NCBI RefSeq assembly: GCF_010015585.1 | Contig: NW_022985071.1 | Coordinates: 1 to 64,000, forward strand | Source of the DNA: Eremomyces bilateralis CBS 781.70 | Lineage: Eukaryota; Ascomycota; Dothideomycetes; Eremomycetales; Eremomycetaceae | DNA: 64,000 bases | Direction: 5' to 3' | In this document: positions 1 to 64,000 of the stretch, piece after piece | How the letters are laid out: the number at the start of each line of letters is the position of its first letter | How positions within the stretch are numbered: the first letter of the stretch is position 1 | Notes under the pieces: model-generated | Seen by the model: only the letters and a program-made list of their open reading frames with translations | Told to the model about the DNA's origin: nothing | Databases searched by the model: none | Made by a program: the position numbers and the translations under genes

Positions 1-30
1 CAGTAGCGGAACTTGCAGGGGCCAATCAAC
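1..30 (+). repeat. left terminal inverted repeat of the transposon
   Basis: These bases match the reverse complement of 7341-7370 at 29 of 30 positions. The single difference is at base 7. Similarity drops sharply after base 30, where the shared subterminal motif takes over. The repeat might extend left of the window, which cannot be checked here. Confidence 0.9.
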
Positions 31-240
31 GGTGGATCAACGGTTGAATGGAATCAACGGTGGATGGATGGTTGAATCTTGGACGACGTATAGAAATGAT
101 ATACGTGGAAGGTGCTATACCGTGGATTACGAAATACCGTGGATCAACGGTAGATTCCGGTACACGAAGTTGAAAATTCCTCGAGGATTCCGATAAACCG
201 TTAATTCACCGTTGATTCACCGTTAAACTTCAACCACTGA
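12..240. repeat. left subterminal motif array
   Basis: About seven copies or near-copies of CAACGGT or its complement ACCGTTGA lie here in both orientations (for example near 29, 36, 54, 145, 200 and 215). The same motif fills the right end. In plant CACTA elements such subterminal motifs bind the accessory TnpA protein. That role is inferred here by analogy. Confidence 0.75.
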
Positions 241-396
241 ATGAGTTCTTCTATGGATGCCACCACTCTGAACTGTGTGTCGTTTTATCTAAAAGCCCAT
301 TCTACCATCTGTGCCGCCATCGTCAAGCGCATTTAGCTTAGAGATCTCTGTCTGTAATCATTGTAAAACACTTTCCTTGCAATGAAGCTATAGAAA

Positions 397-1802
397 ATGT
401 CTACTGGACAGCAGAACTCGGTCTTAGATGCGCAGGCTCCTTATCCTCTTCTCGATTCTGACGATGAGAATCCCTCTGTTCGGGAAGATTCCCTTTCTCC
501 ACGCGTAAGTTTACTTGTTTTTATATCCCTATGAATCATTTACTATGATTTCCGAGTAAATCCCATATATATTGTAGTAATTGATTCATTTGGTGGTGAA
601 GGCACACAAGCGACAGCGCCGCGAAGAACTCTCTGCGCCGAAGAAGCGCAGTAAGGGGACGAAGAACGGACAAGCGTCCCAGTCCGAGCTTGATTTCCTG
701 TCTCAAGCAAAGAAATTTGGGCGCGAAACTCGGTGGAGTTGGTTCCTCAACCATGACACCGATGCCTATCCTTCGTTGATCCGGAAGGTATATGGCCAGG
801 ATTTTCCAGCCGAAATGACTGCGGATTCTGCCCTCTGGCGCCGGGCCAAACAGGTCTTTAAAGACCAAGTCAAAACGTTCAAGGCCCAAACCATCGAGAA
901 GATGAGAGTAAGTTCAAAATTCTAAGTCCCCAAGTCTAGATTTCCATTTCCCCCTTCTAGATCCCATTTTCAAGTCCAGATCTCATTTCCCCCTTTAGAT
1001 TTCTCTTTTTAAGTCCATATTCCATATCCCAAGTCCAGATCTACATTTCCAAGTCCATTTCAAGTTCAAATCAAGTTTAAATCTCCAGAACGCTATATTT
1101 AACTCCAGATCTATTTGTCCAAATCTAGAATTCAATGTTTAAGTATTTAACTACTATGTATGTAGGACTGGCTCGAGCAGAACGTACTCCTGAATCAAGT
1201 CTTGTCTCGACTAGATTCCGCTGGTGTTGCCCTCCATCTCGGCGAAAAGTTCTCTTCGGAGGATTTCCTTAACGTATGGTATTATATGAAGGGATATCTA
1301 GATGTAGATAAATCCTCTCAATTGGGGGAATTTTATTGCAAGTGTAAGTTATATATTTCATATATCCGCGTTTTATCTCTTGTGTTTTGTCGAACTATGT
1401 TTTATCTAGTTGTCCTTTGAATCTGGATTTTATCCATCTAGATGTATATTCTGTCTAACTGTGTCCTGGCATTTGTCCATTTAAAGCCGCATTTTGCCCA
1501 TAATCTAACGTAAAATAGCCATGTTTATGTCCCTGGGCTCGTTCGTGTGGGGGATTGTTCGGGCGGAGCGTATAGAGAAGACTGGCTCCGAAACGGCGAA
1601 ATCCAAGCTTCATAAAGCTTGGTATTCAATGTGCCTTGCGGAGCCGTTTGAGGACGTGGATAGGGAGTGTTTTAAAGAGCTATTTAATATTAGCTCTGGG
1701 CAGAGGGACCCTACACCGCGTCAAAATGACGCTACACTAGCGACAATGTCGTTTGCACTTATAGCCCCCCCTCCTCACCCCCGCGACTCTAGGTCCGGTT
1801 AG
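397..1802 (+). CDS. transposon accessory protein, four exons, unknown family
   Basis: Proposed exons are 397-504, 602-907, 1166-1343 and 1519-1802, giving about 291 residues with all phases consistent. Donors are GTAAGT for all three introns. Acceptors are AAG at 601 and TAG at 1165 and 1518; the TAG at 577 is rejected because it would bring an immediate stop. The protein starts MSTGQQNS and has an acidic N-terminus, then a basic block (AHKRQRREE...KKRSKGTKN, a possible nuclear signal), then a mostly helical, Trp-rich middle (RWSWFLNHD, ALWRRAKQVFKDQ, DWLEQNVLLNQVLSRLD) and a proline-rich tail. No family was recognised. Its place beside the transposase and its basic character suggest a DNA-binding TnpA-like role, which is inference. 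Exon 1 and the first acceptor are the least certain parts. Confidence 0.6.
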
Positions 1803-2758
1803 TCCCCGTTCTTCTCCCCCCTCTCCTCTCTCCTTTCTCCTCTCCTCCCTCCTCTCCCCCCTCTCTCCCCTTCCATTCGCGCTGTTTCGTTTTCTATGGT
1901 CTGTAGGACCGTGTGGTTGTTTTCTGTAGTCTGGTGTTTGTGGTCTGGTTTCTGTTTCCTATTTTCTTATGTAGTGTGTTTAGAACTGTGTTTTCTGCTC
2001 TGTATTTTATATTCCTGTGCTTTTCTATCAGATGCTCCGTTTTCGTGCAATATTTCTATAGTATAGTACTGCTTACACAGCCGCTAGGTGGCATTGTGCC
2101 TGGACTTCTAGATCTTTGGGATTCCCAACGTATTCTTGGGTATAGGATACATACACGGTATGTGGTTCTTAGACAACCAAACCCAGTTCCCTAACCCCTT
2201 AATATGTCTTGGCTTCTAGTTCCTCTAGGTCATCTCTACCGCCAATAGAAGACCTACTCCCTAATCTATATCTTTATAACCTAGTAGATGATGATCCGTT
2301 GCTAAGGATGGTTCCTAGTATACTTCTTATTCCGGCACGTATTGTCTACCTGCTATAGTGGATCCTACTACCCGCCTACCTGCCTGTCTGCCCGGAATGT
2401 AATTTCCTTTACTAGTTTTCTTTTGAATGATAAAGTAAATAGAATAGAATACGATACTATGTCTAATAGCCTACTGTATTCTCAATTGCGAGAACAACTT
2501 AGGTGCATACCGGTGGTGGATTTCGAAAATTGCAAAGTCCTGATACGCCAGTGTGCCTTCCATTTCTTATATTCCGTACCTGCTACAAACGTACTTAACA
2601 CATTAAAATTCCCACATGCAACCTCTTATCTACCACAGCCTCACCTGCTACAACAGAACTTACACTTACACTCTTCATTCTTAATCTTATCCTTATTTCC
2701 TATTCTCACTCGTATCATCAATCATCTCTATATACCCATTAGATCCGACCTCGTTAAG
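1803..2758. other. spacer between the two transposon genes
   Basis: It begins with about 75 bp of near-pure pyrimidine (CTCC-rich, 1803-1875) and continues AT-rich. The transposase frame stays open upstream of its proposed ATG as far as about 2342, so an earlier start or upstream exon is possible. Nothing else is recognised. It presumably holds the accessory gene's 3' end and the transposase promoter. Confidence 0.4.
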
Positions 2759-5700
2759 ATGTCTCGTATCCCTATTCGAGGCCTAGCGGATATACTCCTT
2801 GCCAAAACGACACAAAGGCATAGTAGGGACCAAGAAGGAAGCTCTTCAAAGAAGAGGAAGATTAAGGAAGAACTTGTGGACGATAGAGAATTCCTAGCTG
2901 GGTTTAGTGATGACGAAAGTGATTATAACGTCAGTCCTGACCTACATGCCGTAAGTATAATGGATATAATAAATCTGATAAATATTCAACAGAATGACTT
3001 ACAGGTAAATAGGATCTTGCCTCTGATGACCTTACAGAGAACCTCATTGGCCTCCAGACTGACCAGGCTGAAGTCGTTGACGATAATGAGACAACCCTTC
3101 TAGATCTACACGATCTTCGGCTGCTCGAGCAGTTCCAGGATCCTGAAGAGGAAGATATAATACCAACGGTTCCTGTCGATACTATCGATGAGGACGATAT
3201 AGAGACTGTTATATCTGCCACAGTTGGATATCAGCCATCTTTCACTGCCGCACCTTCTACCGCTGTATTTGACACGGTCGCTGGTCCTAGTCACGTCACT
3301 GCTGAGGCCACTGCGGCCATCCAACCGCCTGCGGACTTCGACGACTCAACACCTGTCCCCAACCCTCGAGCAGCCCCTACATCAGACTTTGAGGTTGCAC
3401 TCGGCCTATGGTGTCAAGAGGCAGGTATCTCACGCGCTCAGTGGACAGGCCTTCGAGAAATCCTTAATATGCTGAGCGATGACGCTGTAAAGAAGCTGCC
3501 AAAGGCCCTAGATACCCTGAAGCTACATGCTGTTGGCCAACTCCCTCTCCTTGAGCTCCGTCAGACCCCCATCAAGCTTAATATTGCCAAGCTGCCTGCC
3601 TCAAGGAGGAAAATCATTATGAGCAGAGCATTAGCAGCGGGTCAGGTTGCCACTGCGCCTGACAACCTCTTCTTCTTTAACCCTATCTACCTCTTCCAAG
3701 CTATTCTCTCATCAACGATCCGCGAGCGTATGCATATCGGAATGGCCCATTTCGTTGATGAGCCGGCAGAGCTCTGGCACTCTACCGCCTGGGCCTCTTC
3801 AATCCGCTACTCCTCCGGCGAGTTCCCGCGTCTCCCCGAAGGCCAGGTAGTCTTTCCGTCTGATATTGTACTATACCAGTGCAACGAAGCTATATGCCGC
3901 TGCCACACAGACGCTGACAAAAATCACATCGGTCGCATTCTCTCGTTTGGTAGAGACTACCGTAGCCAACGTGAGCATCGTGGCCCTATTGGATCGGTCG
4001 TCGTCGAGGTCCAAAAGATCGTTCCGTTCATCGATCTTATGGATACACGCCGGGATCTCTTGCTCATGATCATCAAGCTTGACCCTCTGCCAGAAAATAA
4101 GGAACTAGTGATCCTAGAGGATGATATTTCTATGGTTCTCGAGAGTGCTCTTACTCCATATACCTTCAACTTTGACATCTTCCTTGACTATGCCTTCGAG
4201 AGCAGCGTTAAGCTTAGAGACGACAAGAGCCATATTCAAGGCCAGCTCTTTATCCGCCGTATTTTCCGTGGGGACAATATCCGCCCTCTAAACCAGTCTA
4301 GGGCTATCCGTGGCCAGATAGAGATAGCGGAATATGGTCGCCAGTATCTCGTTGACAAGTTTAGCAAAAGTTCTAACATTATCTCTATTCCCCTGCTCGC
4401 CTTTCTTGACGGGTTCGGCTTATTTCGGAACATGTACCGTACGATTATGGGGTTCTATCTCTTATTAGCGCCTCTCCGCAGTTCAGACCGTAATAAGAGG
4501 CAGAATGTCTTCCCACTTACACTCGGCCCGCATGGCAGCAACTTTACAGAGGTTACCGATGCCCTTAGAGGTAGAATAACACAGCTCGAACGAGGCATTG
4601 ATATGCTTATCACCGGTAAGCAGTTTACCGTCTGCGTCTCTGTTATGGCATATATTGGTGATATGCCCCAGCAGCAGACCAATTCAGGCTTCCGATCTGT
4701 CGCCGCCGAATCTACTTGCAGGATGTGTCTTGTCGAGACTGCCCAACGTGGCCTCCTTGATTTTGATATCGAAGCCCGCGGCCGATACCACTATGAAGTT
4801 ATACGTCAGAGGGCTTCTATCCGAAGCAGACCTAACAAGATCCAGAGGAAGATTACGGCCGATAAGTTAGGTATGGAAGCAGAGGACCCGGCATTGATGA
4901 AACTGAGTCCTGCTCTTGATCTCGTCCTCTCCCGTCCTCCCGATCCTTTCCACTCTGAACTCAATGGCATCACGAAGCTTACGCACCTTCTGTGGAATGG
5001 AGATCTCTTGACAAAAAAGGCCGCAGCCGAATATGGTCGGTTGCTCCGCTCTTTTCCGTTCCCTCCCGGATGGGGTCGTCTCCAAGCTCCTGAGCACTAC
5101 ATCGGAAGCTACTCCCTTCAAGAGCACGCCCGATGGAGCGTTATTGCCCCCTGCCTGGCTCGAGTTTGGTTACGCGAAAAGCATATCCAGAATGCGTACT
5201 TCGAGGGCGTCCATATTGCGTTTAAAGATATTATGGTCGAGATTGGTGAATCTAGCAAGAACCCCAGCAGACAGCTTGTCCCAAACTTGATCGTTACGGC
5301 GTTATCGGCGATTGCCAAGTCTAACATGCTCTGCACTGCTTCTCACCTGACGCAAGGAGAGCGTCAAACTTTCGATACGGATATCAAGCGGTGCCGTGAC
5401 ATGTTTAAGCGGCTCTGCAGAGCTGCTGCTCTTGCGTCGTCGAGTCGTCGGACATCTGTTAATCCGCCTGCCTCAGATACTGCCCCCCAGGTAGGCGGAA
5501 AATCAACTGCTAGCCAGATAGTCGTCTCATCGATCGAGACGCCAGGGCCAATGCAAGGACAGACAGCCATAGATGGTGCCCTCACCACAAAAAAGGCCAT
5601 CCAGTTCCAACGGGATCAGCAGAGGCCAAATGTCCATATTGGTTTACATTTTCAAGAGGTTCTCCGTGAGTATGCCATCCCTGCTAACGCGGGTGTCCTG

Positions 5701-6609
5701 CCTGGTGAGAACAAGCATAAGGAGTACAAGAATGCCATCCTCCTTACAAATAAGCGCAACCCTGAGAAGGACCTCCTCTAGCGCGAGAATATTCGTCAAA
5801 CCCTCCGCCTCGCCCTTACCGGTGCCTTTCCTAATGCCAAGATCACTAAGCAGCTCCAAGACATTGACCAAGCCTGTCCAACGCTCTTCCGCACTCTGTT
5901 TCCACAGGAGACTATGCGTCTGGCGATCGATGAAGATAATACCGGCGATACCGTCGAGAACATCATCTTTGACGATGGTCATCGTAATCCTACAGCGCAG
6001 TCTAAGATCCAGCAGAAGTATTGCCGCGAGACGCTCAAGCTCCCTACACGCCCGTCACATATGACAGCAGGTTTCCGTGGTAATTTATCCTCTGCCTATC
6101 TCCGAGACTATGGGCGGAACGTACACCATATGGGAACCAGTGTCGTCGAGTGGTGGAAGAAGTTCTCGTTTGATGCCAATAATAAGAGGACTACTTTTGG
6201 ACGAGGTGACTTCATCCAGGTCCGTGGTACCACCCTTAAGGTATGCGGTATCGACGATATCTTCACGCATGAAGCGCTGCCCGGCTATAAGCGCCTGTTC
6301 CTCATCCTGACGCCCACCTTGCAACCCACCGAACGTGTCGATCCTGCGCCTACCTCACAACACACCGGATGCGTCAATCCTGTATCGACCTCGCAAGCCA
6401 CCGGACGTATTGACCCTATTCTCAAGCTCCCTCTCCTGCGTATTGAAGGCGAGGAGCAGCAGTTCTTCGTCGGCCTTCCTGCTATCGAAGCTACCAAGCT
6501 CTTTATCCTCCCCGTCAAGGAACACGACGGACATGACAATGAGATACCGTTGGACAAGGATTCGGACACGCTGCTATATGTAAACTGGAGCAAGATCCAC
6601 TTTATGTAG
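2759..6609 (+). CDS. CACTA/Tnp2-like transposase, interrupted by one in-frame stop
   Basis: Exon 1 is 2759-2950 (MSRIPIRGLADILLAK..., acidic and basic N-terminus) and ends at a GTAAGT donor. Exon 2 opens at 3013 after AAATAG and stays open to a TAG at 5779-5781, giving about 986 residues. The same frame then continues for 275 more residues to 6609, with protein-like sequence on both sides of the stop. Recognisable blocks are LWCQEAGISRAQW, then LLAFLDGFGLFRNMYRTIMG with a candidate catalytic Asp, then YIGDMPQQQ...CRMC, resembling the D-x-P...C-x-x-C block of Tnp2, and DPFHSELNGITKL, resembling the Tnp2 DxxH region. It would cut and paste the element by DDE chemistry. The stop is CAG-like in context, as a C-to-T change (for example RIP) would leave; sequencing error or readthrough remain possible. 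The family assignment is by motif only. Confidence 0.72.
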
Positions 6610-6710
6610 TGCCTGGCGCCAGACAAGCTTAAGATAGCTGGCTGTCAGGAGAGATAGATGAGACGGATCTGTGTAATAAGAAGGGCGCTCTGGTGGCTTG
6701 CAAACTATAC

Positions 6711-6777
6711 GATAGATGGATGGATGGATGGATGGATGGATGGATGGATAGATGGATGGATAGATGGGTGGATGGAT
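6711..6777. repeat. GATG/GATA tetranucleotide microsatellite
   Basis: About 16 units of GATG with a few GATA variants lie in the 3' part of the transposon, between the transposase stop and the right subterminal array. Confidence 0.95.
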
Positions 6778-7140
6778 TCTGATGGCTTACAAAGTGTATG
6801 ATGGATGGACGAGATGAATAGATGGATAGATCGCTGCACTGATGGCATCAAATGGGTGTCTGGGACCGATGGGACGAAAACAATACACCGGCATACACTT
6901 CCTACCGTGGGAGGTAAAGTCTCTCTACACCGACCACAGGAGCGCCGCACTACCTCTAACCCACCCAACTCTGTTCGACTCTTAACATGAAGGGGATTTT
7001 ACACGCGATACAGCGATGTATGTATAATACACAGGCTTTCCGATAAGCTTAGCAAAACATTCAAGCAGCATGGGGGGCTGGTTGTAACGAGTAAAACATT
7101 CCTGCAAGTGAACCACGTGATTAGTAGTCGATCTGCGGTG

Positions 7141-7350
7141 GACAAACCAATCAACGGTATAGACCCCGATCAACCGTTGATATACCGTTGAATAAGTCTA
7201 TACGTATAATGAAATCAACGGTGTAGGCGAAAATCAACCGTTGAATGCGTTATACGAAGATGCGAAATCAACGGGGAAACTTCGGTTGATTCGTATCAAC
7301 GGTTGATTTCTTTCAACGGTGGATCAACGGTATATCAACGGTTGATTGGC
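7141..7350. repeat. right subterminal motif array
   Basis: Roughly ten copies of CAACGGT or ACCGTTGA occur in about 200 bp (near 7150, 7172, 7185, 7212, 7232, 7267, 7297, 7314, 7325 and 7336), in both orientations and often as the palindrome-like CAACGGTTG or CAACCGTTG. It mirrors the left end and is not found at this density elsewhere in the window. Confidence 0.8.
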
Positions 7351-7370
7351 CCCTGCAAGTTCCACTACTG
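7341..7370 (-). repeat. right terminal inverted repeat of the transposon
   Basis: The reverse complement of this stretch reproduces bases 1-30 with one mismatch. It ends CTACTG, directly followed by flanking DNA starting CGTGTTGCAG. Confidence 0.9.
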
Positions 7371-7479
7371 CGTGTTGCAGTTGCAAGGGAACGAGGCAAC
7401 AAGGCACTCTTCCCAAGGCCGCCAGGCCAAAGAGCCATCAATCTGGGCCAGAAGCCCAAGACCGTTACATCCCTTTCGC

Positions 7480-7815
7480 TCAAGTCGAAAGCATGTTCCT
7501 AATAGTTGTGTCAAATTGCTCAGGTTCGCGGCCAAGTATTTGAGCCAAATTTGGGGTAACGGCTGCACATTCGCCATCGCGGATCGCATCAAACGCAGTT
7601 GTCCAGATAGGCGCCCAGTTACTACCCCGATATGTGAGATCAGTGTGGACCTGTGGCTGTTTGACATACTCATCCACAAGTACCTGACGGATCACGATTG
7701 GCTTATTGAGCACGCGGCTGAAGACATCCGCTGTTTCATTAAGAGACCGAGCACGAGGGCAAGAGGCGACTTGCTGCGTGTTGTTGGAAGGATTGAGCAG
7801 GTGGTCAACAGTCAA
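7480..7815 (-). pseudogene. C-terminal fragment of an NmrA-like NAD(P)-binding protein
   Basis: The last 80 or so codons read like the C-terminus of fungal NmrA-like/NAD(P)-binding Rossmann reductases: ADVFSRVLNKPI, then VDEYVKQPQVHTDL, then AAVTPNLAQILGREPEQF, and a normal stop. The preceding residues no longer fit the family, and no N-terminal GxxGxxG Rossmann motif was found upstream on this strand, so it is a remnant. It lies just outside the right end of the transposon. The larger part of the gene may have been lost before or during insertion, but this cannot be told from the window. Confidence 0.55.
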
Positions 7816-8278
7816 TACAACAAGTACAGGAAACAGATTGCTTCTTCTAAACGCAGCGTTAAATTCAAGTACAGACTGGAGTCAATGCGGCAATGCCATT
7901 CCTGCCTCCCGGCATTCATGACATCCTTACCCCACCAGCATTTGAACGCATTAGACAACAGGATCTGCTGCACCAGAAGGAGCAAACATAACGTCGTCGG
8001 GGGAATCCTTGTTCTGGCCTCTTTGAGAAGATAAATGGTCTTCCATGTCATCATACGCTGCGAGATGTGATGCATTCTGGATCGACGTTACGACCAAACC
8101 ACCTTTACGACGATTATTGGCGCTATCAACGTAAGCAAGGTCGGTCAATAATCCTCTCTCTAAGCCTATATCGATCTATCCTAGAGCCGCAGTTGAACGA
8201 CGTGCACTGCCGTCTCTTCCTTAATCCCAGGGTCAAACACTTGCTGATGTCTTACGACACATAAATACCTCTGTCGCC
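7816..8278. other. no recognisable gene
   Basis: Short open stretches exist on both strands, but none resembles a known family or has a convincing start. It probably belongs to the same decayed zone as the NmrA fragment. Confidence 0.4.
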
Positions 8279-8803
8279 GTGTTAATTCCTACATCTTTAC
8301 TAGCTGCGAATGCTATAACTACTTCTATATCTGTATCGATTCCTGAACCTGCTCTTGTGTCTTCCCCTACTCCATCTCATTTGCCTTCATCTGTTTCTAT
8401 TAAAGTGTCTATTACTACGGCTCAACCCCCTCTACAGTCTGCCTGGCAACCTTTGTCGTTAGAAGAGTTCTTTGCTGACGTCGAGTGTCGACGGCTTCAG
8501 CCCACTCTGTATAACTGCAGTGACTTGAACACATTGAACAATTTTTTGGCGGAGACAGGGCAGGAAAAGGACCCCATAGAAGTGATCGAAGCACGGAATA
8601 TGGCTCTCGCTACAAGCGGAGTGTATGCTTCCTGCACTCCAACAATGGCATGGAATTATCACTTTGGAGATGTGGAAGCTTTCTACGCTGAAAGATTTGC
8701 ACAAGCCGATGCTCAAAATGTGCTTAGAGAGCGCCCTAAGCGCGCACTAGCAGAGGCGGCTTCAAATTCATGGAAAGGACTCGGTCCGCGCAAGAGCCAG
8801 TGA
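8279..8803 (+). CDS. hypothetical ORF, possibly a 3' exon
   Basis: It is open for about 174 codons and stops at 8801-8803. There is no good ATG at the 5' end; the first internal ATG is near 8599, so either an upstream exon is missing (an acceptor such as TTACTAG near 8300 is possible) or it is a remnant. The Ser/Pro/Thr-rich start is followed by a more protein-like stretch (SLEEFFADVECRRLQ, MAWNYHFGDVEAFYAERFAQAD). No family was recognised. Confidence 0.35.
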   Translation: MLIPTSLLAANAITTSISVSIPEPALVSSPTPSHLPSSVSIKVSITTAQPPLQSAWQPLSLEEFFADVECRRLQPTLYNCSDLNTLNNFLAETGQEKDPIEVIEARNMALATSGVYASCTPTMAWNYHFGDVEAFYAERFAQADAQNVLRERPKRALAEAASNSWKGLGPRKSQ

Positions 8804-9454
8804 CGTCAGTAGAAAGAAGATAGGCGTGATAATATAGACTAGCTGATATAGGTTATTTGAGAGGAGTAGACGGAAGCCTCCCGCCGAACACCCTTTCGTA
8901 TGCTTATGGAAGTGCTACATGGAGAGCGCTTACACGCGAACAGTTCGAGAATATGTACTTACAAACGTATATCTATAGTTAGGAGTGCGTACGATCGTGA
9001 ACGACTTGCTTGATGTAATTTATTCTATACTAGTATCAATTGGGAAACTGGGTGGAAAATCTCACCAGCCTCAGCAGTATGTACTGTAATACTCGAACGG
9101 CAGAGGGATGGCGCAGGCCAGGGCATCAGCTCTGGAGGCTGGGAGCCTGAGGTTATAACCTGCATTGATAATAACCGATATATTTTGGAGAAAGGGGAAG
9201 TAAACAGCGCGTGAGGTCGCTACTGCGATGGTTGCCTGAAGGTGATGTGATGAAGTAAAATTGCCGGTCGCTCCCATAGGTGATAGGAGATGTTATTTAC
9301 AACAACGATTAGAATAATGGGTATCCAAGGGTCGCTTCGCCGCCCAGGCGTATCGTCATCCACGCTCAGTGCTCCACGCTCACCGCACATGGCCAGATCA
9401 GCTTCTGTCCCCGAGGCAACCAATGTGTCGCCGGTAATGGGACATCAGAAATAT
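8804..9454. other. intergenic, no gene seen
   Basis: AT-rich sequence with stops in all frames and no repeat or RNA gene recognised. Its right part is the 3' flank of the cutinase gene. Confidence 0.5.
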
Positions 9455-10285
9455 CTACTGCCCGACCCCGCTGAAGAGGCCTCCGAAAAGCCCGCCGCCG
9501 CTGGCGCCAAGGCCGCTATTGCTGCTCTCGGCGAAGCCACCAGTCGATCCGCCGGATGAGCCACCGCTGCTCTGAGCAGCGCGGATGCGTTGCGCCAGGA
9601 ACTCGCCCGCGTCGTCCCCGTCCACCATGTAGGTCAGATGGGCCACGGTGATGATCAAGGTGCCGCTGCAGACAAGGTCGCCTATGGCGCAGATGATCTT
9701 GAAGTTCTCCGGGGGGATACCTTGGATCTTGCCGCGGGACTGCAGCTTCTTGGTGTCGCCGAAGGTGACGACGCCGGCGATGCGGGAAACGACTTGCGAA
9801 GGGGAGTCTTCGATGGCCTCGTGGGTGATGGCGGCACCTTGGCTATATGATGGTTAGAATGGGGTGGCGAGGTTGAAGAGCTGGGATTGGGCGAACCTGT
9901 AACCACCGGCGACGACGATGGAACCGTCGCATTGGGTAGCCTTCTGAAGCTTCGCCTTCATGTCGCGGACACCAGTGGGGTCACCGCCCGACGGGAGGAA
10001 GTTGGTGGTCAACAGCGCAGGATAGTCGACGCCCTCCGCGGCGACGTTCTCCTTGCCGAAGATGTCCTTGAGCTTATTAGCCGTGTTTGGACCGGCGATG
10101 AATCCGAAGTTGCCCGGCTCGGTCGAGCCACGAGCAAAGATGAAGATGACCGGTTTGCAGCCTTCTTCAGTGAACTCGCTGGCAGACATGCCGACACCGA
10201 ACAATTGACGGGCCTCGACTGGCTCTGCCACCGGGGCTGCGGTGGCGATGCCCGCAAGCAGGGTAAGAATGGAAGCAACCTTCAT
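9455..10285 (-). CDS. secreted cutinase
   Basis: Two exons, 10285-9897 and 9842-9455, encode about 258 residues. The intron (9896-9843) falls inside the Ser codon of the G-Y-S-Q-G nucleophile elbow: exon 1 ends GGT-GGT-TAC-AG and exon 2 starts C-CAA-GGT. The N-terminus MKVASILTLLAGIATAAPVAEP is a signal peptide, followed by FGVGMSASEF and IFARGSTEPGNFG, the canonical cutinase oxyanion block. The remaining triad is visible as Asp in GDLVCSGTL and His in VAHLTYMVDG. Cysteines at the family positions (EGCKP, TQCDGS, KIICAIGDLVC) suggest two disulfides. After the catalytic domain comes an unusual Ser/Gly-rich tail of about 45 residues ending GLFSGVGQ, longer than in the classic Fusarium enzyme. 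It hydrolyses plant cutin or short-chain esters outside the cell. The intron donor GTTCGC is weak but the frame join is exact. Confidence 0.9.
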
Positions 10286-10423
10286 GTTGGAAAGAAAATA
10301 TTGGAAAAAGATTTGGTTATCAAAGGACTGACTGTCCAGAGAAGCTCTGGGCTTGGGAATGAATGGAATTCAAGGTGTCGTTCAGGCCGTACTGACACTG
10401 TGGTCCGATGGTGATGCAACCCC

Positions 10424-10430
10424 CTTTATA
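10424..10430 (-). promoter_or_regulatory. TATA box of the cutinase gene
   Basis: TATAAAG on the minus strand, followed immediately by GGGG, about 140 bp upstream of the cutinase start codon. Position and sequence fit a core promoter. Confidence 0.5.
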
Positions 10431-11221
10431 TCTGCATGTCTACCGCAGTTGGGTGATCTCGAAATGACGGGCGCCTCCCCCAGGCTCTCCACGTAATTTG
10501 CGGAGATATAATACTTCACGCAGGCGCAGTGTGAAGCTCATCTTCAATCTACTTCACAGGCGAGCATAAAACGACGAGGGAGACCATAGTACCAAAGTAC
10601 CTAGGCCAAGAACAATAAGCATTGTGGATGGAGAACATTGCCCAGTCACCGTTGCTTGGGGCAATCTTAACTGAGGAACGTCGAAAGAGAAGACTTAGAA
10701 CAGAAGCCGAAAACATATTACTCAGACTGATATGTAGACCATCCCAGGAAATGATGCCCTCCATTGGATGGAAATCCGCGCCACTCCCTCCTCCAGACTC
10801 CTGCTTTTATGCGAGGCCGAATAAACGGTTTACCCTAAGGGCCAGAAAAGATTCGTCTCCGGTGAGGTCAACTTCGTATAACTTCGTATATAGATTGAAC
10901 GCCGATGTACGAGGACCCCTTCTCAGCCGCCGAGCAACATCCCATCTGACGATAGGTTCGGATATTGATCCGAAGCGGGTGCCGGACAAATGACACAAGG
11001 TCTTGGCAGGGATTGATTTTGCGGTTCCCGGCAGGCCCGGCACCCAGGCGACAGATTTCGGGGCCCATCACTTTGAGAGGAGTCTGCATCAGTGTACAAA
11101 AACCGCATGTGTTATTGATTGAATTTCTCAACTAACACAAGTTTAAACACTGTTAAATATAAATGATGCTATCTAGGACGCTTAAAAGCTCTATATCTAA
11201 CAGATTCTAGGGGTTTCCGCC
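10431..11221. other. intergenic, no gene seen
   Basis: Upstream flank of the cutinase gene followed by unassigned sequence. A 10-bp direct repeat, ACTTCGTATA twice, lies at 10871-10890. No gene, RNA or terminal repeat was recognised. Confidence 0.45.
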
Positions 11222-11577
11222 TTAAAACCTCCAATCAGTTGTCCCTCTGTCTATCACGACCTGAAGCTTTTCAGGCATAGGATCAATGCGGGAATTGATC
11301 CATTCCTGCTTAACACCGTCCTATCCGTCTTTTAGAAGCTGTTACGTCTAGTTGGGCTCCCAATGGGTATATTTACGTACGTGTTGCTTCGTCGGTTGGA
11401 AACAGTCTCGACGATCGCGAGATCCGGAGATGATGCGCAATTGAAGTAGTGTTTCAGACCGTTTTGAGCCTTCAATTCCTTCACGATATTTCCCTTACTC
11501 CGTGAGGGCCTATGACCAGAACAATGGCCATGGGGTATAGACGTATAGTATACGGTAATTGACCCAAGCCTTGGCAA
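11222..11577 (-). mobile_element. Tc1/mariner transposase relic (DDE_3 type, 3' end)
   Basis: Read on the minus strand, two fragments in different frames match the C-terminal part of fungal Tc1/mariner transposases. The first, GLKHYFNCASSPDLAIVE, corresponds to the usual SPDLxPIEN block; the second, QEWINSRIDPMPEKLQVVID, corresponds to the FIN..V.SMP.RL..VI block near the end of these proteins, followed by a stop. The stretch between them is degraded and the N-terminal half is absent. It is an old plain DNA transposon remnant, broken by at least one frameshift. Confidence 0.7.
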
Positions 11578-11760
11578 TTCGTATACGAGTCTTATGCGAC
11601 CCGTACAGGTCGACGTCCGACGTCGGTAGCCGAGAACATATTAGGGCTAAGTGTTGTATCCTGGTATTCTGACCAAGGGCAAGGGACAACTTTGGTATTT
11701 GAACTAGGCCAGATCAGTCACAGAGATCACGTGACTTACTCACTGACTTGCACGGATCGC

Positions 11761-12303
11761 CCCACTCTCAGATGAACTTTCGTGTGAGAGTCACCAAGCC
11801 GGCCATTGAGTCTGCAGGTCGTCCCACCCTCAGATGAGTTTTCGTCTGAGAGTGCACGGTCCATAGAGGCACATTACATGACCCGCACGGTCCATACTAC
11901 TTCTCACACTCAGACGAACCTGCCAAAATGTATGCATAATGCATTAGGAATACATTTATTATAGCCCAGTTTCTAAAGATTTGGTATATAATGTATTAGG
12001 GATATGTTCGTAATTCATTTCTAACCTATTAGAAGAGTTCGCCCAAAGCTGTGTTGGTTCAGAATGCTTTCAAAATGCATTTGAAATGCATTCCGTTGGA
12101 ACTTACATCTTGCCCCCAAGGCTCCGTGTCCAAAGGTTGCGACGGCAGAGCACAGAACAGCTGGTATAAGGTAGTGTAAGAAGGAAAGTTCATCTGAGAG
12201 CGGGCATTGTCATCTGAGTGTGGATGGTCTGTGTCTTTCGGCAAAACATATGAGTTTATGACCGGGTTGGCGATTCTCATACGAAAGTTCATCTGAGAGT
12301 GGG
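11761..12303. mobile_element. palindromic MITE-like element with six motif copies
   Basis: The ends form an inverted repeat of about 46 bp (11761-11806 against 12258-12303): the outer 23 bp, starting CCCACTCTCAGATGAAC, are identical and the inner part has five mismatches. The core CACTCTCAGATGAAC recurs as three forward copies on the left (11761, about 11824 and about 11908) and three reverse copies on the right (about 12186, about 12209 and 12287). There is no coding capacity. This fits a non-autonomous DNA element whose motif copies are transposase sites. No target-site duplication is obvious at the chosen ends, and no autonomous partner is seen in the window. Confidence 0.55.
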
Positions 12304-13498
12304 CCGAACTGTAGACTCCAACACAACACTTAGACAGATCAATTTGTCGCGGCATTCCAGCCTCCGAAGCGGTCAACGTTGAAATTCTCGACATAGCTGA
12401 GAAACGGAAGGAATGACTGTAGCGAACCTGAAAAGTGAGATGTGCAATGTACGAAACAGGTACATGGTATGGAAGAAAAGTGGCAAGCTGTTAATGTTTT
12501 TCATGTTGTTTAATGCGACAATATATTAAACGGAACATGGTCTCAACGCGGCACGTGCAAGCTACCTCTGCGCCAGAACGGCTAGATTCTAGAAGGCTAG
12601 ATACGCCTTGCGTCACAATACGCTTCAATGAGACATAATTAAGGCTCGAGTCGGATGACCAGTTCTACACGGCCAGTTCTGGAGCAATTCACTATCTGGT
12701 CTCCTTCCCTGGTACAAGCCACTTGAGCTTGTGAGTCAATTTTGAACGCAAGTTGGTTCGATTCCCTTGAACAGTTGAATGCCGATGCTTTGACTTAAGA
12801 GGTTCTAATGGGTCCGATGCACCGCAGCCTGGCGACCAAAGTGTCACAGGAAAATTACCTTAGCTATATCTGCCCTTCTACTAGCCTCCTAGTAGGGGCG
12901 TCCCTTTTTGGGGATTTAGCTTAGTTGGTTACATTTGACACAAAGACCAAGTACCTTGGCATATCGTCGTGATAATTAGATCCTACAACCCGATGCATTC
13001 TCAATCATACATTGAACTCGAAGAAATTGCTAGTTTGATTAGAATCACTTGCTTCAGCAGATTCCAGAGGGGTCCCATTTGTTGTACTGTAGATATCGAG
13101 TCCTCAGAAAAGCCGTCTGCTTGCCCCTATCGGTCCCTTTCATCCTTCCTTTACGCGACTGGGCCAGAATATTCACAGCAAGAGGGAGAAGACTTGCTCT
13201 TTCTGGCCTATTATAATCGATTATGTTGAAAAGAAAGTAGATCGTCGTGATCACAGGGGCTGGGATATCTGTCAATGCCGGCCTAGTAGCAGTACATCGA
13301 TGCAGGCCACTCCAAGAACTTTCTCCCCCTTAGGCCTTTGGCTGGAAAAGGCTGCAGACAACTTCAGATTCAATAGCGTCGCTTGGTATAAGCGAGTATA
13401 GGTCTTAGACGCACTAGTGAGACTCATCGACATGATGCCAAATACCATCATTAACCCTAGATATCGCAGCTGGGTCAAGATGACTTTGGCACGGCGTC
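12304..13498. other. intergenic, no gene seen
   Basis: No convincing coding frame. A small hairpin (CTACTAGCCTCCTAGTAG, around 12877-12894) and a tRNA A-box-like string at 12914-12934 occur, but no complete RNA gene could be built. Confidence 0.45.
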
Positions 13499-14256
13499 TT
13501 AGGCGCCCTCGAGTTGCGTCGTAGGATCCGCGTCCGCATCAAGAGAACAATCGCACAGTGTCCACGAGCCATCCCGCAAAGCATCTCGAATTTTGCGTTC
13601 GTGACGATACCACCGCAGATTTCCTCTGTCCATTCCTGATAGCATATCAAAATGGTACTGTTGATGCTTCCTCTTTAATTTCTGCGCAAACGACTTGACC
13701 TTGACATCTATATTGTAGCGGTAGAGGTACTCGACGTGACAGGTGATATGGAGCCAATATAGCGGGTCCTCCAATGGATCGTCTAGTAGAGCTCCGATAA
13801 GAGAATCAAGAAGCGCTGGGAGCCGAGGAACGGAGGAAGTGAGAGATTTTGCGCCATGACACGGCCCGTTGAGAAATCAAAATGCTAGTCTTTGGCAGGA
13901 AGCAGGATGGTCTCTCCTGGTTCCGATATAGCGCCAACTAGACGAACTGATTGAGGATCTTGTACCTCATTGTCATTGGTTGGAGGCAGCAGTCGGCGCT
14001 GCGGCGTGTCGACAGTCGCGCTTCCAATCCTTGCTGGTGCCGAACTCAAGGTCCAGCCGAGCCGCTGTATCAAAACCTCAGCGGCTTCGTCCAGGTTATT
14101 GACTAGAAGATAGAGATGAAAGATTCCTGTCGGGATACCATAGCGTAGGAGGGCATCTTCAAACCAAATCACGTAAGGGATGTGATGATCGCGTAGGACA
14201 GTACAAGGCTGGTATCTAGCCCCTGTAAGTTCGAACTCACGCATAAGGGTTGTCAT
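13499..14256 (-). pseudogene. conserved fungal hypothetical gene, broken
   Basis: Two overlapping frames together read like one protein of about 250 residues from a family common in ascomycete genomes but without known function. The N-terminal part (MREFELTGARYQP, IPYVIWFEDALLRYGIPT) runs to ILLPAKD and meets a TAG where a Trp is expected, since the next residues HFDFSTG still fit. The frame then shifts near 13830 to PRLPALLDSLIGALLDDPLEDPLYW and finishes with YHFDMLSGMDRG and HERKIRDALRDG. One stop and one frameshift in an otherwise well-preserved sequence point to recent loss. The TAG is consistent with a G-to-A change, as RIP can cause. Confidence 0.6.
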
Positions 14257-15509
14257 CGCATTTCAAGATAAAGGCAAAGTGGCATAGGCGGCGGTAATTG
14301 AGGTCGGGTTGAGATTTGTGCAGTGTTGCAGTTCGACCCTAGCGTGTCGCTTAAGGCATTTGAGTTGAATTGTTCTTCGGTGTGAGCAGCTCGTGTCTCA
14401 TATAGGAACTTTGATGCGGTGGAAGAATAGTTGTGATGAATGGTATTTAACCGCCGCAGCTTTGACATGGTGGAAAAACTGACAACAGTCGCCGCAGGTG
14501 TCGCTGTAGTGAGGCTACACATGAACCTATCAGAGATCCACTTTGCTAACCACCACGATGATTTTAAACATGCAAAGCTTATTCTTAGCCGGCATTGGTT
14601 GAGTAGCATCCTCACCTCAACGGCTCAACCTCATTGGTACATAAGTCGAGATGACCAATAGCTTCAACCGAAATTCAAAGGCAAGAGGAGAGAGAGAGAG
14701 AGGTTCATACGCCTGTCAGGCCTCTCTGCGAGGCCAATGTGGGGAACTACCTAGGCTGCCTAATTAAATGTGTTAGTGCCTTGTGGCCTTGTGTCCCCAT
14801 TCCTCCGGTAGAGATCGGTTGACTTTGAGGATAGAAAACAAGATACGAATGCGAAAGTTAATAGAACAATAAATGAGGACATTGAGAAAGCATGAGAGCG
14901 AAGTTCCGGTTAGCCCTGCGGATGTCGAGCAGCGCTGGCAGTGCTCATCATGAAGTGAAGGGCGCCGACTTCTCCTTACCTACCGTAGCAACGGAAACCG
15001 GGTATAGGACAGTACAGAATAAATGCACCTACCTATGTGATAAACAAATGCTACAGCGCGAGAGCTATGGAACGACATCGGGCTGGGAGGAAGTTCACAC
15101 CGGGGGTGATTCATGAAAGCGATCCATGTCCCGTCCACATTGCGTACCGCTGCGCTTCAGGGATGCCATGCCATGACTTGACGTGACGACGACGAGAATT
15201 GACAAGACCGCCATTGGAAGCAGGATTCTGGACGAGGTTGGCTGATCGATAAAATCTTGTGCAGGAGATCCAAGGAAGATGAAACTATTGGGAGGTACCC
15301 GAAGACCACGCGATGAAAATGCTACCTTGAGGAAGGAGCTCGACCGAAAGTGCATAATTACATGGGCCGGCGCGACTAGAGATGCGATGAACGATCAGAT
15401 ATCCACGACACATTTCACGTCACACAGTGTTAGTCCCCAACATTGAAGATTGGAAAAGCGCGCTATGCATTGCTATCCCTCATGGCTATGACATACAACA
15501 ACAGGCAAC

Positions 15510-15535
15510 AGGCAGGCAGGCAGGCAGGCAGGCAG
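15510..15535. repeat. GGCA tetranucleotide repeat
   Basis: About six uninterrupted GGCA units. Confidence 0.9.
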
Positions 15536-15613
15536 ATTGGTAGGCAAGGCGCGGTAGGTTCTCCCATCCCATCCCATCCCATCTCCAATATCGAACACCG
15601 AAATATCCCAGAA

Positions 15614-15642
15614 ACACACAACACACACACACACACACACAC
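15614..15642. repeat. CA dinucleotide repeat
   Basis: About 14 CA units with one interruption, in the long non-coding region. Confidence 0.95.
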
Positions 15643-17139
15643 CAGACGCATCCGACCAATGCAACACCCCGCGAACCAACCATAAGTAAAACACGCTCGT
15701 CAATGCCGCACATCCGTCCAGACCGAACCACATACACACCGAAATCAACCGACGGAAAGGGGAAAACAAACTCCGAGAATATCGCATCCATCCGATTCCG
15801 ACCATCCCGATTTCGGAGATCCAGTCCAGATCCAGGCGCATCGCATCGCATCGCAATCTTGCAAACTATAGTATCGTATCCCGAAAGCCGTCCAAACCGC
15901 ACCGACACCGGCAAGTTCGTTGGAAGAAGGCAAGGAAAGCGAGGCGAGCAGGATAGCAATAGAAACAGGGAAGGACCGCACCAAAAACGGAATGGATGGA
16001 TGGGATGGAATAGAGAAAATGTACAGGAGATGGACAGGCAAAACCACAACAACAAAGTCAGATGTCCGTTTCCTGGGAGATCGCAAACACCGTGCCGCAT
16101 GATGAACCAACCGAACCGAACCGAACCATTCCATGCTGCCATGCCGTTGCGAGAGGGAGATATAGAGGGAGAGAGGGGGGGAAGGATGCCGTCCATAGCC
16201 GGAAAGGCAACAACGCGCCGATGTCGAAATGTGCGCCTCGAAAACCACCGGAAAACCCCGCTCGTTTCGTCGACCATTTGCGCATATTGCATCCCGATGT
16301 AAGTCATCCTCGACGTACATAAGAAAGAAAAAAAGCCCCGGATATTTGCCATGTTGGTTTCGCCATCCCGTTGTTTTCAATCGGTTGCGGATGCTGGTGT
16401 GTTTTTGGACAAAGACAATACAGATATGTATGTGTATCGTCGCGGGGGGAGAGAAGGGGGAGGAGGGAAAAAAACAGAGAACTCCGGGTCCGATTATCCA
16501 GGATCATGAGTCGACGTGATCGTGAGATGAGGTATTTCGCGCAGAGAGTGGGAGAGAGGGAGGAAATAGACGAAAGAACATCGGAGACACCGGACAGCCG
16601 TGGCATGCAGAAAAACCCAAAGGAAACGCAACCCAAGAAAACACAACTGCGAGATCGAACGGTTGATACAAATCCACCTTAATCGATCTTCCTAGTTCCC
16701 CACCATGATGCAATTCTATTTCGATGTTTTATTTTTTGTCTTGGAGAAAATCAAAGACTCGCTCGTAGTCCCCGTTTCATGATTTGAATATTGAATCGTG
16801 ATAAAAACGCCGTTGCAGTCCAAGACAGACTTCGTGATATCACCCGTGGTTTAAAGGTGTCGTCGTTCCCGATATCGAATAAAGAGATAGGGGAAAGTAA
16901 AGGTATACTTTGTACAGGTCGGAGAGAATCGAAGAGGAAGGCGACCGAGAACGGTGGAGGATCGTCCGAGAGGCCAGGGAGGGAAGACGCGGATACACCA
17001 GCGCGAAGTCTTAGCAACACAGAACGCTTAGGGTCATGAAACGGACATCGGAAAGGATTAAATTGGCGGATCGATGGAAGATCGATGGAAGATCGATGGG
17101 TGGATTTGACCCGGCCGTCGCAAAGTCCAAGGACGGACA

Positions 17140-17817
17140 TTACCAAACCCGTCCAACCATCTGTCTTGCAGGCGAGATAGATGGAGGAGGGCTTGCGATG
17201 TTGCGAGTGGCTGGATTGACGATCGGGATGGCCTTGCCAGAGGAGCGTTGTGCGATTGGCTGGTGTATCTTTGTCGATGATGGATGTTGCGATGAGAGGG
17301 ATTGTAGGTAGGTCGAAGCGGGAAGCATGAAGGCGGGTGTAGGTTGGAGTTGATGTTGCAGAGGCGATTGCTCGGGGGAGCCGCTGGATAGCGACGAACG
17401 ATCGGATCCGGAGGAGTGCATGGAGGTGAGCTGATTGAGAATTGCGGTCAGCATCATCGACTCGAAAAGCGCGGTATCATCACGTTGCATCGGGAGAATT
17501 CCTGCACATACATCCTCATCGGTCAACAAGCTAAACGGACAGAACAGCTCGTCGTCTTCCAGGTCGAAGGACCGTGCGGCTTCGAAGTTCAATCGGTACG
17601 CACTCACGGCGGCTGCCTCCACGATGTCTTTGTGTGTACGCGCCACCCGCATTTGCTGCTGTTGCTGCTGTTTGTGATGATGCGCGGCTGACGACATGCG
17701 CGGTGCTCGTCTTGAACGACCACCGTGGTGATTGTGCGAGTGAGCGGCATGTCCCGAGTGCGAGTGATGTTGTTGGTGAGGCGGCGGAGCACCGAAGAAA
17801 AGGCCGTGATTCGACAT
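17140..17817 (-). CDS. His/Gln-rich conserved fungal protein of unknown function
   Basis: Single frame of about 225 residues starting MSNHGLFFGAPPPHQQHH. A His-rich N-terminus (several HH and HSH runs) leads to a basic RSRRAPRMSS segment and a short polyQ run encoded by a CAG/CAA stretch. Then comes the best-conserved-looking block, SAYRLNFEAARSFDLEDDELFCPFSLLTDEDV, which in part resembles uncharacterised Eurotiales proteins. The C-terminal half is Ser/Pro/Gln-rich (SSGSDRSSLSSGSPEQ, QHQLQPTPAFMLPAS). There is no membrane segment, signal peptide or catalytic motif. Composition suggests a nuclear or regulatory protein, which is inference. It is isolated between two long non-coding stretches, as is common for genes with long untranslated leaders. 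Confidence 0.6.
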   Translation of the reverse strand: MSNHGLFFGAPPPHQQHHSHSGHAAHSHNHHGGRSRRAPRMSSAAHHHKQQQQQQMRVARTHKDIVEAAAVSAYRLNFEAARSFDLEDDELFCPFSLLTDEDVCAGILPMQRDDTALFESMMLTAILNQLTSMHSSGSDRSSLSSGSPEQSPLQHQLQPTPAFMLPASTYLQSLSSQHPSSTKIHQPIAQRSSGKAIPIVNPATRNIASPPPSISPARQMVGRVW

Positions 17818-20800
17818 GCGGGCGATTTCGGGGGGTGAGGGTTATCGAGCGAAAGCCAGCGTGGGAGTTGTCGATAGCGATGTTAATGTCGATGTGAATT
17901 TGGAAGATGTTGGGAAGGTTGTGAATGGAAAATGCGGGATGTTTGGCGGATGGCGGTGAGAGTGGGAGAGAAGTGGTGAGTGGACAAAGAGAATGAGAGA
18001 GTGGGAGAGAGAGATGAGTGGTCGAGTTGGAGTCTGCGGTGGTTCGGTGGTGGGAGGATTTGAGGAGAAGTGCGGCTGTGGTCTGTGTGGCCGGCGGGTC
18101 CCGTGATCCAGGGCAGTCTGTCCACTGTCCAGTCACTGCAGAGTCAGGTGCCTGGGCCAGTGGAATGACGCCAACGAAGTGAACGAACAGCCAAGTCCGG
18201 AACCGGAACCGGAGAGAGTAACGAGCTGCAGATTACAATGCGATGGTAATCTAGCAATGACGCCAATGAAAAACGATTGTTATAGATGGTGAAGTCACTC
18301 CCATAAAGATGAAGAATGTGAGTGGAGCGAAATGCGGAGAGGAGGCGAGAAAGGCGACGAAGAAGCACGTTGTTTCAAGATGAAGCTGGACTTGATGGAG
18401 GCAGGAGAGCGGCGGCAGGAGAGAGCGAGATGCTGCTGCAGACGGGCGGGTTTTTGCCTTCTGGGGGTTGATGATTCGACAGTTCGTGCTAAGGCCTTTT
18501 GAGTTTTGACTAGGGGGATTCCATCAATCTGATTGGATCTACACTATCATGAAGCGCCTCGATTCTCATCTCACTCCCGATTTCCTGCTTCCAGCCTTGC
18601 GCAGCCAGCATTCATCCAGCAATTAACCAGCATTCCACCAGCATCCCACGATTTGGCTCTTGGATTCGCACCTGTTCCAAACCTTCACTTCGCGATTCCA
18701 TCATCCATGCACCTCCATTTCCAGTCCAACTCCACAAGTCCATTCCATTGGAGGCGGTGGACACGTTAGATCGCCACCTGATTGGTCTGCGGGGCAACTG
18801 CGGCGCCTACGCTTGCCTCGATGCGGCCACCCCCTGGTCGAGAGCCGGTGTCAAGTGCTCATTCATATCGGCACGCGGCAGGGGCGATGCATGCAATTGC
18901 CAATGGAGAACCGTAGCAGAGTGAAAAAAGATCTCAAGGTGGCAGGGCAAAATCCACAACAATCGAGCCCTCGCCCCGCTTTCCCTGCAGCTAACAATTC
19001 GCCCCATCTCAGGCTCGTCTCAAATTGCATCAATCGTCTCCAGGATCCAGTCGCGCTTTCCAACCTCCTCGTCGTCGTTGTTGTTGTTGTTGCCCTCCCC
19101 TCCTTGCTCGTCCTGTCTCCTGCAGGACTTTCTCTCGGTTTCTTCGAATAGAAAGCTTCCCTATGCACGCTAATTCAACCACCCAATGACCCTCAGCCTC
19201 CTTCGAAGGCTGAGAAACCTTAGCTTCGTTGCAGATGATATCGTGAGGTCAAGGGCTCAGCGATCGCCTTGTGAGCTGACACCCTTGCCTGCCAATCCCT
19301 TCAAACTGTCCGTCGCCTGCCATCCGTAAAACACTTGCAATTGGGCGGGTGGTGGCGTCCTCCGCCAATTGCGCGAGTTTCCTCGGGCGGCCTCGGCGTC
19401 CTGGCTCACCAAATTTGGGCGCTCCCAGACGCCATGAGCCTCCAACCGCTCCTGCGACCGCCCTGGCTGGTGCGTTGAGATCATGGAGCCCCAATGCCAT
19501 CATTGATCATGAATATTGGCATCGGAAACGGCCGAATGCTTCGTGACGACGATCGCGGGGTATGGCGGTTGAGATTCACGAGATCAACATTACTGTTGTG
19601 CCGTCTCTCCAGACATCGTCTTTGTTCGCAGTCCGAAGGAGATACGGGCGGATAAGATGAACCAATGACGAGATGAGGTTTCGACCCTCGATATCCTGTC
19701 GCAGACCATTCCAGAATCTGCCGATCGCGTGTCCATCTCTCCTCCGTCGTTTGTCGGACGACTTTGGTCCTTGGATCGAGTGATCGGCACGCCTAACAAC
19801 CCCAGGCAAGATCGTGACATGACCGATACTACATTCACGCTTTCAGAAGAAGTACACGGGAAATTCACGTCGTACGGCAGCAAACGGTAAGCTACGTAAT
19901 ACCGATAGCCGTCAATTGGCAATGGAATTGGAATTGAAATCACCCAATCGACTCGAGCTTTCTGCTGTTGCGTCACCATATCTCCACGCCTTCGGTACTT
20001 CATTATCACGAATCGCTCCTGTACTACGAGTCTACGAGTTCCCAGCCCCCAGTCCAGCAAGGAACATCGCAGCATCTCCTCCCCTTCCCTCGACGCCTGC
20101 CTTCATCATCCCCCCATGCCAGATCCAATTCGCCACCCCAAATCCCATGCTATTTCGCTATCTCCAATAACTCCATCCCTCCCCTTCGAAATCTGACGTG
20201 AGCAATATCATACCCTGGCGACATCTCCCAGATATCCAACTCCCCTTTCCCTGAGTCCCCCACAACCCCCAACCCGCATCCGATCCGAAACCCCTCGCTG
20301 CCGCCATCCGCGTTTCACCAGCCTCCAACCCCGCCTCCATCGGTAAATCCGCCAACCAACCACTGACTGTCGACGTTCCTGTTCTGGGATGTGATGCAGG
20401 CTCCCATCTACGGACATGCGAAATTCGCCGCAAGGGGCGGCAGGTATCCGTTGCAGACGAGCGGCATGTTTCGCGAGATGTTAGGCGGTTTGGAGATGCT
20501 AGGACTTTGTCATGCGTTCATGAGATCGGAAGTTCACTATACGTTAGTGGTGGTCGCTCAGTGCTGGTAGTTCATTGAAAACTCCTATCAAATCAAAGTG
20601 ACTGGCGTGATCAGATGCTATCGTGATACCCTCTACTCCGCACCGCGCCAGTGAATGCCGTTGGTATCCGTACGCATGAACCGAATCGTCCGACCAAGAG
20701 CTACATGTACCAGAATGTTGTTCGCGATACGCCTGCTCGTCGTCCGTTGTGCAGACCAGACTGATCGACCCCTTGCGCTCAGTAAGCCACCTTGATAGTA

Positions 20801-21636
20801 ATCTCGAGAAATGCAACGCAACGTCTCTCGAACCCCAGGACCAAGGCGAGTCCGAGAATTCGACATATCGCCCATCTCCCAATAATGCCTTACCTACGCC
20901 ATTTCTCGCCTTGTATAGCACTAGCGTGCGTTTCACATCCCCTAAACACGAAGCGGGGCAAGTTTCCTTCCTCTCCTCGCGACCCGTCCCAGCAGTCTAG
21001 CACCACTGACGCAACGGGTCAACGCAGAGGGCCGGTTGGGACGCGGATTCTAGGTTGGCCTTATCGCGACCCTTGCGTGGGTGAGTGTTGGGCTGTTGGG
21101 ACGTTATCAAATAGATGAATGGGCTGGGGTGGTCCCGGGACCTGGTGTGTGGATTGGGGATGTAAGGGGGAGGATATAGATGAGGGATGGAGGGGGTTAG
21201 GAGTGCGAGGTCTGGGGATCACTGATTGGATTCAAAGGGGTCTGGTGTTCTCGAAGTCGAAGGACGGTGGTAAATCAGTGAGGCTATGCACTGGACGACG
21301 GACTATATGGACCACTATGGGGAATATCTAGACTCAACCCAAGAAGCTATTGCTTGAAGGTCTTGAAAGGATTTGATATTATCTCTAATGGATGTTGACG
21401 GTCATCGAGAAGTAGGATGTCCCGATTTAGTCTGCAGCAATATTAAAGCATCTGCGCGTATCGAAGCGGGATCACTCGGACAATTGAACGGCAAGACTGA
21501 AGACTCCGTGAACAAAACTCCCGAACGAAGATAGACATTGTAAATTAGAATGGGTATCGCCAAAGCAGCCACATACAGCGCCAAACCCCCCGAATCCAAC
21601 ACCAAAACGCAATGCATTCCCTTTCACCAAAGCAAC
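17818..21636. other. long intergenic region, no gene seen
   Basis: About 3.8 kb. The first 300 bp or so, read on the minus strand, are pyrimidine-rich and look like the promoter or leader of the His/Gln-rich gene. The rest has scattered short frames without family resemblance and no recognised repeat or RNA gene. Its right end is the 3' flank of the cyclin C gene. Confidence 0.45.
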
Positions 21637-22825
21637 TCACTTATCCAACCCCCTCCCCTTCACAAACTTCCCAATCACCTCCTTACAATCCTTCTCCTTA
21701 TACGTCTCCCACACCTCGTACAACGAGATCATCTCCTGCGTGCAATCCACCATCGCCTCTATATCCACCTCGCTCTCCGCTAGCCAATTCATCATCTTCT
21801 GCACCTTCGCCGACAGCGCCGGCGTCGGCGCCCCCCCCGCCCCTCCCGTATTCCCACTGCCAGGCAGTTCCTGTCCCGCCGCTCCGCCACCGCTGAACGC
21901 GCTGCCGAGCGCCGCCTGCACGACCGACTGCATCGCCGCCTGCACCGCGCGATTCTGATGCATCCCATGCTGCAGAATCGCGCCGACCTTCTGGACGGGG
22001 TCGCCGTCCGAGCGCATAGCCGCGGCGCCGCCACTGCGCATGGCGGCGAGCTCCTTCTCCTTCCCGGCGGACCACGCCGCCTGCACGGGATTGAGGACGA
22101 CGGCGAGGAGGGCCGCGGTGAGGGCAATGACGTGGGGCGAGTGGAGGAGGGGGAGGTCGGTGACGTAGTGGTCGTTGATGATCCACCAGGCGAGGGAGAG
22201 CTCGTCGGGGGAGAGGTTGAAGGTGGGGGAGAGGTCGAGGAGGGTGCGGTAGGGGTGGTGGACGATGAGTTGGCTGGACATCACGGAGATGAGGGCGAAT
22301 TCGGTCTCGCCCATTTTGGAGGTGTCGGAGGTGATGACGTCTGGAGGGGGGGAGGGTTAGTTGGGGGTGGTTAGGGGGATGGGGGTGGAAGGGAACGTAC
22401 CGGGCCAGGTTTGCCGTGCTTCGCCAACGACATGGCGGATGTGTTGTGGGCATTCTTCCACCTTGCAGGCGAGATATAAGGCTGTGGAGAGAACCAGATA
22501 TGGGTTCGTCTCACGGATCTCAACTTTCGAATAGAATCGTCGCATGTAGACCTGAGCGGTTGCTAGCGCTTGCTGCTTAGTGCCGAGCGTGCCGCGTTTA
22601 GAGAAGCGTTGGAGTTCTAGACCGCCGTCAGCTTTCGATCTATATATTGATTCACCAGGACTCACGCTGGCAGAAGAAGATATTCAGTAAGCGACGATCG
22701 GGAAGTGGATATAACTGGACCAGATGCCGATGCTTGTCTTCCAGCCGTTGTCGGATATCCGCGAGCTCCTGGCGCGTGAACGTCCAGTAGCGGCGTTGAG
22801 ATGAGTCCCAGTAGTTGGCTGCCAT
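21637..22825 (-). CDS. ssn8: cyclin C, RNA polymerase II Mediator kinase-module subunit
   Basis: Three exons, 22825-22666, 22616-22401 and 22340-21637, give about 359 residues. The start [21 protein letters not shown] and the block [19 protein letters not shown]...[27 protein letters not shown] are characteristic of fungal Ssn8/cyclin C, with the cyclin-box signature around residues 50-190 ([53 protein letters not shown]). Cyclin C pairs with Cdk8/Ssn3 in the Mediator kinase module and represses or tunes Pol II genes. The C-terminal cyclin fold carries a Gly/Ala-rich insertion ([21 protein letters not shown]) that makes it longer than usual. Introns are short (49 and 60 bp) with good splice sites. 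The function is secure. Confidence 0.92.
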
Positions 22826-23605
22826 GCTGAAACGGGTACAGTCCGTCGGTATACTGAGAAAGGATAGATCTACTGGAGTGGTAGAATTAAGAATTGGATG
22901 CTAGGTGTATCCACGGGGGTGAGGATACTGGAGTTTATGTCGTTTGCGTTGCATTAGTTGTCGGGAGATCCTAGGTTATTACATATGTAGTGAGTATTTC
23001 CAAATATTTGTGCTCATAGAGGCTCACAAGAGCAAGCCATAATATTCAATATTTATGCCCATGTTGAGGTTGAAGATGAAGTTCAACTCTTTCCAGGGTC
23101 TAGAGAAGGACTGGCAGGGATCCGACGACATCAAACTCCGACTGCAGGCCTATCTCGACCACATTCAGACTACCAACTTCTTCAACGACAACGACACTTC
23201 TAGTGAAATTGGATTAACCAGGAGGAGTATTCAGACGGGCACTTGTACTTAACTACTTATGGCTTACAATGCTAAGTGTCAGAGACATGTCTTGCCCTCG
23301 GAAAGACCGTGATATTGATATTGATATTGATATCCGGACTCAAATCAGGTTGCCATCTTCATTAGTATTACTTAATACGGCCTTCAAACCATCCTCATAT
23401 TGTACGACTTCATCTAGGTTGTAAAACGGAATAGTACCCTCATCATGTTAAGGACCTGACTCATCGAGGCCTTGTCAACAACCAATGCCTTCACAAGAGG
23501 TTTCGACTCATTTCCGCCCTCTCGCTCCTCACTTTCAGTTCCAGGCCTAAATGGTTATTACTGAATAAAACATGCTCATGACTGCTAAAATAAGAACCAT
23601 CATAC
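22826..23605. other. intergenic; short unsupported frame
   Basis: Upstream flank of the cyclin C gene. A 65-codon plus-strand frame at 23055-23252 has coding-like composition (GLEKDWQGSDDIKLRLQAYL) but matches nothing known; it may be a gene scrap. A GATATT pentamer run lies near 23310-23332. Confidence 0.4.
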
Positions 23606-25771
23606 TCACCGTACCTCCCCGTCATAGACCATGGGACAGCCGTCCGCCAGGATCTTCGACCGATCATCGATGAAATCATGCAGATACTGATGGAACTGGT
23701 CATGCTTCTCTAGCAACGTCTTCCGTTTCTCGCGATCCCGCTCGATGGCCTCCTGTCTTAACCGTCTCTGCTTCTCGACCTTTTCGATGAGCGCCGGCTC
23801 TGGCTGCATGTCGGTATAGAACTCGACCATCGTATGGTGCTTCCGCTTCACCACCTCTTTCGCCGCGTTCGTCCGATCCACCTCCTTCCGCAACTTCGCC
23901 ATCCCCGCGATCATCGTCTCCGTGTAGGCTTTATACTGCCACGCATCCTCGGACATCTGCCAGGTCAGCGCTTCGTTCTGTTTGACCAACGCGTCATGCA
24001 CCCGAGCTCGGCGTTGGGCGGTGGCTTCTTCAGCGGCGCGATCCTCGACGGTGGCGGTACTGGGAAAGTTCCCCGACTTCTGGAGCCGCTTGAGAAGCGT
24101 CGCGGTGCGTTCGCGGAGCGCCTCGTTCTCCTTTTCCTTGGCCCTCTGCCGGGCTTCCAGCTTCTTGATCTGCGTCTCCTTTTGCTTGACCTCCCACTCC
24201 TCCACCTTCCACGACACTTGCATTTTGGCGGTCTCGTGTCGAAGGCCCTTGTTGTCCCTCTGCAGCTGTTCGATTATAAGCGTTGGACTCCGCGGCCGGG
24301 CGAGTTCTCGTGCCTCTTCGGCCATTTCAAACGCGGCCACTTCCCTCTTCATGTCACCGAGCTGCATCCCTAGCTGTTTGATTCGAGCATTCTGCTGGTC
24401 AATCTCTTTGTGCTTGTAATCGAGCTCTTTGATGTGCCTCTCGACGGTCTCTGCCTGCTGTCGGAGTTCCTCTTCTTTTTGTTCGAGTGCCGATTCATTG
24501 CCTTCGGCCGTCGGATTTCTAGCTTCAGGGATTTTGCTCTGGTCAATACGAACCCGTTCCATGCGAGCGATGGTCTGGTTCATCTCCGCCAGATTGGATT
24601 CGAGGGTCGCGTTGGTCGCTTGGAGCTTCTTGTAGGCGGTTCTACCCGTGGAATTGGCCTTCTTATACCGGTCAATCTCTCGGTGCAAGGATCCAAGCTG
24701 TGTATCCCTGCTCAGTTGTTCCTGGTGCAGCAGTTTATTAGTGACTTGGAGCTCGTTATACTCTTTACTCAGATACTTGAGTTCCCTCTCTGCCTTCTCC
24801 AGTTGCCCCTTCTTTTTCGAAACCTGTTCCTTGAGCGCTTCCTTTTCCATGATAGCAACATGAACACATTCATTTGCTTGTTTGTAGTCGCTGCACACCG
24901 AATCACGGAATCTCTTCTTCTTGGCTACAACCTTGCTCAGCAAATCTAGTCGCTGGATCGCCAATTGTTTATGGTCTTTGGGGGTGAGATCCTCCTCTCC
25001 TTCCGGCCGTCGACGGTCTGATAGTTCGCCTTGCTCGAATTCGGACCTGGGAGTGATAGCGTTCATGCCCTCTTCTCTGTCTCCATCATCATTGGTTTGA
25101 ACAACGCCAATGTGTTCAAAGCCAGATTTATGCTTAGCAGGCGTGACTAGACTGAGGGTTCGGCTGAAGTTGCCAGCGTACCGCCAAAGCACACGATCGG
25201 AGTCTTCGGAGTATATTGAGCCTGGGGAGGGTGCCGACGACCTGAGAGCTGCAAGCTCTTCGTTGGTTGAGGAGCCTGCGCCGTGTGCGTCGCCGTCTGA
25301 GGCGGACATGACCTGACTCAACCGACTCTTCGACCTCGGCAAATATTCGTTGCGCATTTCAAAATCATCTCTTCTATCGTCTTTGAACTCGCCGAAGCGG
25401 CGTACGCTGTCGATTTGTCCACGCCGTAACCAGGTTTGATGGAATCTCACCTTGTCTTCAGGCGTCACTTCCTGCATCTCTTCCTCCAGCCCGTCAGCAA
25501 CGATCGCACAAATTTCTTCTTGTTCGTAGATATTGGTACTCATTGCGGAGTAATCGCTGTCGGAGTCGGTATCTGATCGCATTTCAGCCTCGCCGGCCAT
25601 AGTAATTGATGAAAAATCATTGGACCATTCGTAATTATCTTGTACGGGGAGATCGGAACTCTCTTGGTCTGAGTGTTCGACATAGTCGACGTCATCGTGT
25701 GGAGTGTCGATAGGGAGTGTGTTGGGGCCTGCCCTATTGTTTGGTGTTGTATCTGAGGAATCAGCCATCAC
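23606..25771 (-). CDS. large coiled-coil protein of unknown function
   Basis: One uninterrupted frame of 721 residues (MMADSSDTTPNNRAG...). The first 260 or so residues are acidic and Ser-rich, probably disordered (SDTDSDSDYSAMS, SAPSPGSIYSEDSDRVLWRYAG). From about residue 265 (DHKQLAIQRLDLLSKVV) almost to the end runs long heptad-like Glu/Lys/Gln/Leu sequence, a strong coiled coil with one break around the RSPTLIIEQL segment. There is no transmembrane, kinase or motor motif. This layout suits a scaffold or cytoskeletal adaptor, but no family could be named. The ATG pair at the start and the stop before 23605 are clear. Its 3' neighbour is cyclin C on the same strand, about 0.8 kb away. Confidence 0.75.
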   Translation of the reverse strand: MMADSSDTTPNNRAGPNTLPIDTPHDDVDYVEHSDQESSDLPVQDNYEWSNDFSSITMAGEAEMRSDTDSDSDYSAMSTNIYEQEEICAIVADGLEEEMQEVTPEDKVRFHQTWLRRGQIDSVRRFGEFKDDRRDDFEMRNEYLPRSKSRLSQVMSASDGDAHGAGSSTNEELAALRSSAPSPGSIYSEDSDRVLWRYAGNFSRTLSLVTPAKHKSGFEHIGVVQTNDDGDREEGMNAITPRSEFEQGELSDRRRPEGEEDLTPKDHKQLAIQRLDLLSKVVAKKKRFRDSVCSDYKQANECVHVAIMEKEALKEQVSKKKGQLEKAERELKYLSKEYNELQVTNKLLHQEQLSRDTQLGSLHREIDRYKKANSTGRTAYKKLQATNATLESNLAEMNQTIARMERVRIDQSKIPEARNPTAEGNESALEQKEEELRQQAETVERHIKELDYKHKEIDQQNARIKQLGMQLGDMKREVAAFEMAEEARELARPRSPTLIIEQLQRDNKGLRHETAKMQVSWKVEEWEVKQKETQIKKLEARQRAKEKENEALRERTATLLKRLQKSGNFPSTATVEDRAAEEATAQRRARVHDALVKQNEALTWQMSEDAWQYKAYTETMIAGMAKLRKEVDRTNAAKEVVKRKHHTMVEFYTDMQPEPALIEKVEKQRRLRQEAIERDREKRKTLLEKHDQFHQYLHDFIDDRSKILADGCPMVYDGEVR

Positions 25772-27150
25772 AAATCAAAACTGGTCTCAAACCTGGTGGG
25801 TGTCAGAGTATCTCTATCCTAATGCAAAAGAATCGTTATGTTCGTGTGGACTCAATCAACAAGTGGCCGTAACAAAATCGTAAATAATTGGCGAACTTTC
25901 GTATGTTAGTCATGGGACGGACCAGTGTGATATATTCCCCTGGATTTCTTTGTTGCCATCAAAGGCATTCAGTTTCTAAAAGTAGCATCGAGGGAGCAAT
26001 TCCTTTGTTCATTGAGACATAAACCCATTGTGATTCGACGCCCGACAAAGGACTAGGACAATGCAAATCAAAGGTGGCGAGGGTATAAGCGAGTTGTTAA
26101 GTGGAATTGAAAATGCTCCAATCCGTAAGGTATCCAACTGATGAGGTTAGACTTTAAGAAACGCTGCTGGGCCATGTGGCTCGTCCGTTAGAGGCGTTTC
26201 TTCACGGCAATGACATCTACGATCAGTATAGAAGTGAGAGAGTTTGAGTATTGGTATTTTCGATTGCAACCATAAGTAGAATTGGAATAAAGCGACGAAA
26301 CGGAAGACACTGCCCTATAAGCGAGTTAGCAATCCTGTAGCAGTTATGTGGGAGTTCTGCCACTCACTAAGATAGCATAGCCTGTCGCCGAATTCCCCCC
26401 TCCTGCTCAATAATCCACTGTCTCGCATGTTCCGTGCGAAGAACGACGCCGTGTCCATTTTCGAGCCAGCTGGCATACTTGATATCGATAACCACTGCTA
26501 ATCGGGCTTCCTATCTTCCTAAGTTAGCATGTGAATGCACTTCAGAATGAGTTGTCTAACCATCGTGGCACCGTAGCATGATCGTTCTTAGACGCCCGTA
26601 AATGCCGCATCGTAGTCCTTGGAGGTGGTGCATCCTGGATACTCGCAGTCCAATGCCATCTCCCATACACCAGCTTCAGCCTCATCAACCTTTAGCCAGC
26701 ACATGACCTTGTGAACTGGAGGAATCGTCTTCGTTGAAGTGCAATTGTTGTTTGATGATTCGGATTTGTTCGTAGAGGTAGGTGTACTTGAAGGTTGAGG
26801 AAGAGTTGACGGTGGGTTTGTAGGTTAGCAGCAAGACTTTGTGATGACGACGTGAGGTTGACAATAGTGAATATCAGAATGATTGCCACTGAGTGACTCC
26901 CAGTTTGGTATGGACTCGAAAGACATTCAATGGTCTTTCATATGAAGCTGACACTTGCACAATGAAAGTGTCCATCAAACAAAGAATCATATGCCTAAGC
27001 AACAATTACTCTTGTAAACGATTGTCCCAAAAATAGATTCGTTATGTATGGCGCCTTCAAACCCAACAAAGAACTGCTTGAGGATTATGTCATTCGAGTC
27101 GCGTAAAGATTCGCAAGGATAGAACGGTTACAGAGCAACACGATGGCAGG
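25772..27150. other. intergenic with a possible degraded or multi-exon gene
   Basis: Apart from the low-confidence segment at 26588-26786, a second minus-strand stretch near 26360-26500 reads plausibly (AVVIDIKYASWLENGHG, TEHARQWIIEQEGG) after a possible GATTAG acceptor, and a short exon-like end VDVIAVKKRL-stop lies near 26190-26222. These may be pieces of one minus-strand gene whose model could not be closed. Confidence 0.35.
26588..26786 (-). CDS. hypothetical short coding segment, zinc-finger-like
   Basis: The frame opens at 26786 after a GCTAAC branch-site-like string and a TTCAAG acceptor, and ends with TAA at 26588. It contains MCWLKVDEAEAGVWEMALDC and CEYPGCTTSKDYDAAF, which looks like the first half of a C2H2-type finger (C-x4-C) without its histidines. 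No start codon or upstream exon was established. It is either a 3' exon or a remnant. Confidence 0.3.
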
Positions 27151-28307
27151 CTAAAATGAAAATGTCGAGGCTCCATGCCCATGACTGAATCTTCGCGATG
27201 ATCGGTTCAATTGAGGCAATCCTCCCTTTGGTTCTTCGGCACCTTGGAAGTTGAGGTTGCTGACCGAATTCGGATCGATGGAAGACAGTGGCGCACGATG
27301 CCTCACTTGTCCAGCCTTATTTAGCGTTCCAGATCGGCGTGTATTGAGTGATACTGGAATCGGCGTGCGTTGTGCTGGTGTTCCAATCGAACGGTGTATT
27401 TCTGTATTGATATTAGCGTGCACCAACACATGAAAATCTCAGAGAACCGAACGTTGATGGTGCGTATGCAGCATATTTGGCAACGGACTCATGCGGCGAG
27501 CTGTACCAATTCTCGAAGTGAGCCCGTCACCGGAATATTGGGAGAATGGTCCTCTCGGTTTCGGCGGAGCAAGTTGTTCGAAGCGTGGAGATGACATGTT
27601 GTTCAGAGCATTCTCCGCGTCTTCGGCCGCCGCATGTTCGGTATGAGTCGCCATAACTTGGGCCTTCAATCCCTGATACATCCGCTGGGTGTTTTGCAGT
27701 GCCTTGCTCTTCTCCCGAAACGCGTTTACCAATTCTCGGTTCTTCTCCTCGAGGTTTGCTTTCTCTGATTTCATGGCTAGAGATCGTTAGCAGTCCTAAT
27801 GGAACCGATATTCGCATCTGACCATACAGTTGATCCTCTCTCTCAAAGAGTTCATCTCTGTATTCGCTTCTTGGACCGTACGATTCATCTCGCTTTTCAA
27901 TGCGGTATACCTATCCGTCAGGTGCTTCACCGAGTACTCCTGATACAGTCTAGCATCATCAGCATTAGTCTTGGAAATTCGGATCCTACAAACATCTCCT
28001 GCATCGCCTGGTATGAGTAGAAGCCTATCGCTCGACCAGCACACTCCATGATCGTCCCAGGCGTGAGACCACTGAGCACGGTAGACTTCTGTTCCTCGGA
28101 CAGGTTAAGGACTTGAATCATGGCATCGTCCGGGTTTGACAGCAGCTGGTCGCAAGCTGGACATCTTCTTGTCGGGCTTGCTGCAGTGGAAAGGCCTAAA
28201 GACTCAGAACATTGGAGGCAGAAGATATGACTGCAGGTCGTGACCACTGTACGGTCGACGAGCTGAACACGACATTTGGTGGAGTTACAGCGCAGAATGA
28301 AATCCAT
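27151..28307 (-). CDS. HEI10/CCNB1IP1-like meiotic RING E3 ligase
   Basis: Four exons, 28307-27994, 27949-27828, 27776-27453 and 27401-27151, give about 336 residues. The N-terminal RING reads CNSTKCRVQL, then VTTCSHIFCLQC and RRCPACDQLLS. It is followed by SEEQKSTVLSGLTPGTIMECAGRAIGFYSYQ, which aligns by eye with human CCNB1IP1/HEI10 (ACSHIFC, CPAC, SEEYKAMVLAGLRP, RALAFWTYQ). A coiled coil (LKSEMNRTVQEANTEMNSL, EEKNRELVNAFREKSKALQ) and a Ser/Arg-rich tail with TPVP-like QRTPIPVS complete the layout. HEI10 marks crossover sites on the synaptonemal complex and acts as a SUMO/ubiquitin ligase. Introns are 44-51 bp, two with weak GTTTGT or GTTCGG donors but exact phases. Its presence suggests a retained sexual cycle. 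The last exon join is the least certain. Confidence 0.82.
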
Positions 28308-28798
28308 TGCAAAAAACGAGACGCAGTTCTGAGGGAGCTTGATGAGTGGAGACTAATCGCCCATGACTTGACACGCTGCAATGGCTAAGGACTGAAGGAG
28401 CAGTGACAGAAGTAGGACAAAGGGAAGGAAAATGACAATGGGATTGATGGAAATGAGCCACAGGGCTACCAATGGCGAGTCCAGGCGCGATACAGATTTC
28501 TAGATGAGGCACTTGATAGAAGTCGGTTCATCATGCGACGGAGGTAGGAAGCGATAAATTGTCGTCCTGACTTGGAAGTTGGATATTTCAGAGGGGAGAT
28601 GGGCACACGTGATCTCGCGACTGAAGCTAGTCCCAATATAGTTAGCGCATCATGCACCTTCCAATCACGTCGCGTGCTCTCAACCTCATCACCAAACCAC
28701 GACCGAACCAGAAGTACTACGATATCTCCAACATCTAAAGCAAAGAATCCTCGCGCTTTGAATTCCAGCTGCCGATTCAACCCAAGCAATCATCCACC
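28308..28798. promoter_or_regulatory. divergent promoter region between the HEI10-like and XAP5 genes
   Basis: The 491 bp between two divergent start codons must hold both promoters. An E-box-like CACACGTGATC lies near 28605-28615. No TATA box is clear. Confidence 0.4.
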
Positions 28799-30076
28799 AT
28801 GGCACCACCCTCCTCCTCCTCCGGACCCCCATCCCGCACCTCCACCCCCACCACCACCGCCCCCCCCCGCTTCACCGCACAGAACGCCACCGCCGAAGAC
28901 CTCCTCAAATCCCAAACCGTCGGCCTCGTCCACCTCTCCGACTTCCGCAAACGCCGCGCCGAAGCCCTCGAGCAGCGCGACCGCGAGACGCAACATCCCG
29001 CCCTCGGCCGCGGCTCCCCCGCCTCCGGCGCTTCGACCCCCGACGGGTAAGTTTTTGAGATGATGCCATGGGGATGATAGTTGGGTTCGTGTGTGTGGGT
29101 CGGATGCTGATTATCGAAGTACAGAGCTGCGACACCTCAGCCCGCGAAGAAGAAGCGGAGGAATCCGAGGAAGGGGAAGTTGTCGTTTGCGGTAGATGAG
29201 GATGAAGAGGATGAATCAGCGACGTCTGATGTAGTGAAATCACGGTCCCATACGCCAGGAGACGGGCGAAGCACCGTGGAGACGACCGGCGCGGACAGCG
29301 ATGGGACGCCGACGCTGAAGAAGCGGATAGGGCCGAACACAACGGTGCTGGCACCGCGGGCGATGACAAAAGGGGCACTGCTGCGGGAAGCGCAGACACG
29401 GGAGCAGCTACGGAAGGAGTTTCTGGTGATGCAGGAAGCCGTGAAAGCGACGGAGGTAGCGATCCCGTTTGTGTTCTACGACGGGACGAGCGTGCCGGGC
29501 GGAGTGTGCACGGTGAAGAAGGGGGAGCATATCTGGTTGTTTTTGGATAAGGCGAGGAAGGTGGGGGCGGAGTTGGGGGTGGGGGGGGACAAAGGGAGGA
29601 GGGAGTGGGCGAGGGTCGGGGTGGATGATCTGATGTTGGTTAGGAACGAGATGATCGTACCGCATGTTAGTATTCTTCTCTTTGTGTTATGGAAGGACAT
29701 CGAGCTGACTTTTTCGCAGCATTATGAGTTCTACTACTTCATCGTTAACAAGACTGCCGGCTTCCATGGTCCCATCTTCGAATATTCCGCTCAGCCAACC
29801 GCGGCAACCCCGACCACCACAGATTCACCCACGGAAGACCTCACAAACTACGATCCGATGGTGCGGCCGGAGAAGAAGGCCAAGCCATCTACCAACTTGG
29901 AGGGACTTGAAGGCAAAGACGATGACCCGACAATAACCAAGGTGGTGGATCGGCGGTGGTATGAGAGGAACAAGCACATCTACCCGGCGAACATATGGGA
30001 GGAGTTTGATCCGACGAAGGACTACAGCAATAGCGTTCGAAAGGATGCGGAGGGAAATAGCTTTTTCTTCTCTTGA
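28799..30076 (+). CDS. XAP5/FAM50 family nuclear protein
   Basis: Three exons, 28799-29046, 29125-29665 and 29720-30076, give about 381 residues. The N-terminus is Ser/Pro/Thr-rich, then QTVGLVHLSDFRKRRAE, the basic PAKKKRRNPRKGKLSF (likely nuclear signal) and an acidic stretch. The XAP5 domain follows: KKRIGPNTTVLA, IPFVFYDGTSVPG, KGEHIWLFLDKAR, MIVPH-HYEFYYFIVNKT, ending KVVDRRWYERNKHIYPANIWEEFDP, which is diagnostic. FAM50 proteins associate with the spliceosome C complex. Intron 2 (54 bp, GTTAGT...GCAG) has no stop in frame, so its retention would simply add 18 residues; family spacing favours splicing. It converges with LEO1, 242 bp between stops. Confidence 0.93.
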
Positions 30077-30318
30077 AGTGGTGGATATGAGATACCCTAG
30101 CACGAATGGATCATTTCTGAAGAACCGGGCACCGGGGCCTATAGAGTTCGACAGCGATGTCCGCACCCCTCTTCAATTAGGATAGTTATTTAAAATCCAA
30201 CTACCTGGCAACTTTGCCTTATCAAGCAGATAACCATGCCTGCCGTTAATTTGTCGCTCTCTATGCTGTTTTGCTTCCATCATGTCAAATCCAAATCCCC
30301 GTTGGCGCCCGACCCAAA

Positions 30319-31807
30319 TCACTCCTCGTCATCATCCTCCTCCACCACCCGTCTCCTCTTCACCCGCGCGTTGCTCGGCCCCGCATCATCATCCGGCCTC
30401 TCCGTCCTCTTCGGCGTTCCCTCCCGCCTCGCTGGCCTCTTCTCTTCTTCTTCCTCCTCTTCCTCTTCTTCCTCCTCACTCTCCTCCATCTCCTGCTCGT
30501 CGTCGCTCTTCGCGATAAAGTCATCCTCCTCATCATACTCGTCCTCCCTCGTCCGCCCCCGCACATCCCCATACTCCTCGTCACTACTGTAATCATCCCG
30601 CCGCGGCCGCCTCGACTTCGGCTTCGATCGCCGATACCCACCGAACCCTTCCTCGTCCTCGAGCCCACCGGCCGTAAGTCTCCCCGAGCGCACCCCGCTC
30701 TTCTCCAGCACGCGGTGCGTTCGATCGCGCTCGCGGTTCTGCTGTGCCTCCATGCGGCGCAGCATGCGCAGCTTCTCCTTCTCGGCGGCCTCGGCCTTCT
30801 TCTTGGCGAGTTCGGGGTCCTCGTGGAGTTTGAGGAGCGGGACGGGGCCGTCCTCGGTGAGACGGTCGCGGGGGCGCTGGAGGGTGCGCTGCAGTTCTTG
30901 GAGGGCGGCGTCATTGGAGGCGGAGGTGGGGAGGATCGAAAGGCCGGCGGTGACTTTGCGGGCGGCGCGGAGGATGGATTCGTCGGAGTAGGGGGCAAAC
31001 ATGTAAGTGAAGGAGTCAAGGGTTGGGTTGTAGGTTTTCGCGGATTGAGCTTTCTTGCCGGGTCCGGAGAGGGGTGTTGGCTTGGGAGGACGGGTTTGAG
31101 GAGGGGCAAGTGGATTGCCTTCGATTTGATATTGTGTAGTGGGATCATGCGCGAATTGGAATGTAAGAGAACCGTCAGACCAGCGCAAAATGCGAGCATT
31201 TGATTGAAGCTCTTCTGGATTCGAGGGTGAGTGTCTCCATCGTACGGTTGTCATGGCAGTTGTATAGGCGGAAAAGGCATCGGATGGTTTGCCCTTGGAG
31301 TGGTGATCGGTAACGGGTGGTTGAAACAGTTCCGGATCGAAGGATTTAGGGTCGACAGCAAGGAAGTTTGGAACTTTGAGAAGGTAAAACTGAGGGCGTT
31401 AATCGGAATATCACTGAAGCTTGCTCACAGCCTCCTTACCTCATTATCATCTGGCTCCGGGATAGCATGACGCGCAAGCTCAATCATATGGAATCTGAGC
31501 TGCTTTTCGGTCATTCCAGCCGATTCAGACCGATCGCGATCGCGTCGCCCGTCATCGTCGCCCGAGTCCAATTCTTCATCATCAAGTTGGCGCCGCTTCC
31601 TGTAGAGATACTGATTAGCATGACGATATTTATACAAGCCGACGTGGCCTACCGTGGTGCTTCATCCTGCGAATCGTCATCCTCATCCTCCCCAAAGAGG
31701 TCATCGGCGTCTTGCCGAAGGGTTTCCTCAATCGGAGGAAGCGAGCTGTCGGAATCATCTCCGTTCAACTCTTCAGGAGAGATGTCCGGTAGGGGGGAGT
31801 CCTCATC
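30319..31807 (-). CDS. LEO1: Leo1, subunit of the Paf1 transcription elongation complex
   Basis: Three exons, 31807-31653, 31599-31440 and 31389-30319, give about 461 residues. The Leo1 core is clear: FYLLKVPNFLAVDPKSFDPEL, then RWRHSPSNPEELQSNARILRWSDGSLTF and KTYNPTLDSFTYMFAPYSDESILR. Upstream is a short acidic N-terminus (SPLPDISPEELNGDDSD) and the C-terminus is highly charged, with a long Glu run encoded by a TTC/TCC-type repeat and a basic KRRRVVEEDDDEE end. It travels with Pol II and promotes histone modification. The start is odd: the outermost ATG (31814) gives MSDEELPPTGHLS and a stop, whereas the coding frame only begins with the overlapping ATG at 31807 (MRNSPLPD). A one-base difference would fuse a more typical MSDE start, so either the inner ATG is used or there is a sequence error or recent shift. 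Confidence 0.9.
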
Positions 31808-32674
31808 CGACATTGTGGGAGGGATTAGACGAATGGGTTTTCGGCGCGATCCGATGACTTTGAGAATGAGGAAATCTAAACGGTGCTACAGCGCTGTGAT
31901 TCCGATCAAGCAGCACTGCACTCTGTAGGTGTTAAACTTTCAATGGAACGCGACGATTGAAGCATGTCACGTGCATCAGTGGCAGAAACCTGGAAGAGGC
32001 TGTGGCGGTTGAGAGGGAAAGTGGAATGGACAGTTTGGCAGTGGGGAAGGACCGAAGGAACGCGGTGCACCCCGGTCGCCCTTGCCGTCCAGCAGGTCCA
32101 TGCGCCTGCCGCTCCTCCACCGCGTCAACTTCCCCTTCACCGACCGAAAGAAGCCAGTCGATTTGCATGAAATGATATGTCCCCAATTCCGCCCTTGATA
32201 TCCCGCTGTGCGCCCTTGATTCTCCCCATTCTCCCCCGATCCCACTTGTTCTCACCCTTCGGACTTTCTCATTCAAGCGATAGCGGTGTGCCGGAGCAGC
32301 ACAGGCCCGGGGGGTTACCTGCATAAATGGCGTCGTTCTTCTCAAGTGTGTGAGTGACCTGGGTTTCATCATCTCCTAGCTCTCCCTGGTAACGTTGGGT
32401 CATATGAATACACCATGCCATCTACCACACACCCCGCAAGACTGTGCTATCATCTGCTCGCTTCCATTCCACTGGTCGTTTTTCAGCTTTCAAATAGCAA
32501 GATTGAGGCTTCGTGATGTGAGATTGGGCGGTGGATGGCTGAAAGCTTAGGATCGCCCAGCAAGGCTTCAGACAAGACACATGTGGCACGGTATTAAGGT
32601 CTTTCTGATCCATAAGACCAGCTTCAAAATCCTCATCGACCGTTTTGGTTCTGTCAATTTAGCACAGAGCATGC
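31808..32674. other. intergenic between divergent LEO1 and MOB genes
   Basis: It contains both promoters and probably the unlocated first exon of the MOB gene. A GTCACGTGCA E-box-like site lies near 31967. No other feature is seen. Confidence 0.4.
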
Positions 32675-33829
32675 GTGTTTTCACCCGCGTTTCCTATCAC
32701 TAAGTCACTAACGCATCCAAGCCGAGGGTTCGGGCGTGCCTCAAATAAAAACGGCAACAACCCAGCGAGAGGGAACGGACAGCAAGCGCCTTCACCCACT
32801 GGTTACGCTCCATCTCCTTCTCCCGCACCACCTTCCATTCCTCCTGTTCCCGCATCACCAGCACTCTCAGCGGGGATGTCGGTTGATACCACCCAACCGG
32901 AATCGGCCCAGGGCCGCAAAACCCCGTTCTTCTTTCGAGAAGAGTATTCCGCCATCATCGTCAAAGGCAACTTCATGACGTTGGCTGCAAAGCCGCAGCT
33001 TGTCGAGGAAGGCGAATGGTTCGCACATCAAGGTTCGTTGCCACTTGTGATTTCTGTTTAGCGGGTCTAACTCCTGGCAGTTGTGGAGCAATATCGGTTG
33101 CTTGATAGCATGATCCAAGTGATCAAATGCCCCGATGAGCGGACTGGAGAGGCAATCTGCAATGAGAAATGCTGTCCCACCATGTCTGCGGCAGGGTATG
33201 TGATATATATCTCGGATTGATTCTGCAAGCTCACGGCGTCTAGACATACATACACATGGTTGGACAACCTTAAGCGGCCTATCAAGATTCCTGCCTGCCG
33301 TTATATCGAACTTGTCCAACGGTGGATCATCGGCAAGATCAGCGATCCGTCCTTGTTTCCCATCGACACTGGCGCAGCCACGGGTGCCCTCGGAGGCATC
33401 AACACCCCCGGTGCCAACACCCCCATCGCCGCCGGCCCCACGAGCCTGAATTCATCCATGTCCGCCCTCACCGGCCGGGACTGGCTTGGCCGAGCCAGCG
33501 GCTTCCCCGAGAATTTCGAGAACGATCTGAAGAGTATGTACCGCCAAATGATGCGCTGCTACTCGCACCTCTACCACGGCCACTGGGTCGACCTCTGGCA
33601 CCTGAGCGCCTGGAAGGAGCTCAACACGTGCTTCATCCACTTCATCAACGTGGGGAAGCTGTATGGCCTGATCGGCGACAAGGAGACAGAGCCGATGCAG
33701 CCGTTGATGGAGATCTGGGTCTCCCGGGGATTGTTGTCGGCCGCTCCGCAGAACGCGAACACGCCGCAATCATCGTCGCGCACCGAGACGCCGACTTCTT
33801 CGGTTCCGGGAACGGCCACCGCGGTTTGA
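32675..33829 (+). CDS. MOB kinase activator family protein (Mob2-like)
   Basis: Recognised exons are about 32675-33032, 33081-33195 and 33244-33829, all with matching phases. The 5' end is not settled: the frame is open from 32675 but lacks a convincing ATG, and a CACTAACG...CAAG branch and acceptor near 32720 suggests a small upstream first exon. After a Pro/Ser-rich linker comes the Mob domain: EYSAIIVKGNFMTLAAKPQL, VEEGEWFAHQVVEQYRLL, the zinc-site residues CNEKCCPTMSA with YTWLDNLKRPIKIPACRYIE, and the later HLYHGHWVDLW...HFINVGKLYGLI. A Gly/Ala/Asn-rich insertion (TGALGGINTPGANTPIAAG) splits the domain and the tail is Ser/Thr-rich. Mob proteins bind and activate NDR/LATS kinases in polarity and cytokinesis. 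It fits Mob2-type better than Mob1 or phocein, by eye only. Confidence 0.85.
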
Positions 33830-35851
<2,022 letters not shown>

Positions 35852-36443
35852 ATTCGTACCACGCCCGATTCCAGCACTGGAGGGACCTACGCGCGTTACG
35901 ATCCACCCTCTCTCCACGTGCGGCAAAACCGATTATCGATAAACATCTGGTTTCCATCCCCCACCTCTCGAAACCGTGGGCAAAGTCGTGGGTTCTGGCA
36001 TTTGGGTTTTTTCCCCAAGAACGGCAGTTTTTTTTACAAATTGGTGGGCGATGGCGTAGTAGTTGCATCCTAAACACACGAACACAACCACATGGAACTA
36101 GTGGATGGGGGGTGGGAAATTACCGGGAGGCTTTGAGATGTTGCTTCGAAAGAAACTTTGTTCCAAGCAAAATCTAAGGCGTTGCGTTCACTTTGGTCGA
36201 AAGAATTGATGGAAGGGGGGGGAGAGATATGCTCGCTCATCCATCAACACACCCTCAAGACTCTCTTCCTTTGCTACAACATGTCGACGTGTCGGTTCTG
36301 GTTCTTTGTGTTGTCGGTTGAATCTTTCCTTTGAGTAGCTGCTATGAAGTGTATCTTTCCTCTTCGAGTGGTCCATGTCCGTCCCGTGCCTGAATTTCCG
36401 TCGGTATGCTTCTGCCTACGTGAACGGTAGGGTAGCTGTCCAG
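35852..36443. other. 3' flanks of ARF1 and the CorA-like gene
   Basis: Convergent gene ends. T-rich tracts (TTTTTT near 36029) are seen; no gene. Confidence 0.5.
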
Positions 36444-38385
36444 TCAATCTCTGGAGTCCGGCGGTTCCTTTCGGCACACCATCCCCTCCAGCCACAGCCA
36501 CAACCGCTGCGTCCACGGAACGTAGAACATCCGCCCATCCAACGTCCCACTGATCCACGAAAAGAGAAATAGAACCACAAACGACAACCCCAACACGACC
36601 CCAAACGCCGTCCAATACCCTCGACTCGAGAACGTGACATCCTCCAACGCGCAGCTAAAGTATGCCGTCATCAACGACACCGGCATAAACAGCATCGTCA
36701 GCTTCGCCACGAAGAGCGTCGTCCGCGTCAACTGCTCCACCGAATACGACTCCTTGATCGCGATCAAGTTGAAGTTCATCACCATCAACCCCTCCTTCAG
36801 CTCCAGGTTCTCGTTGATCTCCCGCAGCGCGTACAGCCGGATCATGTCCTTCAGCCGCTCGAACCGCACCCGCGCTGCGCTGCTCATGGCCACCCCCATC
36901 AGGTTCCCGCTGTCCACCATCGCCGTGCTGACCTGCAGCGCCGGCGAATCCAGTCCGGATCCCAGCACGTTCGAGTTCTTCAGCGACGCTAGCGAGATCT
37001 CCTGCTTGTAGAGGATCCGCTCCACGATCGACTCGTACGACACGTACAGCCGCTTGAGCGCTGAGAGCTGCCGTCCCAGCGCGTGCAGATGCGAGACGTG
37101 CGCGAGCGACGCGCGCGTGAGCATCTCCTCGCGCAGCCGGTTGAGTTCGTCCGCGTAGCAGTACTGACGGCGACCGATCAGCCCGTAGCTGGTCAACCAG
37201 TCGTCGAACAGGCTATAGAACAGCAGCCCGGGCGCGTCGGTGGCGCTATGCGCCGCCTCCTCCATGCTGTCACCCACGCGTTTCCGGATCGGCAGCTGCA
37301 TCAGCGGGATGTCGAGCGAGGAGTCGTGCGCCTTGGAGCACTGGCGGAAGACGTTAGTGAGGTTCCGACGGACCATGGTGAGGGCGTGCAGCTCGTGGGG
37401 GTCGAGGGCGGCGTCGCGGAAGGGGAACGGGTCCTCGTGCACGGCGATGACGGTTTTTTCTTCGCAGTAGATCAGCCAGGTCCAGACGCGCTTTCCGGGG
37501 GGGACGTCGCGGGTGGAGGAGAAGGGTTGGCGGACGGAGCTGGAGGAGACGTCGTGGAGGGTGTTGTAGCCGACAGAGACGTCTGCGGCGCGTTAGCTGG
37601 GTGGCGGGAAGGATAGGGGGTGGCCGTACATTTGCGGCCGAAGTCGACGGTGCTCCAGTGCAGTACCTCGGACGCAAGGGTGTAGTGATTCAACTCCTGA
37701 TCGCGCACTTTCGGAAGCCCATCGAGGCCGACTTTTTCTTCGAGGGCGGCGGAGAAGTCGGACGAGGTCTTGGAGCGGGCAGAGCGACCGGAGCTCCAGT
37801 GTAGGATTCCGGAGCCGCTCTGGGGCGTGGACAGCGATTTGGAGGCTCTTTTGATGGGCGGCGAGCACATGAGCCCCAGGAGACGAGGAGACCAATCGTA
37901 GTATTTGGCGATATCCTTACTTTTTAAACTTACTTGCTTGTTCTAAGGGGGTTGGAGACGTACTGTTAATAGCTCTCGCTGCTGGTCCGGGAGCCATATA
38001 TTGCTTCATCAATTAGCTTCAGCCTACGACAGCAAGGGACGGTTGACGAACATCCATCGTGTGTGTAGCGATGCTGGCCTCTGATCATGATAAGTCCAAG
38101 AGTGTATTTGGGTCACGCAGTGGAAGGGCTTACTTTCGACCTCAACAACTTGGATACCGCGTCTGTATTCAGATCAAAAGCACACCAAGCGGCATCGTCC
38201 CCAAAATCCAACACAAAGTTCCTACTTTGAGCCCGCCGCAGCCTCTCGTCCAGAATCCTAAAACCAAAGCTGTCATCAAAATCTTTAAACTGAGATGAAA
38301 TCTCTTCCGAATCGAGGCTCATATAATATTCTGGCGCCTCTGGTATATTGCAGAAGCGATCCTCTATGGACTCCACGGTCGACAT
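36444..38385 (-). CDS. CorA-like Mg2+ transporter domain protein
   Basis: Recognised exons are 38385-38134 (MSTVESIEDRFCNIPEAPEYY, 84 codons), 37919-37630 (KDIAKYYDWSPRLLGLMCS) and 37582-36444. One or two very short exons between 37920 and 38133 (a candidate is 38080-38048, RPASLHTRWMF) could not be fixed. The layout follows fungal CorA-like proteins: an N-terminal soluble domain (AAWCAFDLNTDAVSKLLRSK, VWTWLIYCEEKTVIAVHEDP), long helices (HLHALGRQLSALKRLYVSYE, RVRFERLKDMIRLYALREI) and two C-terminal membrane segments (LFVAKLTMLFMPVSLMTAYFS and FGVVLGLSFVVLFLFSWI). The canonical G-M-N after the first membrane helix is replaced by YFS, so Mg2+ selectivity is doubtful. It converges with ARF1. 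Confidence 0.8.
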
Positions 38386-38872
38386 TTTGAACCAAGACGC
38401 AACTGTAAAGACTGAATATCACTATGACCGTAAGAATAGCTGTAGTTCTTGAAAGAAAGATGAAAGCACACAACACAACTTTGATATTAAGAAAGGCATC
38501 TACCGCGTGACCTCTGTCCTCTGTCCTCGTGGGCAGAGCACCATGTCTCAGGTACCCCCAGGATTCGGACATAACATGACAAAAACTACGACATCACAAG
38601 CCATCGTGAAATGCTGTGATCCGGTCCCATTATCATTTGATGACGGTTGCAGGTGACAGCTGCGAGGCATGGTGGATGTCGAAGGGAGAAAATAGTATCA
38701 GCAGCATCTATATCACCAACCCACCACTTAATAGCTCTAGCTAAATATTCTAAGCATTGAGCCTGATTTTTTACAAGCTAGAATATTCAGATATGATTTT
38801 GTAATATATTAATCTACCGTTGACTCAGTCCTCTCAGCTTCCCTGATAGTTGGTGGAAATGGAGTAATTAAT

Positions 38873-38946
38873 CGTCGTCACGGCTGTTGTCGTCACGGCT
38901 GTTGTCTTCGCAGTTGTTGTCTTCGCAGTTGTTGTCTTCACAGTTG
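38873..38946. repeat. short tandem array, 15-18 bp units
   Basis: Five or so imperfect units of the form GTTGTCGTCACGGCT or GTTGTCTTCGCA in a row. Non-coding. Confidence 0.8.
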
Positions 38947-39100
38947 CATCTCCTAAAATCGATTCTAAGGAATAACCATTTCTGCTATGCTAGTATATAG
39001 TCTGGATAGTAAAAGTCATTACTAAACTAATCTGCGTATACATCCAGACATGTTTCTTTCAAACTTCGAACATCTTCATTGCCGAAAAGTGAGTCGTTAA

Positions 39101-39120
39101 TCACGTGATATCACGTGATA
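39101..39120. promoter_or_regulatory. tandem TCACGTGATA, paired bHLH-type sites
   Basis: Two back-to-back copies of TCACGTGATA, each with the palindrome TCACGTGA, the Cbf1/USF-type bHLH site. They lie about 470 bp upstream of the CLR2-like start codon. Binding is inferred from the motif only. Confidence 0.35.
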
Positions 39121-39586
39121 TCAGACTTCGTGCTTCATCGTAAACGGGATGGACCTCCGTATTACTTTCAATTTGGCCATATTTCTTCATAATCTGAACA
39201 GATCATTATTAAATAGGGAGAAGAGAGAGTGCTTGAGTGTGCCATTTCTTTGGCAAGCGGAAAGATCATATAGAAGAGTTGGAACAGTCCCCCTATATAC
39301 CTGTACGATCGGCAGTATCGCGTTCGGTGTTTCTTCACTACAGCCCGTATTATCGTCGAATGAAGGTTATAACGGCCAGGACAGACCTTTGTTATTCAGG
39401 CATCGTGAGGACGTCGCAGCAGAAGCGAACAAAAGCGGGCCGGAACGGGGAAGAAGGCAGCGGAAGGGGCGTTGCCTGTTTGACTGCGAAGCACCCTCGC
39501 TCACCTCTTCATACGCGAGATTCTGTTCGGACTGCACTTCTTCTCTTGCAAAATAACTCTAGAGCGCCAAAGGACAGAGAGTAGAA

Positions 39587-40607
39587 ATGACGGAGTTCCA
39601 GATCATCTATATCCGTCGCTCAGACGGCCAGAAGATGGTGGCTGGCAAACCCAACTACCCGCACAATGGCCAGTTGAATCAAAAAGAGCAGGCCAACGGC
39701 TCAAAGGACTATTATCATCGCCTGGATGAAGATTCAACAAAGCACAGAGATTGGCGGAAGAAGCTGGGCGCCATGATGGCGAAGCGAAAGGGTCTCCTAG
39801 ACGGTTAGTAGAGCTTCATGCTTCAGCGTCATTCAAAGACTTACGTAACCATCTTTAGACAAAGGGTATATTCTCGCATGGTTGCCAGAGCATTACGAGC
39901 TATGGGAACATATCAAGACGCGACCGTCAGACAGCTCACCCTCCAAATCCCATGCTGGTGGCGGTCACGACCGTCAAGATGCCTACCTTTATGGGCACCC
40001 GTTGGGGACGACGAAGCGGTTCCGCTCGCCCAAGGACTTCTACCATCATCTCCTCTGGTTGTCCGAAGATGAAGAAGGGAATCCGGACAACTGCTATTGT
40101 CGAGCGTGCGCACCGCCGGAAGACATGCAGAAGAAGATCCAGGCCGAATCCAAGTCTCCCACCACGACCGCAACCGGGTCCGCCAACTCTCAAGCAGTTG
40201 ACACCAATCCTCAAGTCGTGATTGGAAAAAAGAGCACTCCTACTCCTACTCCCGCGTCGTTCTCCCAACCTCTCCTTCATCCGCAACCATCTCCTCTCCC
40301 GAACATCCAGCCGAACCCCCAACAAGCCGCTGCCCCAATGTGGCACATGCCTCAACAGGTTTCTCCATACCAGAATTTGAATTGGCAGCAACAACCTCAG
40401 CAGCAACAAACGATGTACTCGACGACACCGTCTGGTCTAACGCAATACCAATACCCCATCGCGCCACCGCAATCGATGCAGCAACCTAACCCTCACCTGC
40501 AAAACCAGCATATGCATCCCAGCCAGTACCAATCTCAACAACCCCCGCAAGGCGAAGGCTATGGTCAAGGAGAAGGAGAAGGGTTCGATCAGTTTCTGGA
40601 CCTATGA
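39587..40607 (+). CDS. Clr2-domain transcriptional silencing protein
   Basis: Two exons, 39587-39803 and 39859-40607, give about 321 residues. The N-terminal region (MTEFQIIYIRRSDGQKM, RDWRKKLGAMMAKRKGLLD) runs into GYILAWLPEHYELWEHIKTR, then DAYLYGHPLGTTKRFRSPKDFYHHLLWL and NCYCRACAP, matching by eye the Clr2-type silencing domain seen in many ascomycetes. In fission yeast Clr2 is part of the SHREC deacetylase-remodeller complex in heterochromatin. The C-terminal half is Pro/Gln/Ser-rich low complexity and ends GEGEGFDQFLDL. It is much shorter than S. pombe Clr2 (over 500 residues), so it is better called Clr2-domain than orthologue. Confidence 0.75.
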
Positions 40608-40610
40608 CGA

Positions 40611-40872
40611 TGAGCGCTGCTTGATTGACGTTTACCCGGAGTTAGGTCGGTGGTCAGGGCCACCGAAAGCTCAGCATACCCTCATACCCACCATCACGAC
40701 AGGATGGAGATGACTGGGTTTGAACGCTAGATGAACCTTTGACACTGAACGCTGCTTGATTGTCGTTTAGCCTGGAGTTCGGTCGGTTGTCAGGGTCGCG
40801 CAAAGTTCAGCATACCCTCATAAGTACCCACAATCACGAGAGGATGGAGATGACTGGGTTATGAACACTAGA
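40611..40872. repeat. imperfect tandem duplication, period about 134 bp
   Basis: The block starting TGAGCGCTGCTTGATTG at 40611 recurs as TGAACGCTGCTTGATTG at 40745. Both run through CAGCATACCCTCAT and GGATGGAGATGACTGGGTT with about 85% identity. It lies immediately after the CLR2-like stop codon, so it is probably in its 3' untranslated region. Confidence 0.85.
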
Positions 40873-41127
40873 ATTCATGGTGTGGTAATTATATACAAGA
40901 CCGTTATCCTACAATCCCTCATACAATGCAGTTATCTATCCGTGTCTCCCAGCCCAACTATCTGCAAGACTTTTGATGGCCACCCGTCTGAAATGTCCGC
41001 TCCTGAAACTTCCTCATAAACGCCAGAACCAGGACTGCTCGATAGGCAGTCAAAATGCTCCAAAATACACCGCAAGGCTCAAGAACACCGACAAATGCGC
41101 AAGACGCAACGCGCAACACTCAAATGT

Positions 41128-44100
41128 CTATGAAAAGAAATATGGACTGTCCCTCACTCGTCGGACATCGAAATCGCCCTTCTCGGGAACGGGCGGGAAC
41201 GTCAGTGGAAGCCACACGGGGGATATTAGTGTGAAGCTTGGTTTGGCTTTCGCTTGCGGCTTCGTCTCCGCTGTGTGTGCATTCGCATCCGCTTGCAATG
41301 CCTTCACTTCTTCCTCGACCTCGGCTTCCAGAACCTCTTCCGCTTCCTGCTGCAGAGATACCTCCAAGATGGAAGTCGACTGGGCGTGGGCTTCGTAGAT
41401 GCTCGCGGGTGTGACCATCTCTCGTCCAAGCCGCTGGTCCTCCTCATCGGCCGAGTTCAAGAGATCTTGCCGCTTTTTCTCCTCGATCAATTCATCCAAC
41501 TGCCAGCTTCCCTTCTTCGCCATGGTCTTGTATCTCTCGGCGCGGAACTTTTTGATCTTCTTCCCAACCGCACTGCGGGCCTTCACCGTAGCGAGGTAGA
41601 GTGAGCCCCGATGACGAGCCTTCAACTCCTCGGCAAGGCGGTCGATGATATTCTCGGAATGCATGGCGACGAACGCCTCTCGCAGGACGCGGTTCATGAC
41701 CGGAACATCGGCGGCATGAGTCCAGAAGGAGTCGTGCACCGAAGCAAACGTCAGGCCCAGTTCGTCGCATTTCAGCGCCGTCAGCATCATATGTGTGGCA
41801 TCAAGCGAGTGGACGAAGTTTGGTGGGAACCCTTGGAGTTGCTTGCGCTTGGAGACGGCGTCATTCAGCTTGGGTTGCTTGATTGTGATCGACTGCAGGG
41901 TCGATTGGACCTGGCGATCGTCTGAAGCACGGTAGGGTTGAACAACGGTGAGCTTTAGAGGAGTGGTCCAAATCACGCTCGATTGGAACTGCTCTTTGAT
42001 CAACTTTATTGTCGACGCACGGTTTAGTTTGGCGGGAGGCTTGGAGCCCTTGATGCGGGTTTTGCCTTGCACTTTGGAGACTGGCTTAGGTTTCTTTTCG
42101 AACCCCCTCTTCGCGAGGCGGTCAATTTGCTCGGCGGTGACTGCAGTTGAGATGCGGAAAGCGCATTGTCCAAACCAGTCCTGGATGTCGTGGGCGCCTT
42201 GGAACATGGTCGAGAGGGCTTTGAAGATTTTATGAGCGATGTATGCGGCCAGCTGGTAGTTTGAAACGTTCGATTCCGAGCGATCGGGCATAATGTCGTC
42301 CAATTGTCGTTGAACTTGGTCTCGAGCACCGACAAAAGTGACTCCGTAGACGTTGGTCATCACCGTCTGTTTGACGACCTTTCTTGTGATCTTGCCATCC
42401 AGTGCTAACGCCATTGGATGGCCCTCTGCAACCTCTTCTTTGATTGCAGCTTTAACAAGGTTGGCAACACCGGAATACACATCCGCTGGCCGTTCTCCGG
42501 GTTCAAGATTGACCTGGGCAGCGCCAAAGGAATCTCCGCCCAAGGCGGCGTAATGCTGTAGGCCGTTACATGTACCGTCTTGGTGAACGGGAAGAGATGA
42601 TTTGTATTTGGAGGGATCCGGAGAGTCAATCGCTTTCACCAAGTCCATGCACGCAGCCAGGCATTGCCATGGATCGGCAGCCTTTAGCCACCATCTGCTC
42701 CCGGTCAGAGGATTGGCCGCGGAGTCGCGAATGTCCTCGATATGAGACGCCGTGAAATCCGCTCTCTCGGTAAGACTGGCCTTGTCGAAACCGTGCAGGT
42801 TGGCAACCTGGACTTTCAACCAAAAAAGGCCCTGTTCTCCAAGCTCCTTCGCGACCCCAAACTGGAGTAACCCACGGGCATTATCGGCGCCCATATGGTT
42901 CAAAAATGGAGGCATCGGATAGGCTCGGCCTCGGAAGTCGATGTTATGAGGGAAGTACATGGATTTTCCTAGGAACGCGCGGGCGACTTCCAGTTGTAGA
43001 TTCTGAAAGCACCGGTTGGAATGATAGCCACCGATCTCATTGTCGATCGCCTGGCGCCGACGTAGCCAGATGGCTTTCGCGACGTCCCCTTCTTCGGTCG
43101 ATGGTTCCGGGGGATACGGGATATCGGGGTTTGCGGGCGGAATATCTGCAATCGCCTCTCCGGTGTTCCAGGCTTCCGCCATGACGGTCAGAAGGTCTTC
43201 ATTGATCCGCCACGGTGTCCGGCCCAAGACGTTTAGGCTTTTGAACAGCTGATCTAGGTCTCCTCGAGCGGCCGATGCGAAGAGATACATCTTCTGCGTC
43301 TCGTCTCCGGTTTTATCGCGAACTAGGCGCGAAGGCAATGTCAAGAAGCCGCCATCCTTAGGGCTTTCCCACGGCTTCGGTTCGACCAACATCGGAAGGC
43401 GTGCGCCTAACAAACCTCGGGGCGGCTCCCGAGCAAGGAGTTCTCGAAGAGCATCGTGAGCGTGGATCAACCCAATGTGTTTGCCCCGCACATAGGTTAC
43501 GTCGTGTCGCAGCGCCGGTTCCGGCTTAAATTCCGGTTTTGGGGCCTCTAGATTTTGCTGGCGGACGTCGATTCGTGCGACCTGGACCAACTTCGCAAGT
43601 AGAGTACCACCCACCATGACTCGTGCTCCAACAGGCCATTCCGTCTGCCTAGACATCAAGTATTTCGCTTCGTCAAGCTCGACAACATTGATGGAGGTGC
43701 CTTTGGCTGAGGTGTTACTCGGTTCTTGCGCCTTAGGGGTAGCGGCTTGCTTCGCTAATTTCTTCGTTCTTCGTTGCGCCTTCTTGGACTTTCCCACCCT
43801 TTTCTCCCACAATGCTCCTGCTTCATCCTGCAGCGCTGCGGCGATCTTCAGGGTGATGCGTCCGAGTTTGACACCGGGAGCAATTCCTTCACTGACAAGT
43901 TCCTGCAAGGTACAGACGATCGTGATAGCGCAAAGCTTCTCCGGAGGAAGTAGCGCAAAGTAAGGCGCGTACCTGACTGTGTCGTGAAGGTGTATCGTCC
44001 CTATCTTGTCTTCCTTCGTTTTGACGGATTCGATTTCCTTTTGGACCTTTGGGAGCAATGCAGAATACCAATTCCATAGCATCGCCTTGATGGACTTTGA

Positions 44101-45240
44101 TTGGAATGCGGGGTTGATCCCCATCTTGACCATATTTTCATGCTCCGCACGCCACTCGTCGACTGCCGCATCGATGGAGTCCTGCTCTAGTCTCTCCTGC
44201 TGTTCGAACTTCCATTGGTAGTACGCACTCAAGTCTCCGTGCATTTTTTGAAGCATCGTCGCATCATCGGAGTCCTCAAGGGAAACCAAACTCTTCTTCA
44301 AAGTCTGGAGCCCAAGACCTCTTTGTTCCACGGATTGGATCTGAAGAGGCTTGGTCGTCGGCTCCTCTAAGAAGGGAGTGTCCCGGGCGATCGGAGAGGA
44401 TTCTTGGGATATGTCGGAGTGTGACTCAATGAGAAGATTCAGCGTCCTCCACTCCGAGTGCGTGAATTCGCCGGAATCGAGTAGCTGAGCAAGGATCCGA
44501 GTCTTCTCCGCAGCTATTTCAAGATATCGACGAAGACTTCGTACCTGCCTCTCACCGGAGAGCGCCGTTATACTTGCGCGGCACATCAGAGCAAGCGTGG
44601 TCTCGTTCGGCTGTATGCCATTTCGTCTCATCTCCCTTTCGAACCAATACTGAAGCCTCCCAATTCGGTCGCCATTGGGGTTTCGGACAATGGCTTCCAC
44701 GTTGGCTCGGATGTATAGATTGTGCGCCTCCACTAGCTGAGGGTTCGATGGTGGGAAAATCTCTCCGAGGCGCTGAAGGAGTGCTTCGGCTCGATCGAAC
44801 AACCCGACTTGCAACGAGGCTCTCATATTTTGTACTAACTCGACCGGTTCGCCTCGGAGTGGGAATGGGTTATGAACGTAATGGAAGTTGATCTCGAACG
44901 GGTCAGTCTTGTCGAGCCCGAAGGCATCGACCATCGCGTCGCTCGAGGCATCTGGCGGCAATTGCAGAGAATTGCTCGGGTATAGAAGATTTGAACCGTA
45001 AAGGGAGGAGTCGGTAGCAGTCGCTAAGGGTCGTACTTCAGTCTGTGATCTCGGTGTGTTCGCGCCATTCTCCCTGGATGTGATAGGTAACGAAGGCCGT
45101 CGCCTCGCAGGCGTGTAGTAGGACGAGCTCGTTTGTTGGAAGGTAGGTCTTCTCTGCAATCGGCTCGCGCCCGGTATTATGAGGTGTCTAGATGCATTGT
45201 GAGGTTTTTGTATTGAACGTCGAAGGGATCGCGTGAGCAT
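41128..45240 (-). CDS. RPO41: mitochondrial DNA-directed RNA polymerase
   Basis: A single uninterrupted frame of 1370 residues. The first 100 or so are rich in Arg/Ser/Thr with few acids (MLTRSLRRSIQKPHNASRH), a mitochondrial presequence. A pentatricopeptide-like N-terminal part (ALLQRLGEIF, GIQPNETTLALMCRASI) follows, then the T7-type polymerase core from about residue 590: PVGARVMVGGTLL, DFRGRAYPMPPFLNHMGAD, VHQDGTCNGLQHYAALGGD with the first catalytic Asp near residue 887, RKVVKQTVMTNVYGVTFVGA, the HSLDATHM motif and FASVHDSFWTHA with the second catalytic Asp near 1168. A charged Glu/Ala-rich insertion follows before the conserved PEKGDFDVRRVRDSPYFFS end. It transcribes the mitochondrial genome. 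The absence of introns across 4.1 kb is notable but not unusual for this gene. Confidence 0.97.
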   Translation of the reverse strand: MLTRSLRRSIQKPHNASRHLIIPGASRLQRRPTFQQTSSSYYTPARRRPSLPITSRENGANTPRSQTEVRPLATATDSSLYGSNLLYPSNSLQLPPDASSDAMVDAFGLDKTDPFEINFHYVHNPFPLRGEPVELVQNMRASLQVGLFDRAEALLQRLGEIFPPSNPQLVEAHNLYIRANVEAIVRNPNGDRIGRLQYWFEREMRRNGIQPNETTLALMCRASITALSGERQVRSLRRYLEIAAEKTRILAQLLDSGEFTHSEWRTLNLLIESHSDISQESSPIARDTPFLEEPTTKPLQIQSVEQRGLGLQTLKKSLVSLEDSDDATMLQKMHGDLSAYYQWKFEQQERLEQDSIDAAVDEWRAEHENMVKMGINPAFQSKSIKAMLWNWYSALLPKVQKEIESVKTKEDKIGTIHLHDTVRYAPYFALLPPEKLCAITIVCTLQELVSEGIAPGVKLGRITLKIAAALQDEAGALWEKRVGKSKKAQRRTKKLAKQAATPKAQEPSNTSAKGTSINVVELDEAKYLMSRQTEWPVGARVMVGGTLLAKLVQVARIDVRQQNLEAPKPEFKPEPALRHDVTYVRGKHIGLIHAHDALRELLAREPPRGLLGARLPMLVEPKPWESPKDGGFLTLPSRLVRDKTGDETQKMYLFASAARGDLDQLFKSLNVLGRTPWRINEDLLTVMAEAWNTGEAIADIPPANPDIPYPPEPSTEEGDVAKAIWLRRRQAIDNEIGGYHSNRCFQNLQLEVARAFLGKSMYFPHNIDFRGRAYPMPPFLNHMGADNARGLLQFGVAKELGEQGLFWLKVQVANLHGFDKASLTERADFTASHIEDIRDSAANPLTGSRWWLKAADPWQCLAACMDLVKAIDSPDPSKYKSSLPVHQDGTCNGLQHYAALGGDSFGAAQVNLEPGERPADVYSGVANLVKAAIKEEVAEGHPMALALDGKITRKVVKQTVMTNVYGVTFVGARDQVQRQLDDIMPDRSESNVSNYQLAAYIAHKIFKALSTMFQGAHDIQDWFGQCAFRISTAVTAEQIDRLAKRGFEKKPKPVSKVQGKTRIKGSKPPAKLNRASTIKLIKEQFQSSVIWTTPLKLTVVQPYRASDDRQVQSTLQSITIKQPKLNDAVSKRKQLQGFPPNFVHSLDATHMMLTALKCDELGLTFASVHDSFWTHAADVPVMNRVLREAFVAMHSENIIDRLAEELKARHRGSLYLATVKARSAVGKKIKKFRAERYKTMAKKGSWQLDELIEEKKRQDLLNSADEEDQRLGREMVTPASIYEAHAQSTSILEVSLQQEAEEVLEAEVEEEVKALQADANAHTAETKPQAKAKPSFTLISPVWLPLTFPPVPEKGDFDVRRVRDSPYFFS

Positions 45241-46157
45241 TTGCTCCGCGTCGATATGGGATGGACAACGAGCGAAAGGGGGGGATAAGGTCGATCAATG
45301 CATCCTATGTTGGACGGACCAAAGATATTCTTCGGGATTCCGGATGACCAGAGTGTCTATGCGTGTAGCAATAATGAATGGGATGTGGCAAAGAGTATCT
45401 TCAACTTCTCATCTTCGGAGCTCCACGTCGGAAATTATTGGATCGACCCATTTTTCAGCTTACATAACCAGAGCCTCCTATCCATGCACGTGACCAGAAG
45501 GGGTCAAGGGGATATCAGTTCATGACTTCGTCTTGTAAACAAGAGATGCGAACCGCAAGCGGGTGTCGCTGAAAGAGAGCCTGGAGGAACGAAGCTAGAG
45601 TTCACATGCCCACATTATAATATTATATAATATATATACCGGGGTTTTATGTCTTAGATTGGTTCATTTATAACTTTCTAATAAAAAACATAGATGATAG
45701 TGGCGTTGGAGCATGGAAATACAGTCGTGTTGCCCAAGGCGCGCTTCGCACTCTTTCCGGGAAAGAAGCTCACTTACAGCCAAAGAATTGTAATTTTTGA
45801 GATACACATAGATTTGCATGTATAGAAGCGACGAAAGAGCGCAATTTAGAGGTAGAATCTGAGGACCTGTGAAATTGCCGCCGAAAAGAACGGTTTAAAA
45901 CGCTCACTCTTTCCCTTCCCATCACCATCACCACAGTAGGAAGCTAATATGGACCCACACAACCAGATGCTGGGACAACTCCAGACGTGCCTAGAACATA
46001 CGCTGCCGTAATTGGCAGAACGGGGCGATATCCCTCTACCAGTCTACCTCCATCTCATACCGCCTCTGGGTACCATGGAGCTCACATTCAAAATCGTTGG
46101 AGAGAGATCATGTCCGGATTTACCTATCATCATATGTTGCCTACAGATTACATAACG
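45241..46157. other. intergenic, no gene seen
   Basis: Upstream flank of RPO41, then an AT-rich run (ATTATAATATTATATAATAT near 45617-45637). No gene or RNA is recognised. Confidence 0.45.
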
Positions 46158-47795
46158 TCAACTGGTCGTGGTCGTGTTGGTCATGGTCGAGTTCGTCGTA
46201 GTCGTGTTCACAACTAGAGCGTCCCGCCAGTCCTGCGTCCAGTGCGCAGCTGAGGCGTACCGGAACCGATACCACAGAATCGACACCGTGAAGGTGACTA
46301 AAACGACGGTTAGTAGGGCGACTCCATCCTCATCCAAGTATCCAGACACCCCAAGTTTCTCCTTTACGCCCGTGCTTGCCTCGGCAGCGAATTTGAGCAG
46401 AATATACAGGCCGAAACAGACAGAGCAGAAGACGGCCAGCACCACAGCCTCCACAGATAACAAACCATAAAGCCATACCATATACTCTGATAGCAGCAGA
46501 TGCTCCACGATAAAGAACCCAGCCAAAGAGCCCGCCAGCAACAAAAGAACACATAACCCATAATAGACCGTAGTCACTACCTTTGATGCGTATACCTGCA
46601 TACAGGGAGGGAGATATAGTCTCGCAAACGTGACTAAGGCAGTGACAAGCTTCGACATGATATGCCAGCCTCCAAGCAACCCAAGCATTGCGAAGAATAG
46701 ACAGGCGTATATCAAGGGGAGGCTGAGCAAGAAGATGGGGGCCTCCCAGCTGCTAGAGGCGAGGATATGCCTATTCAGAAAGGGCTGGATGAGGTCGAGG
46801 AAAGCCCAGTAGAGGAATATCGTATGGAGCAGTTGGCACCACTTAAACAGGGTCTCATCCATAGCAGCGTGAGCCTGTCTCAGTGCTAGCGATCGTGGTG
46901 ATGTGACGGGATTCGCGTGTTCGCTGTAGCTGTTCTTCGCAGCCTCTAGGTCGGGAGGGCCCTCGTTCGTAGATTCTGTGGTCTCCGCCTGGGCGAGGGT
47001 AGAGCCATCATCGTCGTTTGTACGTTGGCTTCCATCAATCCCTTCGCCTAGGAGGTGCTCAGTGCTAGCCGATGCCGTGAACCCCACTTGGTCGGCAGTG
47101 CTGCTGTTACTTTCATCGTATATGCTCCCCGTCTCGCTGCCCGTCCTGCCTGGCTTGTACTTCGTGCTCGCTGATCCTTCCGGCCTATCCTGAGTTTCAT
47201 CTTTTAATGGTTTGGCCTGATCGCTATCTTCCTCCGCCGCCTCTTCAGTGCTGTCTGCGTGCGAAGTTTCCCCATCATCTGATTCCTCAACAATCTCATC
47301 TAATTCGAAATCCATAGGAGTATACTGTGGTTTGGAAAGTTCCGACCTGGCAAGCTGCGATGCAATCTCCAATATGACGTATGAAGCAGCATATAGCCAT
47401 GCCCAAGCCACCGTCCATCTTATGTCTCCCCACGCACCAACCACATATGTCAGTGGTAATATGCTGAGGAAGAACCCAAAAAGGCGTAATATCGTCGCGA
47501 TTCTCGCTGTCTTTCGAACACTGTGATCGATCTTAGCCTCATCAAAGCGGTCCATTCCAATAATAAGCATCGCCTTGCGTGGGGTAGCACGGAGTACGAC
47601 ACAGTACGTTAGGAACCGAATGGCGAGTGCCAGAACATCGAAGGCGCATATAAAGGGCGAGGCTCGAAGCCAGAAGCTATGGGACACCGAGAAACCTAGA
47701 ACGCGGCCGACTGGCTGAGTCATGGTACTCAGAGCGAGTATCGGCAGGATCTGGAAGGCTTGAAGCCAGCTTATCGAGGGATCTGGCGGCGCCAT
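46158..47795 (-). CDS. multipass membrane protein of unknown function
   Basis: Single frame of 545 residues. The N-terminal half has about five hydrophobic segments (for example FLTYCVVLRA, FGFFLSILPLTYVVGAW, VAWAWLYAASYVI). Then comes a long acidic and Ser/Thr-rich loop of about 150 residues (ELDEIVEESDDGETSHADS and onward). The C-terminal half has five or six more helices (HTIFLYWAFLDLIQPFL, IFLLSLPLIYACLFFAMLGL, GLCVLLLLAGSLAGFFIVEH, VVLAVFCSVCFGLYILLKF, VALLTVVLVTFTVSILWYR). It ends NTTTTNSTMTNTTTTS, encoded by a trinucleotide-like stretch. No transporter or enzyme motif was recognised. The start ATGGCGCCGCCAGATCC is in good context. Confidence 0.65.
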   Translation of the reverse strand: MAPPDPSISWLQAFQILPILALSTMTQPVGRVLGFSVSHSFWLRASPFICAFDVLALAIRFLTYCVVLRATPRKAMLIIGMDRFDEAKIDHSVRKTARIATILRLFGFFLSILPLTYVVGAWGDIRWTVAWAWLYAASYVILEIASQLARSELSKPQYTPMDFELDEIVEESDDGETSHADSTEEAAEEDSDQAKPLKDETQDRPEGSASTKYKPGRTGSETGSIYDESNSSTADQVGFTASASTEHLLGEGIDGSQRTNDDDGSTLAQAETTESTNEGPPDLEAAKNSYSEHANPVTSPRSLALRQAHAAMDETLFKWCQLLHTIFLYWAFLDLIQPFLNRHILASSSWEAPIFLLSLPLIYACLFFAMLGLLGGWHIMSKLVTALVTFARLYLPPCMQVYASKVVTTVYYGLCVLLLLAGSLAGFFIVEHLLLSEYMVWLYGLLSVEAVVLAVFCSVCFGLYILLKFAAEASTGVKEKLGVSGYLDEDGVALLTVVLVTFTVSILWYRFRYASAAHWTQDWRDALVVNTTTTNSTMTNTTTTS

Positions 47796-48310
47796 GGTCG
47801 CGATCTCATGCCATCAGAGGCCGCGGAGGAAAGTAAGAATTCAAAAGCCCCAAGATACCGGTGACAATCCGAACCACGCCTTGCGATGTCCGACTGACAG
47901 GAGAGATCTGCAAGCCACAAGCCACAAGCCACAGGCATGGTATGGGCTGTGTAAAGTTAAAATTACACGGCAATTATTATGTTGGGTTTGCTCTGCAGCA
48001 TCAGGACATAACGCCTCGCACACTTTAGATAGATTCCTCCTTCATAGCAACAATTCAATGTTTGCCTCACGATTGAAGATTCCCTTGGGAATTTTTCTGT
48101 CCCTCGCGCGTCCACAAAGACCTTACGGAACTACGTTCCTCAAGGCATGAGTTGTATTGAACCGTCACTTATATATTCATGGCCCCAGGGCAAAAAAAAT
48201 GCACGAGAGGGAATATGTGACAAGGTCCTACATCAATGATCAAAATACAAGGCAATTCGTTTATGCATATCATACAGAATATGTACACTCCGTCCTGGAT
48301 TAGGCCCCCT
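47796..48310. other. intergenic, no gene seen
   Basis: It includes a three-fold CAAGCCACA tandem repeat near 47911-47938. Nothing else is seen. Confidence 0.45.
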
Positions 48311-50392
48311 CTAGCACGACCAAATGCCAACCATACCGTCTTTTCTACCTTCGATTAGATACCCATCCTTGATCCGTACTTTCTCTATCGTAGGAGTCGT
48401 GCCCTGTTCCGCAACAGTACCCGGACCGCAATCCCAATGTTTCCCATCCACCTTGTCGTAGACCTTCACGACGTCTTCGCCCTCGGCCGCGACGATCTTG
48501 CGCGTATCGAACATCATGCTGGTAATGGGGTGGTCATACGCAAAGGCATCGTATATGGAGCCCGTTCTAAGGTCCCAAATCTGAAAAAGCGCCGCGTCAG
48601 CCAGTATCGAGTGTAGTGATCACATCATAAGTGCTTACCCTGATACTACGGTCCAAACTTCCTGTAACGAGATGCACATCGTCAAACTGCAGTGCCGTCA
48701 CTGGTCCCGTATGGCCGACCAGACTCCGATGCACTTGCCCACTCCGCAAGTCCCACAGCCGCACCATGCCATCGGCGGTCCCGCACGCGAGCGCAGTTTC
48801 GAAGCACTGCAGCGCTCCGACGAAATCGGCTTGAGCGTCGGGTAAACGGCCCGTCTGCCGCCACAGTCCGTCGTTGGAGTTCAGGGTGGCCGAGGCTTGC
48901 GCAGCGGCCCAGAGAACATCTAATGTTTGAATGCAGCGGCCCTTTTCAAGGTCCCATTGACGTAGTGTCTTGTCTGCGGATCCGGAGACGAGCGTGTTGC
49001 CTTTGAAGTGCAGCGCGGTGATTTCGGCGACATGGGCTTCGAGAGAGAAAAGGGGGCATTCTTGCATGCTCGTCGGAGGTGGCGGTGGAGGGGCGTCTTC
49101 CTCGTTGCTGAAGCCCAAGGCATCGTCGTCGTCCTCCCCGACAGGGACGGTATCGTTATCGGTCTCCAGAGGCGAGTATTCTGCCTTACTGAGGTCCCAT
49201 AATCGAATGGTCGCGTCCATCGATCCCGTCGCGACGATGTTATCGTCGACTTGCAAACAACGCACGGAGGATAGATGTCCCTCTAGAAAGCCCATACATC
49301 TTCCGGCGTTGAGATCCCACACTCGTACTGTATCGTCTAGTGCGGCCGTCACCATGGTTCCAAATGGATAATCAAAATCGATCGCCGTGATCATATCGTT
49401 GTGCGCTTGAAACTCCTTGATCTGAGAACCAGGGTGGAGATGCTCATGAAGGATTGGCATGGATATCCTCCGGTTTGGCCGTTTCCGTTTGGGCCTTGAC
49501 GGCAGTTTCTGGTAGAGAGATTCCGACATGAACTCGTCTTGAGGTGATCCCGGGTCCGTCTCTGCTGCCGGACTCTTCTCCACGGCCGCTGCCTCCTCAT
49601 CTTCGAGTTCCTGCGCCACCTCGAGCTTATTATCGACGGTGGCGATATCATTCTCCAGTTCCATCTCTTCCTGCTCGAGGTTCGCAAGTCGTTCGAGGAC
49701 GATCCCGCGCATTGCTTGTAGGTTGGTGACCTTGTTATCGATCTCGCGTATCTCCACACTGCACATATTTTTGCGAACCTCCATCATCTCCAATCGATGG
49801 GTCATGCTCCATTTCTCATGCTTGAGCTGTGCAACCCGTGGACGACCAGATTCGTCCGAACTGCCATCCTCCAATAGCTTCCCCTTGTCACGTCGTTTGC
49901 CATGCTTCCGATGCGGAGATTTCTCCTCTTCCGGTATCGACGCTTGGAATCCTTGGAAAAGTGAATAGGAATTGTGGTCTTCGGGGATGTGTGAGAGGAG
50001 CTCGTCGGACACGTAGGAGAGGGCTCGATGTTGGATTTCGGGGACGGAGAGCTTGGATCGGACGATTTCGCGTGGCGTCGTCTGTGCCAGGTTGAAGATC
50101 GACCGCTGGAGCGCCGGCTTTCTCAATTCCCGGTGAAGCTCTCCGAGAGCATGTTGATAATGCTGGCTAACGCCTCCATCTCCTAGAGGGCCGCCGCCGA
50201 TCAGATGCCCTGCGGTCGCGGTGACTTTGCGGCCAAAGGCTTCGATTTGACGGGTCTACATGGACGTTAGCTCTCCCGTTTCATTGGGTGCCGATGGATT
50301 AATCGGTCTCGTACCGGTATCAAAGGGTCGTCATCGGATGGAGTTAATGGCCTGGATGGAGGGGAGCCTCTCCCTCGAGACGGCTCTGCCAT
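48311..50392 (-). CDS. MDV1: Mdv1/Caf4-type mitochondrial division WD-repeat protein
   Basis: Three exons, 50392-50315, 50255-48639 and 48580-48311, give about 654 residues. The start is [18 protein letters not shown], then [21 protein letters not shown] and [25 protein letters not shown], typical of fungal Mdv1. A coiled coil ([38 protein letters not shown]) precedes seven WD40-type repeats from about residue 270 ([98 protein letters not shown]), ending [13 protein letters not shown]. Mdv1 bridges Fis1 on the outer membrane to the dynamin Dnm1 in mitochondrial fission. Filamentous ascomycetes usually have one such gene, so Mdv1 against Caf4 is not resolvable. Both introns are 58-60 bp with good sites. 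Confidence 0.93.
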
Positions 50393-50986
50393 CCGAATCG
50401 ATTCCCTCGAAATGCAATACAGAAAACGAGGTCGGGGTTAAGTCTGTCGCATGCTCATCATTTGGACTACCATGCAAATGCGGATTTGATATGGACAGTT
50501 TGAGATGTCGCGTGCTGGTTTGTTTAGGGCAATATGATCATCGACAAGGTGGATGTTGCGCCACAACCAGGTTGGAGCTGTTCGACTTGATTGATGGTTC
50601 AGTTAGGACATGGAACAAATTGCTGAGCCACTGGAGATACAGCCGGCTGATGCCGAGATCGGTGCTATGGCACTCAATCAAGTGAACTATTTGATTTAAG
50701 TTAATGTATTCAAGTCAGGTCAGGATTTGTCAATTAACCCTTCATCATTCGAAAAAGTCATCTTCCGGTACCGTAGGGAACGAAAGCCCAAATTGGGATA
50801 TTACTAACCTTTCGTTATTCATAGCGTAGCTGGGGTCCACCACATGGAGTCATCAATCTCACAGCTGTAGCATCCTAGATTCGTTTATTTAAAGCTTGGT
50901 TACCGCTCTGGATCTGATAGACACGCGACCGTAATAAATCCAGCCAAAACCTAGTTGGTATCTAAATCTAAAGGACCAAATATACA
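50393..50986. promoter_or_regulatory. divergent promoter region between MDV1 and chorismate mutase
   Basis: 594 bp between divergent start codons. No clear TATA box; plus-strand open frames here are antisense to the MDV1 first exon or random. Confidence 0.4.
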
Positions 50987-51887
50987 ATGGACGCCGCAAT
51001 CGACTTTCACGATCCCAATAAGGCGTTGGACCTGGGCAATATCAGATTCCAGTTGATGTACGGACACATAACCCACTTGGCGTATCGCATCTACTCACAG
51101 TTAATCTAGCCGACTGGAGGACACTATCATCTTCCATTTAATAGAAAGGGTTCAATTCCCGTTGAACAAAACCATCTATGTCCCCGGCGGCGTGCACATC
51201 GCCGCCTCGGACTTAAGTCTCATGGACTGGATGCTCTCCGAGCAAGAGAAGCTCCAATCGCTCGTCCGCCGCTACGAATCGCCCGATGAATATCCCTTCT
51301 TCCCCAATGTCTTGCAAAAGCCCATCCTTCATCCTCTGCACTACCCCCAGGTTCTCTACCCGAACGACGTCAACGTCAACGAGAAGCTGAAGCAATCCTA
51401 CATCGAGTCCATCTTGCCGCCCGCGTGCGTCAAGCTGGGCCGCGAGGATCGTGGGGAAGATCATGAGAATTACGGGTCGGCCGCGACGTGCGATGTGCAG
51501 TGTCTGCAGGCGCTGTCGCGGCGGATCCATTTTGGCAAATTCGTCGCGGAGTCGAAGTTTCGCAAGGAGACGGAGCGGTATGTGCAGCTCATCAAGAATG
51601 ATGATCGGGACGGGATTGCGGAGGCGATTACGGATGCGAAAGTGGAGAAGAAGGTGCTGGAGCGGTTAAGACTCAAGGCGAAAATGTATGGAACGGATCC
51701 GGATAACGCGACTGGGGACTTGGGAAAGCTGGATGTCGACGCGGTGGTGTCAATGTACAAGGTGAGTTCATCGCTGGTATGTATATTGACTTCCGTTGAT
51801 TATGATTAGGACTACGTTATTCCTTTGACCAAGGAGGTTGAAGTGGAGTATCTTATGCAGCGTCTGAAAGGGACGGAGTATGAATAG
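50987..51887 (+). CDS. ARO7: chorismate mutase
   Basis: Three exons, 50987-51057, 51110-51761 and 51810-51887, give 266 residues, the usual length of the fungal AroQ enzyme. The start is MDAAIDFHDPNKALDLGNIR, then RLEDTIIFHLIERVQFPLN with the N-terminal catalytic Arg/Glu helix, EYPFFPNVL, KPILHPLHYP, ENYGSAATCDVQCLQALSRRIHFGKFVAE, and the C-terminal active-site helix ending KDYVIPLTKEVEVEYLMQRL with the conserved Glu. It converts chorismate to prephenate for Tyr and Phe synthesis in the cytosol. The yeast enzyme is inhibited by Tyr and activated by Trp; the regulatory Gly-rich region (NYGSAAT) is kept, so the same control is likely. The gene converges tightly with ESF1, 78 bp between stops. 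Confidence 0.97.
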
Positions 51888-51965
51888 TGACGATGACATG
51901 AGACGGAAGTATAGACAAAGACTACAATATATTCATCTATGCGTAATGCATCTCGCCCCACGCTG

Positions 51966-54188
51966 TTACTTTGTAGCTCTCTTAGAAACCTTCTCAACCA
52001 ACCGACGTAAGTCCTCTCCATCCTCCCTGCTAACCTTCTTCTTCTGGCGTTTCGAAGGCTGTCCATCATCAAACGTTTCCGCGGCCCTCTTCTGTCGTCC
52101 TTCATCCAACAGCTCCCGCATCCCCTTAGTTCCTTTATACCTCGGATTCGTGGGGTCGATCGCATACTCATGGCTCTCAAACAGCGCGCCGAACCGCGGA
52201 TCTTTGGCGTCGACCTTAAACGTGTCCTCTTCCACCCCCGCAAACTTCGCCTCGGACTTTTTCTTCGCCTTGCCCTTCTTTCGCGACGCCTTCTCCCGCT
52301 TCATGATCTCGTTCATGTCGAAGTGCTGCACTTTTCCGGCCCCCCCGGCCACCCCGCCCTCCTCGGCCATCAGCAGCTCCAGTTCCTTCTTTTCCTTCTC
52401 CTTGGCTATCCGCTCCTCCTGTTGCTGCGCATCTTTGATCTCGCGCGCTAATTTCTTAGCTCGCTTCGCTGCCTGCTTTGCCGCCTCCGCCGGATTCTCG
52501 AAGAACGGGTCGTCAAATCCTAAATCTTCTTCCACAGCATTATCCTCGGCGCGAGACACCTTTTCGACTTCTTTCTCAGCTTCAGCGCCAGTCTCGACAC
52601 CGCGATTCTTCTCTTTTCTTCGAGCCTTTCGCTCCCTCTCCTTCCTGATGTACTTCTCCACGGTACTCTCCACCGGCTCGTTTTCAAAAACTCCTTTGTT
52701 GCCACTCTCCGAGTCCCCCGAAAACCCGGGAACAAACGTGATCTGCATGCCGCCGGTCGCTTCTTTTTTACCTTTCGGTTTCTTTTCTGAGGCCTGGGGT
52801 ATATCTCCGGAGAGGCCTAGGGCCGCCCGTAGGGCTGATGCCTTGGAGTTCTTCGACACTTTATCTCGAGGTGCGGTGTCTGACCTCCCAAGGGCAGCCA
52901 AATCGGTTTCAGTAGGTTCTTCCTCGCTCTCTGATCCGCCCTCATCGGATGTGCCACTTCCCAGATACGCCAGCAGGTCATTGTCGAGCTCTCCGCCACG
53001 CTCGAAGGCACGCCTCATCACGTCTTTCCGGCCCCCATCCTCATTGTCCCATGTAAGTGTCACGCGACTGTGTCGCAGCGCCTGCGTGACGAATTCACGT
53101 GGCCGATATCCTTTAGGAATGGAAGTGCACTCGTCCTCGGGTTCGTCGTCATCGAAGGAAGTGTCGTCGGGCACGAATCGGAGGTCGAAGAAGTTGGCGG
53201 AGGTGAGGTACTCGCGCCCGTCCATTGCATCGTATATGAACTTCGCCGCTGCAGGCGTCGAGGCAGTGATGACCGCGTAATAATACCGTAGTCGCTGTAG
53301 TTGGTAGTTTCGTAGTTTTGCGGGATCGAAATCTCGAGCTCGAGTGTCGTCCGCGGGCGCCTCTTCGTCATCATCGGAGGAATCCTCGTTTTCAGCTCTG
53401 GTCTCCTTGGTGGGCCGGCTTTTCGATGCAACTGCATTGCTCTTCTTCCCACCGGGACCTTGGAACAATTCCTTTGCCGGCCCTTCGGTCTCTTCCCGCT
53501 CCATCATCTTCTTTCCAAACTGACTCGGGTATATCGAAACGTTGAGGATCTTCCCTTCCGTAGGAGCAAAGCTCAAGGCCACGGCCATCAAATCCGCAGC
53601 TTTGATATTGTCCCAATCCAAGTTCACCACCGCAAGTCGTGAGGTGACCTCGCCTGTCGGTATGTCTTCTTGAGGCCCCGCGTCCTCTTCAGCTTCCGAC
53701 TCCTCCTCGACATCCTCGTCATCCTCATCATCCTCAGACGACGAAAAGCCTCCTTCTCTGGCAGGATCATACTTGCCGGTGACCCGTTTTAGCTCTGCCT
53801 GAACATCATCATCCGCATCCAGCTCATCGCTTCCTGATTGGTCGCTCTCGTCCGTTTCGCTGGCGCTGGCGACCTGGTACAGTCTCTCCAATTCTTTCTT
53901 CCCTCGACTGCCTTCTATTTTCCTGCCATACCGATCAACGCTGGCCTTTTTAGTGAAGTCTTCGTCCTTGAGTAAGCGGGAGAATCGATCGTCCAAGCGG
54001 ACTTTGGTGTTCTTCTGAGAGGGCAGTCGGAATCGAGGATCGGTAGAGAGCGACGTGAATCGTGGATCATCTACAACAGAGAAATCAGTATAAGGCCGGG
54101 TCATGTTGTTTGAGGAAGACGTACTGGTCGAGGATTTTGGAGGCGATTGGTCGCGCTTCTTGCGCTTTTCAACGCCGTGCTTCGCCAT
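51966..54188 (-). CDS. ESF1: Esf1, nucleolar 18S pre-rRNA processing factor
   Basis: A single frame of 740 residues. The start is MAKHGVEKRKKRDQSPP, then DPRFTSLSTDPRFRLPSQKN and KVRLDDRFSRLLKDEDFTKKASVDRYGRK, classic for Esf1. The central domain reads SRLAVVNLDWDNIKAADLMAVA, ILNVSIYPSQFGKKMM, QLQRLRYYYAVI and AKFIYDAMDGREYL, a degenerate RNA-recognition fold. Acidic and Lys/Glu-rich linkers lead to the C-terminal NUC153 motif DPRFGALFESHEYAIDP with RYKGTKGMRELL. It is a small-subunit processome component needed for early 18S rRNA cleavages, sited in the nucleolus. No introns are evident. Confidence 0.95.
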   Translation of the reverse strand: MAKHGVEKRKKRDQSPPKSSTSTSSSNNMTRPYTDFSVVDDPRFTSLSTDPRFRLPSQKNTKVRLDDRFSRLLKDEDFTKKASVDRYGRKIEGSRGKKELERLYQVASASETDESDQSGSDELDADDDVQAELKRVTGKYDPAREGGFSSSEDDEDDEDVEEESEAEEDAGPQEDIPTGEVTSRLAVVNLDWDNIKAADLMAVALSFAPTEGKILNVSIYPSQFGKKMMEREETEGPAKELFQGPGGKKSNAVASKSRPTKETRAENEDSSDDDEEAPADDTRARDFDPAKLRNYQLQRLRYYYAVITASTPAAAKFIYDAMDGREYLTSANFFDLRFVPDDTSFDDDEPEDECTSIPKGYRPREFVTQALRHSRVTLTWDNEDGGRKDVMRRAFERGGELDNDLLAYLGSGTSDEGGSESEEEPTETDLAALGRSDTAPRDKVSKNSKASALRAALGLSGDIPQASEKKPKGKKEATGGMQITFVPGFSGDSESGNKGVFENEPVESTVEKYIRKERERKARRKEKNRGVETGAEAEKEVEKVSRAEDNAVEEDLGFDDPFFENPAEAAKQAAKRAKKLAREIKDAQQQEERIAKEKEKKELELLMAEEGGVAGGAGKVQHFDMNEIMKREKASRKKGKAKKKSEAKFAGVEEDTFKVDAKDPRFGALFESHEYAIDPTNPRYKGTKGMRELLDEGRQKRAAETFDDGQPSKRQKKKVSREDGEDLRRLVEKVSKRATK

Positions 54189-55631
54189 AATTAGCGGAAG
54201 GGGTTACAATATGGTATCGATACAATCGATTGCTCAGTTAACGAGGGGCTCAATCTGGCGGATTTGTAGTCACTGCGATTCAGAGCGTAACATGAAATTC
54301 CTGAACTGAAGTCTCGCATTTCCTGCGATCTGGAAATTTTAGTGTAACTCTATGGCAGGGGTCTCTTATCAGATCATCAGATAAGTCCACCCTTTGACGA
54401 CCCTCTCACGCCACTCTCAGTTCTAGCAACAACCTGACCTCCAATGTTGACGACTTGCCTCAACATTGCATTCATTTTTAATCGCTACAATCGACCTGAA
54501 GTTTTTATCGTCCCGCTGATATAGGTATAAACTATACAATTATTTGCGATCCGGTTTCGTTCAGCTTCTCACACGGTTAGATTCGTCACGAACCCCCACA
54601 TTGAAAATGAACAACCATATGGCGATGATCCCGAGAATGAACACTCTTTCACACTCCTGAATTATGCACACGTAAGGTGTTTTCTATGATTTCTGGGGTA
54701 TATATGATCATTTATCCTCATAAGTATCTCATACTCGAGAGAGGTGGGAGCCTGTATGTATTCGTTAGTCGGCTCTCTGCATACTTCTGGAACACACAGG
54801 GCTGAGGCTTTAATCAATTGCATATGGCTCTTCTCTAGTTCTCTAGGATTTTCGGACTGGGAGTATTCTCGGGCAATTCTGGTAACTGTACGATCGCCTA
54901 CCCGCGCATAGTAGCCTTTGAGAGGCGTTGAATAGTGGGAATACATGGATTGTCAGTCACACCAGTGAAAAGAGCAGATTTGAGGAGATACATTATGTTA
55001 AAGAAGTTTGTTGGAGCCGTGATAACGTCCTAAATACTGATGAAGGGGAGGATCTAATTGCAATGGGTGAACAGAGAATACTTCTGTATGAAGTTTTGGT
55101 ATGGTGGATATGAAACTGGTACTCCTAATCACTCGGCTTTGTCCTCTGCCTTGTATTATGCACTGAATGATAACCCAGGCTCTAAAACACATGTACTGTG
55201 CTGAGGGGACCCGTTCTAGGCCTCATCGAATCGATCGGAGCAAGGTGAGGGTGGTATACAACTTGGGTCGGCTGTTTTGTAGATAGTTATACGTGCATTT
55301 AAACTAGTATAGGCCGAGAGGATCTAATTAGTTGTGATCGAATTGTCGCATTCCCTTCATAGGACCTGGTCGAGAAACGTCAACCTACCGTTCTTCTACG
55401 GCTTGACTGGTCTATCCTTCCAAAGGCACGGCAAGTTTCTGATCAGTTCTGCTGTTTGTATTCGCTTATCGACGACAGGCACATATATATCTTTGTAGAT
55501 CATCATCAGGGGAAGGAGGACTGTTCATCTACATTTAATATGGAGGCTAATAGACGAATGCTTATCTAGCCCTGAGACAGAGGAGATCATGTGCCCCCAA
55601 AGCTTTGGAGCAGGTTGAGAACTCGTCACTA
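54189..55631. other. intergenic, no gene seen
   Basis: Upstream flank of ESF1, then AT-rich sequence with only short frames. Nothing is recognised. Confidence 0.45.
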
Positions 55632-56197
55632 TTATAACTTGTGTGGTTTAATTGGCCCATTCTGGGGTACAGTATCGACAGGACCTCCAAGTTTAGATAG
55701 GAAAATACCTCCTGTAGACTTGTTAATGGAGTATTCCGCTCCGAACAACATGGAGTTTGGAAATCCGGTTGCGATGACCATCTCATCTCGATTAGCCCTC
55801 GCTTTCATCCACTCTCCGATCCAGGTTTCGCTCTCCCCGAACTGGTAGCTCGAGGCGCTGCATATGATCAGCGATGAGCCCATGATACACTGCGGCTGTG
55901 AAAAAGGGGAAATATCAACATACGTGGCGATGAAATTCCCACCGCTCTCCCAGAAGTAGTCAAGGATCTCGAAAGAAGTATCCTTGTCTCACTCGCCCAT
56001 CGAGCCTTTCCTATCACACAGATTAGCTGCGCTCTTCGGCCCCAGCATTGGCTTCTTCCCACTGGCACGTACCAAGCATTGCCGAAGTTCATCGCTCCGA
56101 GACACAAAGGGGACACGCGGATCGAGGCATTGGGACTCAGCAGTCGATGATGGCCCAGTGCCGTTTTAGGAGGGGGAGCTGGAGCGAAATATGACAT
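55632..56197 (-). pseudogene. aldo/keto reductase (aryl-alcohol dehydrogenase type), truncated remnant
   Basis: The 5' third of an AKR gene. MSYFAPAPPPKTALGHHR and SIRVSPLCLGAMNFGNAW form exon 1. After an intron (GTACGTG...GATAG) comes KGSMGE, a stop, then [22 protein letters not shown]. After a second intron (GTATGTT...TGCAG) comes [32 protein letters not shown]. Then the family match ends abruptly; the catalytic barrel's remaining two thirds (the VHWWD and later blocks) are missing. One stop within an otherwise faithful reading and a lost 3' end mark it as dead. Intron positions fit this AKR subfamily. Confidence 0.7.
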
Positions 56198-57402
56198 GGT
56201 TAGTATAGGATGAGACTCAAATCAACGGGACGGGTGTGAGAAAGCTTTAGTCTCGGATTGGAAATTGAAAATCATAGATAGAGAAACCTGCGGTCCCAGC
56301 TTTTTAAATATTACCACTACGGAGTATTTGAGTCCGGTAAGATCAGGCGTCCAGAATTGTGCTTGTCATTTGGCCAGATATCGACGCTCGAAGCAGGCTA
56401 CCTATTCCGGGGTATGACGTTAAATCAGGCATTGAGAGCGCCCATCTTGGCTTACAAATACGTTGATTATGTTTCAGTGAATCTAATGGATCAATTGCTT
56501 GAAGCGTGAGAATTACAGTGCGGCTACGGAGTACGTGAGACGCGATGGTATGTGGTAAGGATCAGGAGACGAAAGGAGGGTACATGTCAATGGACAATAG
56601 GGCCCAAATAATGAAGAGGAAATTCCAACGTATTCGATTAGGGTTGTCTCTGAGTGTTGTTGGGGACAAAACTTAACTTAGGTTTCTGGAATTATATCCT
56701 GGTCTGGCCGGGGTTAACACTGTTTTGTCTCTGCAGATTTCTGTCCTGATATCGTCAGCATGAACTTCCAGTAAGCACTGCCCGGTAGGTTCCATCACAA
56801 GCAGACAAACTAAAAGAATTAGAGAAATACTTCATTTAATTACATCCCACATTAGCCTCTATTCATGTCTATTATGTGGGTACATCTTACGTAAGTTTAG
56901 AGTTAATAACATAGGAGTCCTGGAGGAACTTACCGCCTATCCCGGTGGCCCTCCCACCCATCCTGGTGGCCATACTGCCCATTCCTTTTCACCTACCGCC
57001 CAGCTTGGTGTCTCGACTGCCTATCGGACTGCCCCTAACCAAGTCAATACCCCTCTTCCCCTATGCATTTCTTCCTCCACCCAACACGAATCCGATGACG
57101 TGCAAGGGAACGCGGGTTACTAGTGATATGTGGACCGTTGGCATCAACTCTCAAGGCAACAAGAATAATGTGATGATCCCTTTATTGTTAATACACGTAA
57201 CCACCGTTATGACTCAAGCCTTTATTTCTACACCTTGAACAATCACCTTTCGACACTTGATAATTCTCTAGTCTCTATTTGAGTAAAGGTCAAGCCAAGC
57301 GGAACCCTACCGCTAGCAATACCGAGCATCGTTCATTCCTATTCTCATCTTTCAAGAGCTACAAAAACATCCATCCAAAAATCACGAATCCGATACGACG
57401 CT
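56198..57402. other. intergenic, no gene seen
   Basis: Plus-strand frame 56945-57238 is Pro/Leu-rich without family resemblance. The final 150 bp are the promoter of the ubiquitin hydrolase gene; no TATA box is obvious. Confidence 0.4.
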
Positions 57403-58299
57403 ATGGCTTCAACATCAGCAGCTGAGCTTGACCCTCATGGCGTGGGTGAGCCGACCGCTGCCGCGAAAGAACGGAAACGATTCGTCCCTCTCGGTAGGTC
57501 ACATCTGATGATACGCAAGATCCAGCTGACGACCCCGAAGAGAACAACCCCGAGGTCATGAACCAGCTCATTTACCAACTAGGTGTTTCCAACGCGGTTG
57601 CCTTCCACGATGTCTACAGCATCGATGACCCCGAGCTCCTCGCCTTCGTACCGCGGCCGGCACATGCTCTCATGCTCATATTTCCGACCAGCGACACATA
57701 CGAGAAGTTCAGGGTCGAGGAAGACAGCAAGCGAGATGAATACAAAGGATCCGGCCCCGACGAACCTGTCATCTGGTACAAGCAGACCATCGGCAACGCT
57801 TGCGGTTTGATAGCTCTCCTCCACGGCGTTTCAAATGGCAAAGTGCGAGATCTCATTGGTATGATCCACTCGTTGATACTACCCATGGTACCTACCCGCT
57901 TACTCTCGTGCCTTAGAACCCGGTTCCAAGCTCTCCCAACTCCTCACCGATGCCATCCCCCTAAAACCCAACGAGCGAGCCGACCTCCTCTACGAATCCC
58001 AAGCGCTCGAAAGCGCACACGCCGCCGCGGCTTCCGTGGGGGACTCCGAAGCTCCAGAAGCCGACCTGAAAGTCGATCTCCACTTCGTATGCTTCGTGAA
58101 GTCCGAGGACAATCATCTGTGGGAGCTCGATGGTCGGAGGACCGGGCCCTTGGATCGCGGAACCATCGGCCAAAAGGACGATGTGCTCAGCCAGTCGGCC
58201 TTGGATCTGGGCGTCCGGAGCTTCCTTAAGAGAGAAGCGGAGGCGGGGGGCGGGGATTTGCGATTCAGTTTGATCGCGTTAGGTCCCAGTTTTGATTAG
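57403..58299 (+). CDS. ubiquitin carboxyl-terminal hydrolase, UCH family (Yuh1/UCH-L3 type)
   Basis: Three exons, 57403-57493, 57541-57858 and 57917-58299, give 263 residues. The start is MASTSAAELDPHGVG; the UCH domain begins RKRFVPLENNPEVMNQLIYQLG. The catalytic set is complete: Gln and Cys in WYKQTIGNACGLIALLHG, His in VDLHFVCFVK and Asp in LWELDGRRTGPLD. It removes small C-terminal adducts from ubiquitin and processes precursors, in cytosol and nucleus. The length and single domain fit Yuh1/UCH-L3 rather than the longer UCH37 or BAP1. In intron 1 an earlier AAG acceptor would also stay in frame but would leave a 26-bp intron; the 47-bp choice has an AGCTGAC branch site. Confidence 0.94.
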
Positions 58300-61200
58300 G
58301 GAGCGGTGCTTAGCCTTATGGGTATGCTGCTGACCTGATGCTAACGCACTTGTTGGTCAATTATACCGATCTAGCAGCATATCAACTGGAGATAAGTTGA
58401 TGATGTTCAGAGGTTGATGAAGCTTCAACTTACAGCCAAATGGGTCGGGACATTCGGAATTCCGTTTGTCTGTCGGATGACAAATCAGATACGTAAGGGA
58501 CGGATATCCGATGCTATCCTTGGTGCTGAGATGCACCAAAATACCTACCGTGACCTACTCCTTTGTTAGACACTCGACATGTAGCACTTGAAGTCATCGA
58601 GGTAGGTCCAGTCTGGGAAGCATAGACTCTGTTCACGGGTCGCGATTCCACATCAAAGCCAACGGTTACAATATTATGATATAATATCACGTCATCTAAG
58701 GCTCTATTGTGACATCAAATGAATCTAAACCACATTTTCTGGGACGCCCTTTATTCCTAGGTTTCACTCCTCTTTGAATGTAGATGTTCATTGTGAACTC
58801 TCCTGTTCTTGTCGTCTGCTGCGTGACATATCTCTCAGCCGCTATTCTTACTTCGTTAGTCCCCAAATGAAGTGAACCGTGCCGACAATCCTTGAGCAAT
58901 TTGTCAATCCCTTGCTTGTGTCCGATGATGCGAGACGGAGATCCTATCCACCCTCCCTCTTCCCCTGACTCTGAGTACCTTCGTGTCCGCGAAACAGCCC
59001 CTTCGGCGATCAGTAGCCGCAGTGCCGCAACTCACTCCTGCGCACAGTCGGAACGGCAGAAGTCCCTAGGAGAAGCGGAATGGTCTTCCCTGTCTGAAGC
59101 GCGATCCTTACCTTGTGACTTCGTTCGCCGCTCTGGGCCATCCCTGCCAGCCACGCGACGTATCTAACGGCTCCTCGACAACCTGGAGTGGAATGATCGA
59201 GAAATTGCTGAGGCGGGCGTAACGTAACAGAGGCTGCAGGTACAGGGGGGATCGAATGGAGTAGGTGGCGGAAAGGTCACTGACTGAGTCAGATTGGAGG
59301 CGGGAGTGCTGGAGGACACGTCAGTCCGGATAAGATTAAAATAGCGCTTCGAATACTCGATGAGTGCAGCGGGGATATGGTAATAATAGTTAGGCGACTT
59401 CTGGGTTGCTGTGTAACCGCATGGAACCGCAAAGAGATTGGCACGAGAAACCTGTCAAGGCGAAGGTTCCCCAAATAGTTGAGCGACTTCTGAGATGCGG
59501 TATAACCACAAGGGGATTCGCGCGCGCAACCTGTCAAAGTCAACGTTTTCCGCGGTTGCCCCAATGGCTGCCGCATTGTGTATCAGTTCTGTACCACGTG
59601 GATCCTTTGTGCGACCACAAGCCATGCTCGAGCTAGAGAGTTGCCGTGTACGGGTTTTCGGCAACACATTTTCATATTTAGGACATATTAAACACCGTAT
59701 ATTGTACGGATACGATGCCACAGCCGCGAGGTCTCATATCAGGACTGCCACTCAGAGCATGCTCGGCGCCTTTGGTTGCAGATAGGAGACAGGCTCGACA
59801 TTAACTTCGACGGGAGGAGTAGAATGAGCTGTACCATAGCCTTGCAGAACCGGCAGCAATCGTTTCCTATCAGAGAGACTCAGCTGACGAATTATCAGGC
59901 TCCCGACTGAGTCCAGTGTGGTCGGCGAGGGCAGGTCACATCAATGCAAATGCCCACCGATTGAGGCGAGGAATGTGCGATGACCAGATACCGCGTTGTG
60001 ATGGTATTATCCGAAGAGTCGACCATACCCGCTTCAGACTGTGAGGACTAGAAGTCCACGGGACAACATCCCTTGAGTCCATAGGTTTGAGATATCGTCT
60101 GATGAGGGCCGGTAGCCGTGTCCCATTGCTGTCTCTGGTAACAAGATTTAGGCTGTCTTCGGTATGGACTGCATAGATGCATTGCACACAGTGCTGCAAG
60201 CTTGTTTCATCATCATAGGAGCCTTATGGCACGGCATAGTGAATATGCCCAAAGCAAAACGTAGAAGGTAGAAAGGGGTAGGTTGTGAACGCGGGAATTC
60301 AATGGAGAATTCAATGCGACCTGAGTCACACGAGGGATAGTGGGTGTGGGATGGAGTCTCGGCCGAGTCCAGAAGCCAAACTTGGATGGACGCTGGTTTG
60401 TGGGTGGTATTGCAAGACACGGTAAGGTATGCAGGTTGACTGGTAGGAGAACGAATTGTAGGTTAAGAGTGACCTAGAGACCGATGACTGCATCTCGGAA
60501 TCGAAGAATAAGGATGAAGCCTGTACAAACGGAGGATGCCGTGAATTTGGCCATCTGCATAGGATCGACGTCAGGATATTGACGAGTCCACCAGTCATTA
60601 GAGCAGTGCAAGCGCTGGTCGAACAAACGGCAATGCAGCTATGCAAGTAATAACAGCGCCTTGACCTAATTCAGTTACTGATGGCTAGAACGTTTGGGAG
60701 AAAGTCAGGAGACTCCCCTCCATCCTTGATGTCTCTGAAAGATCCCACCCTAATAGGATTTGCCGTTTAGTAGGGCGGTGCCTCCCGAGTGTGCTCAACG
60801 GTTATAGGGATGGGGGCAGTAGAGATGCGACAGACGGGAGGATAGTGCTATAGGCGATCGTTCAGTCGGCCTTCGGGAAATTTCCACCGTCGATTGGAGG
60901 AAATCATTGCAAACCGTGGCCCGTCATTTTCTAGCTGCGTGAATTCTCACTGGTCCTTTGTTCATTTGGCGTCTTTAGGTGCAGTAAACTTTTTCTTCGC
61001 GTGTGAGTCGATGGAAGGGATCAGAGAGTGATGAATCCGCCCTGGGCTGCATTAATCGACGGGTCCACTGTGGAGTCGGTCATTCGTTTCCGGATCTGTA
61101 ATCTGTAATCTGTCTGGTATTATTGGTGCCTGACGGGTGACGATAGTCGATGTGATCGGTACACCTCGGATGGAGACGATGGCAGGATCTAACATCTGCA

Positions 61201-63595
61201 TCAGTATCCTTTAATCCTTCACGGATCTGCCCGCTTCAATCGATCATGGCACTACAATCAAGCCTGCTCGGAGGACCGATGCGGGCGATGATTACCCCAG
61301 AGTGGTGCGGCGGGTGAAGACTTGCAGATGGCCATACACCATCACCGATACGATGCTGGTCCGCTGGAAAAGAGTGTGGCGCACAGACACAAGGCGCAAA
61401 ATACAGGGGAGTTATGAATAGTGGGGGAAGTCGAGCAGGCTGTGCCGAAAGAGATTTTTCCGTGTAGTACAAAGCCATGTTCAGATCTTTAGGAGCCGGT
61501 GGGTTGTGGAAGCGAGGGAGCAGCCTATGATGGCACCCAATGCGTAGTAGATCTTAGATGGCAAGTCGGGATTGTGATCAGACAGCAGGGTGGCTTGTTA
61601 CGGGTCGATGTCTGGCAGGTACGAACATTGCATCTCGACTCTCGTGAGAAAGGTATGATGTGACCGATGTGCAACCAGGTGTTCCTGCAGCTGTGGGAGA
61701 AAAGACGTTGAAGAAAATACTCTATCATACCCTTTTGAGCGACATAGCGCTTAACGGTCCAGTGGGGACGCGGAATGTAGGGCAAACCAACAGCACATCT
61801 AACATGCAAACCGTCGATTTCTCGGCTCGGATGAAGTGGTGTGTCTGCTCGATGATGCCTCCAATATCAAATTTTCCAACATGGGTTGACACACGGAATC
61901 GAACGACATGTCGCGTTTGGACTTGCATGCTATCCATACGACGACCAACCACTGGAGACTGTCCGGTTTGCCGCAGGCATCTAAAGTCAGAGGATCCTAG
62001 TCGATATACTAGGAACAGATGTGCTCAAGCAATAAATCATTTAGGAGAGGTTATACGGAGTAGACATCTTGTTATGGATTGGGGTAAGCCGCGGCTAGAC
62101 AGTGACCGGAAGAAGCGGGGCGGAGGAAGCTGATGCTACGGCAACCACAACAAGGACGACCGGTATATTGACATAAAATAATTACCAATATGACATATTT
62201 GTCATATTGAGGGCGAATAACGACTTCTAGGACCGATTCAATACTTCGAGAAGCAATCTCAATTGATAACTTGAGATGACACGGCAGAGGGTGTGAGGAC
62301 TGAGAAATAAGGAGTTTCAGGAAGTGAGGCGGCAGTCGGCGACATGGAGCGAATGGGGGTCGGAGTATCCGTATTCCCGTGGGTATTCCTTATCAAATCT
62401 TCACCACTCTTCTGCTGCTTAGCTGCTGCTGGCCAAATAAGCGCCCGCCGCGGGTTGGGCTGAACCCTTGATCCTTGCGTCGGACCCAGATTGTCGGGCC
62501 GCACCATTAGTTTCCCGAATGCCCCGGTTCGGTCAGAACGTTCAGTCAGAGTTTAGCCCGTTCAGACTCGACTGTTCACTGCCCAGGTAGTCCGTCGACA
62601 CTGGGAAGTCCGCAAGGAGAGCCTAGCTACGCAACGACAATCCGCACAGATTGCGGATTGTGACAGGAACGTAATGGCCAAGGATGGATGGCGTGCGGGC
62701 AGCTTGACCGAGCCATCGCCCATCATGGAACATCAAATTGTATTTTCCTCCCAGCTTCGTGCCGTCCAGCAGGGCTACCCCTCGCCAAAACCTTCCTCCT
62801 CTTCATGCCTGTCTGATGCCCATACGGCAATAGTATGGTCGTGTGGATCGCTGCCTCCAGATTCGGCCAAGCAAGATTAACTTCTGCCCAACCTGGGATT
62901 CCGATCCTGCCATCTGACTGCAACACCCCTCTGGTGATCTGGTGCCCCCTTTGCGCAGCACGTACCTGGTCTCGCTGCCTGGATAGAGCAGAGTCACACA
63001 ATAGTCACAAATCCCAGACCAACTTTTATATGATAGCTCGTATGTTTTCATCTACGCTTCCAGAAAGGATTACGAACGTGGAAATGAGCATTATAGTCTC
63101 CAATCGCAAAGTAACAGAAAAACTCAATTAACCCCATGCCAGCCAAAAGGAATGCATGTGAGCAAGGTCGCCCTTCATAGTTCGTGGTCTTCGCAACCCA
63201 GTCTATCAGATATGATGAATTACGCTTCCAATAGGAAATAAGGTAAACTGAAATGTTGTGTGTGTGGAGCAGAACGCCTTCCCCACCAGACCCCCCTAAC
63301 AAATAAATTACCAGCCGTTCCAATAGCTCTCGAGTAATACATGAAAGGCTGTGCAAATGCAGATGATGAAACAAATAACGGACCGGTCGGTTTCAAAGGC
63401 GCATTTTGATAGCGATAGCCGAGAAATCGTCCGTAGCGGCCTCCGACTCGGGTTCAACTTTGATGCACATCCTTTTTCATGTGTATCGGCTCGTGATTCG
63501 TTACCGACAAAAATCTAAATGTTGGTGATTGTAAATGCTTCCATTCCGGATTGGATAATGGTTAGAATTTGCATTTCGAAATTGCTGTCGTTCGC
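58300..63595. other. long gene-poor region
   Basis: About 5.3 kb with only short frames. A frame at 58892-59167 and its continuation (LEWNDREIAEAGV) are mildly protein-like but matched nothing. A degenerate tandem duplication lies near 59.4-59.57 kb. No transposase, reverse transcriptase or RNA gene was recognised; it may hold old, decayed elements or long untranslated regions. Confidence 0.4.
59394..59571. repeat. degenerate tandem duplication, period about 89 bp
   Basis: GCGACTTCTGGGTTGCTGTG at 59394 recurs as GCGACTTCTGAGATGCGGTA at 59483. Both are followed by TAACC and, later, an AACCTGTCAA block. The two units are roughly 65-70% alike. Confidence 0.6.
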
Positions 63596-64000
63596 TTAGA
63601 ACATTGGCGTTGGTGGTAGAGGGCTTGCGCTGATGCTCTGCTGCCGTTCAAGATCGTTGAGTGTCTTGCAGCCCCCGTTCTCGACATGCCTGGCATGTAG
63701 TTAGCAGTGTTGTTTAGGAGAGACTCTGATGTACATGCCTCCTCAATGTGTCTTTCCTCGCAAAACCCGTAAGGCAAGCAGAACACTTATGCTCGAGAGA
63801 TTTGATGTGGACCTGGAAATAAGTGAGCATACGCATGCATCAATAAAAATAGACAATGCTCACGTTCGTCCTGTGTCGCTCAAGATCCGCTTTCCTCTTG
63901 AATGCTCGATCGCACGCATTGCAAGGAAACGGCCGGAGCCCGACAGTGTCTTTGTTATGCCTGGTATTGCAGTGAGAAGTAAAGTTGTGCTTCCGCTTGA
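63596..64000 (-). CDS. C2H2/C2HC zinc-finger protein, 3' part, runs off the window
   Basis: Three exons are visible: beyond 64000 to 63864, then 63812-63739 and 63689-63596. The first ends HNKDTVGLRPFPCNACDRAF, KRKADLERHRTN and, across a 51-bp GTGAGC...TTCCAG intron, VHIKSLEHKCSACLTGFARK with DTLRRHVENGGCKTL. So there is one C2H2 finger (split by the intron) and one C2HC finger, the layout common in fungal transcription factors. The tail is short and Ser/Pro-rich (SISASPLPPTPMF). The second intron only keeps the frame with a GC donor (GCATGT...GCCAG, 63738-63690) and has a GCTAAC branch site; a GT donor three bases downstream would not join properly. The 5' part lies outside the window. Confidence 0.78.

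Follow-up and report, generated by a model that had tools for sequence, protein, structure and literature searches.

The first 7,370 bases of the window (the whole 64,000-nucleotide stretch of DNA that was analysed) very probably make up a fungal DNA transposon of cut-and-paste type that belongs to the CACTA/EnSpm-Mirage-Chapaev-Transib (CMCT) group. It carries a predicted gene for a DDE/RNase H transposase together with another gene, predicted to be spliced and read from the same strand. An earlier note on this DNA had recognized the general plan of an En/Spm element, and terminal inverted repeats (TIRs), motif arrays at both ends and two genes are indeed present. It had also proposed a CMC lineage. 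In the wide CMCT sense, this proposal is supported by an ordered series of D-D-C(2)C-H(3)H-E residues and by weak, sub-cut-off similarity to the Plavaka family in four of nine stretches of the transposase frame. The CACTA-like reading thus probably holds at the level of the clade.

Terminal inverted repeats and element boundaries

The limits of the element are set by two inverted repeats that are 87% identical over 47 bp:

1..47, forward strand: left TIR, as far as the window shows; located by inverted repeat match and a search with a 25-base core
7324..7370, reverse strand: right TIR, with 29 of its first 30 positions the same as in the left TIR

These 29 identities substantiate the matching 30-bp terminal repeats described in the earlier note. 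When the 25-base TIR core was searched with up to three mismatches, two sites were found in the 64 kb window, one at each end of the element, compared with none in 100 shuffles, and a chance inverted repeat is thereby ruled out. No second copy of the element was found in a search of the whole window, nor is an empty site seen, and the TIR pattern had no match in a viral contig collection or in a collection of bacterial and archaeal genome contigs.

As read, the ends are CAGTAG..CTACTG. The CACTA terminus of plant-type elements is absent from the ends as seen in this window, which starts at the left TIR. With the left end taken as the first base of the window, the termini would agree with the form 5'-CA..TG-3' reported for most CMCT elements (PMC12730594). 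Because the left TIR starts at base 1, no left flank, target-site duplication or true left terminus can be read, and the whole-looking state described in the earlier note is not confirmed on that side. On the right, the sequence outside the TIR is CGTGTTGCAG. The first two to five bases of this flank are CG, CGT, CGTG or CGTGT, and the 8-bp stretch that would serve for a duplication comparison is CGTGTTGC.

Subterminal arrays

A short motif, (T)CAACGGT, is repeated in both orientations near each end of the element, as in the subterminal arrays of plant-type CACTA elements:

24..230, no strand assigned: left subterminal array, built of (T)CAACGGT motifs; AACGGT in 4 forward and 3 reverse copies
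7140..7349, no strand assigned: right subterminal array, with this motif again; AACGGT in 6 forward and 3 reverse copies

AACGGT or its complement ACCGTT occurs seven times in positions 1-230 and nine times in positions 7140-7370, giving 16 copies across the terminal stretches, each about 230 bp long. There are two further copies in the element interior and 25 in the other 56,630 bases of the window. Dinucleotide shuffling of both ends (1000 shuffles) yielded a mean of 0.69 copies and a maximum of 4, for a motif that had been picked after inspecting the sequence. The arrays that had been noted earlier at both ends thus stand well above the shuffled background.

The accessory gene

Between the left array and the transposase gene lies a frame that reads through four exons:

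397..1802, forward strand: gene 1 (accessory), predicted, 291 codons; exons 397-504, 602-907, 1166-1343 and 1519-1802

In this gene model, which was made by eye, the three predicted introns (505-601, 908-1165 and 1344-1518) all have GT..AG borders, and the spliced accessory gene put forward in the earlier note is reproduced. The start of exon 2 may lie at 602, 611 or 617, each of which is in frame by eye, such that the first acceptor could shift by as much as 15 bases. A Pfam scan of gene 1 gave no match at E 10. A pattern search for exon 2 in the viral contig collection returned six matches, none of which was confirmed. Structure prediction for exon 2 without relatives gave a helical model (pLDDT 60.1) that we judged too poor for a fold search.

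The transposase gene and its catalytic signature

The downstream gene was likewise modelled by eye, and its residues are numbered according to protein P0001, which starts at base 3013:

2759..6609, forward strand: gene 2, the predicted transposase gene, in two exons (2759-2950 and 3013-6609)
4408..4410, forward strand: D466, putative first catalytic Asp (LAFLDGF), assigned by eye
4660..4662, forward strand: D550, putative second catalytic Asp (IGDMP), assigned by eye
4717..4728, forward strand: C569-R-M-C572, the only CxxC in 1198 codons
5635..5649, forward strand: H875-IGL-H879, H(3)H motif, assigned by eye
5707..5709, forward strand: E899, putative catalytic Glu (LPGENKHKEY), assigned by eye
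5779..5781, forward strand: in-frame TAG, codon 923 of P0001, followed by 275 more open codons

The residues D466, D550, C569xxC572, H875xxxH879 and E899 appear in the order of the published CMC/CMCT signature. They were assigned by eye on one sequence, aided by known motifs of Tnp2 and Plavaka. The frame holds only two HxxxH or HxxxxH motifs, of which H875-H879 follows the CxxC and the other, at residue 241, precedes D466. The same order is found in mouse RAG1, which has HxxxxH in place of the HxxxH seen here (PMC4914335). The second Asp and the first Cys are 19 residues apart in both proteins (D550-C569 here, D708-C727 in mouse RAG1), and the last His and the Glu are 20 residues apart in both (H879-E899 here, H942-E962 in mouse RAG1). 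Other intervals differ, with 84 residues from Asp to Asp here versus 108 in RAG1 and 303 residues from Cys to His here versus 207 in RAG1 (PMC4914335). RAG1 itself derives from Transib (PMC12730594).

When the protein was shuffled 20,000 times, the signature with both D-to-C and H-to-E spacings within one residue of those in RAG1 arose 17 times. Under looser limits, it was recovered in 158 of 20,000 shuffles and in none of the five other window frames of at least 500 codons. These frequencies apply to spacing limits that were fixed after the protein had been inspected.

Profile, homology and structure searches

Nine stretches of the downstream frame were scanned against Pfam with E values up to 10, the fragments among them having been picked after reading the sequence. 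Plavaka (PF18759) was the sole family reached, in four of the nine stretches, with E values of 0.0014-0.0056 and scores of 16.4-18.4 bits against a cut-off of 26.3. One stretch of 287 residues scored 17.8 bits and the three others 16.4, 18.4 and 18.3 bits, and all four of these sub-cut-off matches cover D550 and the CxxC. The remaining five stretches (the 770-residue frame, bases 5914-6609, the full 1198 residues and two stretches outside the core) had no Pfam match. Two of these, the 770- and 1198-residue stretches, are the longest that include the region matching Plavaka. Among nine shuffles of a 200-residue fragment, none reached Plavaka and two reached unrelated models (E 0.15 and 0.22).

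The Tnp2-type model (Pfam Transposase_21) was not matched at E 10 by any of the nine stretches. The Tnp2-like transposase of the earlier note is therefore not upheld as a sequence match, the only profile resemblance being the four sub-cut-off Plavaka matches. Models for hAT and KDZ transposases were also not matched at E 10 in the nine stretches.

Searches for relatives of the transposase gave two pattern matches among viral contigs and seven among bacterial and archaeal genome contigs, none of them confirmed; the plasmid collection had no match. Since all the collections searched are described as viral, bacterial, archaeal or plasmid, these negative results carry little information on fungi. 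Two queries against solved structures (PDB) retrieved only chloride-channel chains (E 0.22-0.35), which we take as chance, and no RAG1 chain. A structure model of the core (4147-5424) made without relatives was worthless (mean pLDDT 34.4), and its query excluded the H(3)H motif and the Glu.

The in-frame stop and the age of the copy

The TAG at 5779-5781, absent from the earlier note, is the sole stop across the 1198 codons, which show no evident frameshift. It sits 24 codons past the putative catalytic E899, such that a truncated product would end with codon 922 and still keep every position of the signature. The C-terminal domain of RAG1 starts directly after the catalytic Glu and contacts the dimerisation and DNA-binding domain (PMC4914335). 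Given a stop so soon after the putative catalytic Glu, with the C-terminal part missing, the copy as read is probably non-autonomous; its ends, which look intact over the part that is visible, may still serve in trans.

Indices of repeat-induced mutation were calculated for the element and for four other stretches of the window. The whole element has a TpA/ApT value of 0.85 and a (CpA+TpG)/(ApC+GpT) value of 1.12, compared with 0.52-0.76 and 1.20-1.24 in the other stretches. Within the non-coding interval 1800-2758, these values are 1.27 and 0.86, a stronger skew toward repeat-induced mutation. Heavy mutation of this kind across the whole element is rejected on the indices, although they are slightly shifted in that direction. 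Because both genes are open apart from the stop and the repeats are nearly identical, and given these indices, the data fit an insertion of rather recent age that has undergone little repeat-induced mutation, as judged from this one copy.

Genomic neighbourhood

Neighbouring genes in the window encode a phage-type RNA polymerase, of the type found in mitochondria, as well as Leo1, ESF1, a protein with a Clr2 silencing domain and a ubiquitin C-terminal hydrolase. Further neighbours are XAP5, Mob1, a cutinase and a chorismate mutase. On the basis of these genes, the window looks fungal.

Alternative explanations

Membership in another superfamily (hAT, KDZ such as Kyakuja/Zisupton, or one not yet described), with C(2)C and H(3)H occurring in its transposase by chance, appears improbable. 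A simple hAT or KDZ element is rejected because Pfam models of neither type were matched at E 10 in the nine stretches. The hAT superfamily makes an 8-bp target-site duplication. Two Kyakuja families have 5'-CA..TG-3' termini, like the ends as seen here, but these same families are reported without TIRs, and 8-bp duplications are given for Zisupton (PMC12730594); the left flank lies outside the window in the present case. While loosely spaced versions of the signature arose in 158 of 20,000 shuffles, the tight spacing was rare (17 of 20,000), and the Plavaka similarity falls on D550 and the CxxC themselves. Another reading, which we consider less likely than not, is that the element extends further leftward, such that the window or record starts inside the repeat, the true termini lie further out (for example 5'-CACGCAGTAG) and CAGTAG is an artefact. 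The left TIR does start at base 1, and the bases CACG adjoin the right TIR when read inward. Read inward from four bases further out, the right end could start CACGCAGTAG, the inward reading being ..CACGCAGTAGTGG. If the left side also carried CACG, the terminus would be 5'-CAC, as in the CAC..GTG termini of fungal EnSpm elements (PMC12730594), and CACG resembles the CACGG terminus of the Cryptococcus element CNEST (PMC12810828). Nonetheless, CA..TG is a normal CMCT terminus. Moreover, if the window begins a record, as we presume, base 1 is more likely to be the real left end of the element, since sequence and assembly records commonly break exactly at junctions between repeats and unique DNA.

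That this is a decayed, immobile copy and not a working element is a serious contender, which we rate somewhat short of an even chance. The in-frame TAG is consistent with decay, as are the mutation indices, slightly for the element as a whole and clearly for 1800-2758. Against this stand the absence of any other stop or evident frameshift in 1198 codons, the open frame of gene 1 through all four exons and the 29 of 30 identical TIR positions; in addition, another copy might still mobilise its ends in trans.

Comparison with known elements

The earlier note had suggested a little-described fungal lineage, which is only partly right given that Sly1-1, Plavaka, ESTA, fungal EnSpm, CNEST and CNIRT6 have been published. 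CACTA-related elements in fungi were reported as early as 2006, in work on SmTRC1 (PMC1636069). In 2015, Sly1-1 of the filamentous ascomycete Neurospora crassa was described as an 11,534 bp two-gene CMC transposon with a transposase and a gene of unknown function (PMC4592977). The element studied here resembles Sly1-1 in its probable ascomycete host and CMC membership and in having two genes, TIRs and a D-D-E transposase that includes the C(2)C and H(3)H motifs (PMC4592977). By description, which is how the two were compared, it is smaller (about 7,370 bp versus 11,534 bp). In Chaetomium globosum, homologues of the two Sly1-1 genes are transcribed in divergent directions, whereas both genes lie on the same strand here (PMC4592977). 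The reference genes for Sly are NCU09969 and NCU09968.

Plavaka A and B, reconstructed from Agaricomycotina, are likewise fungal, have C(2)C and H(3-4)H placed after the second Asp and before the Glu, and make 2-3 bp duplications (PMC12730594). Their termini are TGT..ACA (A) or CATCA..TGATG (B), in contrast to CAGTAG as seen here (PMC12730594). With ends, as seen, of neither kind and scores below the Pfam cut-off, the element is not assigned to Plavaka. A single published tree covers fungal EnSpm, ESTA and Plavaka (PMC12730594). Two active fungal CMC elements of Cryptococcus offer further comparisons. CNEST, with about 7.2 kb and 33-bp TIRs, is near the present element in size but begins with CACGG, makes TA duplications and has a basidiomycete host (PMC12810828). 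CNIRT6 differs in its CACTG terminus, 3-bp duplications and basidiomycete host (PMC12810828).

Among plant elements, En/Spm, Tam1 and Tgmt* pair a transposase with a protein that binds subterminal repeats, and they carry arrays in two orientations at both ends, a plan similar to that seen here (PMC2613891). In plant CACTA elements, these arrays serve as binding sites for TnpA-like proteins (PMC2613891). Differences are the CACTA termini (13 bp in Tgmt*), the 3-bp duplication of Tgmt* and the Tnp2-type transposase (PMC2613891). Gene 1, for its part, resembles no Pfam family.

Word searches of an open-access subset of publications, with terms other than CAGTAG itself, brought up no published element with CAGTAG ends. 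It is possible, though in our judgement unlikely, that the element represents a separate fungal, probably ascomycete, CMCT lineage, apart from EnSpm, Plavaka, ESTA and Sly. Such a lineage would be marked by its CAGTAG ends, by the stretch of 303 residues between CxxC and HxxxH and by a putative subterminal-repeat-binding partner of its own, unrelated and encoded on the same strand.

Proposed mechanism and significance

What the sequence itself shows is the anatomy: the repeats, the arrays, open frames that have usable splice sites, and the order and distances of the signature residues. From the arrangement of these parts, we infer that the transposase would occupy the 30-bp repeats with the help of the gene 1 protein, which would sit on the AACGGT arrays. 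The gene 1 protein might act there as a stand-in for plant TnpA/Tnp1, the helper on subterminal arrays. A D-D-E centre in an RNase H core, stabilised by a putative zinc site that C(2)C and H(3)H would form as they do in RAG1, would excise the element, which would then be joined to a new site with a duplication of 2-5 bp; past movement of the element is presumed.

The element reveals no new principle and is probably a new example of an already known kind of transposon. As a compact two-gene element with clear arrays, it would offer a handy fungal test of whether an accessory protein has a TnpA-like role. Were it a separate lineage of the kind outlined above, its two genes would parallel the TnpA/TnpD pair in a fungus, reached with a different helper protein.

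Sequence features within the element and its right flank

Between the predicted accessory and transposase genes of the CACTA-like element (bases 1–7370), the intergenic stretch at 1800–2758 has a TpA/ApT index of 1.27 and a (CpA+TpG)/(ApC+GpT) index of 0.86, values that are shifted toward repeat-induced mutation beyond those of the remainder of the element. Shortly past the transposase gene, and still within the element, lies a tandem array of the tetranucleotide GATG (6711–6777, 16.8 copies).

The right end of the element is spanned by an open frame that continues into the flank (7213–8031; 273 codons from stop to stop), for which the top Pfam match, TYW2_N, falls under the cut-off (E 0.075). 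Approximately 2.5 kb to the right of the element is an ORF with a cutinase domain (9857–10369, minus strand), which, as judged by eye, likely carries a signal peptide.

Farther into the flank, a 543-bp stretch (11761–12303) is bounded by perfect 23-bp inverted ends (CCCACTCTCAGATGAACTTTCGT) and contains repeats of CTCAGATGA. No duplication was seen by eye. This stretch resembles a MITE with CAC-type ends.
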